Shown in pieces: positions 1-45,536 of a stretch of 45,536 nt of DNA. Both the position numbers and the translations under genes were made by a program. Under the pieces are notes generated by a model. That model made no database searches. It saw nothing but the letters and a program-made list of their open reading frames with translations, and was not told the origin of the DNA. The stretch comes from a virus. The DNA lies in the IMG/VR virus record IMGVR_UViG_3300037136_000114, positions 1-45,536 of that record; one strand, written 5' to 3'. How positions within the stretch are numbered: the stretch's first letter is position 1; the number at the start of each line of letters is the position of its first letter.

Positions 1-1
1 A

Positions 2-229
2 AATTTAATTGAGAAAAAAAACCAAAAAATTCCTCTATTGGCGGCCGATGAACAAGTTAAAACTTACATTGCCCTGCTCCCATACGTTTATCCAAAGCTC
101 ACCGCAATAGATCATTCAGGAACAATAACAACCAACCAATCGGGCTCTATCCAAGTTAGATTATCGGAAGATGAACTAAAGGCCGAACTAAACGAAAACC
201 TTAAAAAATTAAAGATGCTAGATGAATGA
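2..229 (+). CDS. terS: Small terminase-like protein, C-terminal part (5'-truncated by window edge)
   Basis: The frame is open from base 2 with no start codon until an internal TTG at 38, and it ends at 229, overlapping the large terminase start by 8 bases. The visible 75 residues are a helical segment with YIALLPYVYPK, followed by a charged C-terminus (EDELKAELNENLKKLK). This resembles small phage DNA-packaging proteins that precede terL; the small subunit recognises phage DNA for packaging. The missing N-terminus is almost certainly the ORF at 45428-45536, whose frame would join this one if a single base were restored at the junction. Function is inferred mainly from position; the family is not certain. 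Confidence 0.6.
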   Translation, partial: NLIEKKNQKIPLLAADEQVKTYIALLPYVYPKLTAIDHSGTITTNQSGSIQVRLSEDELKAELNENLKKLKMLDE

Positions 230-2726
230 ACCACTCATTAAAGCAGTCAAATTCTCAAGAGCACTGCGTATTGAGCGAGCAAGAAAAGAGCTCCTCGCAT
301 TCACAGTCCTCACAAAACCTGACTACCAGGTCAGTTGGCACCACAGAAAACTCTCTGCCAAGCTTGATGCTTTCGCCCGAGGAGACATCAAGTTTCTCAT
401 GGTATTCATGCCCCCACGGCATGGTAAGCTGTGCAGCGTGGATACCCCAATAATGACGCCAAACGGACTCACAACTCACGGCAATATCAAAAAGGGGGAT
501 TATGTTTTTCATCCCAGCGGAAAACCCATAAAGGTATTAGCTAAAAGCAGCCCCATTAAATCAAACGCCAAGATTTATTTCTCAGATAGTTCGATAATTG
601 AATGTCATTTAAATCATGAATGGACTGTTTTTGATCGGAGTTACGGTAGAGAGTTTACCTATGAAACCCACCATTTTTTAAAGAAAACAAAATTTGGAAA
701 AAAGATGAATTGTTTTTCTGGTGGAAGATCGAAATATCAATTACCTGAAATTTCAGCCCTTGAGTTTAAAGAAGCTGTTTTGCCAATGCATCCTTATGTA
801 TTGGGCGCATGGCTTGGAGATGGTACATCTAAAGCTCCTAGAATTACTCATGCACCTTCGGACAATGCGGTTATAAGTAAAATAGTTTCTTTAGGATTCA
901 AAGTATCAAGCATAACCGTTCACCCAAAGTCAGGATGTTTAACCACAGCCTTTGCTGGAACAAGGAACAATGCTGGCCCCATGAGTGCTTCTCTGAAAAA
1001 TCTTGATTTAATAAAAAATAAACATATTCCACAAAAATATAAATTATCTTCAATTGAGCAGCGTTTAGAACTCATAGCCGGTCTTATTGATACAGATGGG
1101 CATGTAGAGCCAAAAACAGGTCGAGTTAGAATAGTAACTGTCTCTAAAAAACTAGCCGATGATATCTCTGATGTCGCTACAACTCTTGGATGGCATCCAT
1201 ATGTAACAATTCAAGAACCATCTCTTTCGAGTAGTGGGATACAGGGAAGAAAGTCTGTTTACACGGTAGGATTTCAACCTGACAGAGAAATACCAGTGGC
1301 CTTAGATCGGAAAAAAATTAAGCGATTTGCTAAACGTAGACGAATAGGGATAGTGAAAGTCGAAGAAACAACAGATGGTAAATTAGGCCATTGCATTCAG
1401 GTGGATTCCCCAGATGGGCTATATCTTGTGGGAGAAAAACTTATCCCTACACACAATTCTGAGCTTGTTTCTCGCCGACTCCCCGCATTCCTCCACGGAC
1501 TCTACCCAGACTGCGAAATCATGGCGGCTTCTTACCTGGATACGTTGGCTTCTGACATGACCATTGACGTTCAAAACATCATCGATAGTCCACTTTATAA
1601 GGAGGTTTTTCCTGAAACATCTATTTACCCGCCAGGGACCAGCTACACTAAAGGAACAAGAAACTCTTCCGAGCATCACATTATCGGTCGAAGAGGTAAA
1701 TATCGCGGCCAAGGTGTCGGAGGTTCTTTCACTGGAAAAGGGGCCAATTTCATCATTATCGATGACCCGATTAAAGGACGGGAAATTGCAGATTCAGTTG
1801 CATTTCGAGAACGACTCTGGAACTTCTACAACAACGATTTATTCTCACGGCTCGAGACCAATCTTGAAACGGGAAGACAAGGGCAAATCCTAATCACTCA
1901 GACGCGCTGGCACGAAGATGATCTCTCGGGACGCCTCCTTGAACTAATGGCAAAAGATAAAAACTCGATTCAATGGGAGATTTTATCCTATCCAGCAATT
2001 AGGTGTGATATGGACACCGAGTCCGATACTAGAAAAATTGGCGAGCCGCTTTGGCCTGAGAAATACAACATTGATCAGCTAAATCAAATCAAAGCCAGCA
2101 TCGGTCCGCGCGCATGGGGATCTCTTTATCAGCAATCACCAGTCCCAGATGGCGGCGGTTTATTTAAAGATGAGATGTTTGGCTTCTGCGACGTGAGCAT
2201 TAAAGACGTTAGCTATTCATTCATTATGGCTGATACGGCCTACAAAGAAAAACAAGAGAATGATTTCACTGTCTTTACACTCTTCGGCGTTAAAGAAGAA
2301 CAGCTCTTTGTCGTCGATGTGTTACGGGCACAAATAAAGGCCTCGGATATCGAATCAGCATTTGAGCCATTCGTTAGAAAATACTGTAGAACTTATGGAT
2401 ATCGTGGAACTTATATTGAGCCAAAGGGTCATGGGATTTACCTAAATCAAGCTTGGGCCAAGAAGGGTCTCATGATTCCAGGCGATACAGATATCGAGGA
2501 ATTCTACAAGGACAGGCGCTTTGATAAAGTTGAGCGAGCTAATAACGTTGTTCCGCATCTTGCTAATCGTAAGGTTTACTTCAATAATCTTATTGGGAAC
2601 AAGGAAGACTTAGTTGCGGAATGCTTAACATTTCCAAAGGGCAAGCATGATGATTTCCTAGATACTTTAGTTGATGGCCTAAAAATGGCTTATGGGCGAT
2701 CAATATCGATGTTTGATGTTTACTAA
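222..2726 (+). CDS. terL: Terminase large subunit, interrupted by an intein
   Basis: 834 codons encode a 491-residue packaging ATPase/nuclease plus a 343-residue intein (residues 70-412). The ATPase drives DNA into the prohead and the C-terminal nuclease cuts the concatemer. The Walker A motif PPRHGK (64-69) is completed only after splicing by S413-E-L. Walker B is FIIIDD (about 510-515). The RNase H-like nuclease domain starts near ADTAYK (D671), with further acidic residues in KHDDFLD (D810, D811, D814). The mature length is normal for a phage large terminase. The gene overlaps terS by 8 bases and is followed after 21 bases by the portal gene. The family call is secure; splicing is inferred. 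Confidence 0.95.
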   Translation: MNEPLIKAVKFSRALRIERARKELLAFTVLTKPDYQVSWHHRKLSAKLDAFARGDIKFLMVFMPPRHGKLCSVDTPIMTPNGLTTHGNIKKGDYVFHPSGKPIKVLAKSSPIKSNAKIYFSDSSIIECHLNHEWTVFDRSYGREFTYETHHFLKKTKFGKKMNCFSGGRSKYQLPEISALEFKEAVLPMHPYVLGAWLGDGTSKAPRITHAPSDNAVISKIVSLGFKVSSITVHPKSGCLTTAFAGTRNNAGPMSASLKNLDLIKNKHIPQKYKLSSIEQRLELIAGLIDTDGHVEPKTGRVRIVTVSKKLADDISDVATTLGWHPYVTIQEPSLSSSGIQGRKSVYTVGFQPDREIPVALDRKKIKRFAKRRRIGIVKVEETTDGKLGHCIQVDSPDGLYLVGEKLIPTHNSELVSRRLPAFLHGLYPDCEIMAASYLDTLASDMTIDVQNIIDSPLYKEVFPETSIYPPGTSYTKGTRNSSEHHIIGRRGKYRGQGVGGSFTGKGANFIIIDDPIKGREIADSVAFRERLWNFYNNDLFSRLETNLETGRQGQILITQTRWHEDDLSGRLLELMAKDKNSIQWEILSYPAIRCDMDTESDTRKIGEPLWPEKYNIDQLNQIKASIGPRAWGSLYQQSPVPDGGGLFKDEMFGFCDVSIKDVSYSFIMADTAYKEKQENDFTVFTLFGVKEEQLFVVDVLRAQIKASDIESAFEPFVRKYCRTYGYRGTYIEPKGHGIYLNQAWAKKGLMIPGDTDIEEFYKDRRFDKVERANNVVPHLANRKVYFNNLIGNKEDLVAECLTFPKGKHDDFLDTLVDGLKMAYGRSISMFDVY
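429..1457 (+). other. TerL intein with LAGLIDADG endonuclease (class 3-like)
   Basis: In-frame 343-residue insertion. The N-terminal Hint block reads LCSVDTPIMTPNG and the C-terminal block ends LIPTHN before the +1 Ser. Removing it exactly restores PPRHGK-SEL, which fixes the borders. Two LAGLIDADG-type motifs (LGAWLGDGT and IAGLIDTDG) show an embedded homing endonuclease. Aligned on the DT of block A, position 1 is Leu rather than Cys, Ser or Ala. Trp65 (NHEW), Cys322 (GHCIQVD) and Thr341 (PTHN) match the W-C-T residues that define class 3 inteins, which begin splicing from the block F Cys. The alternative reading, Cys71 of the precursor as residue 1, would leave an extra Leu inside the Walker A motif. 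Confidence 0.9.
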
Positions 2727-2747
2727 CTAGTTTCAGGGGGATAACAG

Positions 2748-4301
2748 GTGGGCAAAAAAGTTACAAAGAAGAGCTCTATTAAAAATGTTTCACGTGGAAC
2801 AAAAAAGGTAGAGAACGCAAGCGCAAATGAATTCATAGGGTTCGGTCAGCCTCCAAAGGGAGGCTTAGCTGGCATTCCAGGCGGCCAAACATTTCAACCT
2901 GTTGAAGACACCACAACAATGTTTACCAACCTTCGTTGGTATCTCATATCAAACTTCCGCCAAGTCCTCTCTCAAGGTTATGTGGAGCTAGGACTAATAC
3001 AAACCATTGTGAACGTTCCAATTGACGATGGATTGCGGGGCGGAGTTTTGCTTAAATCCAGACAATTAGATGAAAGCCAAATCAGGGAACTCCAAATATC
3101 ACTCGACCGTGACGACGATATCAATACATGCGGATGGGCAGCAAAGTGGAATAGATTATACGGGGGTGCTGGAATTCTTATACTCACAGATGATCAAGAC
3201 CCCGAAGAACCATTCGACATCTCAAAAATCACGAAAGAGACGGACTTAGAGTTTCGCGCTGTAGATATGTGGGAGCTGTTCTGGGATAAACAGAACACCG
3301 AAGGATATGACCCGCAAATCCAAGCGCAGGATTTTGAGTTCTACAGCTATTACTCAGAAAACATTCATAAATCGCGAGTCATGCGTCTTAAGTCCATTCA
3401 AGCTCCAAGCTTTATTCGTCCACGCTTAAGGGGTTGGGGAGTTTCGGTTGTTGAGGCGCTAGTTCGCTCCATCAATCAATACCTAAAAGCAACAGACCTT
3501 GGCTTTGAAGTGCTCGATGAATTTAAGATCGATTACTATAAGCTAAAAAACCTAGCCAGTTCTCTTCTCTCCCCTAATGGTTTCGAGAAAACAGCTAGAC
3601 GAATTCAGAATATGAATCTGCAAAAGAACTATAACCATGCCGTTGTAATGGATACCGAGGATGATTTCATCCAAAAGCAGTTGTCCTTTGCGGGCTTGGC
3701 TGAGGCAATGGACGGTATTCGTATGCAGGTCGCGGCCGACATGAGGATGCCCATAACAAAGCTCTTCGGGACTTCGGTTAGCAAGGGATTCGCAACAGAT
3801 CAAAACGACATGGAAAACTACAATTCCATGGTCGAATCTGAGGTAAGAAACAAACTCAAATACGACATTCTTCGAATATGCGAAATTAAATGCCAAAAAC
3901 TCTTTGGCTTTATTCCAGATGACATGGAGCTTGAATTCAAACCGCTTCGTGAGCTTAGTGCCATTGACCAAGAAACCGTTCGCACTCAGAAGTTCGCAAG
4001 ACTTCAAAGTGCGGCTGATACGGGACGCATTTCCCTTCAAGAATATCGAGATGCAGCTAACAAGGGTAATCTCTTTGATATTCAACTCGATACCACAGAA
4101 GACGGTATTGATATTGGTGACAACGAAGAAACTGAAGTCGCAGGCGAGGAAGAATCTCGTGATCCGGAAAAGGATTTAGACGTCGAAGATCCGGGAGCCA
4201 ATCGATTTGATACTAGGAAGGTTCGAGGCGGTATTGATCTCGAGCCACAAGCTCCAGGGGCAAAAGAAATGAAACCAGGTAAAGAGGGGAAGGATAAATG
4301 A
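2748..4301 (+). CDS. Portal protein (DUF1073 type)
   Basis: The 517-residue protein follows terL and precedes the MuF gene, the usual portal position. It resembles DUF1073 portal proteins: an N-terminal stretch with YVELGLIQTIVNVPIDDGLR, a central region with VRSINQYLKATDLG and MRMPITKLFGTS, and an acidic, charged C-terminus. The portal forms the dodecameric ring at one capsid vertex through which DNA is packaged. The start is GTG at 2748, preceded by a GGGGGAT Shine-Dalgarno. The stop overlaps the next small ORF (ATGA at 4298). Confidence 0.9.
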   Translation: MGKKVTKKSSIKNVSRGTKKVENASANEFIGFGQPPKGGLAGIPGGQTFQPVEDTTTMFTNLRWYLISNFRQVLSQGYVELGLIQTIVNVPIDDGLRGGVLLKSRQLDESQIRELQISLDRDDDINTCGWAAKWNRLYGGAGILILTDDQDPEEPFDISKITKETDLEFRAVDMWELFWDKQNTEGYDPQIQAQDFEFYSYYSENIHKSRVMRLKSIQAPSFIRPRLRGWGVSVVEALVRSINQYLKATDLGFEVLDEFKIDYYKLKNLASSLLSPNGFEKTARRIQNMNLQKNYNHAVVMDTEDDFIQKQLSFAGLAEAMDGIRMQVAADMRMPITKLFGTSVSKGFATDQNDMENYNSMVESEVRNKLKYDILRICEIKCQKLFGFIPDDMELEFKPLRELSAIDQETVRTQKFARLQSAADTGRISLQEYRDAANKGNLFDIQLDTTEDGIDIGDNEETEVAGEEESRDPEKDLDVEDPGANRFDTRKVRGGIDLEPQAPGAKEMKPGKEGKDK

Positions 4302-4456
4302 GAAAAGGACCATTAAAGGGGCGAAGTCTTAATTCAAAAAAAGACAAAAACAGTAATCGCGGTTGGGAAGAGGTCAAATCTAAAAAGGATCGTGTAAAAG
4401 CAAAAAAAGAAAAGAACAAAATCTACAAGGCTTCAAGATTCGGGGGAATCAAATGA
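4298..4456 (+). CDS. Small basic protein, 52 aa, unknown function
   Basis: A 52-codon ORF linked by ATGA overlaps to the portal gene upstream and to the HTH gene downstream. The product is very Lys/Arg-rich (KGRSLNSKKDKN, KKEKNKIYKASR) with no hydrophobic core, so it may be a disordered nucleic-acid-binding peptide. Both-sided stop/start coupling in the late operon is the main reason to think it is translated. I do not recognise a family. Confidence 0.6.
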   Translation: MRKGPLKGRSLNSKKDKNSNRGWEEVKSKKDRVKAKKEKNKIYKASRFGGIK

Positions 4457-4905
4457 ACGACATGGGGAATTGGATGCCGGGGATGACGCTAGAGATGGTC
4501 GAGAAAATGACAATTCAGGCCGCTTTTCATTATTTTCGTGGAAACAAGACACAGACATCAATTGCCCTTGGATGTTCAGTTAGAACACTTGATACTAAAT
4601 TGGAGAAATATGAAGCCGACCGAGAACTTGAACGAATCAGATATGAACAAGACAAACGTGAGCGAGCAAACACCCTCCAGCGCTTGCGCGGAATCCATCC
4701 CACCGAAGCCGTTGAATCGTCGCGGTCAAGCCTTTACCATGCCGATTCCGGGGTTCACCTGGAATCCCCTACTTTCACTGGAAAGGAACCGGCCGTGTCC
4801 GTGCCTGAGCGGCCGCAAGTTCAAGAAATGTTGTCTAATGAAGCTTCCGCGGGCAGTCCCGGAAAAGGAAGCAGCAAGATTCCGCGCTCTAATAAGAATG
4901 GATAA
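4453..4905 (+). CDS. Fis-type helix-turn-helix protein
   Basis: 150 residues. The N-terminal part (about 15-55) has the pattern of a Fis/HTH_8 motif, with FRGNKTQTSIALGCSVRTLD followed by a basic/acidic coiled segment. This predicts DNA binding, perhaps in packaging or late regulation given its place between portal and head genes. A GGGGG Shine-Dalgarno lies upstream. The last 88 codons (from 4643) overlap the SEC-C gene in another frame and have low-complexity Ser/Pro/Glu composition, so this C-terminal tail may be only a by-product of the overlap. Confidence 0.7.
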   Translation: MNDMGNWMPGMTLEMVEKMTIQAAFHYFRGNKTQTSIALGCSVRTLDTKLEKYEADRELERIRYEQDKRERANTLQRLRGIHPTEAVESSRSSLYHADSGVHLESPTFTGKEPAVSVPERPQVQEMLSNEASAGSPGKGSSKIPRSNKNG

Positions 4906-5008
4906 GGTTGTTTTCAACACTTTGGAAAACGATTCTGTTTTAAAGGAATTAGGATATGAATTACCAAAGCCTAAAGAATCCAATGAAAAACTCCCAGACC
5001 CTAGTTGA
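4643..5008 (+). CDS. SEC-C motif zinc-binding protein
   Basis: 121 residues starting at ATG 4643 inside the HTH gene. It contains ERNRPCPCLSGRKFKKCC, the CxC...CC pattern of SEC-C zinc-binding motifs (usually CPCGSGKKFKxCC; here Leu replaces the first Gly). Upstream is a Pro-rich stretch with MPIPGFTWNPLL, and the C-terminus is helical and charged. Similar small SEC-C proteins occur between portal and MuF genes of phages. The role is not known. An in-frame GTG/ATG further upstream (track start 4538) would add residues that do not look conserved. Confidence 0.75.
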   Translation: MNKTNVSEQTPSSACAESIPPKPLNRRGQAFTMPIPGFTWNPLLSLERNRPCPCLSGRKFKKCCLMKLPRAVPEKEAARFRALIRMDKVVFNTLENDSVLKELGYELPKPKESNEKLPDPS

Positions 5009-6935
5009 GCTTCCATCAATAAAGGAAACGACGGAGGATTATGAAGCGCTCGAAAGCTACATCAAAAAGATATTCAAGAAAGAAATCTATATCCCCCTTA
5101 TTAGTGAATTTGGTGGAAATAGTAGGGTCATTAAGAACTCGGCAGAAACCTTATTATCTGCAATACAAAGTGGGAGAATACAGTTTTATCGTGGCGTGTT
5201 CTCAGGCGAGTTCAACTCGGAAATCTCAAAAGAGTTAAAAAAGCTTGGCGCTACATGGGATAGGTCTAAAAAGGCATGGAAGCTACCATCGGCTGATTTA
5301 CCGCTTGATGTTCGCATGGCCATCTCAGCCTCAGCCTCCCAGTTTCAGAGAAAGCTTGAAAAAATAGATAGAATTTTGGCGGCCATAAGCCCAGAAGAGT
5401 TAGCCGGATCAATGCAAATGACCAGGTTCTTTGATTCAGCTTTATGGAAGGTTGAAAAGTCCTTAAAAAAATCCATGAAGAATCTTGTTGTTCAACCTGA
5501 GCTAACAAAGGAACAAAGACAACGTATCGCTGATGAATGGCAAAACAACATGAAGCTTTGGATTCATGATTTCACCGAAAAAGAAATAAAAGAACTTCGA
5601 GGTAAGATCCAAAAGACCATATTCGCCGGCAATCGATACGAATCAGCCATTAAGACAATTCAAAAATCCTATCAAGTTTCAGCCAATAAAGCCAAGTTCT
5701 TAGCCAGACAAGAAACGATGCTTTTGATGACTAAGTTCAAGGAAACAAGATACCAAGATGCAGGCGTTAACGAATACAAATGGCGCTGTGTAAAAGGAAC
5801 CCCGCTTCATCCAGTTCGTCCCATGCACAAGGCGCTTAATGACAGGTCCGAGAAGGGTGAGATATTTCGATTCGATCAACCACCTGTTGATGATCCAAAA
5901 GGCGGAAGACATAACCCCTCACAAAATTATAATTGCTTACCTGGCAACACAGTCGTGAGTTTCGACCAACCTGTATTGAAGATATTTAAACGTAGATACA
6001 CGGGAAAAACGGCCATACTTGTCACGGACGACAATGTGGTCATTGAGACGACAGGAAATCATCCTATATTGACGAACTCCGGCTGGCGTCCCGCCAATGA
6101 GGTCAATCTCGGTGATTATCTTTTCAAGCGCGTAGGGGAAAGCATCGATATCAAAAAGATGAATGGCCAATATGTGGAAGCCGGCATTGAGGATATATTT
6201 AGTGCGCTTTCTATTTGTTCTCCAATAATGGTTGACAGACTTTCCAGTTCTGATTTCCACGGCGATGTCATTGAAGACAAGCAAGTCGACATTATAAGTC
6301 CCAATCGCGAATTGATTCTTAACGGGATAACCGAGCTTTATGAAATGTTCGAAGAATTCCTTTTCAAGGGGACCTTCTCTTCTCGAACAAGATTTAGCTC
6401 TTTTGATAAGACTACTACGACGTGGGGGCTTGCCTCTGACAGCTTCATTGGCTTTTTTAACGAGCTTACGCTTTTCCTTCAAAGACATTCTCCCGAATCT
6501 AAGTGTATTAGCCTCCGAGCCAGATCTCTTCTTGATCCCACAAAGCTTAAGCCATCTGGAAATAGTACTCCGTTTAACTCTATATTTTTTAGCGACGGCA
6601 AGTTCACTCATCCCAAACTTGTAATCCTTAATAGCGTGATGATTAATGGGTGTTGTATTCCAGGAAACGAATCTACCGACTCTTTCGATAGAGACTCCCC
6701 TTTCTCTAAGGCGCTCGCTGAGCAAGTCGGGATTGACTTTAAGTCTGCGTCCGATTTCAGCAATAGTGCGCTTGGAGCCTCGATAAAGCCTCTCCGCATC
6801 ATCGATAAGAGTTTCAGGGATTTTAGCGGTCACGTTTACAACCTCCAAACTGGTATGAATTGGTATTATGCTAATAGCCTAGTAATGGCAAATTGTCGCT
6901 GCACGGCCGTTCCTGTTGTGCGATTCAAAAAGTAA
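4956..6935 (+). CDS. MuF-like head morphogenesis protein, interrupted by an intein
   Basis: 659 codons: a 339-residue head protein plus a 320-residue intein (residues 327-646). The extein is mostly helical. Its C-terminus reads YKWRCVKGTPLHPVRPMHKALN, then RHNPSQNYN joined after splicing to CRCTAVPVV, the conserved end of the SPP1 gp7/Mu gpF minor head protein domain. These proteins sit in the prohead next to the portal. The start at 4956 has an upstream AAGGAATTAGGAT element and overlaps the SEC-C gene by 53 bases; ATG 4983 is an alternative start. The insertion lies in the most conserved motif of the family, as expected for an intein. Confidence 0.9.
   Translation: MNYQSLKNPMKNSQTLVELPSIKETTEDYEALESYIKKIFKKEIYIPLISEFGGNSRVIKNSAETLLSAIQSGRIQFYRGVFSGEFNSEISKELKKLGATWDRSKKAWKLPSADLPLDVRMAISASASQFQRKLEKIDRILAAISPEELAGSMQMTRFFDSALWKVEKSLKKSMKNLVVQPELTKEQRQRIADEWQNNMKLWIHDFTEKEIKELRGKIQKTIFAGNRYESAIKTIQKSYQVSANKAKFLARQETMLLMTKFKETRYQDAGVNEYKWRCVKGTPLHPVRPMHKALNDRSEKGEIFRFDQPPVDDPKGGRHNPSQNYNCLPGNTVVSFDQPVLKIFKRRYTGKTAILVTDDNVVIETTGNHPILTNSGWRPANEVNLGDYLFKRVGESIDIKKMNGQYVEAGIEDIFSALSICSPIMVDRLSSSDFHGDVIEDKQVDIISPNRELILNGITELYEMFEEFLFKGTFSSRTRFSSFDKTTTTWGLASDSFIGFFNELTLFLQRHSPESKCISLRARSLLDPTKLKPSGNSTPFNSIFFSDGKFTHPKLVILNSVMINGCCIPGNESTDSFDRDSPFSKALAEQVGIDFKSASDFSNSALGASIKPLRIIDKSFRDFSGHVYNLQTGMNWYYANSLVMANCRCTAVPVVRFKK
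5934..6893 (+). other. MuF intein (Hint domain halves flanking an antisense endonuclease gene)
   Basis: The insertion begins CLPGNTVVSF (Cys1, block A), then block B TTGNHPILTNSGW and GDYLFK. It ends with block F HVYNLQT and block G SLVMAN before the +1 Cys of the extein. Excision rejoins NYN to CRCTAV. The penultimate residue is Ala rather than the usual His. The middle (about residues 70-290) reads as a Ser/Phe/Leu-rich chain on this strand because the complementary strand encodes a Lys/Arg/Glu-rich endonuclease in codon register. The plus-strand frame stays open throughout, so the precursor can still be made and spliced. Confidence 0.85.
5937..6833 (-). CDS. Antisense homing endonuclease inside the MuF intein (HTH plus Vsr/EDxHD-like nuclease)
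   Basis: 298 residues on the strand opposite the intein. The GTG start at 6833 is preceded by a GGAGGTT Shine-Dalgarno 7 bases upstream, located in the DNA for intein block F. Two helix-turn-helix segments are visible (TIAEIGRRLKVNPDLLSERL and ELAVAKKYRVKRSTISRWLK). After a basic linker comes a Vsr/EDxHD-type nuclease core: EKEFFEHFIKLGYPVKNQF, TYNVDLLVFNDIAVEI and TKYILNAGFHILAI. The stop at 5937 directly abuts the first codon of the intein. Composition is typical of a DNA-binding enzyme, whereas the sense strand is not. It probably cleaves intein-less MuF alleles. The specific nuclease family is an inference from motifs. Confidence 0.8.
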   Translation of the reverse strand: MTAKIPETLIDDAERLYRGSKRTIAEIGRRLKVNPDLLSERLRERGVSIERVGRFVSWNTTPINHHAIKDYKFGMSELAVAKKYRVKRSTISRWLKLCGIKKRSGSEANTLRFGRMSLKEKRKLVKKANEAVRGKPPRRSSLIKRAKSCSRREGPLEKEFFEHFIKLGYPVKNQFAIGTYNVDLLVFNDIAVEIRTGKSVNHYWRTNRKRTKYILNAGFHILAIHLFDIDAFPYALEKIITEIDLIGGTPAGVRQYRMISCRLNDHIVVRDKYGRFSRVSTFKYLQYRLVETHDCVAR

Positions 6936-7013
6936 CGCAAAATCTTCCGGCAGTAATGTAGCGACAATTTTACCTATTGAATTAATTTAGATTTCCTTCA
7001 CACTGAAAGTTCG

Positions 7014-8138
7014 GTGGGGCAAGTTAACAATTCGCACGGACAGATATTCTACGGGATGCATTTTGTCCCAGGCGTCGCCGAATACGGTGAGCCCGGTAAA
7101 GACGCATTCAGAATTTTCATCAACGAAGATACCATCCGTAAAATGAACCCGAGCTTTGCCGGTCGCCCTATCTTTGTTGAGCACGTCGATGAAGTAGATC
7201 CGAATCTTTCAGACCTTCGAAAAGAGGCCGATGGCTGGGTTGTCGATAGTTTCTACAACGCTGCCGACGGTAAAACCTGGGCAAAATTTATTGTTGTAAG
7301 TGAGATTGGCTTAAGCGCGATCCGTCGCGGATGGAAGCTTTCAAACGCTTATGTGCCCAAGTCTTTTGGCGATGGCGGTCTTTGGAATGGCGTCTCTTAC
7401 CAAAAGGAAGTTACCTCTGCTGAGTTTGAACATTTAGCAATCGTATCTAATCCTCGTTACGAAGAATCAGTCATCATGAGTCCTGATCAATTCAAGGCTT
7501 ATAACGAAGAAAAAACCACCGAATTAAAAAAGTTTGCAAACTCAAAAAAAGGAGAAACAAAAATGGGATTTAGCATCTTCAAGAAACAGAAAGTTGAGAA
7601 CTCTCTCGACTTGGAAGGGTTGGTAGTTGAACTGCCAAAGTCCAAGAAAGAACTTTCGCTCACCAAAGTCATTAATGATTATGACACCATTCTTAACATG
7701 AACGGCTACGCCAACGGCGACCACATGGTTAAGTGTGGGAACGATGAAATGTCAGTCAATGACCTTGTTAAAAAGCACATGGAAGCCTGCAATGAACTCG
7801 AAAAAATGAAGTCTGCCAAGTCCATGGAAGGCGGCGAGCCCGGAAAAGGAGCTGACGATGATGATCCGGCTGCGAAAAATAGTGAAGAATCTTTGGATGA
7901 AGATCTCGGGGAAGTCGGAAGTCGTGGTGGTGACAAGCATCTATCCAATGAAGAAGAAGGCGATTCGGGCGACGAAGGTAAAGACAAAGATAAAAAAGAC
8001 AAGATGAAAAATGCCCGTGAAAAGGCAAAAGCTGTGAAAAACGCTCCATTCAAAATGTTTGAAGATGCGGTGCCCTCAGTTGAACTCTCAATGGACCAAG
8101 TAGCTCGCGGGAAAGCCCGTTACGGCTCGGGCCAATAA
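7014..8138 (+). CDS. Head maturation protease (DUF2213) with C-terminal scaffold region
   Basis: 374 residues. The N-terminal part (about 10-165) has DUF2213 features such as GMHFVPGVAEY, AGRPIFVEHVDEV and FEHLAIVSNPRY, a family of phage prohead proteases. The C-terminal half is acidic and Lys-rich with no clear fold, like a scaffold, and ends in the motif ARGKARYGSGQ. The start used is GTG 7014, but the frame is open back to 6981 and no good Shine-Dalgarno is visible, so the N-terminus is uncertain. It precedes the decoration and capsid genes, the standard place for a protease. Confidence 0.8.
   Translation: MGQVNNSHGQIFYGMHFVPGVAEYGEPGKDAFRIFINEDTIRKMNPSFAGRPIFVEHVDEVDPNLSDLRKEADGWVVDSFYNAADGKTWAKFIVVSEIGLSAIRRGWKLSNAYVPKSFGDGGLWNGVSYQKEVTSAEFEHLAIVSNPRYEESVIMSPDQFKAYNEEKTTELKKFANSKKGETKMGFSIFKKQKVENSLDLEGLVVELPKSKKELSLTKVINDYDTILNMNGYANGDHMVKCGNDEMSVNDLVKKHMEACNELEKMKSAKSMEGGEPGKGADDDDPAAKNSEESLDEDLGEVGSRGGDKHLSNEEEGDSGDEGKDKDKKDKMKNAREKAKAVKNAPFKMFEDAVPSVELSMDQVARGKARYGSGQ
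7563..8138 (+). CDS. Nested in-frame scaffold protein (internal start of the protease gene)
   Basis: Inside the protease gene, at Met184, a strong Shine-Dalgarno (AAAAGGAGAAAC) lies 4 bases before ATG 7563 in the same frame. Translation from it would give a 191-residue protein consisting only of the charged, acidic C-terminal region. This matches the lambda C/Nu3 arrangement, in which the scaffold is made from an internal start within the protease gene. The signal is seen in the sequence; the scaffold role is inferred. Confidence 0.65.
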   Translation: MGFSIFKKQKVENSLDLEGLVVELPKSKKELSLTKVINDYDTILNMNGYANGDHMVKCGNDEMSVNDLVKKHMEACNELEKMKSAKSMEGGEPGKGADDDDPAAKNSEESLDEDLGEVGSRGGDKHLSNEEEGDSGDEGKDKDKKDKMKNAREKAKAVKNAPFKMFEDAVPSVELSMDQVARGKARYGSGQ

Positions 8139-8158
8139 GAAAGGAAAGGAATTAAAAA

Positions 8159-8932
8159 ATGGCTTTAACAGCAGGCGTATTATCAAAAGTTCTTATCGGC
8201 CAAAGCACGGCCGTCCTGGCATCCACCGCTGCAAGCGGTGGAACAGGTCCCTATACCCAACAATGGTATAGCTCAACGGTTACTGGGTTTACCCCCGGTT
8301 CGAGTAACTTAATCCCCGGCGCAACTGGACTCTCTTTGAGTCAATCAGGCCTTATTCCGGGAGTCACCAATTATTATGTGGTGGTTTATACCGACGTGGG
8401 AGCAAGTACGACGATTAACTCAGCTCAACTTACGGTAGCTCAAGAACCTTCTCTTTCTCAAAACCAATTTGCGCAATCGCCCCTCGTCGGTGTTGTCGAT
8501 CTTAAAGTCGGCCCCACGAACGTTGTAGCTGCGCAAGTTGACGTAAGTGTGAGTTCACAGATTTATCCGGGACAATCCGTAAAAATTGTTCCGAACACGG
8601 TCGGCGGAATTCTCAGAGTTGCTCCTTGTGCTGCTAACTCTGATGCATGTATCGGTTTTGCGATTTTCAACATCAAAGACATTCAATATGCCAACGGGCT
8701 TGCAAGCTCTGGGCAAAATTTGGAAGTAGCTCTTTGGGGCTCTGTGATTTGGTGTTACGCAACTGGGGCTATCACTCAAGGTCAGCGCGCTTGTCTTGAT
8801 GTTAGCTATGTCGGCGGCGTTCAAGCTACAGGAAATTCTGCAACGGTTGTCGGTATGGCTTTTGACGGTGCTGCAAGTGCCGGTCTTATCCGAGTCATGT
8901 TGTTACCTAACGGCGCTTACGCAACAGCTTAA
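8159..8932 (+). CDS. Capsid decoration-like protein with N-terminal Ig-like domain
   Basis: 257 residues, with AAAGGAAAGGA upstream. The first about 95 residues form a Gly/Ser/Thr-rich beta domain (ASGGTGPYTQQWYSS, YYVVVYTDVGASTTINSAQL) like an Ig/PKD-type fold. The rest (LVGVVDLKVGPTNVV, GFAIFNIKDIQYANG, GVQATGNSATVVGMAFDGA) resembles small capsid cement or DUF2190-type proteins. The position between protease and major capsid protein supports a head-decoration role, with the Ig-like part probably exposed on the surface. Confidence 0.65.
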   Translation: MALTAGVLSKVLIGQSTAVLASTAASGGTGPYTQQWYSSTVTGFTPGSSNLIPGATGLSLSQSGLIPGVTNYYVVVYTDVGASTTINSAQLTVAQEPSLSQNQFAQSPLVGVVDLKVGPTNVVAAQVDVSVSSQIYPGQSVKIVPNTVGGILRVAPCAANSDACIGFAIFNIKDIQYANGLASSGQNLEVALWGSVIWCYATGAITQGQRACLDVSYVGGVQATGNSATVVGMAFDGAASAGLIRVMLLPNGAYATA

Positions 8933-8956
8933 TAGAGAAGGGGAGATAAAATTTAA

Positions 8957-10012
8957 ATGAGAAAGCAACCCGTAATTACAAACTCTAAGGGCGCACCAAT
9001 CGTCCTTAACGAAAGAGAAGCCCATGTGGCTAACTATTGGGAACGTCATATCAAGAACTCTCTTGGATATGAAGTTGCCATCACAACCCTGACCCAAATC
9101 GTTAAGAAAGTCTCCGAGCAAAAGCTCTACCAAATTGCTCCGGCTGACTATCTTCCGATCAGGGTTGGTGAAGGAACCTGGAGTTCTAACCTGACCACGT
9201 TCCGTAGCTATGACATCGCTGACGAATTCGAAAGCGGTATCATCAACTCAGGCGATTCGAACACGCGTCTTAGCGTGGGTGATGCCGGTGTTGATGCTCT
9301 GAACATCAAGGTCAACAACTGGGCTAAAAACTGCGGTTGGTCGATCTTTGCTCTGGAGCAAGCTGCTAAATCAGGAAACTGGGATCTTGTTTCGGCTAAA
9401 GAAAAAACCCGTAAACGTAACTGGGATCTCGGGATTCAGCGTGTGGCATTCCTCGGCGCTCGTGGTCAAAACGCATCAAACGGTTCTTGCCTTGGTCTCT
9501 TAAACCAAGCTGGAATCACTTTCGATACCACTTTGATCACCGCTCCGTTGTCAGGCCTTGCTCCTACAAACCTTTCGACCTTCCAACAACTAGCGATTCA
9601 GCGCTATCGGGCTAACTGTAGCTATACGTCTTTCCCGACCCACTTTATCGTTCCGGAATCGGACTACAACGGCATGGCAGCGCAAGCTTCGGCTACCTTC
9701 CCGATGAAATCGATTTTGGAACTTTTGGAAGAAGGTTTCCAAATCATCACCAGGAACAAGAACTTTAAGATCTTGCCCCTTGTGTATGCTCAAGCTGCAA
9801 ATGCAGGTGGATCGCTGCCCTCACAAGCTGCGACCCAAATGTATGCGTTCTTGAACTATGATGAAGAATCGCTTCGCATGGATATTCCGCTCGATTACAC
9901 GAATACCCTCGCGAACAGCTTGGATAACTTTATGTTCCAGAACGCTGGTTATGGCCAATTCACCGGCGTCTTGGCATATCGTCCGGCAGAATTGTATTAT
10001 GCGGGCTTTTAA
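8957..10012 (+). CDS. Major capsid protein (DUF2184)
   Basis: 351 residues. Recognisable features of DUF2184 capsid proteins include YLPIRVGEGTWSSNL, YDIADEFESGIINS, KVNNWAKNCGWSIFALEQA and RVAFLGARGQ near the N-terminal half, and YMFQ/GYGQFTGVLAYRPAE-like sequence near the end. A GAAGGGGAGAT Shine-Dalgarno precedes ATG 8957. It is the HK97-fold shell protein by family and position. An HNH endonuclease gene on the opposite strand follows directly. Confidence 0.9.
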   Translation: MRKQPVITNSKGAPIVLNEREAHVANYWERHIKNSLGYEVAITTLTQIVKKVSEQKLYQIAPADYLPIRVGEGTWSSNLTTFRSYDIADEFESGIINSGDSNTRLSVGDAGVDALNIKVNNWAKNCGWSIFALEQAAKSGNWDLVSAKEKTRKRNWDLGIQRVAFLGARGQNASNGSCLGLLNQAGITFDTTLITAPLSGLAPTNLSTFQQLAIQRYRANCSYTSFPTHFIVPESDYNGMAAQASATFPMKSILELLEEGFQIITRNKNFKILPLVYAQAANAGGSLPSQAATQMYAFLNYDEESLRMDIPLDYTNTLANSLDNFMFQNAGYGQFTGVLAYRPAELYYAGF

Positions 10013-10026
10013 CTAAGGGAAGGGAC

Positions 10027-10479
10027 TTAAGAGGCTGGGAGAGATCTCAGCCTCGCCCTTCGGCAATTATTGCGAAGATCTCGGCAATGAACACAGCCGC
10101 GTTTCGCTTTGGAGGGACCATGAAAATAAGTATTTTCCGGCGTGAATTCATGGCCGTTAATACAATGGGTTCTTCTAGTGTTGATGCCAGAACGGGAGTC
10201 ACTTCGTTTGTTGTTCTCAGCATGAGAAACGGCCTCAAGATGACTGGGCTTTACGCAAAGATTGTTTTTGCACGTGTGGTCAACTTCAAAGCCTCCGGGT
10301 ATAGGACCATTGAAAAACTCATAAGAAAATCTGTGAGCGTAGCCATTTTTAGAATTAAACCTAAAATAGCCGTATCTTCCTTTTTTGTTTCGCCCACCGG
10401 CTGTAGCTCCAATCCAAAGCCAGCAATCTTTTTTGCCAGTAACTTTAACCTTAAGCCAAAATCTTTCTATTTCACTCAT
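10027..10479 (-). CDS. Free-standing HNH endonuclease
   Basis: 150 residues on the strand opposite the structural genes, filling the gap between the capsid and connector genes. It shows an N-terminal DCWLWIGATAGG segment, RYGYFRF and AHRFSYEFFNGPIP, then the HNH core FEVDHTCKNNLCVKPSHLEAV, followed by Cys pairs (THCINGHEF, GCVHCRDLR) that may bind zinc. This is an HNH_3-type homing endonuclease as found between phage structural genes. Insertion against the direction of transcription marks it as a mobile intruder. ORFs on the plus strand here are shadows. Confidence 0.9.
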   Translation of the reverse strand: MSEIERFWLKVKVTGKKDCWLWIGATAGGRNKKGRYGYFRFNSKNGYAHRFSYEFFNGPIPGGFEVDHTCKNNLCVKPSHLEAVSHAENNKRSDSRSGINTRRTHCINGHEFTPENTYFHGPSKAKRGCVHCRDLRNNCRRARLRSLPAS

Positions 10480-10517
10480 GATTTTGGAGCATATACTAGT
10501 AACCGGGGTAAAGCAAT

Positions 10518-10949
10518 ATGTATGTAGCCCCCACCATAGCTCAATTTCAAACTCAGTTCATTAGGGATTTCCCGTATGGGACAGATCCCAATGTTTCTAT
10601 TTTGGATGCTGACATCATCAATGCGTTCAATCTCACAGACATTACAATCAATCCTAATTTATGGTGTGATCAAAGCTCCTACCAAATAGCTTATGGATAT
10701 CTTGCGGCCCACTTTTTAGTTTTAAATCTTCGCGCAAGCTCGCAAGGTTTGAATGGTCAGTACAATTTTCTCCAAAACAGTAAGAGCGTTAATGGAGTTT
10801 CAGAAGCTTTTACCATCCCTCAAAGAGTTATAGATAATCCTCTTTTCTCACAATATTTCAAAACAAATTATGGCAGCCAATACATGCACCTAGTTTGGCC
10901 GCTCATAGTCGGCCCTTCCATGTCCGTATGGGGAAGGACGAAAAGTTAA
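10518..10949 (+). CDS. Head-tail connector (DUF4054-like)
   Basis: 143 residues. The N-terminus (IAQFQTQFIRDFPYG, DADIINAFNLTDITINP, QIAYGYLAAHFLVLNLRA) matches the helical pattern of DUF4054/gp6-type adaptor proteins that sit below the portal. The context after the capsid gene agrees. The stop shares a base with the next start (TAATG at 10947). Confidence 0.75.
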   Translation: MYVAPTIAQFQTQFIRDFPYGTDPNVSILDADIINAFNLTDITINPNLWCDQSSYQIAYGYLAAHFLVLNLRASSQGLNGQYNFLQNSKSVNGVSEAFTIPQRVIDNPLFSQYFKTNYGSQYMHLVWPLIVGPSMSVWGRTKS

Positions 10950-11416
10950 TGGCTGATACCGTTGAACTAAAAACAAAGGGGCTTGATCAATTCATTAAAT
11001 CCCTCAAGGGAAAGCTCCCCACTGTTCGCGTTGGTATTTTAGGTTCTCATGATGCGCGCCGAGGCGGAGTGAACGGTAATGCCGAGATCGGTGCAAAACA
11101 TGAGTTTGGCGGAGATGGGATGCCTATCCGTTCGTTCTTAAGAGTTCCTATTTCAGAAAACATTGGTTCTTATTTAGAGAATTACGGAGCTTTTGATGAG
11201 GATAACCTCAAAAAAGTCATCAACGAAGGCAAGCTTAGCGTTTGGATGAAGCAAATTGGCATCGTCGCGGAGAAAATCGTTGGGGATGCCTTTTCAAATG
11301 GTGGGTTTGGTAAATGGCCAGGATGGAAGGGTAATTACAAATCAAACACCGGATTGATCCTTGTTGATACCACGCAACTTCGAAACAGCATAACCAGTGA
11401 GGTTCACGATGGCTAA
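10949..11416 (+). CDS. Tail completion / virion morphogenesis protein
   Basis: 155 residues from ATG 10949, coupled to the upstream stop. The features VRVGILGSHDARRGGVNGNAEIG, KHEFGGDGMPIRSFLR and a C-terminal TGLILVDTTQLRNSITSEV are those of the phage virion morphogenesis / HK97 gp10-like family, which finishes the head-tail interface. An upstream in-frame start at 10895 would overlap the connector gene without support. Confidence 0.75.
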   Translation: MADTVELKTKGLDQFIKSLKGKLPTVRVGILGSHDARRGGVNGNAEIGAKHEFGGDGMPIRSFLRVPISENIGSYLENYGAFDEDNLKKVINEGKLSVWMKQIGIVAEKIVGDAFSNGGFGKWPGWKGNYKSNTGLILVDTTQLRNSITSEVHDG

Positions 11417-11813
11417 CACCGGCACGATTGCTAATGCTGCGAATCTCCCGCTGTTTGCTAAATCAGGAACAACGCCTGACGTGAGCGGCGCGCTGCAAAG
11501 CTATTACCAATCTCTCACATTTGAGCCTCTTGTTAAAACCGTCACTGGTTTTCAAGTGGTTGAGACAGCCAATCCTATTAACTTTTGGGGCAATGTTCAG
11601 CCATATAATCAAAGACAGCTTATTCTTTTGCCGGTTGGACAAAGGGCTTGGACATGGATTTCCATATTTTGCGATCCTGTTGTCACGCTTCAGGTAGATG
11701 ACGTGGTGCTTTTTAAAAACAAGCAGACCAGAGTAATGGCGCGTCAGGATAACGCACTTTATGGTTTTATCAGACTAGATTGTGTTCAAGATTGGCTTGG
11801 GAGCGGCACATGA
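11409..11813 (+). CDS. Head-tail joining protein, unknown family
   Basis: 134 residues from ATG 11409, overlapping the end of the previous gene by 8 bases. The visible core (NFWGNVQPYNQRQLILLPVGQRAW, TLQVDDVVLFKNKQTRVMARQDN) looks like a small beta-barrel tail-terminator or stopper protein. The order connector - completion - this - DUF protein - sheath is what contractile phages show. Function rests on position. Confidence 0.6.
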   Translation: MANTGTIANAANLPLFAKSGTTPDVSGALQSYYQSLTFEPLVKTVTGFQVVETANPINFWGNVQPYNQRQLILLPVGQRAWTWISIFCDPVVTLQVDDVVLFKNKQTRVMARQDNALYGFIRLDCVQDWLGSGT

Positions 11814-12562
11814 CAACTCTCGCGCTTTCCCAATCTAAAACAGCAGTTGGAGCTAATATTACGGCATCGTTTTTGGCGACGGGAGGGACGTCGCCTTATA
11901 CGTATTCCGTTCGCAGTGGGGGTGCCGGAGGAACAATCAATAGCTCAACTGGGCTCTACACGGCACCCCCTGCGGTTAGTCCAAATCCTTTACAGCTTTA
12001 TGACACTATCCAAGTGGCAGATAATGCCAGCCCTAAGAATATCGCAACGGCCCAAATCTTTGTTGGAACTCCACTTCTTCTTTTCTGTGACATCATTCAA
12101 AATCAAATGGGGCTTGATAACAACCACATTTATCTTTGGGAACAAAAGCTTTTCCAACCAACCGACTCTAGCCTTTATGTGGCTGTCTCGGTTCTCTCAT
12201 GTAAGCCGTTTGGGAATACGAACTATTTTAACGGTTCAACTCAGCAATCGATTCAATCGGTGAATATGTATGCCCAGCTTCAATTAGACATTATCTCCAG
12301 GGGACCTGCGGCCAGGGATCAAAAAGAACTTGTGATTATGGCTCTTAACTCTAACTATTCACAAAGCCAACAACAAGGGAACGGCTTCTTTATAGGCGAG
12401 CTTCCTCCCGGATCTCATTTTGTAAACTTATCAAACATAGATGGGGCAGCGATTCCATATCGATTCGCGATCTCTGTGGCCATGCAATATTTCGTCCAAA
12501 AGATTACGGCTGTTCCGTATTTCAGTTCTTTCCCAACACCAACGGTGATCACAAATGCCTAA
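11810..12562 (+). CDS. Tail terminator-like protein with N-terminal Ig-like domain
   Basis: 250 residues from ATG 11810, with an ATGA overlap upstream. The first about 80 residues are an Ig-like module (ATGGTSPYTYSVRSGGAGG, INSSTGLYTAPPAV) close to one in the baseplate J gene at 19906. The remainder (IIQNQMGLDNNHIYLWEQK, DIISRGPAARDQKELVIMAL, YRFAISVAMQYFVQK) resembles the phage gene found just before the sheath, often annotated as LIC_12616-like or a tail terminator. The Ig domain is an added surface module. Confidence 0.6.
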   Translation: MTTLALSQSKTAVGANITASFLATGGTSPYTYSVRSGGAGGTINSSTGLYTAPPAVSPNPLQLYDTIQVADNASPKNIATAQIFVGTPLLLFCDIIQNQMGLDNNHIYLWEQKLFQPTDSSLYVAVSVLSCKPFGNTNYFNGSTQQSIQSVNMYAQLQLDIISRGPAARDQKELVIMALNSNYSQSQQQGNGFFIGELPPGSHFVNLSNIDGAAIPYRFAISVAMQYFVQKITAVPYFSSFPTPTVITNA

Positions 12563-12575
12563 CGGAGGATTTTAA

Positions 12576-14006
12576 ATGGCTAACTTACCCTTTTCAGAAG
12601 TAGTAACGGTATCGGTCGCACAAGCGCCGGTCGGTGCTGCCGAATACAACACTAGCAACATTGCTATTTTTTCAAATGAAGTTTATCAAAGTAGCTTTGG
12701 AAGCCTTGGATATCAAATCTATCTCTCTCCACAACAAGTTGGGATTGATTTCGGCACCAATTCCAATACCTATCAAATGGCAGTGGCGATTTTCTCCCAA
12801 CAACCAAATATTCTTCTTAATGGAGGATACCTGGTCGTTATTCCATTTGTTAATGCGGTTCAAACTTTGGCCCTTTCTGGAGTTGCGGCGAGCGGGACTT
12901 TTGAACTGACTCTTGGGGGGAATACTTCGGCCGCTATCAACTGGAACGATTCGGCTTCTGTTATTCAAGGAAAGCTTGTAGCTGCCTGGACTCAAGTGCC
13001 GGGAGTGGTTGTTTCTGGTTCAATTGCATCTGAATCTCTTGTGATTAGCCTGGATGGTCTATATGGACCTCAAAGTTTAATTACTGTGAGTGCAAATTCG
13101 CTCGAAACATCGGGTTCTGTTGCGATTACCGTAACTCCTTCGACGACAACCGCCGGTGAAACGCTAACCGGAGCAATCAATAGAAGCCAAGGACTTGTTC
13201 AATACTTCGGTATCATGGGAACCTTGATCTTTGATCAGGCCGACACGCTTGCCGCTGCCGCTGTCATCCAAACAATCAATGCCATTGGATTCTTTGGCTC
13301 ACGCACTGAAGCGGATATTGAACCAGGAGGCACGCTTGATCTCCTAAGAAGTGGAACCCTTACACAGAGTCGAGGCCTCTATTATGGGGGTTCAACTGAT
13401 TTGTCGGTCCTTCAGTTTATGGCAGCTTATGCGGGCCGTGGTTTGTCAGTTGTTTTCTCAGCATCACTGACAACTCTGACCATGAATTTGAAACAACTCT
13501 CAGGCATTCAACCTGACCCATCCATGACTCCTGCGATTAAAGCTCTGGCAGAAGCTGCCGGAGCCGATATCTATGCAAGCCTTAATGGAACGCCTGGGGT
13601 TATTTCCTTTGGAGCTAATGATTATTTCGATGATCAATACAATATCCAATGGTTTGTGGGAGCGCTTCAAATCGCTCTTTTTAATCTCTTACAGGCAACC
13701 TCAACCAAGATTGCACAGACCGAGAATGGCATGTATCAGCTTAAAAACGCGGCTCGCCAAGTGTGCGAACAGGCTGTTTCAAACGGATTCCTGGCTCCGG
13801 GGAGCTGGAACAGTTCTGAATTCTTTGGGAATCAGGCGCTATTTATCTCTAATATTTCGCAACAAGGTTACTACATTTATTCGAGTCCCATTTCTGAACA
13901 GTCCGAGAGTATCCGAATTGCTAGAGAAGCCCCGTTAATCCAAGTCGCAGTTAAATATGCAGGAGCCATCCAAACGGCATCGCTCCTTGTGATCGTGAAC
14001 CAATGA
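12576..14006 (+). CDS. Contractile tail sheath protein (DUF3383)
   Basis: 476 residues with a GGAGG Shine-Dalgarno. DUF3383 features are visible: an N-terminal VVTVSVAQAPVGAAEYN, a beta-rich insertion with VSGSIASESLVISLDG, then TRTEADIEPGGTL-like and LYYGGSTDLSVLQFMAAYAG regions and a C-terminal RIAREAPLIQVAVKYAGAI. This is the polymerising sheath that contracts on infection, so the phage is a myovirus morphotype. Its last codons (VNQ stop) are repeated at the end of the next gene. Confidence 0.85.
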   Translation: MANLPFSEVVTVSVAQAPVGAAEYNTSNIAIFSNEVYQSSFGSLGYQIYLSPQQVGIDFGTNSNTYQMAVAIFSQQPNILLNGGYLVVIPFVNAVQTLALSGVAASGTFELTLGGNTSAAINWNDSASVIQGKLVAAWTQVPGVVVSGSIASESLVISLDGLYGPQSLITVSANSLETSGSVAITVTPSTTTAGETLTGAINRSQGLVQYFGIMGTLIFDQADTLAAAAVIQTINAIGFFGSRTEADIEPGGTLDLLRSGTLTQSRGLYYGGSTDLSVLQFMAAYAGRGLSVVFSASLTTLTMNLKQLSGIQPDPSMTPAIKALAEAAGADIYASLNGTPGVISFGANDYFDDQYNIQWFVGALQIALFNLLQATSTKIAQTENGMYQLKNAARQVCEQAVSNGFLAPGSWNSSEFFGNQALFISNISQQGYYIYSSPISEQSESIRIAREAPLIQVAVKYAGAIQTASLLVIVNQ

Positions 14007-14483
14007 CAAAGATTTGTATGAAATGCAAGTTAGAAAAGTCTAAGGAAGATTTTTATAAACATAAGAGCCATTCCGATGGGCTTTATGATTATTGTAAACC
14101 TTGTTGGACTTCCTACCAATATTCTCCAGAGCAAAAACTTAAGACAAACAAGAGAAACATAGAAAGAGGGCACCAAAGTCAAAAAAAATATGAGTGGCTT
14201 AGAAATTACAATCTTAAGAAAAAGTATGGAATTACGCTTAATCAGTATAATCAAAAACTTATAGAACAATCTGGAAACTGTGCTCTATGTGAAAAAAATC
14301 ACAGAGATTGCAAAAATGGATTAGTAGTCGATCACGACCATTCATCCGGGAAAGTAAGAGATTTGCTTTGCGTAAGCTGCAATCTTTTAATTGGTAATTC
14401 TAGGGAAAAATCAGAACTTCTGATAAAGGCCGTTTCTTACCTGGATAAGCACAAAGATAAAAAACTTAAATTAGTGAACCAAT
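13995..14483 (+). repeat. 10-bp direct repeat flanking the endonuclease VII insertion
   Basis: GTGAACCAAT occurs at 13995-14004 (sheath end) and again at 14474-14483 (endonuclease end), offset by 479 bases. In both places it encodes VNQ in frame with the stop codon. After the second copy comes the Shine-Dalgarno AAAGGAG of the tail tube gene, which would originally have followed the sheath stop. Confidence 0.75.
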
Positions 14484-14485
14484 AA
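14003..14485 (+). CDS. Recombination endonuclease VII-like (HNH) gene inserted after the sheath gene
   Basis: 160 residues, starting in an ATGA overlap with the sheath stop. It has zinc-type Cys pairs (CMKCKLEKSKEDFY, YDYCKPCW), YGITLNQYNQKLIEQSGNCALC and the catalytic VVDHDHSSGKVRDLLCVSCN, the pattern of phage T4 endonuclease VII and related HNH mobile enzymes. Composition is more AT- and Lys-rich than its neighbours. It ends in LVNQ, the same residues that end the sheath, encoded by the same bases, so it looks like a precise insertion that recreated the gene end. Confidence 0.9.
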   Translation: MTKICMKCKLEKSKEDFYKHKSHSDGLYDYCKPCWTSYQYSPEQKLKTNKRNIERGHQSQKKYEWLRNYNLKKKYGITLNQYNQKLIEQSGNCALCEKNHRDCKNGLVVDHDHSSGKVRDLLCVSCNLLIGNSREKSELLIKAVSYLDKHKDKKLKLVNQ

Positions 14486-14495
14486 AGGAGAATGT

Positions 14496-14951
14496 ATGAG
14501 TGCTGTAGCATTAACCGGCTCTGATACCGTCATCATCAACAACAGGAACATCGTTGACCTGGCTGATGGGGATTGTGTCACCCTTGAATTTCCAAACGAT
14601 ATCGCCAACGCTAAGATTGGTAAAAACGGTAACGCCATTTACGGGTTAAACCAAATGGGAAACCTGGCTGAGGTTAAACTTAGGGTGATTAGGGGAAGTG
14701 CCGATGACAACTTCCTCAATAACCTAATCTCTCAGCAACAAGCCAATTTTGCAGGCACCGTTCTAATGATTGGTGAGTTCATCAAGCAATTAGGCGATGG
14801 CGCAGGAAACATCACCTCTGACACTTACATTTTGGCGGGGGGAATTATGCAAAAGCAAATCCCGGCTAAAAGTAACGTTGAGGGCGACACGGAGCAAAGC
14901 GTTTCGATCTACATGATGAAGTTCACGTCGGCCCCAAGGGTCTTAACTTAA
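14496..14951 (+). CDS. Tail tube protein (DUF3277)
   Basis: 151 residues with an AAAGGAGAATGT leader. The segments FPNDIANAKIGKNGNAIYG, AEVKLRVIRGSADDNFLN, LISQQQANFAGTVLMIGEF and SVSIYMMKFTSAPRVL match DUF3277 tube proteins. It forms the inner tube surrounded by the sheath. Position after the sheath is canonical once the inserted endonuclease is ignored. Confidence 0.85.
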   Translation: MSAVALTGSDTVIINNRNIVDLADGDCVTLEFPNDIANAKIGKNGNAIYGLNQMGNLAEVKLRVIRGSADDNFLNNLISQQQANFAGTVLMIGEFIKQLGDGAGNITSDTYILAGGIMQKQIPAKSNVEGDTEQSVSIYMMKFTSAPRVLT

Positions 14952-14952
14952 T

Positions 14953-15333
14953 ATGAAGCTTCCTAGTGGAGCGGAACTCCGCATTACTTTGGCTCCCTTT
15001 TCGGATGCCAATGCTCTTTTACAGGTAGCTCTTGAAGAACTTAAGAACCTAAAAATGGCCTATTCGACTGAAATCGATACTAATTTTATTAAAGATATAA
15101 TTTGTGCCGGACTATCATCGAAGAAATTTGAAGCCGCTCTTTGGAAATGTATGGAACGTGCTCTTTATAATAATTTAAAGATCACAGAACAAACATTTGA
15201 ACCGGCAGAGGCTAGGCAAGATTATTTTATGGTCTGTTTTGAAGTCGCGAAAGAAAACATAGTGCCTTTTACGAAGACCCTTATGCCGTTGTTATCTCAA
15301 GTAAGGGAGATACTGGCCAAAAACCCCGCATAA
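14953..15333 (+). CDS. Tail assembly chaperone, short (G-like) product
   Basis: 126 residues, all helical in appearance (FSDANALLQVALEELKNLK, FEAALWKCMERALYNNLK, EARQDYFMVCFEVAKEN). Position between tail tube and tape measure is that of the tail assembly chaperone. The gene ends at 15333, but a -1 slippery heptamer lies just before the stop and the -1 frame stays open for another 59 codons, as in G/GT chaperone pairs. Confidence 0.8.
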   Translation: MKLPSGAELRITLAPFSDANALLQVALEELKNLKMAYSTEIDTNFIKDIICAGLSSKKFEAALWKCMERALYNNLKITEQTFEPAEARQDYFMVCFEVAKENIVPFTKTLMPLLSQVREILAKNPA

Positions 15334-15506
15334 GGGTCGACAATAAGGACTTATTGATTCACTTTCGCCTCGTTAAAGCAGGATATGGGACTTTAAAGGA
15401 GGTTGAAGAAATGAATGTTCGCAAAGTTATTCAAGCACTTCATTATGAAGCTTTCTTTAGCGATTATGAAGCATCATATATCGAACTGAATAGGAAAAGA
15501 GATTAA
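15321..15506 (+). CDS. -1 frameshift extension of the tail assembly chaperone (GT-like)
   Basis: The heptamer A AAC CCC at 15321-15327 fits X XXY YYZ exactly in the zero frame (AAA AAC CCC GCA TAA). After a -1 slip, translation continues CGC ATA AGG and on to TAA at 15504, giving a fusion of about 184 residues. The extension contains HFRLVKAGYGTLKEVEEMN and HYEAFFSDYEASYIELNRK, the pattern of T domains in other phages. A Shine-Dalgarno-like AAAGGAGGT before ATG 15411 could alternatively start a 31-residue peptide in the same frame. Confidence 0.75.
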   Translation, partial: KPRIRVDNKDLLIHFRLVKAGYGTLKEVEEMNVRKVIQALHYEAFFSDYEASYIELNRKRD

Positions 15507-15508
15507 CC

Positions 15509-16645
15509 GTGCAGGTTGGGGAATTATTTATCAATCTTAGCATCAAAGGTGCCGATGTTGTTGGTAAAGCTGTCCAGGGAGCCAAAGATGGAATAGGCGG
15601 CCTGGCCTCAATGTCGCTTGAAGCAAAGGCGGCCATAGTTGGCATGGGAGTTGCTCTTGAGGAATCTTTACGTATCACGGGTCAAAGAGGAAACGATTTA
15701 ACAAATTTTAGTAAATCGCTTGGGGTTGCAGTAGAAACAATAGGCGGCCTGGAGAATGAATTTAGAAAACTTTCCGGAGTTGGTAGGGGTGAATTATACC
15801 AAACCCTAAGTTCCATACAAAAAGTTCAAGCTGAAATGATCCGAAACAAGAGTATATCTGGAGAAATGCAGCTCTTTGTAAAAAATACACATGCCGATGT
15901 TGATCGTTTAAAAACTGATATCCCTTATTTTCTTGAGATGGCTAGAAAGTTCGCTCAGCTACCGGCAGCAAAGACTCGCCCTGGAGTCGTAAAAGACATT
16001 CTTGGTCAGATTGGTATAAGTGAAAGTGATGCCATGTATTCGGCATTGGTGTCTGGCAAACACGATCTTACTAAACTTAAACCTGGTAATTCATTAAACG
16101 GTCGCCAAGCGGATGAATTAGCTAATAATTATAAAAGACTGTTAGATCTCAAAGATCAAATAGAGAAGTTTACGGCCAAGGAAACTATAAAATTTGGTGG
16201 AAGCGCCATCACTGATATAGAGAATACAACATTAGCTATAGAAGATTTGGCCGATGCTTTCTTAGATCTAAACAAACAGCTTCATATCTTTTCAGCCGTT
16301 GGGACTGCCATAGAGGGATTCGCAACTATTTTTCACACATTGGCTTCCGATGTTCGAGTTTTATCAGGAAATGGTAAAGCCGGTAATGAATACGATCAAA
16401 ACACTGGAGCCTTATTAGATGTGATTAAAAAATACACAAGTGGAGAAACATATTTAAGTTATTTGGATCAGGTGAGTCCTTCAAACCTAATTAGTGGTGG
16501 TGGTAATTCATCTCATCAAGAAACTCAGAATGTAAACGTTACCAATCATATTTATGGAACTAAGGCCGATGATGCGAGTGTTTTAACTAAGGCTGAACTT
16601 GAACGACTTGGATCTAAATTAAAAGGACAAAGGCAGGTTCATTAA
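15509..16645 (+). CDS. Tape measure protein (short)
   Basis: 378 residues from GTG 15509, two bases after the chaperone extension. The N-terminus MQVGELFINLSIKGAD is typical of tape measure proteins of contractile phages, followed by a small hydrophobic stretch (AAIVGMGVALEESL) and helical regions, ending in a Gly/Ser and charged tail. Tail length scales with this protein, so 378 residues predicts a short tail of roughly 55-60 nm at 1.5 angstrom per residue. The stop shares a base with the next start (TAATG). Confidence 0.8.
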   Translation: MQVGELFINLSIKGADVVGKAVQGAKDGIGGLASMSLEAKAAIVGMGVALEESLRITGQRGNDLTNFSKSLGVAVETIGGLENEFRKLSGVGRGELYQTLSSIQKVQAEMIRNKSISGEMQLFVKNTHADVDRLKTDIPYFLEMARKFAQLPAAKTRPGVVKDILGQIGISESDAMYSALVSGKHDLTKLKPGNSLNGRQADELANNYKRLLDLKDQIEKFTAKETIKFGGSAITDIENTTLAIEDLADAFLDLNKQLHIFSAVGTAIEGFATIFHTLASDVRVLSGNGKAGNEYDQNTGALLDVIKKYTSGETYLSYLDQVSPSNLISGGGNSSHQETQNVNVTNHIYGTKADDASVLTKAELERLGSKLKGQRQVH

Positions 16646-17547
16646 TGGCTGTAGGAATTAGCAATCTACCTACCGGAGTATCATCGATTACAAGCGGAAT
16701 TACTTCTGCCGCTAATCTTTTGCTTGTTAGCCCTCAGCAAACCGTTGGATATAAACCTCAACCCCTTCAGGGACAAACTCAACAGCCTGCTCTTGTTTTT
16801 CACTATGAAGGTGAACAAACATCAACGATTGATAGCGATATCACCGATCACTATGCGGAAGACAACATAGCCATTCAAGATCAAATATCCCTTAAACCAA
16901 TCATGGTTACTACCCATGGATTTGTTGGAGAATTAAATGATGTAGCTCCTATAGGACTCCAAACCCTACAACAAGTGGCCCAAAAGCTTGTCACTATAGG
17001 GGCCTATACTCCGGGGATATCGGCAACCGCTGCACTTGCTTACAATGAAGCTGCTTTTGCTTATTCAACAGCTCAAAATGCTGCAAATGCCGCCGTTTCT
17101 AGCTGGCAAACAATAAATAATATAGGCGGAGGAACGGCCGGAGGGGAGAATGTTATAAATGGAAATGATATTGTAAACAACAATCCCACTATTGGTTTTT
17201 TGTCTGGAAGCCAAACTAAACAGCAGTGGTATTACCAAGTATTTTATTCTTATTGGCTAACCCGAACTTTGTTCACCATTCAAACACCATGGGCCATTTT
17301 TCAGAATATGGCCATAAAAACACTTAGGGCCGTTCAGGATGCTGAAACAGAGGTAATAACTGATTTTGAATTAACCTTTAAGCAATTAAGATTTGTTAGT
17401 TTAAATCCTTCATCTCAAATTACGACATCCGACAATTCCCAAGGACAGCTTCAATATCAAACGCAGCAAGCTATAAACAATGGGACTCAAACTGCAAACA
17501 CAACTTCGGCCACCACTCTCGAAGGTCAGCTAGGACAAGTGGCATAA
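16645..17547 (+). CDS. Baseplate protein with Dit-like N-terminal domain
   Basis: 300 residues. The segment FHYEGEQTSTIDSDITDHYAED... through DQISLKPIMVTTHGFVGEL resembles the tube-capping / Dit-like domain of distal tail proteins, which joins the tube to the baseplate. A helical Ala-rich segment (AALAYNEAAFAYSTAQNAANA) follows, then a second beta region around WAIFQNMAIKTLRAVQDAET. It directly follows the tape measure gene, as expected. The exact family is uncertain. Confidence 0.6.
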   Translation: MAVGISNLPTGVSSITSGITSAANLLLVSPQQTVGYKPQPLQGQTQQPALVFHYEGEQTSTIDSDITDHYAEDNIAIQDQISLKPIMVTTHGFVGELNDVAPIGLQTLQQVAQKLVTIGAYTPGISATAALAYNEAAFAYSTAQNAANAAVSSWQTINNIGGGTAGGENVINGNDIVNNNPTIGFLSGSQTKQQWYYQVFYSYWLTRTLFTIQTPWAIFQNMAIKTLRAVQDAETEVITDFELTFKQLRFVSLNPSSQITTSDNSQGQLQYQTQQAINNGTQTANTTSATTLEGQLGQVA

Positions 17548-17895
17548 ATGTATCAAGTCACTAATTTAACCGACAACGCCCTACAGAATATGACAATTAT
17601 ATTAAATGACGGTAGTGAAATATCACTTACTATTTATTTTAATGCCAATGCTCAAGGATGGTTCATACAGAACTTAACTTATTCAACTTTTGTTTTATGC
17701 GGGTTTAGAATCGTAAATTCTCCAAATTTATTGTACCAATGGCAAAACATTCTACCATTTGGATTGGCTTGTTTTTCTATAAACAACAGCGCTCTTGATC
17801 CTAGCTTTGTTGAGGATTTCCTATCCGGCAATTCATCGCTTTATATTTTAACCCAAGCCGAGTGCCAGCAATACGCGGAGTTTTTAAGTGGCTAA
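17548..17895 (+). CDS. Baseplate plug protein (DUF6983-like)
   Basis: 115 residues, starting immediately after the previous stop. Features such as MTIILNDGSEISLTIYFN, GWFIQNLTYSTFVLCGFRIV and LDPSFVEDFLSG fit the small baseplate plug proteins seen in short-tailed myoviruses. Its place between Dit-like and hub genes agrees. The identification is from recalled family patterns. Confidence 0.6.
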   Translation: MYQVTNLTDNALQNMTIILNDGSEISLTIYFNANAQGWFIQNLTYSTFVLCGFRIVNSPNLLYQWQNILPFGLACFSINNSALDPSFVEDFLSGNSSLYILTQAECQQYAEFLSG

Positions 17896-18796
17896 TAAAC
17901 TTGGTAGAAATTACGTTTTAACAATCCAGAATGATCCAAACGATCCTTCCGTTACTACTATAATTCCTCCGTTCACGCTTGAATTCGATATCGTTAAACA
18001 AAACCATAGCGACGGAAATAGCGCTAATTTTCGAATTTATAACTTAGCCCAAGATAAAAGAGCAGCTCTTAGAATGGACTATGTGAATTTCGGTGCCAAT
18101 GTATCAAGGCACATAAACTTTATAGCCGGATATGGCGGTACGATGGCTCTTGCATTTAGTGGAAGCATGACCCGTGGATGGTCAGTAAGAGAGGGCCAAA
18201 ACTTCATTACAAATATAGAGGCTATTGACGGTTTAGAAGCCATCACTAATTCAGAAGGTACAACCTTTACCTTCCAATCTGGTGTTTCAAAGAAACAAAT
18301 TATTGAAACAATGGTTTCATTTTTAAATCAGGAATCTGGTGGTTATATAACAAAGGGCGTGATTGGGAATTATTCCGATGTTTATCAGACATCAAAAACC
18401 TTTAGCGGTAACACCGTTAGCATTATCGACAAGGAAATATCAGGGGGCGGCGTCTTTTTTGATAATGGTAGCATCTACTGTCTTCAGGATTCGGAATGTA
18501 TAAGCGGAGCAGGGTTCCCAGAAATTGGTCCGAATACTGGAATTTTGAACACTCCGATTCGGGAAACTGCATATGTTAGTGTCGAGATACTTTTTGAACC
18601 TAGAATAAAAATGGGTCAAATAGTTATACTAAACAGTAGTACGGCTGATGTAGCCGAAGTTAATCAAACTAATATTTTTTATAAAGTAGTAGGAATAAAG
18701 CATAGGGGAATGATTTCTGATGCTATATGCGGAGATGCCGTTACTACAATTACTCTAAACCCAAATGGTATAAGCGAGGCAGGAGTATTATCATGA
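17888..18796 (+). CDS. Baseplate hub protein (gp27-like)
   Basis: 302 residues from GTG 17888, overlapping the previous gene by 8 bases. PPFTLEFDIVKQNHSDGNSANFRIYNL followed by RHINFIAGYGGTMALAFSGSM and TNIEAIDGLEAITNSEG is the pattern of hub proteins that hold the central spike. (Longer motif positions: residues about 23-50 and 75-125.) The stop overlaps the spike gene start (ATGA at 18793). Confidence 0.7.
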   Translation: MANKLGRNYVLTIQNDPNDPSVTTIIPPFTLEFDIVKQNHSDGNSANFRIYNLAQDKRAALRMDYVNFGANVSRHINFIAGYGGTMALAFSGSMTRGWSVREGQNFITNIEAIDGLEAITNSEGTTFTFQSGVSKKQIIETMVSFLNQESGGYITKGVIGNYSDVYQTSKTFSGNTVSIIDKEISGGGVFFDNGSIYCLQDSECISGAGFPEIGPNTGILNTPIRETAYVSVEILFEPRIKMGQIVILNSSTADVAEVNQTNIFYKVVGIKHRGMISDAICGDAVTTITLNPNGISEAGVLS

Positions 18797-19491
18797 GTGA
18801 ATTCGCAACTCCTAATTTTAACCGTCAAAAACCGCATTATACTCTTAAATCAGTTCTTGATCTTTTTGGCAGGACTCTCATGATCGATTTTAATTGTCAT
18901 GCAGTCGCTACCGTTAAAAAATTCTATCCATCAAATCAAACCATTGATGCCAGCATAAATTATACAAAAACATTCCTAGTCCCAAACCCAAAAGCGTCGC
19001 CTACATCACCTGAACCAAATTATATACAACAAATCATAAACTATCCTCCCTTAGCCGGTATTCCAATTATAGTTATGGGCGGAGGCGGTAGTCATTTAAC
19101 GTTCCCAATATCTCCGGGGGATGAATGCCTTGTTTTATTCAATGATAGAGATATTTCTAATTGGTTAGCGACAGGCCAAACAGTCCAACCGGCATCCACG
19201 AGTCTTCATTCTTTTTCAGATGGGATTGCCCTTATAGGATTAAATTCTTTTGTTAACTCTATAGAAAACTATGACTCGGACAGAGCGCTTATAACAAATG
19301 GGAATGCTAGGGTTGGAATAAATACAGTTACAAATAAATGTTCAATTATAAATGACACATCAACGTTAAATAACGCCCTGCAGACTCTAATTAACGGGAT
19401 TTTAGCATTAACTGCAGGTGGAAATCCAGTAGTTGATGTCTCGGGAGATATTGGATCGGCAGCTATTCAATTAGGAGATTTACTAGAATGA
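18793..19491 (+). CDS. Membrane-puncturing spike protein (Gp138-like)
   Basis: 232 residues from ATG 18793. The N-terminal domain (LIDFNCHAVATVKKF-like segment, INYTKTFLVPN, LAGIPIIVMGGGGSHLTFPI, GDECLVLFNDRDISNWLATG) is that of Gp138 family spike proteins with an OB fold. The C-terminal part (RALITNGNARVGINTVTNKCSI) is beta-helical in character. It sits at the tip of the baseplate and pierces the outer membrane. The start chosen gives an ATGA overlap with the hub gene. Confidence 0.8.
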   Translation: MSEFATPNFNRQKPHYTLKSVLDLFGRTLMIDFNCHAVATVKKFYPSNQTIDASINYTKTFLVPNPKASPTSPEPNYIQQIINYPPLAGIPIIVMGGGGSHLTFPISPGDECLVLFNDRDISNWLATGQTVQPASTSLHSFSDGIALIGLNSFVNSIENYDSDRALITNGNARVGINTVTNKCSIINDTSTLNNALQTLINGILALTAGGNPVVDVSGDIGSAAIQLGDLLE

Positions 19492-19913
19492 TTGTTCGAG
19501 CGCTTGATTCAAATCATGACTGGGAATTCGGTTCTGGGTTCAATAATTACCTATCCAATAATGCAGCATTAGCTCAGAATATCGATACGAGACTTCTTAT
19601 GGTCTTGGGGGATTGTTTTTTTGCAACCGATCAAGGGATTGATTGGTTTAATTTCATGTCTAGCAACAGTTCGAATGCTTTATCGCTCGCCGTTCAAACT
19701 ACAATTCTAAATACACCAGGAGTCATTGGGCTTGTAAGTTCGAGTTTTTCTGTAAACATGCCCAATCGAACAATCACCATGAATTACACGGTTAATACCG
19801 TATACACGGGGCAACAGACAGCGGGAGCCATATCGCTTCAGTCCTCATTCATTTTAACTGAATCCGGTGATATTCTATCCACGGAGCAAGGGGGAGGGCT
19901 AATCAATGGCTAA
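19488..19913 (+). CDS. Baseplate wedge protein (gp25/W-like)
   Basis: 141 residues, with an ATGA overlap at the start. The segments DSNHDWEFGSGFNNYL, AQNIDTRLLMVLGDCFF, DQGIDWFNFM and VQTTILNTPGVIGLVSS have the pattern of gp25-like wedge proteins. It initiates sheath assembly at the baseplate. Next to it is the J-like gene, the usual partner. Confidence 0.8.
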   Translation: MIVRALDSNHDWEFGSGFNNYLSNNAALAQNIDTRLLMVLGDCFFATDQGIDWFNFMSSNSSNALSLAVQTTILNTPGVIGLVSSSFSVNMPNRTITMNYTVNTVYTGQQTAGAISLQSSFILTESGDILSTEQGGGLING

Positions 19914-21312
19914 CAGCATTGGGCCAACAGGGATCACTACAGATAGCCAGGCGACGCTTCTTGCCTATTATACCGCTACGTTCCAAGCCATTTACGGAGC
20001 CTCAATTGTCTTAACGCCGGATTCACCTGATGGCCAATGGATGAATATTCTCATTCAAGCTACCCTTGATCTTCAAGATTTTGTCACCAATGTGAATGCC
20101 TATTTTGATCCAGACCAAGCCCAAGGCGTCATTTTAGACCAAAGAGTCGCCATAAACGGCATTCAGCGCATGGGCGGTACTTTCACCACTACCGATGTCT
20201 CGATTACGGTAAACCAGGCCCTAAATCTCTATGGCTTGGATCAAAGCGCTCAGCCTATTTACACCGTTGCGGATTCCTCTGGAAACCAATGGGAGCTTGT
20301 TAACTCGATAAATATTGCCTCGCCTGGGACATCATCCCTTCTTTTCCAGGCTGTAAATCCTGGAGCGGTGCTCACTGTTCCAAATACAATCACAATTCCC
20401 GTTACTATCGTTCTAGGCGTTACAAATATCAACAATCCAAACTCTTATTTGACTCTAGGGATTGCCGAAGAAACCGACTATGCGCTTAGAATTCGTCGTC
20501 AACAATCAACTGCAATTGCTGGGCAAGGCTATCAGGCAAGCTTACTAGCCGCTCTTTTAAATATTAATGGCGTCACTTCGGCCTTTGTTTACGAAAATAC
20601 TACAGGAACTACAGATGGAAATGGAGTTCCTGGCCATTCGATTTGGGTAATTGTTGCAGGTTCAGGATCTCCTGGAGCCATTGCTAATGCCATTTATACC
20701 AAGAGAAATGCAGGGGCTGGGATGAAAGGATCTCAAAGCTTCCCTATTACTCTACCTGGCGGTAACGTTATTGATATTTTGTGGGATGATGTTGAATCCG
20801 AGACTTTGTTCATTAAATTCACAGCCACGTCCCTAAATGGCACGACACCTCCAAACATTGCAGCAATTCGTTCGGGACTTCCATCAAGTTTTGTTCCGGG
20901 AGTCTATGGTCAGGTTAATATCAACGCGCTTGCAGCAGCGGTTCAGGCTATTGACCCGAATACTTTAGTTACAGGGGGCGGATTCTCAACCTCGTCCGGC
21001 GGGACATACACAACTACTCTAACGCCATCGGCTCTTAATATGCAGTTCTCGGTAACATCTCCTGATATCATCATTCTGCCGATCATCTTGAACCCGACAA
21101 GCGATACTGTTGCTCCTAGTGCCACGATTCAGTTCTCAGCCCTTGGCGGATATGGAACATACACTTACTCGATTGCAACCAACGTTAGCGGCGGTTCAAT
21201 TAATTCAAGCTCTGGCCTATATACGGCTGGAACTTCTTCGGCCGGAACCGACGTGGTTCGGGTGACGGATTCACTTGGTAACTTCACGAATGTCAATGTG
21301 GTGGTCACATAA
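19906..21312 (+). CDS. Baseplate J-like protein with C-terminal Ig-like domain
   Basis: 468 residues. The main part (QDFVTNVNAYFDPDQAQGVI, EETDYALRIRRQQSTAIAGQ, INGVTSAFVYENTTG, GHSIWVIVAGSG) is baseplate J / gp6-like, forming the wedge ring. The last about 80 residues are an Ig-like module (FSALGGYGTYTYSIATNVSGG, INSSSGLYTAGT, RVTDSLGNFTNVNVVVT) related to the N-terminal module of the gene at 11810. The gene overlaps its upstream neighbour by 8 bases and ends sharing a base with the next start. Confidence 0.85.
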   Translation: MANSIGPTGITTDSQATLLAYYTATFQAIYGASIVLTPDSPDGQWMNILIQATLDLQDFVTNVNAYFDPDQAQGVILDQRVAINGIQRMGGTFTTTDVSITVNQALNLYGLDQSAQPIYTVADSSGNQWELVNSINIASPGTSSLLFQAVNPGAVLTVPNTITIPVTIVLGVTNINNPNSYLTLGIAEETDYALRIRRQQSTAIAGQGYQASLLAALLNINGVTSAFVYENTTGTTDGNGVPGHSIWVIVAGSGSPGAIANAIYTKRNAGAGMKGSQSFPITLPGGNVIDILWDDVESETLFIKFTATSLNGTTPPNIAAIRSGLPSSFVPGVYGQVNINALAAAVQAIDPNTLVTGGGFSTSSGGTYTTTLTPSALNMQFSVTSPDIIILPIILNPTSDTVAPSATIQFSALGGYGTYTYSIATNVSGGSINSSSGLYTAGTSSAGTDVVRVTDSLGNFTNVNVVVT

Positions 21313-21947
21313 TGGCCACGATGACAACGGCAGATTTGTCTGAATATTATTCCAACCTGTTGGTGATTCAATACTCGACATCCCCTAAAGCTATTGCCAC
21401 GATTCAGGGAACGGTTCTTCCTTATTTAATGGATCAGCTCCCAAACCAAATATTGAATGCTTACAATATCAATCCATCTCTTGGACCAATCGCAGTTGGA
21501 ACACAGCTAGATATTATTGGAAAATATATTGGCGTTTCTAGAACAGTAAACGGCCCCAACGGTCCCGTCTCTTTAGATGATGATGATTTTTTAACTCTGA
21601 TGCAGTTTGTGATTATTAAAAATACAACGAACAGTTCTCTTGCGTCGATTGTTAGCTTGATAACCACATTTTTCCCAGGAGAAGTTTTCATAACAGATTC
21701 CGCTAATATGCAAATCGCATATACAATTGTTGAATCTCTTGGAAGTGCGAATCTATTATATGCTCTTCAATTTGGAAATTATTTACCAGTACCAATGGCC
21801 GTGGGAATTTCTGTTACTGTTATTCCGTCTTACACGAATCCATTTTTTACTTTCAGCACTTATTCGGTAAACGCTACTGGGCCAGGATTTCAGTCGTATT
21901 TCAATCTTGTTCTTAATACTCCGTGGTTACAATACAACGGAACGTAG
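21312..21947 (+). CDS. Baseplate protein (DUF2612)
   Basis: 211 residues. The sequence DQLPNQILNAYNINPSLG, GTQLDIIGKYIGVSR and DFLTLMQFVIIKNTTNSSLA matches DUF2612 proteins, which are P2 gpI-like baseplate components that attach fibres to the wedge. It follows the J-like gene with a one-base overlap and precedes the fibre genes. Confidence 0.8.
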   Translation: MATMTTADLSEYYSNLLVIQYSTSPKAIATIQGTVLPYLMDQLPNQILNAYNINPSLGPIAVGTQLDIIGKYIGVSRTVNGPNGPVSLDDDDFLTLMQFVIIKNTTNSSLASIVSLITTFFPGEVFITDSANMQIAYTIVESLGSANLLYALQFGNYLPVPMAVGISVTVIPSYTNPFFTFSTYSVNATGPGFQSYFNLVLNTPWLQYNGT

Positions 21948-21955
21948 GAGATTAA

Positions 21956-23056
21956 ATGGCAAAATTATCACGCATCTATCAAAACATTTTTGGATCAAGT
22001 GCCGGGACTGATCAAATTGCAGTTTTTGGAAGCAAATTTGCAGGTGCTCCGGCTTTTACGACAAGTCCAGCTACGGCTCAATCGCTATCGAACTTCTTAT
22101 CCGGTTGGTTTCAGGCCGTTATTGCAACGCCTAATGGCAATTCTCCCTGTATTGAGGACATGAATGCTCTTTTTAATATTTTAACTTACCAGCTTGCCTA
22201 TGGATTTCAGGCAGGAGTTCCTGAGTGGGATTCAAGCACCATATATTTCACCGGGAGTCTTGCGACATCAATCGGCACCGGACAGGTTTATGTTTCTCTC
22301 CAAGATTCAAACGTTGGTAACGCTCTAACCAACACTTCATATTGGCAACTAAATGGAGCTGGAATTAGAAGTGTATCGTCAAATTATTCCATTGCTGCTT
22401 TTGATGAAACGATTTTAGGAAATGCTTCAAGCGCTGCATTCGCAATCACTCTCCCCACCGCTGTCGGGATTCAAGGCCAGACTTATGTTTTAAAGAAAAC
22501 CGATTCAAGCTTTAATGCGGTTTCTATCAACACGGCATCTTCTCAGACAATAGATGGTGCTTCTTCAACATCGTTAAATACTCAAAACGAATGTCTAACG
22601 ATAGTATCAGATGGGGCCAATTGGCAGACGGTTCAAAGACTTATTCCCTCTAATTGGGTTTCTTATACACCAACGTTTGTTGGGCTTGGAACTCCAACAT
22701 CGGTTCAAATGTATTATTCAAGGGATGGAGCTGATTTATTACTTCGTGGGAATTTTACTATTGGAACACCAACGGCAGTGAATGCTTCGATTGGATTACC
22801 ATCCGGCCTTGCAATTGATTCTGTAACAGTTGGTAATACTTATGTCGGTGGACAGCTAACACAAAACGTGACCTCTGGAACCAGGCTTATGTCGATGCTA
22901 ATCGCCACGGGCGCAACTTCAATTACCATGGCAAGAACAGAAAATAATACATCAAACGATCCTTTGGTTCCCGAAACTGGAAGTGCAGCTTGGCCTATTA
23001 ATATCACGGGTAGTATGTGGGCTAGAGTTCCAATTGCAGGGTGGGGAACGTTCTAA
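21956..23056 (+). CDS. Tail fibre protein
   Basis: 366 residues, with a GGAGATTAA leader. The N-terminal about 130 residues (LSRIYQNIFGSSAGTDQIAVFG, FSNFLSGWFQAVIA-like, EDMNALFNILTYQLAYGFQ, GVPEWDSSTIYFTGSLA) form a fibre attachment region. A beta-rich shaft follows with FAITLPTAVGIQGQTYVLKK and a C-terminal domain of Ser/Thr/Asn-rich strands. It is a receptor-binding candidate by position after DUF2612. Confidence 0.65.
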   Translation: MAKLSRIYQNIFGSSAGTDQIAVFGSKFAGAPAFTTSPATAQSLSNFLSGWFQAVIATPNGNSPCIEDMNALFNILTYQLAYGFQAGVPEWDSSTIYFTGSLATSIGTGQVYVSLQDSNVGNALTNTSYWQLNGAGIRSVSSNYSIAAFDETILGNASSAAFAITLPTAVGIQGQTYVLKKTDSSFNAVSINTASSQTIDGASSTSLNTQNECLTIVSDGANWQTVQRLIPSNWVSYTPTFVGLGTPTSVQMYYSRDGADLLLRGNFTIGTPTAVNASIGLPSGLAIDSVTVGNTYVGGQLTQNVTSGTRLMSMLIATGATSITMARTENNTSNDPLVPETGSAAWPINITGSMWARVPIAGWGTF

Positions 23057-23074
23057 AGAAATTTAAGGAGAACC

Positions 23075-24784
23075 ATGAAAAAGTATCTAGCAATTTTACT
23101 AGCTATATCTAGCAAAACCTTTGGTGCCAACGTTCCTATCTCTCAGCTACCTCTTGAATCGGCCGCCTCAACTGGAGTAAATGATTCTCTTCCATTTGTT
23201 TCGGCAACCGTTGATATTACAAAAAGGGTGACGCTTTGGGATCTCATAAACCTTCCCCCAATGGTTTCAACGTATGCGCCTCTTGCAAGTCCAACGTTCA
23301 CCGGAACCGTTACCGCTCCAACATTTGTAGGGGCACTAACAGGAAATGCCACAAACGTAACAGGTACGGTTCTTGTTGGTCATGGAGGCACGGGACTAAC
23401 AGCTCCTGGGACAAGCGGAAACGTCCTGACATCAAATGGAAGTGCGTGGGTAAGTTCAGCTCCATCGACTAGTGGAACAGTAACTTCAGTAGCGTTAACG
23501 ACTCCATCTTGGCTTACGGTTGGTGGATCACCCATTACATCGAGCGGAACTTTAGCTGTTACCGGAACAAGCGAGAGTCAAAACTTATTCTTAGCCTCCC
23601 CTAACGGATCAAGCGGTGTCATGGCACCAAGAGCGATTGTATCGGCAGATGTTCCAACCCTTAATCAAAATACAAGCGGAACCGCCGCTAACATTACAGC
23701 CACTTCAAATTCCTCGCTAACAACGCTATCGGCTTTAAGTCTTCCGGCCACTCAATTATCGGGAACCCTTCAGGCAGCACAGTTTCCAGCACTCTTAGGT
23801 GATTTAACCACAACCGCTGGCTCCCTTTCCACAGTTCTTGCCTCGGTTAACTCTAATGTCGGGTCATTTACTAACGCCAATATTACAGTGAATGCGAAGG
23901 GTCTTATCACTGCCGCAGCGAATGGGACGGCAGCATCGTTTACGGCTCCCCTTCCTGTGCCCTACACCAGCATTTCAACAACGGGTTATGTTTTTACGGT
24001 CTCAAGTGCGAATGCCACAGTTGGAGCGACTTATACAAACAACAGCAATACCTATACGGTTTTATCGACGATTTCATCTGGAACTCTTTTGTTCTGTTCT
24101 CAAGCAAGCGCACCTACATCTACTGGAACTCTAACAAAGGCCAGCGGAACGGGGGATTCGACCATAACCTTTACGGCAGAACAAGCTATTGGGACATACA
24201 CGGTTCCAACATCCCCGGCCCCTTTATATCTCTCAATTGAGGTTTACGGAGGAGGCGGAGGAGGAGGAGCAAATGGCACAGGAAATCCCGGAGGCGGATC
24301 AGTTACAACTCTCAGTCTTTTTGGTTATTCAGGTGTTATTGCAACAGGTGGTACGGGAGGCACTGCATCGACTGGTGCGGGTGGAGTGGCCGGGGCCGCG
24401 ACTGTAAATTCTCCTTATCAAGTTATCTCAAAAGGTGGGGAAAGCGGAGCTGCGGCTGGCGGAAGCGGTCAAGCGGCCGGCGGCGTTGGCGGAGAAACCC
24501 CTCTCTTTGGTCGCGGAAGCGGTGGAACTGGTGGAGGTGGAGCAGGTGTCTCGGCTGTTGCCAATAGTGGGGCCGGTGGAGGCGGTGCTGGTGGTTATGC
24601 ATCAGATGGAGGGGCCGGCGGCGGCGGGGGCGGGGGATGGGCCAAGGTCATTTTAAGTAGCCCTTCTGGGACTTATCCCGTAGCACTTGCAACAGGCGGA
24701 ACAGGACCTACGGCTGGAGCGGGTGGTTATGGCGGAGGGGCCGGGGGGAGCGGATACGTTGTTATCACTCCTTACTATCAATGA
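23075..24784 (+). CDS. Glycine-rich fibre-like protein with Sec signal peptide
   Basis: 569 residues. The N-terminus MKKYLAILLAISSKTFGA has a Lys pair, a hydrophobic core and an A-x-A-like end (cleavage near FGA/N), which is unusual for a cytoplasmically assembled fibre. The body has SPTFTGTVTAPTFVGALTGN and VLVGHGGTGL repeats common in long tail fibres, and the C-terminal about 170 residues are extremely Gly-rich (EVYGGGGGGGANGTG, GGAGGGGGGGWAK), like a polyglycine-helix tip. An AAGGAG Shine-Dalgarno precedes ATG 23075. It may be a receptor-binding fibre or an exported adhesin. Confidence 0.65.
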   Translation: MKKYLAILLAISSKTFGANVPISQLPLESAASTGVNDSLPFVSATVDITKRVTLWDLINLPPMVSTYAPLASPTFTGTVTAPTFVGALTGNATNVTGTVLVGHGGTGLTAPGTSGNVLTSNGSAWVSSAPSTSGTVTSVALTTPSWLTVGGSPITSSGTLAVTGTSESQNLFLASPNGSSGVMAPRAIVSADVPTLNQNTSGTAANITATSNSSLTTLSALSLPATQLSGTLQAAQFPALLGDLTTTAGSLSTVLASVNSNVGSFTNANITVNAKGLITAAANGTAASFTAPLPVPYTSISTTGYVFTVSSANATVGATYTNNSNTYTVLSTISSGTLLFCSQASAPTSTGTLTKASGTGDSTITFTAEQAIGTYTVPTSPAPLYLSIEVYGGGGGGGANGTGNPGGGSVTTLSLFGYSGVIATGGTGGTASTGAGGVAGAATVNSPYQVISKGGESGAAAGGSGQAAGGVGGETPLFGRGSGGTGGGGAGVSAVANSGAGGGGAGGYASDGGAGGGGGGGWAKVILSSPSGTYPVALATGGTGPTAGAGGYGGGAGGSGYVVITPYYQ

Positions 24785-24843
24785 GCACTGAAACCATAAG
24801 AGTACCAATCTCGGGGCGGATAATCGTGAAAGAAAATTATTAG
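24781..24843 (+). CDS. Possible micro-ORF, 20 aa
   Basis: ATGA overlap with the fibre stop starts a 20-codon frame (MSTETIRVPISGRIIVKENY) ending at the AT-rich hairpin. It may be only a consequence of translational read-in; nothing is recognised. Confidence 0.25.
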   Translation: MSTETIRVPISGRIIVKENY

Positions 24844-24851
24844 TAATTTTT
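24833..24851 (+). terminator. Possible Rho-independent terminator after the fibre genes
   Basis: AAAATTA at 24833-24839 can pair with TAATTTT at 24844-24850 across a 4-base loop, ending in a run of five T. The stem is purely A/T and weak. It would separate the structural operon from the lysis genes. Confidence 0.3.
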
Positions 24852-24866
24852 GACACTGGGGGGTGT

Positions 24867-25115
24867 ATGAAAAACGATTACAATGAATGGATGACATGGG
24901 ATAAGGCCAAAGACGCATTACTCTGTGGAGCCTGTTCTCTAGTAATTTGGATATTTGGCGAGATGCGAAGTGATTTTCGTCATATGACTCAAGCCGTCGA
25001 GGGCTTATCCATTAAAATGGAGAACATTTCAGTTGATCAGATAAACCAGTTAAATGATTTAAAAGATCACGAATTAAGAATTAGAGACTTAGAAAAACAT
25101 GGATGGCATGGGTGA
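24867..25115 (+). CDS. Holin-like small membrane protein
   Basis: 82 residues. One predicted membrane segment (LLCGACSLVIWIFG, about 18-32) is followed by a charged coiled-coil region with regular hydrophobic spacing (VEGLSIKMENI, INQLNDLKDHELRIRDLEKH). A GGGGGGTGT leader precedes ATG 24867. Position after the fibres and before other lysis candidates suggests a holin or antiholin, but a single membrane segment with coiled coil is not diagnostic. Confidence 0.45.
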   Translation: MKNDYNEWMTWDKAKDALLCGACSLVIWIFGEMRSDFRHMTQAVEGLSIKMENISVDQINQLNDLKDHELRIRDLEKHGWHG

Positions 25116-25159
25116 ATCCACGTAACTGGGTAACTGGTTTCCTTTCCATTCATTTTGGG

Positions 25160-25165
25160 TATAAT
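25160..25165 (+). promoter_or_regulatory. Possible -10 box upstream of the 25196 gene
   Basis: A perfect TATAAT lies 31 bases before the start codon of the 77-residue gene. No good -35 hexamer is seen 16-18 bases upstream, so this is weak evidence for a lysis-region promoter. Confidence 0.3.
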
Positions 25166-25195
25166 GTCCTTAAATTTTTAAGAGGGAGAAATAAC

Positions 25196-25429
25196 ATGGT
25201 CGATTTAGTAGATAAACAATTGGGTCCCGTGGCTCTTGATGTATCGTTCTCTGGAGGTAACCTTGTCGTTACCTTGGGAGATGCTGCTGTTGGAATCTCG
25301 AACATTCTCAGCATTTCTGAAAAAATGGTTTTGAGCGCGATTCTTGCTAAAATGCCCGCCGGCTCATCTGAAGCCTCAATTGGCGGAATGATTGTAAGCG
25401 TTGTTGAAGCCGCTTCTGGTGCTTCGTAA
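25196..25429 (+). CDS. Small conserved-looking protein, 77 aa, unknown function
   Basis: ATG 25196 is preceded by AGAGGGAGAAATAAC, a strong Shine-Dalgarno, so I prefer it over an upstream in-frame ATG at 25103 that overlaps the previous gene. The product is hydrophobic and small-residue rich (VALDVSFSGGNLVVTLGDAA, SEASIGGMIVSVVEAASGAS) without a clear membrane helix. No family recognised. Confidence 0.6.
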   Translation: MVDLVDKQLGPVALDVSFSGGNLVVTLGDAAVGISNILSISEKMVLSAILAKMPAGSSEASIGGMIVSVVEAASGAS

Positions 25430-25804
25430 TTGGATGAATCGCCCGGAACTGTAGATGTAACCAACCTGGTCGCAACTCTACAATCCACTTTTGTGAATTG
25501 GGCCACAGCCTATGTTGTGGCCCAAACTATCGCCATTCCCTATTTGAGTTGGATCGCGATGCCATTTGTAAACTACATTTATAAATCTTTGGTCGGCTGG
25601 CTATTAGGAATCTTATCCAGATCCACGGTCATGATGGCTTTTTTCATGAACACAGCAATTAAGAAAGCAAGCCAAGCTCAAGACTATCTTGATGCGGTTA
25701 ATGCTAAAAATAGTCTTCCAAATACCGTAACTCAGGCTCAATATAAACAATATGAACAAAACGAAATTAGCGCTTTTAATAGTCTTGTTTCTCTTACTAG
25801 CTGA
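25430..25804 (+). CDS. Membrane protein, holin candidate
   Basis: 124 residues with a TTG start immediately after the previous stop. Hydrophobic stretches (VVAQTIAIPYLSWIAMPFV and LVGWLLGILSRSTVMMAFF, about residues 29-70) predict two membrane segments, followed by a hydrophilic helical tail. This pattern and position fit a class II holin. The 3' end overlaps the lipoprotein gene by 53 bases in another frame. Confidence 0.5.
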   Translation: MDESPGTVDVTNLVATLQSTFVNWATAYVVAQTIAIPYLSWIAMPFVNYIYKSLVGWLLGILSRSTVMMAFFMNTAIKKASQAQDYLDAVNAKNSLPNTVTQAQYKQYEQNEISAFNSLVSLTS

Positions 25805-26183
25805 CTGTGCCGTAAAGCCTCCCGACGTAACGGTCTTTGAAAATTTAGATCAACACATGGTTATTGATCCTAAAACAGCGGATCTCATGTGGGAGCCAAG
25901 TCCAACATGTATGGAGGAAATCAACGAGCCCTGCTGTGGGCATGGAATCAGTATAATGTCTGGAACTGAAGTTTATGTTGGTGAGAAAACCCTATTCAAA
26001 GGTAAAAAATGGAGCGACTTAAAGGCTGAAAGCGTTTATGTCCCAGCGGTTGAGAGTTATGCCCCATTATCAACCTACATTATCAATTCTTGTAAGCAGG
26101 CAAATTGTGATTCTCAGGTAGATCAATTCCAAGTAAAGCTTAATTCCCTAAATGGCATAGTAAATGCAATTGAAAATCCATAA
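25752..26183 (+). CDS. Lipoprotein, outer-membrane spanin candidate
   Basis: 143 residues. The N-terminus MNKTKLALLIVLFLLLADC is a lipoprotein signal peptide with lipobox LADC (Cys19). The mature part has several Cys residues (CMEEINEPCCGHG, SCKQANC). Starting inside a membrane-protein gene in the lysis region resembles the Rz/Rz1 arrangement, but at 143 residues it is longer than typical Rz1, so the spanin role is tentative. A Gram-negative host is implied by the lipobox and context. Confidence 0.6.
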   Translation: MNKTKLALLIVLFLLLADCAVKPPDVTVFENLDQHMVIDPKTADLMWEPSPTCMEEINEPCCGHGISIMSGTEVYVGEKTLFKGKKWSDLKAESVYVPAVESYAPLSTYIINSCKQANCDSQVDQFQVKLNSLNGIVNAIENP

Positions 26184-26193
26184 GATGGTAAAT

Positions 26194-26264
26194 GCGGCCC
26201 GAGCCGTGGCCCTATGAAATTTTCAGCCGGGAAAGGTGATAAGCTCATAAGAAACTCGGACCGC
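26194..26264. other. Long-range inverted repeat between convergent genes
   Basis: GCGGCCCGAG (26194-26203) pairs with CTCGGACCGC (26255-26264) except for one C-A mismatch, enclosing about 51 bases. It lies between the convergent lipoprotein and endolysin genes. No T-run follows either arm, so it is not a standard terminator; it could be a structured RNA or bidirectional transcription stop. Confidence 0.4.
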
Positions 26265-26268
26265 ACCT

Positions 26269-27135
26269 TTAGACGTTACAGTAGGAAATTAAAGCCTGCA
26301 AGTCGTTGATGTCACCTTGAAATAGGTCTGTATCTCCGAGGTTACTTACTCCTGGGATGCGCCCACTGCCACTTGTTTGCCAAGCGTTCCAGGCGCTCCA
26401 GGGCGGAGGCGGCGCTATTTGAGATTCTGGATTATAGTTCGCCAAAATCACGGGATATTCGAGAAGGAACGAATTATCGCCAATGAGCTCTTGCATGATA
26501 TACTCGCCACAATAAATCCAGCATCGTTTCTTGGCTTGAGTTTTAACGGTTTCAAGGAATGATTTAATCCATATTAGATCCCCGGCAGCGCTATAAGGAT
26601 CTCCATCAGTGGTTTCATAGTCTAATACCATAAAATCTTTTGCCCCTATCCCCGAAGACACGCTATAGGATACAAATTGAGAAGCTTGAGCAATAGGATC
26701 TTCTGCAAGATTCACAAAGTGATATGATCCGCATATAAGACCAGAGGCCTTAGCTAAAGACAAGTTTTTAGGAAAAGCCGAATCCTTATAATCAAGTCCC
26801 TGGGTAGCCTTTAGATAAGTCCAAACTACACCACCGTTAAACATATCTTGAAAGCTTGATATCTCATCTCCTGAATAACCATCAAACCCCTTGAGACGAC
26901 TTGAACTCAATGGCTTAGGTGGTATTGAGACAACTGTATTATTAATCGGAGCTGGCGTTGTATTGATTGTCGTAGGAGCGGATTGCTTCATGGCTAAGCC
27001 AAGAGCGTAGTTTATCGCAGCACCGCAGGTTTCATCGCCCGGATCTCCATCGACTCCAAGGCCTGCTCCGTTGGTATTGTTTAGGTAGTTTTGAACAAGT
27101 TCAACTTGCGCGGTTGAGAAGTCCGATGGTTTCAT
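26269..27135 (-). CDS. GH25 endolysin (muramidase) with N-terminal binding region
   Basis: 288 residues. The catalytic domain starts about residue 80: LKGFDGYSGD, VVWTYLKATQGLDYKDSAF, LICGSYHFVNLAEDP and MVLDYETTDGD, with the acidic pair of GH25 lysozymes (D and E in LDYE). It ends with WQTSGSGRIPGV and DTDLFQGD. The N-terminal MKPSDFSTAQVELVQNYLNN plus GDPGDETCGAAINY looks like a peptidoglycan-binding-type module. The enzyme cuts the glycan backbone at lysis. It is first-read from the far end of the minus operon, convergent with the holin candidates. Confidence 0.9.
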   Translation of the reverse strand: MKPSDFSTAQVELVQNYLNNTNGAGLGVDGDPGDETCGAAINYALGLAMKQSAPTTINTTPAPINNTVVSIPPKPLSSSRLKGFDGYSGDEISSFQDMFNGGVVWTYLKATQGLDYKDSAFPKNLSLAKASGLICGSYHFVNLAEDPIAQASQFVSYSVSSGIGAKDFMVLDYETTDGDPYSAAGDLIWIKSFLETVKTQAKKRCWIYCGEYIMQELIGDNSFLLEYPVILANYNPESQIAPPPPWSAWNAWQTSGSGRIPGVSNLGDTDLFQGDINDLQALISYCNV

Positions 27136-27144
27136 TTGGCTCCT

Positions 27145-28086
27145 TTAGTAAACCTCAATAGAGTCTTCGTTCCTCGAACGAAAATATCGTCTAAGATCGT
27201 CTCGAAGTTGAGGCTTTGTTCCAGTCAGCTTTATAAGACCTTGGAAGTCTTTGGCAATATCCCTGTCTGGATCAAACTGATTTTTTGTGATTATATCCCA
27301 ACGTGTTTGATATCCTCTAGCAGTCTTTGGACCATGCCAATGGTGAAGAATGGTTCCTGGTACATAACCTATATTTCTTTGAAGATTCTTTGCTCGATCC
27401 TGCCATATTTTTAGATTTTTTAGGTAATTTGGATGCACGCCAACTGGAACAGTCTCTTCAACTCGATCAAGAAGAGCATAAACCATATGGTGATCAGCCG
27501 ATCCACAAATTGCGAAATCCATAAGACCGCAGACCGTATCAAAGAACTTTCTTGTGGCGGCCCATGCAAAGCCTGGATGTGGGAATGTGTATTCCTTATT
27601 CCATTTAGGGGATACACGTCCTTCATGAAGATAAACCCATCCAAAGGATTTGTGTGTGTGAAGAGCTTCTCCTTTAGGACCTAAATCAATTGCTGAATCA
27701 AACATTTGAACTACATCATAGTGTTGAAGGGCATGCATGGTTTCAAGAGCCCAATCAGGTCGCACAAATGATATATCAGCGTCAATCCATGCAATCCCTT
27801 CGACTTTGGGGTCCATAGAAATAATCTTTGCTACGGCAACATTTATCATGGCCTCTTTTTGCCATACTTCTTGGTCGGATCTTAATTGAATATGATTTGG
27901 ATTTTCTTTTGATGTGACTTCAAATGAACGATCACCGTGTGCAATTTCAACCACAATAAGTTTTGATCCAGTAGCTTCCATGCGCTTTTCGAAATCAAGG
28001 AAAAGAGCATATCGGCTTTTAAATCTTACAGGATTTGAAATCACCGCAACTATATAAAAATGATCAAGAAGATGCCCATTCTTCAT
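27145..28086 (-). CDS. Glycosyltransferase (GT-A fold)
   Basis: 313 residues. YIVAVISNPVRFKSRYALFL at the N-terminus, QKEAMINVAVAKIISM and the DxD motif in GIAWIDADISFVRPDW are typical of nucleotide-sugar glycosyltransferases. A C-terminal HPNYLKNLKIW and ILHHWHGPKTARGY match phage-encoded galactosyl/glycosyltransferase-like proteins. The substrate is unknown; it could modify host surface glycans, virion proteins or DNA. A GGGGGTAAGGG Shine-Dalgarno precedes the start, with the endolysin gene directly downstream. Confidence 0.75.
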   Translation of the reverse strand: MKNGHLLDHFYIVAVISNPVRFKSRYALFLDFEKRMEATGSKLIVVEIAHGDRSFEVTSKENPNHIQLRSDQEVWQKEAMINVAVAKIISMDPKVEGIAWIDADISFVRPDWALETMHALQHYDVVQMFDSAIDLGPKGEALHTHKSFGWVYLHEGRVSPKWNKEYTFPHPGFAWAATRKFFDTVCGLMDFAICGSADHHMVYALLDRVEETVPVGVHPNYLKNLKIWQDRAKNLQRNIGYVPGTILHHWHGPKTARGYQTRWDIITKNQFDPDRDIAKDFQGLIKLTGTKPQLRDDLRRYFRSRNEDSIEVY

Positions 28087-28108
28087 GCCCTTACCCCCAA
28101 AAAAACTA

Positions 28109-28204
28109 TTACCAGCTAGACATTAAGAATAGGGCTAAAATACAAAGACCGATAGTTAAAACTAATGTAGCGGTATTAATTTGTTCTTCTTCGCGAGGTG
28201 TCAT
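28109..28204 (-). CDS. 31-aa single-span membrane peptide
   Basis: A 31-codon ORF whose ATG overlaps the stop of the upstream gene (ATGA at 28204). An acidic, hydrophilic start (MTPREEEQINTA) is followed by a membrane span (LVLTIGLCILALFLM) and an SSW end. Tight coupling to the upstream gene supports translation. Position between a fibre-like gene and the endolysin/GT genes would allow a lysis or envelope role. Confidence 0.6.
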   Translation of the reverse strand: MTPREEEQINTATLVLTIGLCILALFLMSSW

Positions 28205-28596
28205 TGGAGTGGCACGTTTGGTAAAACAGTTAGGATACCTAGACCATGAAAATAGTAAGTGTTACCGCTAATCACGGCCTCAGTAAGGATTTCCTTATTA
28301 GGTCCAAGCCCTAAGCTTTCAGTATCGGCAGCTTGGAGGGCTATGATGAAAAACCCTGTATTATTGACCTGATCAGCGTTAGCCGTATGTTGGGAGTTTG
28401 GGATTGAGTAAACGCCGCTGCCATTTGGCTCGGTAATAAACGTCGTAAAAGTAGCTCCCGTAAGATTAAAGGGAGATCCATTGGCCATAGCCACAAGTCC
28501 AAGCGTAGGGGAATCTCCTTGGGAAACGACAATGGCATTTAAATTAGATTGGTTTATGGCATTTTGAGAAATAAGGATTAAAGCATCTTGAGTCAT
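28201..28596 (-). CDS. BppU-like or Ig-like virion protein, unknown
   Basis: 131 residues. VVSQGDSPTLGLVAMANGSP and FNLTGATFTTFITEPNG resemble the N-terminal beta domain of baseplate upper-protein (BppU-like) or fibre-associated proteins. The C-terminal half continues as beta strands (GFFIIALQAADTESLG, YYFHGLGILTVLPN). It is flanked by tiny coupled ORFs. A structural role is likely but not certain. Confidence 0.45.
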   Translation of the reverse strand: MTQDALILISQNAINQSNLNAIVVSQGDSPTLGLVAMANGSPFNLTGATFTTFITEPNGSGVYSIPNSQHTANADQVNNTGFFIIALQAADTESLGLGPNKEILTEAVISGNTYYFHGLGILTVLPNVPLQ

Positions 28597-28649
28597 AAGT
28601 TATTAAGAACTTGTTCAACTTGATCAGATGAAAAATCAGATGGCTTCAT
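28593..28649 (-). pseudogene. 18-aa duplicate of the endolysin N-terminus
   Basis: The peptide MKPSDFSSDQVEQVLNNL closely matches the first residues of the endolysin (MKPSDFSTAQVELVQNYL). It begins in an overlap with the upstream gene and stops in an ATGA overlap with the downstream one. It looks like a remnant of a duplicated endolysin or of a second gene that shared this N-terminal motif. Confidence 0.55.
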
Positions 28650-29047
28650 GGCGACGGGCAGCTCAAAGTTACTGTGCCATCTGAGTTACAGGCGACCGAG
28701 CAAGGCTCAGCCGGAAGAGACCCGGATACCTGAGCGTTAACAAAGGAGCTTAAAGCTATGTATGCGGTGTGAAGCTTGCAGGCAAAGGGTGTGCCGCTCG
28801 AGGGATCAACCAGTGCGGCCCAGGCGTTGGCAGGGGTTAAGAGCTTATTCTTCCACACGGCATTATATTGTCTAAGAGCGCTAGAAACTATGAGGGCTTT
28901 CATACTAGCAGCCCCCTGCTGAACCTGATTCGCAAGGCAGCTCTGTTGAATTGCCAGCTTGCTCGCACTTGTGGCTGGGCACGAAGGAAGCATCTGGGCG
29001 ACTGCGATATTAGTGATCAGTCCTAATGTTAGGAAATATTTTCTCAT
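28646..29047 (-). CDS. Secreted Cys-containing protein, unknown
   Basis: 133 residues. MRKYFLTLGLITNIAVA/Q is a Sec signal peptide (basic start, hydrophobic core, AxA cleavage). The mature part has paired Cys residues (LPSCPATSASKLAIQQSC, PCSVACNSDGTVTLSC) that would form disulfides in the periplasm. An AGGAGTGTC leader is present. One of four neighbouring genes with similar signal peptides; function unknown. Confidence 0.65.
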   Translation of the reverse strand: MRKYFLTLGLITNIAVAQMLPSCPATSASKLAIQQSCLANQVQQGAASMKALIVSSALRQYNAVWKNKLLTPANAWAALVDPSSGTPFACKLHTAYIALSSFVNAQVSGSLPAEPCSVACNSDGTVTLSCPSP

Positions 29048-29058
29048 GACACTCCTTT

Positions 29059-30387
29059 TTAAAATCCTTCTACAAATAAAAATCCAGTAGTGCTGGCTCC
29101 AGTAACGGTCATAGCAGTCGTGGAAAGTGAGGTTACGATACTAGAAGCAAGACCGCTAGTGGTTACAACGACGGGTGTGTGCGAAAATGCCGTTGGGAAT
29201 GTATAGCTGGCAGTCCCCACTAATGCGGCAAGATATATCACCGTTTTTTTGTAGCTTGAACCTTGTTCGGGTTGAGAATAAACGGCCGTTCCAGAGGTTG
29301 ATCCGTTTACAGTGGTTTTAGGGTTAGAATTATTTATAACGCCGAAATTTCCTTCGCCGGCAGAGACAGTTCCACCTGTATCGGAAAGGTTATCGCCATT
29401 GATTGTCCATGGACCTAAATTTATGATCCCGTTGTATTGAACGTTAAAATAAGAAGTCCCGTTTTGAGTTGCTGTGACCGTTAAAAGAGGTAGTGTGTTA
29501 CTGAATCCGTCTGCTGAAACAGCTAAACCCGGATCTGTTCCATCGCCTTGAATACCTACGGTAGCGGCCGCACTATAACCGCCAGCCACGACCTGATTAG
29601 TAGCATAAACATTGTTTGTGTAAAGACTTCCAGTAGCATCCTGTAGAATATCGCCTCCATCGAAATACCACGATCCAATTTGAGCGCTGTAATTACTCAC
29701 GTCTAAAGCGAGATCAGTGCCCTCCCCCACGATTCCAAGAAGAGCTGAACCACTATAACCGCCCACCGCGACCTGGGAATTAGCGTTCAAAATGTTTGTG
29801 TAAAGACTTCCAGTAGCATCCTGTAGAATATCGCCTCCATCAAAAGACCAGCCTCCGAAATAAGCGCTACCATTTCCATTGATCGCCCAGCTTGCAGAAT
29901 TTGGATTAAGAACAGCATTCGGGGTCCCATCATTTTCCCCTGAGATGAGAAGACTATTTGAGCCAACGCCAAAAATTGCATTCCCGGCTGAATCGTCTAG
30001 CGTATTATTCAAGGTCTTCACGCTTCCGTTGTAGGATACCGAGAGTGACGGTGTAAATGAGCTGATCCCTCGAGAGAACACATCCAAAGGATCGGTCATG
30101 TTCGCGATGCCGTTTATAATCACATTATTGGTAACAGCTAAGGCACCCGGATCAGTGAGCGTTGTGCCGTCCCAAGTGCCGAATCCACCAAAAGCCCCTG
30201 AATTATTGAACTGTATGGAGCCAGAAGCCCCTCCTGGGGTGACAGGGGTCCCACCGCTTACAAGGCAGCTTTGTCCTGGGACATTATAAATTCCAGAGCT
30301 ACATGAAGATTTAAAAATAACTGGAGGATAAAGAGTTTGAGCTGATACAAACCCCGAGAAAAGAAAGCCTAAAAGTATTTTCTTCAT
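29059..30387 (-). CDS. Fibre-like repeat protein with Sec signal peptide
   Basis: 442 residues. [17 protein letters not shown] is a signal peptide. The body is beta-rich with [20 protein letters not shown] near the N-terminus and two 60-residue tandem repeats containing [19 protein letters not shown] / [19 protein letters not shown], then [20 protein letters not shown], as in phage tail fibre shafts. The C-terminal domain has [19 protein letters not shown]-like strands. The combination of a fibre body with an export signal is odd. Confidence 0.65.
29613..29841 (-). repeat. 49-bp exact direct repeat in the fibre-like gene
   Basis: Identical 49-base copies at 29613-29661 and 29793-29841, offset by 180 bases (60 codons), encode the [15 protein letters not shown] element twice. 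They mark a recent in-frame duplication or a conserved structural repeat. Confidence 0.8.
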
Positions 30388-30393
30388 AATGAT

Positions 30394-30738
30394 TTATGGA
30401 AACAAATTCATATCCAATTCGCCTGAATTAGCCGTGGCGCTAACAGCACGAATAGAAACCCTAACTCCGGCGTTTAAGGATCTAGGAAAACATCCCCCTC
30501 CTGCTGGAAGCAAGAGATACCTTACCTCATTTCCAGCACTCCCGACTCCGATTTCCATGGTTTGACCGCTTGAATCGGCCGCACAAAGATTTCCAACCGT
30601 ATACGTGGTTGAAGCAAAAATTTGAACCCAAGAACTCGTTCCAACGTTTGTGCTTGAATAAACGATTCTGTCAGTGAGAGTTGGAATGGTTTGGGCAAAA
30701 GCTGTGGTTGAAATTAGAAAAAAGAGATATTTTATCAT
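30394..30738 (-). CDS. Small secreted protein, unknown
   Basis: 114 residues. MIKYLFFLISTTAFA/Q is a short Sec signal peptide. The mature part is beta-rich (RIVYSSTNVGTSSWVQIFAS, NEVRYLLLPAGGGCFPRSL) and could be a small fibre-tip or decoration domain. A perfect 16-bp palindrome ends at its start codon. No family recognised. Confidence 0.6.
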   Translation of the reverse strand: MIKYLFFLISTTAFAQTIPTLTDRIVYSSTNVGTSSWVQIFASTTYTVGNLCAADSSGQTMEIGVGSAGNEVRYLLLPAGGGCFPRSLNAGVRVSIRAVSATANSGELDMNLFP

Positions 30739-30754
30739 TTACCCTTAAGGGTAA
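30739..30754. promoter_or_regulatory. Perfect 16-bp palindrome at the start of the 30738 gene
   Basis: TTACCCTTAAGGGTAA is its own reverse complement and abuts the start codon on the minus strand. It contains the likely Shine-Dalgarno AAGGG. As RNA it could hide the ribosome site; as DNA it could be an operator. Confidence 0.4.
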
Positions 30755-30802
30755 CTTAAAACCTCAGTAATTCAATGCGCATAAATTGCCGTGCGCGCCG
30801 CG

Positions 30803-31327
30803 CTATAATTCGCCAACAACAATATCTAAAAGGTCGGGCAAGGAAACCGGATAGAAGTCCCAGATATCGACCCCCACATTTATCATCCTATCCTTTTGTT
30901 TCCAGTGCTGATGAACATGGCCATGAAAAAGCCAATCCCCTTCATCTTTTAGTCTATGTTCAAAATGGCGTTCATCGGCCTCAAAACCTGCATAAGGAAA
31001 GTGAGAAAGATTAAAATTTCCAAGCTTCATACTATGAACGGCAGTTTTAAATCCAAGTTTTAGCCATTTTTCGGCCCTGTTAACCACGTCATGATTTCCA
31101 ATTATTAGATGCTTTTCGCCGTTCAGTCTTTCAATTATGGCCCTAGCTTTTGTGGTCCCACCAAAAATCACATCCCCCAAAAAATACACAGTATCTTCCT
31201 GTGAAACCACATTGTTGTAATTTGATATAAGGGTTTCGTTCATTTCCTCAACAGATGAGAATGGTCGGTTGCAATATTTAATGACATTTTTGTGCCAGTA
31301 GTGAGTATCGGATGTGAACCAAATCAT
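30803..31327 (-). CDS. Metallophosphoesterase
   Basis: 174 residues. The calcineurin-type motifs are in order: FTSDTHYWH (DxH), VYFLGDVIFGG (GD), LIIGNHDVVNR (GNHD) and LFHGHVHQHW (GHxH). These bind two metal ions. Phage proteins of this size are phosphodiesterases or phosphatases of unknown substrate. The start overlaps the previous 24-residue ORF (ATGA). Confidence 0.85.
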   Translation of the reverse strand: MIWFTSDTHYWHKNVIKYCNRPFSSVEEMNETLISNYNNVVSQEDTVYFLGDVIFGGTTKARAIIERLNGEKHLIIGNHDVVNRAEKWLKLGFKTAVHSMKLGNFNLSHFPYAGFEADERHFEHRLKDEGDWLFHGHVHQHWKQKDRMINVGVDIWDFYPVSLPDLLDIVVGEL

Positions 31328-31398
31328 GGTAGCTTTTTCTTAGGTTTTGGTCTTCGAATGGTGATCACCTTACTATAATCAGGTTTTTGATAGCTCAT
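31324..31398 (-). CDS. 24-aa basic peptide ORF
   Basis: Begins in an ATGA overlap with an 8-codon ORF and ends in an ATGA overlap with the metallophosphoesterase gene. It is strongly basic near the end (ITIRRPKPKKKLP). Coupling on both sides is the only support. Confidence 0.4.
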   Translation of the reverse strand: MSYQKPDYSKVITIRRPKPKKKLP

Positions 31399-31421
31399 TC
31401 GATGAGTTCATCAATCGTCAT
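31395..31421 (-). CDS. 8-codon coupling ORF (MTIDELIE)
   Basis: ATG 31421 has AAGGAGAGTCAA upstream, a strong Shine-Dalgarno, and overlaps the stop of the 71-residue gene. It stops after 8 codons in another ATGA overlap. It may serve to carry ribosomes onward rather than to make a product. Confidence 0.35.
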   Translation of the reverse strand: MTIDELIE

Positions 31422-31633
31422 TTGACTCTCCTTATCTCAAGCCCTCGCGTAAGATAGTCCCTTAGATGAGCGGGCGTATCTCCGGCCTCGATTCGTTCAA
31501 GGGCTAAACGGTAAAGATCTCGCTCATCCTCTAACCGCTTCACAATAGCCCCTAGTTCATCCTCTAAGCGCAGTTCGTAGGTCATGCCGTAGGTTCTAAA
31601 GTGGTTATTTAGGACTTCTTTAACTGTTTTCAT
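31418..31633 (-). CDS. Hypothetical protein, 71 aa
   Basis: Mostly helical and charged (LEDELGAIVKRLEDERDLYRLALERIEAG). It overlaps its neighbours at both ends, and ATG 31633 overlaps the stop of the 74-residue gene by 4 bases. No family recognised. Residues about 25-50 form a likely coiled coil. Confidence 0.6.
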   Translation of the reverse strand: MKTVKEVLNNHFRTYGMTYELRLEDELGAIVKRLEDERDLYRLALERIEAGDTPAHLRDYLTRGLEIRRVK

Positions 31634-31854
31634 CCAAGCTCGCCTAGCTTTTTATAGACTGAATCGAGGGTTTCACGAGCAGCCCTTCCATGCTGACCAT
31701 ACATAGCTTCATTACCGTAACCTTCCAAAGCCCCGATCATCTCTCGCACGATGGCTGCTAAGGAGTCGATTAAGGCTTCTCTTTCACTGTTTCCGTATGA
31801 AGTGCCACATATTTCATCCAATTTCTCCATGGCTTTGGTTTTCGGCGTGGTCAT
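31630..31854 (-). CDS. Hypothetical protein, 74 aa
   Basis: Helical small protein with an N-terminal MTTPKTKAMEKLDEI that is duplicated as a fragment at 32515-32577. The core IDSLAAIVREMIGALEGYG and the C-terminal helix TLDSVYKKLGEL have no recognised family. The start overlaps the stop of the Ala-repeat gene (ATGA). Confidence 0.6.
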   Translation of the reverse strand: MTTPKTKAMEKLDEICGTSYGNSEREALIDSLAAIVREMIGALEGYGNEAMYGQHGRAARETLDSVYKKLGELG

Positions 31855-32540
31855 TTACATTCCTTCAAAAGCCGAAGAAGTTCATTGGCAAACCTTTCAT
31901 AGGCGTAGGCGGCGGCGTAGGCGGCGGCGTAGGCGGTGGCGGCGGCGTAGGCGGTGGCGGAGGCGGCGGCGTTGGCGGAGGCGGCGTAGGCGTAGGCGGT
32001 GGCGGAGGCGGCGGCGTTGGCGGAGGCGGCGTAGGCGTAGGCGGTGGCGTAGGCGGCGGCGTAGGCGGAGGCGGCGGCGTTGGCGGTGGCGGAGGCGTAG
32101 GGTTCAAAATCTTTGGCTGGAGCCTTTCTTTCAATTAACGCGATAACATCTTGAATGTTTTTCTTAATTTCTGGATATTTTTCATGATCAAAAGTATCTA
32201 AGGTGCTTTTTAAAACAAAGATCATGAACGGATCTTTAATCCTTTCAAGATCAACACCTATATGAATGCAGTTTAAGAATTCTGAAGGCCAAACCCTCGC
32301 TCGCTCTAGCAGTAGTCCCTCAAAAATAGTGTCTTCAACTCTTGCCAGCCATTCAGGAATTCCAAGCTCAGTTTCATAATTTTTGTGATTAGAGCCATGA
32401 ATAGTGCAGCCCACAGCACAGCCGCGACCTTTTTCCCAATATTTACCTTTTATGATCTCATCGGCCTCAAAATGTGCAAGCACTCGATTCACATATTTAG
32501 TTTTAACTTTTAGGTCATTGTTGAACGATAGCAAACTCAT
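31851..32540 (-). CDS. Protein with conserved N-terminal domain and C-terminal Ala-rich repeats
   Basis: 229 residues. Residues 1-145 form a folded domain (YWEKGRGCAVGCTIHG, LGIPEWLARVEDTIFEGL, HIGVDLERIKDPF) that I associate with a family of phage and bacterial proteins of unknown function bearing Ala-rich tails. Residues about 148-214 are only A, Y, S, T and N, containing a 15-residue unit repeated twice, and the C-terminus (FANELLRLLKECK) is again normal. A GGAGAGAAAAA Shine-Dalgarno precedes the start. The repeat probably forms a long helix. Pro- and Gly-rich ORFs here on other frames are shadows. Confidence 0.7.
   Translation of the reverse strand: MSLLSFNNDLKVKTKYVNRVLAHFEADEIIKGKYWEKGRGCAVGCTIHGSNHKNYETELGIPEWLARVEDTIFEGLLLERARVWPSEFLNCIHIGVDLERIKDPFMIFVLKSTLDTFDHEKYPEIKKNIQDVIALIERKAPAKDFEPYASATANAAASAYAAAYATAYAYAASANAAASATAYAYAASANAAASATAYAAATAYAAAYAAAYAYERFANELLRLLKECK
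31899..32099 (-). repeat. GC-rich Ala-coding low-complexity repeat
   Basis: About 200 bases of GGCGTA/GGCGGC/GGCGGT-type units (plus-strand sense) encode the 67-residue A/Y/S/T/N tract. It contains two tandem 45-base copies encoding AYAYAASANAAASAT. It is in strong compositional contrast to the AT-rich surroundings. Confidence 0.85.
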
Positions 32541-32577
32541 TTTTTCTCTCCATGGCTTTGGTTTTAGGAGTAGACAT
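32515..32577 (-). pseudogene. 20-aa remnant duplicating the start of the 31854 gene
   Basis: MSTPKTKAMERKNEFAIVQQ begins in an overlap with the upstream gene's stop and shares PKTKAME with the gene starting at 31854, then diverges and stops. It looks like a truncated copy whose tail supplies the Shine-Dalgarno for the Ala-repeat gene. Confidence 0.5.
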
Positions 32578-32768
32578 CAATTTACCTCTAGATTCCTTTT
32601 TAAAAGCCAGTCCACACGCTTTCGGCCTTCCCCGGTTAGCCTATATAACGGTTCACCGTTCTTAAAGCCTACAACTTCCATATAACCCAGTTCGATACAT
32701 TCTAGAATGCCTTCTTCGGCATCTCGCTCAGTAAGTTCATCATCCAAGAAATCCTTTTTAGAGTTCAT
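32577..32768 (-). CDS. Small winged-helix-like protein, 63 aa
   Basis: Start ATG 32768 is chosen because TGAGGAAACC lies just upstream; the longer start at 32801 overlaps the preceding gene. The sequence AEEGILECIELGYMEVVGF, NGEPLYRLTGEGRKRVDWLL has the helix plus beta-wing pattern of small winged-helix proteins, often DNA-binding. Function unknown. Confidence 0.6.
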   Translation of the reverse strand: MNSKKDFLDDELTERDAEEGILECIELGYMEVVGFKNGEPLYRLTGEGRKRVDWLLKRNLEVN

Positions 32769-32776
32769 AGGTTTCC

Positions 32777-32968
32777 TCAATGCGTCCCTTTTTGTATCCA
32801 AATCCTATTAATTTGAAGTTCGCCCGGTCCTTTGTATTTCCAACAGAATTCTTCGGCTGAATCGTACTGTTCAAAGGACGCAAGCATTATACTGTCGCCC
32901 GACAAGAAGCGCATTACCCGGAAACGAATCTGCATGGAGGAAGGTTCTATATTGATTGTAGTGCTCAT
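32777..32968 (-). CDS. Hypothetical protein, 63 aa
   Basis: Preceded by AGTAGGTGAAAA. Mixed alpha/beta composition (RFRVMRFLSGDSIMLASFEQ, YKGPGELQINRIWIQKG). No family recognised; part of the run of small early genes. Confidence 0.55.
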   Translation of the reverse strand: MSTTINIEPSSMQIRFRVMRFLSGDSIMLASFEQYDSAEEFCWKYKGPGELQINRIWIQKGTH

Positions 32969-32971
32969 TTT

Positions 32972-33049
32972 TCACCTACTAATTTGATTATTTTGAAATA
33001 CGATTTCCGCAGCCCGTAGGAGCCCTCTGCGAATCTCAGCTCTGGTCAT
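32972..33049 (-). CDS. 25-aa ORF after the hexamer repeat
   Basis: ATG 33049 follows the repeat gene's stop by one base and encodes MTRAEIRRGLLRAAEIVFQN plus a short tail, a helical pattern common at the end of small phage proteins. It is also in frame with a Thr-Ala reading of the repeat that starts at TTG 33289, so it may instead be the C-terminus of a 105-residue protein. Confidence 0.4.
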   Translation of the reverse strand: MTRAEIRRGLLRAAEIVFQNNQISR

Positions 33050-33050
33050 G

Positions 33051-33293
33051 CTAATAGCCGTAGCCGTAGCCGTCGCCGTAGCCGTCGCCGTAGCCGTCGC
33101 CGTCGCCGTAGCCGTAGCCGTAGCCGTTGCCGTTGCCGTCGCCGTTGCCGTTGCCGTAGCCGTAGCCGTCGCCGTAGCCGTTGCCGTTGCCGTAGCCGTA
33201 GCCGTAGCCGTCGCCGTAGCCGTTGCCGTAGCCGTAGCCGTTGCCGTCGCCGTAGCCGTAGCCGTGACTATTTTGGGATTCGTCCCCAATCAT
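33051..33293 (-). CDS. Gly-Tyr/Asp/Asn dipeptide-repeat protein
   Basis: 80 residues from ATG 33293, which overlaps the stop of the preceding gene (TAATG). After MIGDESQNSH the protein is a run of about 35 dipeptides G-Y, G-D or G-N, with no other residue. Gly-rich proteins with GYG/GDG units are common in phage early regions; their role is unknown. The same DNA is open as (Thr-Ala)n in a second frame. I prefer this frame because of its coupled ATG. Confidence 0.55.
   Translation of the reverse strand: MIGDESQNSHGYGYGDGNGYGYGNGYGDGYGYGYGNGNGYGDGYGYGNGNGDGNGNGYGYGYGDGDGYGDGYGDGYGYGY
33056..33265 (-). repeat. Hexanucleotide tandem repeat, about 35 units
   Basis: 210 bases of GGC[T/G/A]AC on the minus strand. 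The only variable base is the fourth, which is T, G or A but never C. All three frames on this strand's direction of interest and one frame on the other strand stay open. There are no spacers, so it is not a CRISPR array. Confidence 0.9.
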
Positions 33294-33637
33294 TATTTCA
33301 GATACTTTTCCCATTTGGCCTCATTGCATTTAATTGAACCGATAACTGTCAATTCGTGGAATGAAACTTCGGGAACAGTATCAAGCTTTGTGTTTGATGT
33401 AGGGCCGCTTTCGGCAATTTCGCCAAGTCCCTTTGACGTTCCCCACACGCGAATGGTCGCAGCGTTATTAAGCCTCATTGAGCTTCCCTTTTTAGTTAGG
33501 GTTCCAACAAATATCCACCCACGCTGAAGAATCACTATCTGCGTGCCCAAATCTTCAATGCAGCAGCTCGATTCATTGCCCTGAAAGAGGCTTTTTAACT
33601 GTTTAATTTCACCCAAAGTTAGGTCGTCTAGTTTCAT
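33293..33637 (-). CDS. Hypothetical protein, 114 aa
   Basis: AAGGAGAAAAC precedes ATG 33637. The first part is helical (LDDLTLGEIKQLKSLFQ), then beta strands with TQIVILQRGWIFVGTLTKKG and MRLNNAATIRVWGTSKGLGEI. This small beta protein type is frequent in phage early operons; function unknown. Confidence 0.65.
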   Translation of the reverse strand: MKLDDLTLGEIKQLKSLFQGNESSCCIEDLGTQIVILQRGWIFVGTLTKKGSSMRLNNAATIRVWGTSKGLGEIAESGPTSNTKLDTVPEVSFHELTVIGSIKCNEAKWEKYLK

Positions 33638-34002
33638 GTTTTCTCCTTATTAGTTTCCTCAAACATCTTGTTGATTTTAGATAGGGCTTCTCGAATGTTT
33701 TTATGATAAAGCGGGCCAGTCACTTCACCGCCTCTCTCAATGTCTGTCCTCATCCCATCAACCGCGATTCCTAGCGCCTCTGTGAGCTTTAGGATTGTGG
33801 TGGGATTTGCAGAGGAGATGAACCTCGCGTCCTCGCTTCGTCTTTCATTAGGTCGAGCGTTGTATGTTCCCGTGGTCACGACGCCGCCGAACTCTTCGCT
33901 CATAACGGAACGTGGCTGATGGATCTTATTCAAACGCCATGGACCGGGAGTGGCCGACTTCGCAAGCTCTTCGAGTGAACTTAGGGTCTTCTCAAGGCTC
34001 AT
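33634..34002 (-). CDS. Ead/Ea22-like protein
   Basis: 122 residues from ATG 34002, chosen because AAAGGAAGAGAA lies directly upstream; the longer frame to 34116 lies inside the preceding gene. LEELAKSATPGPWRL and DARFISSANPTTILKLTEAL are the hallmarks of the Ead/Ea22 family of accessory phage proteins. The function of the family is not established. Confidence 0.7.
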   Translation of the reverse strand: MSLEKTLSSLEELAKSATPGPWRLNKIHQPRSVMSEEFGGVVTTGTYNARPNERRSEDARFISSANPTTILKLTEALGIAVDGMRTDIERGGEVTGPLYHKNIREALSKINKMFEETNKEKT

Positions 34003-34549
34003 TTCTCTTCCTTTCCAATAATCTGGCTTCGCAAGCGCGATAGCCATCTTCAAAGGCTTCAAATTGGCACAAGAAATGTTTTTCTCCATGTGCCCATAAC
34101 GTAGCCAGCTCATCATCGCTCAGCCTCGATGCGGTGACGGGACGGATTCGATCTCGAAGCCAGCGGGAACATGCCCAAAATCCACAATCCCAAGCCCATT
34201 CTTTTGGATGCGATTGAGTCGGCTGATTATGGCATTGGGCTTTTATTTCCTCCTCGCTCGGCATCGTGAATGAGGCGGGCTTAGTGGAAATAGCCACAAG
34301 CTGGCTCCAATTGGACTCGAGCTGTTGCTCCATGACAGAGCGAACCTCTTTTGAGCAAGCCTGTATATGGGAAAACTGACTCATATAAGCTTTTTTAGTG
34401 ATCGTGATAGTCTCCAAATCCAGCCCATCCCTGTCAAACTCAACGCCCGAATGCTCAGCGGTCGCGGAGAAAGCGACCTGTTCCTGAATCTTTTTTATAG
34501 TTTCCTTTGATGATTCAACGAAAGCTTTGCCCCGCTCATCGTCACTCAT
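33992..34549 (-). CDS. Hypothetical protein, 185 aa
   Basis: Start ATG 34549 overlaps the upstream stop (ATGA). Helical N-terminus (KAFVESSKETIKKIQEQV), a central region with LETITITKKAYMSQFSH, and a Trp/Cys-rich segment (EWAWDCGFWACSRWLRDRI). The C-terminus has EAFEDGYRACEARLLERK. No family recognised. Confidence 0.55.
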   Translation of the reverse strand: MSDDERGKAFVESSKETIKKIQEQVAFSATAEHSGVEFDRDGLDLETITITKKAYMSQFSHIQACSKEVRSVMEQQLESNWSQLVAISTKPASFTMPSEEEIKAQCHNQPTQSHPKEWAWDCGFWACSRWLRDRIRPVTASRLSDDELATLWAHGEKHFLCQFEAFEDGYRACEARLLERKRNEP

Positions 34550-34839
34550 CTCGAAGCCTCCACAAGTTTCTTCCAAAGCTCACCGAACTCATCATCGTAA
34601 ATACATTGGGCAGAATTACCCGAGAAGCTTGTGAGGATGTTTTTCAGATCCAGGCGAGTGATCGTGATCTCTTCAACCTCAACTGGTTCTATTTTGAATC
34701 CGAGATGTTCAAAACAGTAAGTAACTATTTGATAATTTGAGACGACAACTCTATCGCAAAGATATTTTCCGGTCTCATCGACCCATGGAAACGGTCCATA
34801 TTTTATTCCGCAAGAATGGACCAAAAACACTTGCTTCAC
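34546..34839 (-). CDS. Hypothetical protein, 97 aa
   Basis: Starts at GTG 34839 after AAAGGAGAATC. Mixed fold (KQVFLVHSCGIKYGPFPW, EVEEITITRLDLKNILTSFSG). The EEITITRLDL segment recalls a segment of the adjacent 185-residue protein. No known family. Confidence 0.55.
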   Translation of the reverse strand: MKQVFLVHSCGIKYGPFPWVDETGKYLCDRVVVSNYQIVTYCFEHLGFKIEPVEVEEITITRLDLKNILTSFSGNSAQCIYDDEFGELWKKLVEASR

Positions 34840-34848
34840 GATTCTCCT

Positions 34849-34929
34849 TTAAAATCCCAAGAGCGAACCCCGCACCATGCGGTTTAGAACCGAACAGGAG
34901 GACAAGGAATAACCACCTGCGCAGCTCAT
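34849..34929 (-). CDS. Possible 26-aa Cys/Ser-rich peptide
   Basis: ATG 34929 overlaps the upstream stop (ATGA) and the frame ends just before the AAAGGAG of the next gene. The product starts MSCAGGYSLSSCSVLNRM. Coupling is the only support. Confidence 0.3.
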   Translation of the reverse strand: MSCAGGYSLSSCSVLNRMVRGSLLGF

Positions 34930-35321
34930 GGCTCACCCTTGGAACGTTCACGATCCAATTCTTCCATGAGAGATTTTGCAACAGTGACGGCTTGTTTTGC
35001 TGTGAATTTGTGGCCTGCCATCAATTGAGAAGTCATCCATTCGAGTTTCGTGAGGCCTCGCTTCTCGGGAGGCAACGAATTTGCTCGATACGCGCCCTCC
35101 TTCTCGCCGAGGATTCGGGCTTCATCTATGCTGACTTTCATAATCAACCCACAAATTTTTTCAGTTCGGGCTTTGGTATCATCTTGGACTTGGCGAAGTG
35201 CTTTTAAGATAAACCCCGGTAGGTTTTTAAATCTGTGGTCTACCACTTCTTTAATGGATTGATAGCCATAAGCCTTAAGTGCAGTTTGAAGCGCGAGGGT
35301 TTCTAACTCTTCGAGGGTCAT
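34926..35321 (-). CDS. Hypothetical protein, 131 aa
   Basis: All-helical, charged protein (LEELETLALQTALKAYGYQS, GFILKALRQVQDDTKART, AKQAVTVAKSLMEELDRER). Overlaps both neighbours by 4 bases. No family recognised. Confidence 0.6.
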   Translation of the reverse strand: MTLEELETLALQTALKAYGYQSIKEVVDHRFKNLPGFILKALRQVQDDTKARTEKICGLIMKVSIDEARILGEKEGAYRANSLPPEKRGLTKLEWMTSQLMAGHKFTAKQAVTVAKSLMEELDRERSKGEP

Positions 35322-35551
35322 CTTTCCTTCTCCTCTATGGATATTGATGATGGTTTATCGGCCAAGGTAGCGGCCGCATAAGCCTCTTTTATGCCAGCCT
35401 CAAAGAAGTATGCCACGACAAGAAGAAGGGCCTGGCGCTCTATACCAGGTCTTCCTTCAACCGCCTTCCAAACGGCAGTTGATTCCATATAACTCATGAA
35501 CTTTAAAAATCCTGGATGATTTTCAGACATTTCATCGAATTTATATTTCAT
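35318..35551 (-). CDS. Hypothetical protein, 77 aa
   Basis: Small helical protein (FLKFMSYMESTAVWKAVEG, LLVVAYFFEAGIKEAYAAAT). The hydrophobic stretch is too polar to be a clear membrane span. ATGA overlaps on both sides. No family recognised. Confidence 0.6.
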   Translation of the reverse strand: MKYKFDEMSENHPGFLKFMSYMESTAVWKAVEGRPGIERQALLLVVAYFFEAGIKEAYAAATLADKPSSISIEEKER

Positions 35552-35877
35552 GCGGCTATTTTAAGGGATTCAACTCCTAAAACCTCTTCGATTTTCTTTA
35601 AAACATACCGAGGAATAGTAAGCGTCTCACCTGGGCGAACAGCATCGGCAAAAACATTTAAGCTTTTAACCGATGGGATCTTTCCGTCAAAACGCGCATA
35701 AGCCATGACTCCGTTTGAGGATAAGACTTTTGCTTTTGTTAGTTTTGTATTGAAGAAAATCCCCATAGATCCAGGAGCTAGAGCCTCGATTCTTACCCCG
35801 GCCTTAGAGGCAATCCGCGATAATCCGTCGTGCCCACATCTTAAATCACTATCTATGAAACAGTGCATTGCTTTCAT
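35548..35877 (-). CDS. Hypothetical protein, 109 aa
   Basis: Contains MHCFIDSDLRCGHDGLSRIA and MGIFFNTKLTKAKVLSSNGV, YARFDGKIPSVKSLN. The N-terminal pattern recurs in a small phage/bacterial family of unknown function I can recall but not name. A Cys/His set (C6, C14, H16) could bind metal. Start ATG 35877 overlaps the HTH gene's stop. Confidence 0.55.
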   Translation of the reverse strand: MKAMHCFIDSDLRCGHDGLSRIASKAGVRIEALAPGSMGIFFNTKLTKAKVLSSNGVMAYARFDGKIPSVKSLNVFADAVRPGETLTIPRYVLKKIEEVLGVESLKIAA

Positions 35878-36140
35878 TGCAGAGCTCCTAACACTTGCGC
35901 TAGATTCCTGGTATTAGTGATGATTACAAAGTCAGTGTGAGTTGTTCCCCCAGGACGGCGAGCGGTGGTCTTTGAAGGGGGTTGATGTATCACAACATTA
36001 ACGCCCTTTTTTTTCGCCTGTTTTCTCACTCGATACCGATAAGAATAAAGAGACGATGCTGGAATGCTGTAAGCCTTACAGGCGGCCGTAACCTTCGATC
36101 CTCCATTAATCATTTCTTCTACTTTTTCATATTTGTTCAT
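35874..36140 (-). CDS. Small HTH DNA-binding protein
   Basis: 88 residues. VEEMINGGSKVTAACKAYSI followed by PASSLYSYRYRVRKQAKKKG is a helix-turn-helix of the resolvase/Psq type with a basic extension. The C-terminal part is unlike known folds. Position next to recombination genes suggests a regulator or accessory factor. Confidence 0.6.
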   Translation of the reverse strand: MNKYEKVEEMINGGSKVTAACKAYSIPASSLYSYRYRVRKQAKKKGVNVVIHQPPSKTTARRPGGTTHTDFVIITNTRNLAQVLGALQ

Positions 36141-36334
36141 TAAATTAATCCTTTCTCTTTTAGAACCGCTTTTATTTGAAACCTAATTTGATGCCATTTG
36201 TTTATGTCCAATGTTTTATGGAGCCATAATAAATAATCTGGATCATATTCCACGATGTCCTTTAGTTTCTTTCCCTTATAGGCACCGAAATCTAATTCCT
36301 CATTCATCGCTTTATAAACATAAGGCTCAACCAT
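36140..36334 (-). CDS. DUF3820-like / exonuclease X C-terminal-like domain
   Basis: 64 residues with LDFGAYKGKKLKDIVEYDPDYLLWL, matching the short conserved motif of DUF3820 and related modules found at the C-terminus of exonucleases (FGKYKGK...DPDYLLWL type). Here it stands alone. It overlaps the recT gene end by 8 bases, hinting at a recombination link. Confidence 0.65.
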   Translation of the reverse strand: MVEPYVYKAMNEELDFGAYKGKKLKDIVEYDPDYLLWLHKTLDINKWHQIRFQIKAVLKEKGLI

Positions 36335-37277
36335 GAGGCGGAGTTGTTTTCCTATTTTTCAACATGTAAGAACAAAAAGAATCGACTTTATCGATGGGTA
36401 AATCGTGAAGGGAATCGATGCTTAAATACTGTTTAATGCTTGCGTGAATATCATCGTTACTCCATTTGGCCTCGTTGGCCGTGCCGTAAATCTTTTGGAG
36501 CTGTTTGTAATCAAGCCTTTTCTTTTCCTCTAAGGGCTCAAGGAAATCATTAATGGGAGGTGGTTCATTGGGGGGTGGAGGGTCTAAGGAAGTGGTAGTG
36601 GGGTATGTGACGGAAGTCGAGACTGAAGATATCTCCGTTTGCGGGGATGCTGGCGAAGCTGAAGGAGGTGTTAGGTTTTTTTTTGGATCTTCCTCTGGAG
36701 GAGGGGTGACGTCTTTTACATCTGGCATTTCTTCTTTAACATATAGACCGCTTAAATGTTGTGGAAAGGCTTTACGAAGGGCAAGGGCTTCGGCGACCTT
36801 TGCTAACATGAGGGCTGGTTTCTCATGCCACATTTTTGTAAGTTCGCCTGTTTGTTTTCGTTGTGCGTATTCATTGAAATGAGCTACGGCCCAGAGAGGC
36901 TCTTTAAAATCCGAACGAAGAATGCCAACTTTAGCGGCTTCAGGCGTGGCATCTCCTTTCCAAAAATCAGACCATTTACCATCCATTCCGCACCAAAGAG
37001 GGCCGAGTTGTCCTGCATATTTTCCGCTGCGTTCTGCAACAAGCCGCTGGCCATCGATTGATATTTGAGGGGTCATTTTTGCAACTTTTTGTTTTAATTC
37101 TGGATCATAATCCCAGCGTTTTATGCAATAGATTTGACGAAGGAAGGGATCGAGTCCGGTTACTTCGCAAATGTGGAGGAATAACTTTAATTCATCGTCC
37201 GTGGCACCCTTGGCAATTTGGCGCTTGATCAAAGATATTTGTTCAAGTGGCAGGCCTGATTTGGCTATTTCATTCAT
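36327..37277 (-). CDS. bet: Bet/RecT-family single-strand annealing recombinase
   Basis: 316 residues. ELKLFLHICEVTGLDPFLRQIY near residue 28, then ISIDGQRLVAERSGKYAGQLGP, ATPEAAKVGILRSDF, and KPALMLAKVAEALALRKAFP plus LSGLYVKEEMPD are the conserved landmarks of phage Bet/RecT annealing proteins. The C-terminal third is Pro/Ser-rich and disordered, then a short helical end. No exonuclease partner gene is obvious beside it except the small DUF3820-like protein. Confidence 0.9.
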   Translation of the reverse strand: MNEIAKSGLPLEQISLIKRQIAKGATDDELKLFLHICEVTGLDPFLRQIYCIKRWDYDPELKQKVAKMTPQISIDGQRLVAERSGKYAGQLGPLWCGMDGKWSDFWKGDATPEAAKVGILRSDFKEPLWAVAHFNEYAQRKQTGELTKMWHEKPALMLAKVAEALALRKAFPQHLSGLYVKEEMPDVKDVTPPPEEDPKKNLTPPSASPASPQTEISSVSTSVTYPTTTSLDPPPPNEPPPINDFLEPLEEKKRLDYKQLQKIYGTANEAKWSNDDIHASIKQYLSIDSLHDLPIDKVDSFCSYMLKNRKTTPPHG

Positions 37278-37283
37278 TCTACT

Positions 37284-37323
37284 TACCTAGGCATGAGTAA
37301 CAAAATATGTCAACGGATTTTGT
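37284..37323 (-). promoter_or_regulatory. Candidate promoter/operator upstream of bet
   Basis: On the minus strand a consensus -35 TTGACA (37313-37308) lies inside an inverted repeat ATTTTGT (37317-37323) / ACAAAAT (37300-37306) with a 10-base spacer. A weak -10 (TAGGTA) follows at 18 bases. This would be a repressible promoter for bet and the genes downstream. Confidence 0.45.
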
Positions 37324-37342
37324 CATAACAGATTTTCTTGTA

Positions 37343-37423
37343 TTAAGTGCCCTTTCCCTTTTTCGATAAAAGGCCATTTTCTCTGATTTCGTTATAGGCA
37401 TCGATACTTGTTTGACGGGCCAT
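37343..37423 (-). pseudogene. 26-aa truncated winged-helix N-terminus
   Basis: ATG 37423 follows the stop of the previous gene directly and encodes MARQTSIDAYNEIRENGLLS followed by KKGKGT and a stop. The SIDAYNEIRENGLLS pattern is how some phage winged-helix proteins begin, so this seems a remnant cut off before its DNA-binding domain. Confidence 0.4.
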
Positions 37424-37873
37424 TTATCGCCCCGGCCTGGAATATTGACATCCAGGAATTTGCTTCATGGTGAAGGTAATGGTTCCTTTAGGGCCCTTTT
37501 GGTGGTTCCTACCGGCCCCACAATCGTCGCAAGCGACCACGGCCTCCTGTTTGTCCATCCGGAACACGTAATGCCATCCAACGCCGCCACAGGCCATGCA
37601 GTCAGGCACCGTAAAGTATTTCCAACCGCTGGTTTGCAAAAACCCCTTTTCTTTAGCCAATTGTTCCAATTGAGCAATGGATGGAAAGTGATCAAGTGTC
37701 TCCTGCGCCGTTTGCATCAGTATCTTTGCTTCTTGCGTCGAATATCGATTCGTTAAATGGGTTATCACTGCTTTCAGGAAATCCTGTCTCGGCTGTATTC
37801 GGAAGCTTTCCTTGAATTGATCCACTATCATCGTGATTTTCCTGTTCTTTGATTCGTTCCCGAACTCCTGCAT
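37424..37873 (-). CDS. Zinc-finger protein, replication accessory candidate
   Basis: 149 residues. An N-terminal helical part (DFLKAVITHLTNRYSTQEAK, FPSIAQLEQLAKEKGF) is followed by a CMACGGVGWHY...ACDDCGAG zinc ribbon. It overlaps the replication protein gene by 182 bases in another frame if ATG 37873 (AGAGGA upstream) is used; ATG 37831 is an alternative. Gene position resembles that of a helicase loader, but no ATPase motif is present. Confidence 0.55.
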   Translation of the reverse strand: MQEFGNESKNRKITMIVDQFKESFRIQPRQDFLKAVITHLTNRYSTQEAKILMQTAQETLDHFPSIAQLEQLAKEKGFLQTSGWKYFTVPDCMACGGVGWHYVFRMDKQEAVVACDDCGAGRNHQKGPKGTITFTMKQIPGCQYSRPGR

Positions 37874-38657
37874 ATAGATCCTCTCTTTGAATGGCTCTTT
37901 TAAGCTGATTGGTTTTTACCGCTTCTCCAATGGCTATTTTCTGGATGAGTTTTTCATGAGAATGGGCCCAAGAGTCAAGTTCAACATATTTCGTCGTTAG
38001 AAGCCCGAATGGATGCCCCCTCTCAGTTACCCACCTATCGTTCCATTTTGGGTAAAGCCTACAAAGTTCGCACGCTTTTTCGAGCGAAACCGATTTAAGC
38101 CATGTTTTGGCCTGGGATGCTTCCTTGGCACCCCAGCCCGTGTAGGATCTTGAGAATTCCTTTTCATAGGATTCACAGAAAGCCTTTTTAACCAAAGTTA
38201 CCGGAGAACCGCCAGGTTCTCTTAAAGTTGAATTTGGTCTTAGGATTCTAGGATTCTTAGATTCTGTACTTCTTTGCTTCTTTGCTTCTTCCGGCAAAGT
38301 GTGACAAATGTCGCGCTTTAATCGAACACGCGAATCCAATATTTTCGTCATGTTGCGAGCAAAAAGTTGGTAAGTTTGTTCCGACTTTTGCTCAACTTCT
38401 ATTTCGAAAGTTTGACCAATCTTTAGTAAAAGTTTACGAGATCTTTGGGAATTCATGCCAAGTTTTAGTTTAAAAGTCGTCAAGTTTACGGTCCATTTCC
38501 CAAGATTTTCATATTGCTCACCATATTTCGCAATCATCTCAAGAAGGGTCCAATAAAAGCCAATTAATTCTCCCTCTCCGTCTGCCCAAAGTTGCATAAT
38601 TGTATTTTTTTCGTGCGCGTCCGTGTAATGTTTAAACCAATTCAAAATAACCCCCAA
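37692..38657 (-). CDS. Replication initiator-like protein
   Basis: 321 residues from TTG 38657, with GGGGAAG upstream. The N-terminal domain (WFKHYTDAHEKNTIMQLWAD, GEGELIGFYWTLLEMIAKYG, FKLKLGMNSQRSRKLLLKIG) is a winged-helix type seen in phage replication proteins (lambda O / DnaD-like N-terminal). The middle is disordered. Residues 170-230 (SQAKTWLKSVSLEKACELCR, WVTERGHPFGLLTTKYVEL) resemble the DnaT/DnaD-like C-terminal part. It heads the leftward operon. Confidence 0.6.
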   Translation of the reverse strand: MGVILNWFKHYTDAHEKNTIMQLWADGEGELIGFYWTLLEMIAKYGEQYENLGKWTVNLTTFKLKLGMNSQRSRKLLLKIGQTFEIEVEQKSEQTYQLFARNMTKILDSRVRLKRDICHTLPEEAKKQRSTESKNPRILRPNSTLREPGGSPVTLVKKAFCESYEKEFSRSYTGWGAKEASQAKTWLKSVSLEKACELCRLYPKWNDRWVTERGHPFGLLTTKYVELDSWAHSHEKLIQKIAIGEAVKTNQLKRAIQREDLYAGVRERIKEQENHDDSGSIQGKLPNTAETGFPESSDNPFNESIFDARSKDTDANGAGDT

Positions 38658-38864
38658 AACTTCCCCGTCGCATTCAACTTGATTTTTTGTAACTGGTTCG
38701 TTACGTTGTGAATCAAGGAATACGCAATTTCTACCCTAGAGCCTCGATTCGGAGCTGTAAAGACCCCGGATCGGGGCTTTTCGGTATTTATTTTCCATGC
38801 TAATCGAAGCCAACATAGCCGGAGTCGCGGCTGGTCTATAGGAACTTTAATGCCCTTTTTTTGA
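38658..38864. other. Divergent intergenic region with a hairpin
   Basis: 207 bases between the leftward replication operon and the rightward tRNA/rusA genes. No ORF of note. It holds the GC-rich hairpin at 38764-38776 and AT-rich stretches that could carry divergent promoters. TTGATT and other near-matches exist but no convincing pair of hexamers. Confidence 0.4.
38764..38781 (+). terminator. Short Rho-independent terminator-like hairpin
   Basis: CCCCG (38764-38768) pairs with CGGGG (38772-38776) across a GAT loop and is followed by CTTTT. It reads as a terminator on the plus strand although no plus gene precedes it closely; it may attenuate transcription entering the tRNA gene. Confidence 0.4.
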
Positions 38865-38955
38865 TGAGGAGTACCCGAGTTGGTAGCAGGGACCGGACTG
38901 TTAATCCGGTGGAGTGAAATATCTCCCGCCGCACGTTCGAGTCGTGCCTCCTCAG
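38865..38955 (+). tRNA. tRNA with GTT (Asn) anticodon and a long variable arm
   Basis: Acceptor stem TGAGGAG (38865-38871) pairs with CTCCTCA (38948-38954); the D arm is CCCGAGTTGGTAGCAGGG; anticodon stem CCGGA/TCCGG encloses CTGTTAA, anticodon GTT at 38900-38902. The variable region (about 21 bases) contains a GGAG/CTCC stem. T stem GCACG/CGTGC with TTCGAGT loop. All four stems form with no mismatch. A long variable arm is the class II form of Leu/Ser/Tyr tRNAs and not expected for Asn. Confidence 0.85.
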
Positions 38956-39001
38956 ATTCCCTAGTTTTTAGTTATAGCGAGTTTAGGGTAAATTATCCCA
39001 A

Positions 39002-39370
39002 ATGCCTTATACTTTGGAATTCGAGATCCCAGGCCTGCCAAAGCTTATTAATGCCCAATCCAGAGGCCACTGGGCCGTTGGATGGCGAGAGGCTAAGAAA
39101 TGGAAGTTCGCCGTTCGCATGTTCGCACGACCTAATCGCCCCGAGATCCCCTTAAAAAGAGCACGGATAACTCTTACGAGATTTTCGTGCTCAAAGTCCG
39201 GTCCTGACGTAGATAACCTCGCGGGCTCTTGGAAACATGTGCAGGACGGCCTAAAAGACGCTGGGATCATCGAGGACGACTCACCCGCGCATATTGAGGC
39301 CATTTACGAATGGAGGCCTTGTGGGCGCGGCCAGGGCCGCATAAAGGTAAGGGTAGAGCAGATAGAATGA
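39002..39370 (+). CDS. rusA: RusA-family Holliday junction resolvase
   Basis: 122 residues. FEIPGLPKLINAQSRGHW at the N-terminus and the catalytic region GPDVDNLAGSWKHVQDGLKD, AGIIEDDS carry the conserved Asp residues of RusA. It resolves four-way DNA junctions made during recombination and replication. ATG 39002 is the first good start; the gene ends in an ATGA overlap with the next. Confidence 0.85.
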   Translation: MPYTLEFEIPGLPKLINAQSRGHWAVGWREAKKWKFAVRMFARPNRPEIPLKRARITLTRFSCSKSGPDVDNLAGSWKHVQDGLKDAGIIEDDSPAHIEAIYEWRPCGRGQGRIKVRVEQIE

Positions 39371-39648
39371 AATACGCCGGCCCAGAGGTTATTTGTTGCG
39401 TGACGGGTAGCCCAGGCGGCGACATTCACCATTTACTGACCCGTAAGTCACATCCTGAGTTTAAAGACAAAAGTTGGAATCAAATACCATTAAGCCATTC
39501 TCTTCACGTCATGATTCACGCAAAAGGCCTAAATTATATGGCCAGAAACTTTCCCTCCATTGAAACCTGGTTAATCGAAAATGGTTGGGAACGAGATGAA
39601 TTTAAGAAAAAATGGTTCCATCCAGCCGCCGTGCAGCGTGATAATTAA
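39367..39648 (+). CDS. Small HNH-like / DUF968-like nuclease
   Basis: 93 residues from ATG 39367, coupled to rusA. VICCVTGSPGGDIHHLLTRK, WNQIPLSHSLHVMIHAKGLN and a C-terminal helical region resemble the short HNH proteins (HxxH and N/H motifs) found next to rusA and NinG-like genes. Only one Cys pair is present, so metal binding may differ. Confidence 0.6.
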   Translation: MKYAGPEVICCVTGSPGGDIHHLLTRKSHPEFKDKSWNQIPLSHSLHVMIHAKGLNYMARNFPSIETWLIENGWERDEFKKKWFHPAAVQRDN

Positions 39649-39694
39649 GAATATTCTTGTAAACTGCGGGCAAATTTTGTAATCACTATATGGC

Positions 39695-39892
39695 ATGAAG
39701 ACTAAATCCTTAATTGATCAAGCACTAAAATCAAAGAAAATTCATCGTACTGGCCATAGGGTTACGGTGGACGTATGGGAAACTCTTATGGCTCTATCTG
39801 AAACAACGGGGCTTTCGGTTAATGAGATCATCAATACCGCCGTCTTGGACCTAATTGCTAAAGAATCCTATCGCTTAAAAGAAGCCGCATAG
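39695..39892 (+). CDS. Ribbon-helix-helix DNA-binding protein
   Basis: 65 residues. KKIHRTGHRVTVDVWETLMA, LSETTGLSVNEIINTAVLDL is a beta strand plus two helices as in Arc/MetJ/CopG repressors. It is the best candidate for an early regulator. The direct repeats TTGTTGTC/TTGTTGAC just downstream and the ATTTTGT motifs around it could be its operators. Confidence 0.75.
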   Translation: MKTKSLIDQALKSKKIHRTGHRVTVDVWETLMALSETTGLSVNEIINTAVLDLIAKESYRLKEAA

Positions 39893-39898
39893 CAACAC

Positions 39899-39947
39899 AT
39901 TTTGTTGTCGTTTCTTGTTGACAAGCCACATCAATTACTCCTATGGC
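39899..39947 (+). promoter_or_regulatory. Candidate promoter with direct-repeat operator
   Basis: TTGTTGTC (39902-39909) and TTGTTGAC (39915-39922) are direct repeats spaced 13 bases. The second overlaps a consensus -35 TTGACA (39918-39923), with a possible -10 TATGGC at 18-base spacing. It lies directly upstream of the 39955 gene and after the RHH gene. Confidence 0.5.
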
Positions 39948-39954
39948 TTAAGGT

Positions 39955-40125
39955 ATGAATGAGGCGACTAAAGAACAAACGGTAGTTTCCCAGCTAAGCG
40001 AGGTCATAGAGCTAATTGAATCTGGAGCCATTGCCGATGCTCTTTACCTTCTAAAAGACCTCAAAATGAGATTTGAAATGAAGGATAGAATAGGGAAATG
40101 GGGAGGGGGGGATTCCGCCGCGTGA
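39955..40125 (+). CDS. Small helical protein, 56 aa
   Basis: ATG 39955 preceded by TTAAGG. The helical sequence (EQTVVSQLSEVIELIESG, AIADALYLLKDLKMRFEMK) could form a coiled coil. The gene ends in a GTGA overlap with a membrane peptide. No family recognised. Confidence 0.6.
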   Translation: MNEATKEQTVVSQLSEVIELIESGAIADALYLLKDLKMRFEMKDRIGKWGGGDSAA

Positions 40126-40205
40126 CTCCTTTAGCACGAGTTATTATCAGCACAGCACTTTTTGGGATTCAACTCGCGTGGTTATATTATGTATGCATCC
40201 ATTAA
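40122..40205 (+). CDS. 27-aa membrane peptide
   Basis: GTG 40122 overlaps the upstream stop (GTGA). The product begins MTPLARVIISTALFGIQLAW and is nearly all a single membrane span. It ends one base before the next start. Translation is supported only by coupling. Confidence 0.45.
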   Translation: MTPLARVIISTALFGIQLAWLYYVCIH

Positions 40206-40206
40206 T

Positions 40207-40575
40207 ATGAGAGATCTTAAAACATTTAAAGATTTAAAGTTTAGGCCGCATCCCGCCGGAGCAACTGGCGTACAAGCAAAAATGTTTTTCCCAAACGGTT
40301 ATGGCATAAGTGTTGTAAGATTTGAAATGGCTGGTCTTGGCATTGTGGATAGATTCTGGTGTGAAACATTTAAAGCCTCTAAAGAAAGTTTTAATTCATA
40401 TGCAAGTCTAACTAATAATGAAGACGAATGGGAAGTTGCCGTTTTAAAGGGGACTGAGGATGAGTGGAATCTTTGCTATTCAACGCCTCTAACTGATGAT
40501 GTGATTGGGCACGTGAACGCTGATATGGTCACAAACATCATGGGCTCGATTCAAAATCTTGAGACTGTAAAATGA
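40207..40575 (+). CDS. Hypothetical phage protein, 122 aa
   Basis: Start at ATG 40207 (MRDLKTFKDLKF) directly after the membrane peptide; ATG 40189 is the alternative. Beta-rich with HPAGATGVQAKMFFPNGYGI, SVVRFEMAGLGIVD and NNEDEWEVAVLKGTEDEWNL. It matches a small family of phage hypothetical proteins I recall as lacking an assigned function. The stop overlaps a 19-residue ORF. Confidence 0.65.
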   Translation: MRDLKTFKDLKFRPHPAGATGVQAKMFFPNGYGISVVRFEMAGLGIVDRFWCETFKASKESFNSYASLTNNEDEWEVAVLKGTEDEWNLCYSTPLTDDVIGHVNADMVTNIMGSIQNLETVK

Positions 40576-40631
40576 CTCCTGACGATATGTTGATGAAAAT
40601 TTCGGACATCATCAACGTCACCTACAGGTAG
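40572..40631 (+). CDS. 19-aa coupled ORF (possible remnant)
   Basis: MTPDDMLMKISDIINVTYR starts in an ATGA overlap and stops after 19 codons, overlapping by 10 bases the end of the opposing gene. It may be a truncated gene at the junction of two transcription units. Confidence 0.3.
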   Translation: MTPDDMLMKISDIINVTYR

Positions 40632-40867
40632 GCTAATAGTTCCCGCCACTCGTGATCGGTATCCGGCCGGGTTGGGGTGAGCGACATCATGGTGTGGCGG
40701 TTCTGCCCACAGGAACAAGGGTGGGCCGCCAGGCCAGCATAGCCGGTCTCTAAAAAAGCCCGGTCAGCTACCATTTCTTTACCGCAGGCGTCGCAGCACT
40801 TTCTCAACAAGGTTAAGCCAGGGTATTTCTTAAGCCATTCGCGAATACACGTATCGACGAAAATCAA
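40622..40867 (-). CDS. Zinc-ribbon-like protein, 81 aa
   Basis: TTG 40867 is chosen because GGGAGGG lies 6 bases upstream; the ORF extends to 40882. The sequence CCDACGKEMVAD and HPCSCGQNRH give a likely zinc-binding pair of Cys motifs. Function unknown. Confidence 0.5.
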   Translation of the reverse strand: MIFVDTCIREWLKKYPGLTLLRKCCDACGKEMVADRAFLETGYAGLAAHPCSCGQNRHTMMSLTPTRPDTDHEWRELLAYL

Positions 40868-40911
40868 TATCTGCCCTCCCAATGAAAGTTTAAAGGTGGC
40901 GTATGGGTGCC

Positions 40912-40929
40912 GTTTTGTAATTATAAAAC
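40912..40929. promoter_or_regulatory. 18-bp near-palindrome in the divergent region
   Basis: GTTTTGTAATTATAAAAC is symmetric except for one position pair, with centre TAATTA. It lies between the minus zinc-ribbon gene and a small plus gene and shares TTTTGTAAT with a site before the RHH gene. Operator-like. Confidence 0.4.
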
Positions 40930-40954
40930 ATAATAATTTAACTTTTGCGTCTAT

Positions 40955-40978
40955 AAAAAGCTAAATTTTTGGCTTTTT
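40955..40978. terminator. Bidirectional terminator-like hairpin
   Basis: AAAAAGC (40955-40961) pairs with GCTTTTT (40972-40978) across a 10-base loop; A-rich upstream and T-rich downstream arms make it usable from either side. The stem is weak. Confidence 0.4.
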
Positions 40979-40995
40979 GTGGCCGAAAGGTCCAT

Positions 40996-41097
40996 ATGGC
41001 TAGAAAAAGGCGTTTAAGCTTTGTGGAGATCGCCGGTATCAGCCACGCGGGTCCGAGTCACTACAGCTATTGCCCGTTATATAGAAATGCAGATTAA
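40996..41097 (+). CDS. 33-aa small protein
   Basis: GAAAGG lies 8 bases before ATG 40996. The product starts MARKRRLSFVEIAGISHAGP and has a basic head and Tyr/His/Cys tail. Its stop overlaps the end of the convergent 50-residue gene. Unknown function. Confidence 0.4.
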   Translation: MARKRRLSFVEIAGISHAGPSHYSYCPLYRNAD

Positions 41098-41246
41098 GCC
41101 CCTAAGTAAGCAATCCTAGCCGCAAGATAATCAGCCCACGCGGACTCTCTGAGTCTTAAATAATAGGGATGAGTATTATCCATTTTAGCCCAGCGAAGGT
41201 AGCATTCAATCCAGATTTGTTTTCGTTCCTCAAGACTTAAACTCAT
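41094..41246 (-). CDS. 50-aa helical protein
   Basis: The ATG overlaps the stop of the preceding gene (ATGA). SLEERKQIWIECYLRWAKMD and ESAWADYLAARIAYLGA are amphipathic helices. Not recognised, but sequence character is protein-like. Confidence 0.55.
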   Translation of the reverse strand: MSLSLEERKQIWIECYLRWAKMDNTHPYYLRLRESAWADYLAARIAYLGA

Positions 41247-41431
41247 GCAGTAGCCTCGGCTTCCTCATTAACAAAAAGTCTTTCTTGTTTTTCGGTGATT
41301 CGCACAATGGCATCATCAAAATCACAGAAACTTAGGCATGCTCTTTTAACCCAAGAAAGAATTTCTTCGTCCTCAAGGCCCGTTTCGGTTAAAATCAAAA
41401 GCTCTAATCGAACAGCTTTTTTTAGTGCCAT
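41243..41431 (-). CDS. Hypothetical protein, 62 aa
   Basis: Helical and acidic (LELLILTETGLEDEEILSW, CLSFCDFDDAIVRITEKQE). ATGA overlap at its end and 10-base overlap with the preceding basic ORF. No family recognised. Confidence 0.55.
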   Translation of the reverse strand: MALKKAVRLELLILTETGLEDEEILSWVKRACLSFCDFDDAIVRITEKQERLFVNEEAEATA

Positions 41432-41553
41432 AGATTTAGTTTACAGGGTTTTTGTCTTTTAATGGGCTTGCGCACTGCGCGTCGTCGCTTTTTTCTATCG
41501 GGAGAATTGTCTGAACATTCTAGCATAAGACCAACGCCACTTTTACGTTTCAT
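41422..41553 (-). CDS. 43-aa basic protein
   Basis: MKRKSGVGLMLECSDNSPDR then a strongly basic run (KKRRRAVRKPIKRQK). Overlaps neighbours at both ends. Probably nucleic-acid-binding if translated. Confidence 0.45.
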   Translation of the reverse strand: MKRKSGVGLMLECSDNSPDRKKRRRAVRKPIKRQKPCKLNLWH

Positions 41554-41755
41554 GGATTTCCTCATCTTGGAAATCAATCTTTAAACATTTCCATGCATTT
41601 AGAGGAATTTGAAGTGTTCCGCCTTCATCAAGATCTTCCCAAACTTCAGACCATGAAGCGGAAAATTGTCTATGCCAGTGGATGAAATTACCCCCATGCA
41701 GATATTTCAGGCGACGTGGTTTCCCCGTTTTATCTATGTAATGACGAATTATCAT
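41543..41755 (-). CDS. Hypothetical protein, 70 aa
   Basis: ATG 41755 (MIIRHYIDKTGKPRRLKYLH) is chosen over the longer frame, which would run far into the metallophosphoesterase gene. Trp-rich centre (IHWHRQFSASWSEVWEDLD). It overlaps the upstream gene by 26 bases. Unknown function. Confidence 0.55.
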   Translation of the reverse strand: MIIRHYIDKTGKPRRLKYLHGGNFIHWHRQFSASWSEVWEDLDEGGTLQIPLNAWKCLKIDFQDEEIHET

Positions 41756-42650
41756 ATTGGGAATGTTTCCAAACGTAAGAAGAAGTAAATTTATCAAAAA
41801 CCTGAATGGATTCTCCAAAAATAACAGTGAACCCATTTAAAGGCTTTGGGCAGTCATTAATTTCAAAGGTGGTATATTCGAAATTACTAAGATCGGCCAA
41901 GCACGGCATATCCACTGCTTGCCATCGGCCGTCACTTGTAACTGCCATGGCTGAATGATGTCCATGTCCAAGGGCGATATGTTTTTGCCATTGTTGAGCA
42001 ATCTTTTGAGCTATGCCTCCACGAAGCCTTGAATATTGTCTTGGATGTCCCACCACAACGTTTTGATTTACGTTTATAAAAGAACGTGCAGAAACTTTAA
42101 CATTTTTGTGCTCACCAAACATTTTCCAAAGACGTTGAACGGCGACTTCCCCTCTAAAAACCTTAACAAGCCTATCAACATCATGGTTCCCCCCGAGGAA
42201 ATAAACTTCCTTAAACATCTCAGAAACCACGTTTAATAATGACTCAGCAGCTTTAAAGTCGTCCTCTAATTCGGAACGTCTTCGATAATAACCACCTATG
42301 TGCTTTGATATTTGATTTGCATCAATGAAATCGCCTGAGATTATAACCTTTTCGCAGTCAACATTTTTCCCAAATGATATTGCTTTTTCGAGCCATTCTT
42401 TGCTGTGAAGAGGACAATGAACATCGGATAAAATCAGAATCGGTTTAGAGCTATGAATATGTGTGATTGGCTCAATGGGCAGAGGTTTCCAAGCGGTAGT
42501 TCCTTCAAGTTTGGCTTTTAGCTCAGCATAACGTGGGGTATATCCGCTTTCATGCACTTCACATTTTTTGCTGCAAAATGGAGGAACTCGCCCGTGTCTG
42601 AGTTGTTCGCCACAAACCGGACAATGCGGTCTGATGATTTTTACACCCAC
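41730..42650 (-). CDS. Metallophosphoesterase with N-terminal zinc ribbon
   Basis: 306 residues. A zinc ribbon (CPVCGEQL...FCSKKCEVHE) occupies residues 10-33. The phosphoesterase motifs are ILILSDVHCPLH (DxH), VIISGDFIDAN (GD), YFLGGNHDVDR (GNHD) and ALGHGHHSAM (GHGH). It is the second such enzyme in the genome and is unrelated in length to the first. The substrate is unknown. Confidence 0.85.
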   Translation of the reverse strand: MGVKIIRPHCPVCGEQLRHGRVPPFCSKKCEVHESGYTPRYAELKAKLEGTTAWKPLPIEPITHIHSSKPILILSDVHCPLHSKEWLEKAISFGKNVDCEKVIISGDFIDANQISKHIGGYYRRRSELEDDFKAAESLLNVVSEMFKEVYFLGGNHDVDRLVKVFRGEVAVQRLWKMFGEHKNVKVSARSFINVNQNVVVGHPRQYSRLRGGIAQKIAQQWQKHIALGHGHHSAMAVTSDGRWQAVDMPCLADLSNFEYTTFEINDCPKPLNGFTVIFGESIQVFDKFTSSYVWKHSQYDNSSLHR

Positions 42651-42783
42651 TTCATTCAGTATGCGGGTAAATTAATTGGACGGAATATCTAAATTTTGAC
42701 GATTAAAGCTTCATTCCCCTTTCGCTTTACGAATTGTGGCTTTCGCGGCGTTTGATTACCTTTACGGGTTCCATTTTTTCACC
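42651..42783. other. Intergenic region, little content
   Basis: 133 bases. The only ORFs are a 15-codon frame on the minus strand starting with MEPVKVIKRRESHNS at about 42774 and a few shorter ones. No clear terminator or promoter seen. Confidence 0.3.
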
Positions 42784-43311
42784 CTACACCCTACATGGCA
42801 TCAACAAACAGCTTGCCCGATGGGAGCCTTTTACTTTTATTTTTATTGCCTGCATCGGATCGGACTTTGAAAATGATATTTGAACAATATCGCCATCTTT
42901 GCAGCTAAGCGCCTTGCTCAATTCGTAAAGATATTTCGCGTTAAAAGAAATCGATATATCATCTTTATATTTCGGAGCTACGGCCTCCAAATCCGGGAAA
43001 TCTATCCTTGAAAATTTCACTTGATAATTATTGAAAGAGAGAAAATCCTTGCCTTTTTCTATCTCCACGGTTTTAAAGGTTTTCAGTATGGCGATGTCCT
43101 CTTTGAAAAACGATAAATGCCTGTCTCCGATAAGCTCGGGTAGGGAGTCGTTTTCAATCCGCTCCGTTATCATACGAAAACCGTCGGTGACTCTTAAAAC
43201 CAATTCGCGACGCTCTTTACCTGCTGATAGATCCACGGCCTGCAAATGGCGTCGGATCTCATCCTTCGATGCGATTGGGTGTAGGGCTATAATTCTTTTT
43301 ATTAGTTCCAT
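42784..43311 (-). CDS. Beta sliding clamp C-terminal-like protein
   Basis: 175 residues from ATG 43311, chosen for the AAAGGAATAAAAAT leader; the longer frame to 43404 lies in the lipoprotein ORF. The C-terminal part (ISFNAKYLYELSKALSCKDG, DIVQISFSKSDPMQAIKIKV, ASCLLMPCRV) matches the last domain of DNA polymerase III beta, including an MPxR-type end. The N-terminal part is helical with IRRHLQAVDLSAGKERREL. A mini-clamp or clamp-mimicking protein is suggested. Confidence 0.6.
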   Translation of the reverse strand: MELIKRIIALHPIASKDEIRRHLQAVDLSAGKERRELVLRVTDGFRMITERIENDSLPELIGDRHLSFFKEDIAILKTFKTVEIEKGKDFLSFNNYQVKFSRIDFPDLEAVAPKYKDDISISFNAKYLYELSKALSCKDGDIVQISFSKSDPMQAIKIKVKGSHRASCLLMPCRV

Positions 43312-43324
43312 ATTTTTATTCCTT

Positions 43325-43465
43325 TCACTGTAAAAGTTTGCCTGATGAGTTAGCCGTACCATTCTCGATTCCCATTGAGATATTAAGCTTAAGTCCATGC
43401 TCACATCCGGCTAGCAGGCTTAGCCCAATAAAAATACTGTAAAGATTTGTGGTCTTGTTGTTCAT
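43325..43465 (-). CDS. 46-aa lipoprotein
   Basis: MNNKTTNLYSIFIGLSLLAG followed by Cys gives a lipoprotein signal with lipobox LAGC (Cys21). The mature peptide is only 26 residues. Its stop lies just before the Shine-Dalgarno of the clamp-like gene. Could be a superinfection-exclusion type lipoprotein; inference only. Confidence 0.6.
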   Translation of the reverse strand: MNNKTTNLYSIFIGLSLLAGCEHGLKLNISMGIENGTANSSGKLLQ

Positions 43466-43471
43466 GCTCCT

Positions 43472-43477
43472 ATTATA
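43472..43477 (-). promoter_or_regulatory. Extended -10 promoter for the lipoprotein operon
   Basis: On the minus strand TGTTATAAT is a perfect extended -10, only 6 bases before the start codon, so the transcript would be nearly leaderless. No -35 consensus is seen, as often with extended -10 promoters. Confidence 0.5.
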
Positions 43478-43623
43478 ACACATTGCGTTAGAAAGTGGGT
43501 AATAAACGATGGCTGTAAGCTAGCGAAACTTGGGGTCATTTCATCGCACCGCGACGGGTATTTCTTGCCGGTATATTTTACAATGGGATAGGGGAACGTA
43601 TAAATGGTGCAGGGGGAGGGCTT

Positions 43624-43806
43624 TTGCTAGAAAAGCTTGGGTTATCGTTTACAGCCATTTTTAACAGTGCAAGAACCACGGTCGATGGTGGATGGAGAAT
43701 AACCTTTGATCTCTCAAACACCGATTCAGACAAAATTTCCGAAATCGCTGCCCTTCAACATCAACTTTTACAAATAGCTATTATCCCAATTGGTGATTCT
43801 GAGTGA
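43624..43806 (+). CDS. Hypothetical protein, 60 aa
   Basis: TTG start at 43624 after GGGGGAGGG. FTAIFNSARTTVDGGWRITFDL then DKISEIAALQHQLLQIAIIP resembles small phage proteins of a beta-strand plus helix fold. The stop overlaps the methyltransferase start (GTGA). Confidence 0.6.
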   Translation: MLEKLGLSFTAIFNSARTTVDGGWRITFDLSNTDSDKISEIAALQHQLLQIAIIPIGDSE

Positions 43807-45431
43807 TTCATCACGGCTGTTGTCTTGATATTCTAAAAACTCTCCAAGAAAATTCTGTGGATGCAATTGTAACCGACCCTCCATATGGCTTAAGCTTTAT
43901 GGGCAAGAAATGGGATTACGATGTGCCTAAGGTCGAGGTATGGCGTGAGATCATGAGGGTTTTGAAGCCCGGGGGGCACGCACTCATCGCTTGCGGCACA
44001 CGCACGCAGCACAGGATGGCCGTTAACATTGAGGACGCGGGCTTTGAGATCCGGGATGTAATCAGCTATTTATACGGGAGTGGATTCCCAAAATCTCTCA
44101 ACGTCCAAAAGTCTGCGCGATCGGCGGGGATTGGTTGTGACTGCGAACCGAAAGCCAAACTCGAAATGCCCTCAATGTCTAATGCCAATGTACAAAAGAC
44201 CGTTTCAATTGAAGAGACAGAAGACGGCTCTTTGCAGTCGGGCTTGCAGGAACAAAACATACAAACATCTAGGACCGAGGGGGCCAAACCCGAATCTTCA
44301 AATGGAAAAGAATCCTGCATGGAAGGGCGGAGTGACCTTCAAGAGAACCAAGGGGAATTACATCGGACCGAAGTATGTGCGATGTCCGAAGCAATTCTTG
44401 GCGATGGCACGCAAGGACGGTTACATAATGGAACATCGTTTAGTGATGGCGCAGAGCTTGGGTCGGATGCTGAGCCGAATAGAAGTAGTTCACCACAAGG
44501 ACCACAACACTCGGAACAACTTAATAACCAATCTGGAATTATTTGCGAACAACGGCGAACACAAACGTGCGGAAGCTGTGGCAAAGCAATCTTTGACCCA
44601 GGTCTAGGCACAGCACTTAAGCCCGCATGTGAGTTCTGGACGCTAGCCCGTAAACCGATCTCAGAGAAGACCGTTGCCGCGAATGTATTGAAGTGGGGGA
44701 CGGGGGGACTCAATATTGATGCGAGTAGGGTTAGTGGCGAATATAAATGGAGAGCAAGCGACTCAAGGGATTTTGGAGAATCCTCATTTAAGTCCGGTTC
44801 ATTTGGCGATGGGCCCAATGCTCAAGGCCGCTTCCCCGCGAACCTAATCCTAGATGAAGAAGCAGCGGCTATGCTTGATGAGCAGACGAAGAATTTACAT
44901 GGGGCAGGGTTTAAAATTCATGATAATTTTGTGGGAAATAAGGGGAGCAAAAATATAAATCTTGGGGGTGGAATTACAAGCAATAGATTCGGCGACACCG
45001 GCGGTGCATCCCGCTTTTTCTACGTAGCTAAAGCGTCAAAAAGCGAGAGAAACGCTGGGCTTGAAATAGCTTCAAAGCAAAACGCTCAAATTGATGGCGC
45101 TATTTTAAATGAAGATGACTCTGGAAATCCAAACACAAGGGGCCGAAAAGCTAATCCCATAGATTGCGTTACCCAAAATAAAAAACTGCATAAAGAAGGT
45201 AATTTTCACCCCACTGTTAAACCCATAAAGCTCATGGCCTATCTCTGCCGCCTAATCACGCCTCCAAACGGCATAATCCTCGATCCATTCATGGGATCTG
45301 GCTCAACAGGAGTTGCGGCTAAGAACCTAGGCTTTGAATTCATCGGCATTGAGCGTGAAGCTGAATATGTCGAAATCGCTAAGCGTAGAATCATGAAAAT
45401 AACACAAGATTACAGCGAAAGACTGTTATGA
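43803..45431 (+). CDS. DNA methyltransferase (beta-class) with an internal HNH gene
   Basis: 542 residues from GTG 43803. The DPPY motif TDPPYGLSF (25-33) and the FxGxG-type SAM motif DPFMGSGSTG (494-503) occur in the order of class beta amino-methyltransferases (N6-adenine or N4-cytosine). Between them are ALKPACEFWTLARKPISEKT and a long insertion. Residues about 110-262 read as a Ser/Gln/Glu-rich chain because another frame here encodes an HNH nuclease. That region is bounded by Cys motifs (GCDCE and TCGSCGK), perhaps halves of one zinc ribbon. The enzyme may protect phage DNA from restriction. Confidence 0.9.
   Translation: MIHHGCCLDILKTLQENSVDAIVTDPPYGLSFMGKKWDYDVPKVEVWREIMRVLKPGGHALIACGTRTQHRMAVNIEDAGFEIRDVISYLYGSGFPKSLNVQKSARSAGIGCDCEPKAKLEMPSMSNANVQKTVSIEETEDGSLQSGLQEQNIQTSRTEGAKPESSNGKESCMEGRSDLQENQGELHRTEVCAMSEAILGDGTQGRLHNGTSFSDGAELGSDAEPNRSSSPQGPQHSEQLNNQSGIICEQRRTQTCGSCGKAIFDPGLGTALKPACEFWTLARKPISEKTVAANVLKWGTGGLNIDASRVSGEYKWRASDSRDFGESSFKSGSFGDGPNAQGRFPANLILDEEAAAMLDEQTKNLHGAGFKIHDNFVGNKGSKNINLGGGITSNRFGDTGGASRFFYVAKASKSERNAGLEIASKQNAQIDGAILNEDDSGNPNTRGRKANPIDCVTQNKKLHKEGNFHPTVKPIKLMAYLCRLITPPNGIILDPFMGSGSTGVAAKNLGFEFIGIEREAEYVEIAKRRIMKITQDYSERLL
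44137..44607 (+). CDS. HNH endonuclease encoded in a second frame inside the methyltransferase gene
   Basis: 156 residues from GTG 44137 (GGCGGGGA upstream); the frame is open from 44080. SKCPQCLMPMYKRPFQLKRQ, TALCSRACRNK is a zinc-type N-terminus. KDGYIMEHRLVMAQSLGRML and IEVVHHKDHNTRNNLITNLE is a standard phage HNH core, followed by LFANNGEHKRAEA. It is in the +1 frame relative to the methyltransferase over its whole length, and both frames are open. This is a nested homing-type endonuclease gene. Confidence 0.8.
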   Translation: MTANRKPNSKCPQCLMPMYKRPFQLKRQKTALCSRACRNKTYKHLGPRGPNPNLQMEKNPAWKGGVTFKRTKGNYIGPKYVRCPKQFLAMARKDGYIMEHRLVMAQSLGRMLSRIEVVHHKDHNTRNNLITNLELFANNGEHKRAEAVAKQSLTQV

Positions 45432-45536
45432 CATTTAAAGTTGGAGATCCAAGGCCTCCAAATGCTGGAAAGAAAAAAGGAAGTAAAAGTAAAAAGTCAC
45501 TTCTTGTAAAAGAGATTCTTGATAGCCACGGCATAA
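45428..45536 (+). CDS. terS: Small terminase-like protein, N-terminal part (3'-truncated by window edge)
   Basis: Starts in an ATGA overlap with the methyltransferase stop. The first 36 residues include GDPRPPNAGKKKGSKSKKSL and LVKEILDSHGI, the basic N-terminus common to small phage packaging proteins and their DNA-binding relatives. The frame runs off the end of the window with one base of the next codon and would continue at base 1-229 if one base is added. Confidence 0.65.
   Translation, partial: MTFKVGDPRPPNAGKKKGSKSKKSLLVKEILDSHGI

Follow-up and report, generated by a model that had tools for sequence, protein, structure and literature searches.

Mobile inteins of the canonical kind consist of a Hint splicing domain inserted at a conserved motif of the host protein and of a resident endonuclease, of the LAGLIDADG or HNH type, encoded in frame with it, and alleles lacking the intein (empty alleles) occur. 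The intein described here, in the gene for a MuF-like minor head protein of a virus, shares all of these traits except the frame: its predicted endonuclease comes from a distinct gene on the other strand, which overlaps the splicing domain and has a start codon, a Shine–Dalgarno (SD) sequence and a putative promoter of its own. Dassa and co-authors reportedly described, in 2009, fractured genes, in which the intein is split and a free-standing gene for a Vsr-like endonuclease interrupts the host gene; the association of a Vsr-like endonuclease with phage inteins is common to both cases, but the MuF gene and its intein are continuous, the sense ORF (659 aa) having been tested and found unbroken. 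Antisense homing endonuclease genes occur in nuclear rDNA group I introns, inserted in a peripheral RNA element (PMC9548176); these are likewise antisense endonuclease genes inside a mobile self-splicing element, whereas most of the MuF intein DNA is protein-coding on both strands. The ShiLan element is an out-of-frame HNH endonuclease in a phage methylase, on the same strand and without a splicing domain (PMC11855218); the MuF intein resembles it, an endonuclease being hidden in both cases in a second frame of an open insert within a phage gene, but does not qualify as an element of that type, having both a Hint domain and an opposite-strand endonuclease. Finally, in structure the antisense product is best matched by I-Bth0305I, an EDxHD/Vsr-like homing endonuclease encoded by a group I intron (PMC3943268), which also joins a nuclease to modular DNA-binding domains; the MuF nuclease differs in that its gene is antisense to an intein and in its two N-terminal helix-turn-helix (HTH) regions and C-terminal hairpin. 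A literature search found no account of an endonuclease gene lying antisense within an intein; a preprint on non-canonical actinobacteriophage inteins (10.1101/2025.01.02.630785) may overlap, and was outside the reach of that search.

The DNA analysed here (hereafter the window) is the stretch of 45,536 nucleotides formed by the IMG/VR virus record IMGVR_UViG_3300037136_000114; the features of the locus are collected in Table 1. The nearest relative found of the MuF gene product is gp47 of Bdellovibrio phage phi1422, which is 47% identical and has no intein: its empty site reads TAC AAC^TGC CGA where the window has TAT AAT[intein]TGT CGC. The insertion runs from the Cys1 codon (5934-5936) to that of the terminal Asn320 (6891-6893), with Cys as the +1 residue, and these boundaries are those of the original prediction. 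The window has all residues of a class 1 intein (C1, the block B sequence TGNH, of the form TxxH, N320 and the +1 Cys), and C1, T40, H43 and N320 are unchanged across 54 loci. Matches of the sense intein to the Intein_splicing and intein_Nterm profiles were under the curated cut-off. In the AF2 model, the sense product takes a Hint fold, each half of which has a pLDDT of about 95, and residues 77-130 are modelled with a confidence lower than that of the Hint halves but still good; inteins were the top Foldseek matches of this model, the Mtu RecA intein first (E 2.6e-3), with modest E-values. A profile search of the sense frame of the intein gave no match to an endonuclease family, and residues 140-271 are disordered in the model and show little sense conservation, so that the canonical arrangement, with the endonuclease in the frame of the splicing domain, is not met. 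On sequence and modelled structure, the sense product is a class-1-type intein, splicing itself being inferred, and the proposed Hint blocks at both intein ends are supported by homologues, selection tests and structure. The sense motif FHGD (within 6162-6323), of unknown function, is conserved and folded in the model, and its codons, read in antisense, specify the VAVE catalytic strand of the nuclease.

Table 1. Features of the MuF intein locus, in window coordinates, and (last row) of the IME285 gene pair, in the coordinates of that locus (L170)
Feature	Position	Strand	Support or remark
MuF-like minor head protein gene (extein host)	4956-6935	+	Pfam Phage_Mu_F 3.7e-10; phrog_15127 7.8e-68
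Intein, 320 aa, Cys1 to Asn320, then +1 Cys	5934-6893	+	Empty site in phi1422
Hint domain, N-terminal part, residues 1-70 (blocks A and B, TGNH)	5934-6143	+	AF2 pLDDT 86-98; sense-constrained
Sense element, residues 77-130, with conserved FHGD (6255-6266)	6162-6323	+	Constraint in both frames
Sense linker, residues 140-271, predicted disordered	6351-6746	+	AF2 pLDDT <50; sense excess small
Hint domain, C-terminal part, residues 280-320 (blocks F and G)	6771-6893	+	AF2 pLDDT 89-97
Antisense homing-endonuclease-like gene, 298 aa, GTG start 6833-6831, TAA stop 5939-5937	5937-6833	-	
First HTH region, residues 7-44	6702-6815	-	AF2; Pfam HTH matches in homologues
Second HTH, residues 65-97	6543-6641	-	Pfam HTH_23 3.1e-5; AF2
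EDxHD/Vsr-like nuclease domain, residues 155-247 (E157, Q174, YNxD183, AVE193)	6093-6371	-	MTES_1575 match; conservation; Foldseek 3r3p
C-terminal beta-hairpin, residues 256-292, opposite splicing blocks A/B	5958-6068	-	AF2 pLDDT about 95
SD sequence GGAGG	6842-6846	-	8 nt upstream of GTG
Weak sigma-70-like promoter, TTGCCA (6891-6886), 15 nt, CATAAT (6870-6865)	6865-6891	-	Inside intein; custom scan
IME285 (L170) pair: free-standing nuclease homologue convergent with intein-less MuF gene	455-1348 and 1342-2055	+ and -	7 bp overlap

Other parts of the window also hold endonuclease genes. The terminase large subunit gene (222-2726, +) has an ordinary in-frame LAGLIDADG intein, and the same phage therefore has both a canonical intein and one with an antisense endonuclease. 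A DNA methylase ORF (43803-45431, +) is overlapped, across its insert region and in another forward frame, by an HNH_3 endonuclease ORF (44080-44607, +; 1.3e-7), an overlap that resembles the published out-of-frame HNH insertion of the ShiLan type (PMC11855218). By eye, two more HNH-like ORFs were seen among the structural genes (10027-10479, -, and 14003-14485, +). Low-complexity repeats are present at 31851-32540 (-; Ala/Tyr-rich) and 33048-33527 (+; a run of Val-Ala dipeptides).

The antisense frame of the MuF intein is codon-aligned with the sense frame and both are open throughout, as had been predicted. The prediction also had the nuclease encoded opposite the middle 300 codons of the intein and ending exactly at the first intein codon; the antisense gene spans 298 of the 320 intein codons, with its last ~45 residues overlapping splicing blocks A/B, and its stop lies opposite intein codon 2. 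AF2, with sequences from this window and the IMG/VR loci only, modelled the product confidently over almost its full length (mean pLDDT 92.3). Foldseek placed 3r3p, the catalytic domain of I-Bth0305I, at ranks 1-2 in the PDB (E 1.2e-3 and 1.6e-3, prob 1.0; TM 0.67 by target), and a profile search with the antisense protein matched 3hrl and 3r3p. Among 81 antisense homologues, Pfam matches were obtained to HTH_7 (39/81), MTES_1575 (28; best 4e-9), DUF559 (10) and NUMOD1 (2), the MTES_1575 score of the window's own nuclease being under the Pfam cut-off. An acidic core of E157, D183 and E193 is conserved in the homologues; as to the H-D pair of the EDxHD signature, a WH motif was recognized by eye only in some members (e.g. 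L030, L127 and L172) and is not clear in the protein of the window. The hairpin region aligns also in the free-standing homologue (see below). PADLOC returned a single weak match, to mad1, in the HTH only. From sequence and modelling, the antisense ORF is a real gene and its predicted product an EDxHD/Vsr-type endonuclease with two HTH regions, cleavage being inferred; this identification, which had been made at the outset, is upheld by homologues, selection tests and structure.

A tblastn search with the antisense protein matched 95 phage records, and further loci came from IMG/VR scans; for collection scans, close pairs took the place of alignment A1, which was too divergent. In the tblastn records examined the antisense gene lies opposite MuF-like head genes, the exception being Acinetobacter phage IME285 (see below). 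Hosts of the phages (or prophage-like records) with this arrangement belong to the Pseudomonadota, Actinomycetota, Campylobacterota and Chloroflexota, and a search of genome contigs gave matches only in Aggregatibacter and one MAG. When loci were collected by sense similarity alone, 80 were found, and the antisense nuclease was present in all 58 that were analysed after duplicates were left out (E 1e-40 to 1e-117). Across a set of 102 loci, mostly allelic MuF inteins, 20 of 28,158 antisense codons in the nuclease region are stops, all of them close to the gene's 3′-end; the stop rate in the exteins of the same genes would give ~806. In the extein of the window's own gene, 21 of 259 antisense codons are stops, which gives an open run of 296 codons a p of about 1e-11. 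The original prediction would have fallen had relatives lacked the antisense ORF or acquired stops there at a neutral rate; both frames are open in 102/102 loci, without a single premature antisense stop. No decayed antisense copies were detected among these 102 loci, though the search favoured full-length relatives. Such an absence is unusual for homing endonucleases. Two-way coding is, by these comparisons, conserved in about 100 related viral loci.

By codon resampling, one protein was held fixed and the similarity in the other frame was compared with the resampled null, using 20 mutually distant loci. In the middle of the intein, antisense similarity was 0.82 against a null of -0.10 (z 67) and sense similarity 0.06 against -0.22; the reverse was seen at the ends (blocks A/B and F/G), with z 35-49 for the sense frame. 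Differences at sense codon positions 1/2/3 crossed over likewise, being.447/.215/.376 in the middle and.336/.187/.436 in blocks A/B. The two-strand dN/dS check suggested with the original prediction gave a simple overlapping-gene omega that crosses over: antisense 0.18 and sense 0.39 in the core, antisense 0.33 and sense 0.15 in blocks A/B. The pairs are non-independent, and in no region does the weaker value by itself show selection; a reading of the core sense omega of 0.39 as sense selection was rejected because second-position changes were more radical than first-position ones. At single residues, antisense Asp183 is kept in 91/91 loci (GAC48/GAT43) while the sense residue flips between V and I, and Glu157 in 88/91 (GAA49/GAG39) while the sense residue flips between F and L; Tyr180 and Asn181 follow the same pattern, the residue being kept while the codon varies. 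For V190-A191-V192-E193 the codons themselves are nearly fixed, since the sense FHGD is also conserved, and these codons are, as far as sequence comparison can tell, constrained in both directions. Constraint, as estimated here, swaps strand, the intein ends being held in the sense and the middle in the antisense frame, and the sequence of the predicted sense linker is set mainly by the antisense gene.

The most likely antisense start, from the sequence, is GTG 6833-6831, directly opposite the block F His codon; it was preferred over the TTG at 6848, the start given by the ORF caller, which adjoins the SD. The SD had been predicted within block F and is there (GGAGG, 6846-6842). In 91 loci the start codon opposite the block F His is ATG in 83 and GTG in 7, the His codon is CAT in 92% (45% in exteins; p=2e-21), the block F Leu is mostly CTC (60), a codon used for 18% of extein Leu, and GGAGG, GAGG or GGAG is found 8-9 nt before the start in 54. 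A standard scan of the window's minus strand found no promoter because that scan does not allow the 15-nt spacer of the weak candidate in Table 1. Over the relatives, the sigma-70 promoter excess upstream of the start, inside the intein, was 3.27+-0.38 bits over synonymous resampling, with three controls at about 0, and the enriched position was most often 32-36 nt before the start; matches of at least 11/12 occur in 18/91 loci (null 2.4%), and nine loci have an exact TTGACA-17/18-TATAAT in the same place as the window's weak promoter. In all these promoter, start and SD counts, related loci are not independent. The antisense stop lies inside the intein in 84/89 loci, a median of 5 codons from Cys1, and the antisense gene is thus contained within the element. 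The putative promoter, ribosome-binding site and start codon lie opposite the splicing-essential blocks F/G, expression being inferred.

Codon-aligned antisense ORFs open readily where TTA, CTA and TCA are rare, and at the ends of the intein the sense blocks force some similarity in antisense; the antisense ORF could then be a shadow of the sense intein, its frame kept open by codon bias and its conservation a mimic of sense conservation. We regard this as virtually excluded: at extein codon usage ~806 stops would be due and 20, all terminal, were counted, antisense similarity is far above the null given the sense protein, the HTH, MTES_1575, DUF559 and NUMOD1 profiles are matched, the product is modelled with a pLDDT of 92 and a match to I-Bth0305I, and a free-standing homologue exists without an intein. 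Only slightly more room is left for a reading on the lines of ShiLan, the element of phage methylases, in which an endonuclease gene was inserted into MuF in reverse and the forward frame stays open but no splicing occurs. HNH insertions that are out of frame and lack a splicing domain are known (PMC11855218) and the sense middle of the MuF intein is disordered, but the conservation of Cys1, TxxH, the terminal Asn and the +1 Cys, the strong sense constraint at both ends and the confidently modelled Hint fold, with intein matches in the PDB, make this reading very improbable.

A third possibility, a genuine nuclease that has ceased to drive homing, is unlikely too, if less remote. The nuclease would be kept for phage competition or antisense control of MuF, the intein spreading only by phage recombination; the lack of decayed copies in the 102 loci does suggest steady selection, and the Acinetobacter phage retains a free-standing copy beside an intein-less MuF gene. 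However, the intein is sporadic among near-identical MuF genes, an empty allele being found at 98% extein identity (fEg-Eco19 versus Escherichia phage Snoke), and it is more alike than its flanks: between Snoke and a Salmonella phage the intein DNA is 97.4% identical and the flanks 88.5% and 79.1%, although some of this difference may stem from double coding. The fold is also that of a homing endonuclease, and the whole gene is inside the intein in nearly all loci. Homing is inferred from the empty alleles and from intein identity above that of the flanks.

We hold with high confidence to the explanation as a whole, a splicing intein with an antisense homing endonuclease, in which transcription, splicing, cleavage and homing are all inferred. 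Read forward, the element would give a Hint splicing domain (residues 1-70, 77-130 and 280-320) with a disordered loop, and the intein would excise itself from the MuF head protein. The backward, codon-aligned reading, from signals opposite blocks F/G, would give the two-HTH EDxHD/Vsr-type endonuclease, which is inferred to bind and cut the intein-less MuF gene near the conserved NC|RC codons; repair from the intein-bearing copy would then copy in the whole double-coded element. It is only by inference that mobility requires both products. A further proposal, which may well be right but for which we would not claim the better part of the evidence, is that of a bidirectional mobile element whose intein and endonuclease share about 93% of base pairs, with the endonuclease signals antisense to the C-terminal splicing blocks, and in which double coding shields the endonuclease from the usual decay. 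The endonuclease would be hard to lose without damage to the splicing domain, hence the possible shielding, and this, if true, would explain the absence of decayed copies.

The free-standing homologue of IME285 is an annotated protein of 297 aa, 32% identical over its full length to the Aaphi23 antisense protein, with a profile score of 237 bits; its opposite frames contain 12, 12 and 24 stops. By inference, the antisense gene began as a free-standing endonuclease gene that converged on MuF, as the one in IME285 does, and came to overlap the intein on the opposite strand; a free-standing homologue beside an intein-less target is a plausible intermediate. In L072 (4018-4854, +) a second MuF intein, in the same gene, has an antisense nuclease of a different type, with zinc fingers and DUF559/Vsr, preceded by TTGCTT-17-TATAAT and CAGGAG (read by eye), and a 50% homologue of this nuclease is free-standing in L154, with 7-9 opposite stops; the antisense arrangement therefore probably arose more than once. 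Among the other loci, L127 has two inteins in one MuF gene, each with an antisense HTH-nuclease gene, and Escherichia phage fEg-Eco06 (L008) and Mycobacterium phage Sejanus (L009) have the same kind of intein at a different MuF site. The DNA-binding module of the antisense nuclease has a match in L070, in the C-terminal HTH plus KSEAEKLKW segment of a free-standing HNH endonuclease.

Annotations of a few phages (Snoke, fEg-Eco06) do record the intein itself, and the antisense ORF is listed as a hypothetical protein in Salmonella phage PK1; the two-way arrangement has apparently gone unannotated, and many 'capsid protein' annotations conceal an unannotated nuclease gene. With two unrelated folds, a self-splicing domain and a nuclease, encoded by the two strands of one 960-bp stretch, the MuF intein represents a new packing of a selfish element, and offers a natural, well-sampled system for the study of antisense gene overlap and of how homing endonuclease genes join inteins.

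Follow-up and report, generated by a model that had tools for sequence, protein, structure and literature searches.

A mobile nuclease gene must spare the gene that it enters, and introns and inteins do so by splicing. An HNH endonuclease hidden in the methylase genes of actinophages, the ShiLan domain, has been described (Arsenault, Gosselin and Gogarten 2025, PMC11855218; PMC9957025). Nested HNH genes have also been annotated in several mycobacteriophages, including the cluster A1 phages Molly and StellaBean and likely Applejack (PMC12613952). Other insertions, those of mobE and mobA, split the phage genes in which they are found, i.e., Aeh1 nrdA and T4 gene 60 (PMC2988022).

Here a DNA stretch of 45,536 nt (the window; positions 1 to 45,536 of IMG/VR record IMGVR_UViG_3300037136_000114) is described. 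It is a phage contig and carries terminase, portal and contractile-tail genes. Near the right end of the window, a gene for an HNH homing-type endonuclease is situated in the hypervariable loop of a phage N4/N6 DNA methyltransferase (MTase), in what is very probably a homing element that does without splicing.

Relatives and Sampling

Viral, bacterial and phage collections were searched both with the HNH sequence alone and with the MTase, and 196 loci were obtained (L numbers below). After near-duplicates were removed by a k-mer threshold, 75 HNH genes remained that lie in the +1 frame inside MTase ORFs. Trees were made with FastTree from 333 columns for the MTase and about 150 residues for the HNH. 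Uninserted MTases were picked by similarity to the window MTase, HNH similarity brought in most of the inserted ones, and proportions given here are not to be read as frequencies. All evidence is comparative, and most loci are metagenomic contigs.

Table 1. Positions of the MTase gene, the nested HNH gene and their motifs in the window
Feature	Position	Strand	Basis or remark
N4/N6 DNA methyltransferase host gene	43803-45431	+	542 aa; PF01555 E 3.8e-34; PHROG_67 E 1.6e-73
Conserved MTase motif GSGFPKS	44076-44096	+	directly 5′ of variable loop
CxC motif (CDC), MTase frame, N-side of loop	44136-44144	+	coordinates; comparison with relatives
HNH endonuclease gene, +1 frame inside MTase	44137-44607	+	156 aa plus stop; likely start GTG 44137
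Insert read in MTase frame, predicted disordered loop	44145-44567	+	AF2 and synonymous null
Zinc finger of HNH protein, CPQC ... CSRAC	44167-44247	+	Cys conservation in 72 relatives
HNH catalytic core, EVVHHKDHN ... NNLITNL ... EHK	44482-44565	+	His/Asn conservation in 72 relatives
CxxC motif (CGSC), MTase frame, C-side of loop	44568-44579	+	coordinates; comparison with relatives
Conserved MTase motif GTALKPAC	44607-44630	+	directly 3′ of loop

The Methyltransferase Gene and the Nested HNH Gene

The GTG start of the MTase ORF overlaps the stop of the preceding ORF (43624-43806). The N and C catalytic halves of the MTase are both intact, and the core is modeled by AF2 with a pLDDT of 90+. A first-pass annotation, made from the sequence alone, had placed a complete HNH nuclease with recognisable zinc and HNH motifs in the +1 frame of this gene, at 44080-44607. 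Both frames are indeed open and match PF01555 and HNH_3, respectively, and both motifs are present (Table 1). The match of the +1 ORF to HNH_3 (PF13392) has an E value of 1.3e-7 and, with 31.6 bits, exceeds the curated family cut-off of 24.8; several PHROG HNH endonuclease families are also matched (E 4.5e-17). The window protein has the catalytic His/Asn and the zinc-binding Cys residues by which HNH_3 members are recognised. In 72 relatives, Cys11, Cys14 and Cys37 of the zinc finger are invariant and Cys33 is nearly invariant; in the core, N128, N132 and H142 are invariant, and H119, H120 and H123 are nearly so.

The AF2 model of the HNH protein has a pLDDT of 89.4, and its best match among solved structures is the homing endonuclease I-HmuI (1u3e), with Z 5.8 over 74 residues in VIA-align. 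A Foldseek search with the model gave weak matches only, none at E<0.001, and the HNH profile found only unrelated zinc fingers, with weak E values, among PDB sequences. Thus the structural link to I-HmuI is drawn from the VIA-align score only.

The end of the annotated span, 44607, stands, but its start does not: GTG 44137, or TTG 44131, is a likelier start than GTG 44080. A start at 44080 is unlikely because codons 44080-44136 overlie the conserved GSGFPKS part of the MTase, and because relatives start with ATG where the HNH homology begins. This homology starts near position 44140, and in 40 of the 49 direct-loop relatives (those with the insert in the loop and no intein, the window among them) an ATG is found there; the equivalent position in the window is GTG 44137. 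A Shine-Dalgarno scan did not reveal a convincing sequence 5′ of the window HNH start, and only weak ones in relatives, scores of 4 or more being found at 30% of HNH starts vs 21% of control positions. At the other end of the gene, the final base of the HNH stop codon forms the first base of the GTALKPAC motif. The HNH gene had also been termed overprinted. The nesting is borne out, but not the birth of a new gene within an old one, since the HNH is the older, conserved coding sequence and what is derived is the reading of the insert in the MTase frame.

The Insert in the Methyltransferase Frame

In the MTase frame the insert had been described as a linker between two Cys motifs, and this agrees with the positions of CDC and CGSC and with the predicted disorder between them: MTase residues 118-252 mostly have a pLDDT <50 in the AF2 model. 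A CxC at the loop start and a CxxC at the loop end are found together in 33 of the 49 direct-loop relatives (the other 16 are without one or both) and in 1 of 26 intein-borne copies. Neither motif is present in 57 uninserted MTase loops. Motifs of this type are also found in mycobacteriophages Molly and StellaBean. The two motifs may hold the loop together at its base as a zinc clasp. This is offered as a suggestion, since the model displays only isolated bridge residues beside the Cys motifs.

At the same site, uninserted MTases have 16-148 residues of variable sequence. Many of these uninserted loops (e.g., L061, L071 and L039) contain an in-frame conserved segment that resembles a helix-turn-helix, for example RFTEWVRSTGITSKQIDEATGTNMGGHY in L058.

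Stop Codon Avoidance and Selection

To obtain an expected number of host-frame stops, the synonymous codons of the window HNH gene were permuted such that the protein and its codon usage were preserved. The shuffled sequences have on average 8.7 MTase-frame stops, vs 0 in the window, and none of 50,000 shuffles was free of stops. There are 46 junctions at which a third-position T in the HNH frame would give a stop in the host frame, and 0 of these have a T. Thus the open MTase frame is not a matter of chance. The pattern extends to all 75 distinct HNH relatives nested in MTases; every one is in the +1 frame and has zero host-frame stops, vs 7.0 expected by shuffling. Third-position T before AA, AG or GA has a frequency of 0.000 in nested HNH genes vs 0.319 in non-nested ones.

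The absence of stops follows, however, from nesting in an open ORF, and a fair statement thus concerns the whole clade. Among the close relatives found by HNH similarity, the exceptions to nesting in an open MTase frame number only five (L127, L140, L159, L167 and L190), and when checked singly, all five adjoin, span or separate MTase genes. The four HNHs that stand apart have 14-31 host-frame stops vs 12-27 by shuffling, which is near expectation, and that of L190 has 1 vs 4 expected. The L190 locus (1322-3408) is from a Curtobacterium plasmid; there the HNH of the window lineage is part of a long ORF that adjoins, and is outside of, an insertion-free MTase.

A comparison of codon-position conservation in the two frames had been proposed as a check on the annotation. 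When relatives that are 60-70% identical are compared, the proportion of differing sites in the HNH frame is 0.32 at first, 0.26 at second and 0.55 at third codon positions, with four-fold sites close to saturated; this substitution pattern indicates that the HNH frame is under ordinary purifying selection. For the loop in the MTase frame, aa identity at large divergence is 0.217, vs 0.213 for stop-free random synonymous sequences, and no selection on the loop amino acids was detected beyond that which keeps the frame open. By this comparison the MTase frame is selected for openness and not for residues. A frame kept open without residue conservation argues against RNA splicing, for which an open frame would be unnecessary, and against a loop that serves as a functional MTase domain.

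Distribution and Mobility

On the MTase tree, the presence and absence of the insert involve at least 19 state changes. The nearest MTases to that of the window are all without the insert, and the HNHs nearest to that of the window (L133 and L007) reside in MTases outside this nearest group. HNH and MTase distances are weakly correlated (r 0.13). Two pairs of loci display transferred tracts: L033 and L126 are identical over 658 bp that span the insert, and their flanks are about 84% and 81% identical; L067 and L157 have HNH DNA that is 86% identical, with flanks at about 60%. Relative to insert-free relatives, L033 and L126 have had the whole variable loop exchanged, with the conserved GSGFPK and GTALKP as its limits, which is what break repair with co-conversion would be expected to produce. 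A search for an identical or near-identical empty allele of the window MTase found none, and the nearest MTases, L080 and L091, have a wholly different loop; thus no clean insertion boundary is drawn for the window.

From these comparisons the element is considered mobile, the patchy distribution and the transferred tracts indicating a homing-type spread. The earlier proposal of a mobile HNH that leaves its host ORF uninterrupted and has no need of splicing is in accord with 75 stop-free copies of 75, a patchy distribution, HNH copies more similar than their flanks, and the lack of an intron or intein signature. It was accompanied by a call to compare relatives with and without the insert, and uninserted relatives proved common, as expected of a mobile element. 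It also held that copies with a broken HNH but a conserved linker frame would speak against it. Copies with a truncated HNH and a still open MTase frame do exist (L012-L014), but they are expected of a mobile element and do not refute the proposal; the pattern is that expected if the MTase must still be made.

Three Architectures of One HNH Lineage

The same HNH lineage is found in three architectures at or near one place: directly in the loop, in an intein, and between the halves of a split MTase. The direct-loop architecture, to which the window belongs, comprises 49 loci; these are without an intein and have the insert in the loop downstream of the intein site, with the exception of L118, where it is upstream of GSGFPKS. 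In the intein architecture (26 loci), the +1 HNH is inside an intein between YG and SGFPKS, i.e., the intein site is immediately before SGFPKS. The 26 inteins have an invariant first Cys, a block B His and a terminal TGN, and a profile of 23 of them matches a solved intein (AceL NrdHF) at E 3.8e-8. In L191, L178, L166, L155, L172 and others, the +1 HNH overlies the intein region that normally holds an in-frame endonuclease. The split architecture is found in L140 (2113-3661) and L159 (1103-2701), where a separate HNH gene is between two MTase half-genes at the same place. On the HNH tree the architectures are clustered, yet there are at least 9 changes. A literature search on inteins with an out-of-frame endonuclease found none, a preprint on actinophage intein architecture (cited in PMC11855218) lying outside the search.

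A broader reading has about an even chance of being correct. One HNH lineage would be bound to just one alternate reading frame in phage MTases and would spare the host protein interchangeably, by a Cys-pinched disordered loop without splicing, by an intein with an out-of-frame endonuclease, or by a split gene, and the insert would supply its own tolerance device, the CxC...CxxC clasp. If so, the clasp would do without splicing what introns and inteins do by it, and the inteins whose endonuclease is out of frame would represent a new intein layout. With one nuclease lineage in inteins, bare loops and split genes, the origin and interchange of these strategies become testable.

Other HNH genes are also associated with these MTases. 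HNHs in the +2 frame are found further downstream in the MTase in L038 (4335-4784), L141 (3815-4267), L158 (3830-4450), L183 (3872-4507), L180 (4292-4720) and L107 (3579-4067), in each case except L107 as the second HNH of its MTase; those of L141, L158 and L107 are located after the ARKP region, as in ShiLan. L036 (509-916) has a +2-frame HNH of a more distant group at the window-type loop. In L067 (2276-2794, minus strand), an HNH_3 gene (E 3.3e-11) is antisense within an MTase ORF that also bears a +1 HNH.

Proposed Mechanism and Alternatives

The sequences themselves display both open frames, the stop avoidance, purifying selection on the HNH, the patchy distribution and the transferred tracts; HNH expression and cutting, homing, tolerance of the loop, MTase activity and zinc binding are inferred. 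The HNH gene occupies a naturally hypervariable MTase loop, always +1 to the host gene, and its codons shun every combination that places a stop in the host frame. Since host-frame stops are avoided, ribosomes that translate the MTase would read through the insert and produce a long disordered loop, whose base may be pinched, plausibly as a zinc clasp, by CxC and CxxC in most direct-loop relatives. The HNH would be translated separately from an internal start and may cut insert-free MTase alleles of co-infecting phages, and repair would then carry over the insert together with part of its flanks.

An unrecognised intron or intein, with the open host frame incidental, should also be considered. 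HNH genes are often carried by group I introns, and true inteins about 20 codons upstream do carry this HNH lineage, as the AceL NrdHF match shows. However, no Rfam match at E<=1 is found over the whole gene, the window MTase matches no intein model and its sequence has no block A, B, F or G motifs, and an intron would not need the stop avoidance that every relative displays; a spliced element is thus highly improbable. Also very improbable, if a little less so, is that the insert is kept as a useful MTase loop, a target-recognition or regulatory domain, with the HNH frame a relic. The insert does sit in a variable loop that may be the target-recognition region, and host-frame CxC/CxxC are confined to inserted genes, but in the host frame no residue conservation is seen apart from that imposed by the HNH, whereas HNH residues are invariant, and the HNH is distributed largely independently of the MTase tree.

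Production of the HNH as an MTase fusion by +1 ribosomal frameshifting, in place of internal initiation, is unlikely. The +1 relation shared by 75 of 75 nested copies and the absence of a clear ribosome-binding site are compatible with it. Yet the HNH frame opens one codon before the ATG in L114 and L130 and two codons before it in L067, which leaves little room for a shift, and the ATG at the start of homology in most direct-loop relatives (40 of 49) also speaks for internal initiation. That the MTase gene is decaying, with its open frame left over, is highly improbable. Phage MTases are often dispensable, and the ShiLan methylase was described as not essential (PMC11855218), but the catalytic core here is intact and confidently folded by AF2, and independent loci display strong selection against stops in the host frame, the frame being open even where the HNH is truncated (L012-L014).

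As a probable splicing-free homing element, this HNH family suggests a third route by which a nuclease may spare its host gene, one that leaves a codon signature, the lack of T before AA, AG or GA, which can be measured and searched for in other genes. It also brings a caution, as an unusual low-complexity loop in an annotated protein may be another gene in the wrong frame.

Comparison with Known Systems

Several systems resemble parts of this arrangement. The homing endonuclease inteins at YG^SGFPKS of the same MTases hold sister HNH copies, likewise out of frame, here with the intein, but the window has no intein. The mobE/mobA insertions are like this lineage in that a homing endonuclease is tolerated in a host gene without splicing, and the split MTases of L140 and L159 can be compared with them; however, mobE and mobA split their host genes, and the window host ORF stays single and uninterrupted. 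I-HmuI, the closest structural match to the HNH model, is encoded by a group I intron, unlike the window HNH. The nested HNH of Molly and StellaBean, as in the window, is in the same loop and in the +1 frame, with host-frame Cys motifs (CDC...CSWC), but its nuclease domain is PF01844 HNH and that of the window is HNH_3.

In both ShiLan and the window, a phage DNA methylase contains an out-of-frame HNH_3-type nuclease with a zinc finger, the host frame is free of stops, there is no splicing signature, and copies are patchy and move horizontally. The window displays the features of the ShiLan kind: an HNH ORF wholly inside a stop-free methylase ORF, no intron or intein signature, and a disjunct distribution. 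It is not the same allele, as site and frame differ; ShiLan (in Mantra, L003) is after GTALKP..ARKP and in the +2 frame, and the window insert is before GTALKP and in the +1 frame. Unlike ShiLan, the window element has a different HNH subfamily, flanking CxC/CxxC motifs and, as far as relatives show, non-actinophage contigs. Thus this kind of arrangement was already published with ShiLan in 2025, and, judged from sequence comparison, the novelty of the window element is in its site, frame, HNH subfamily and host range.
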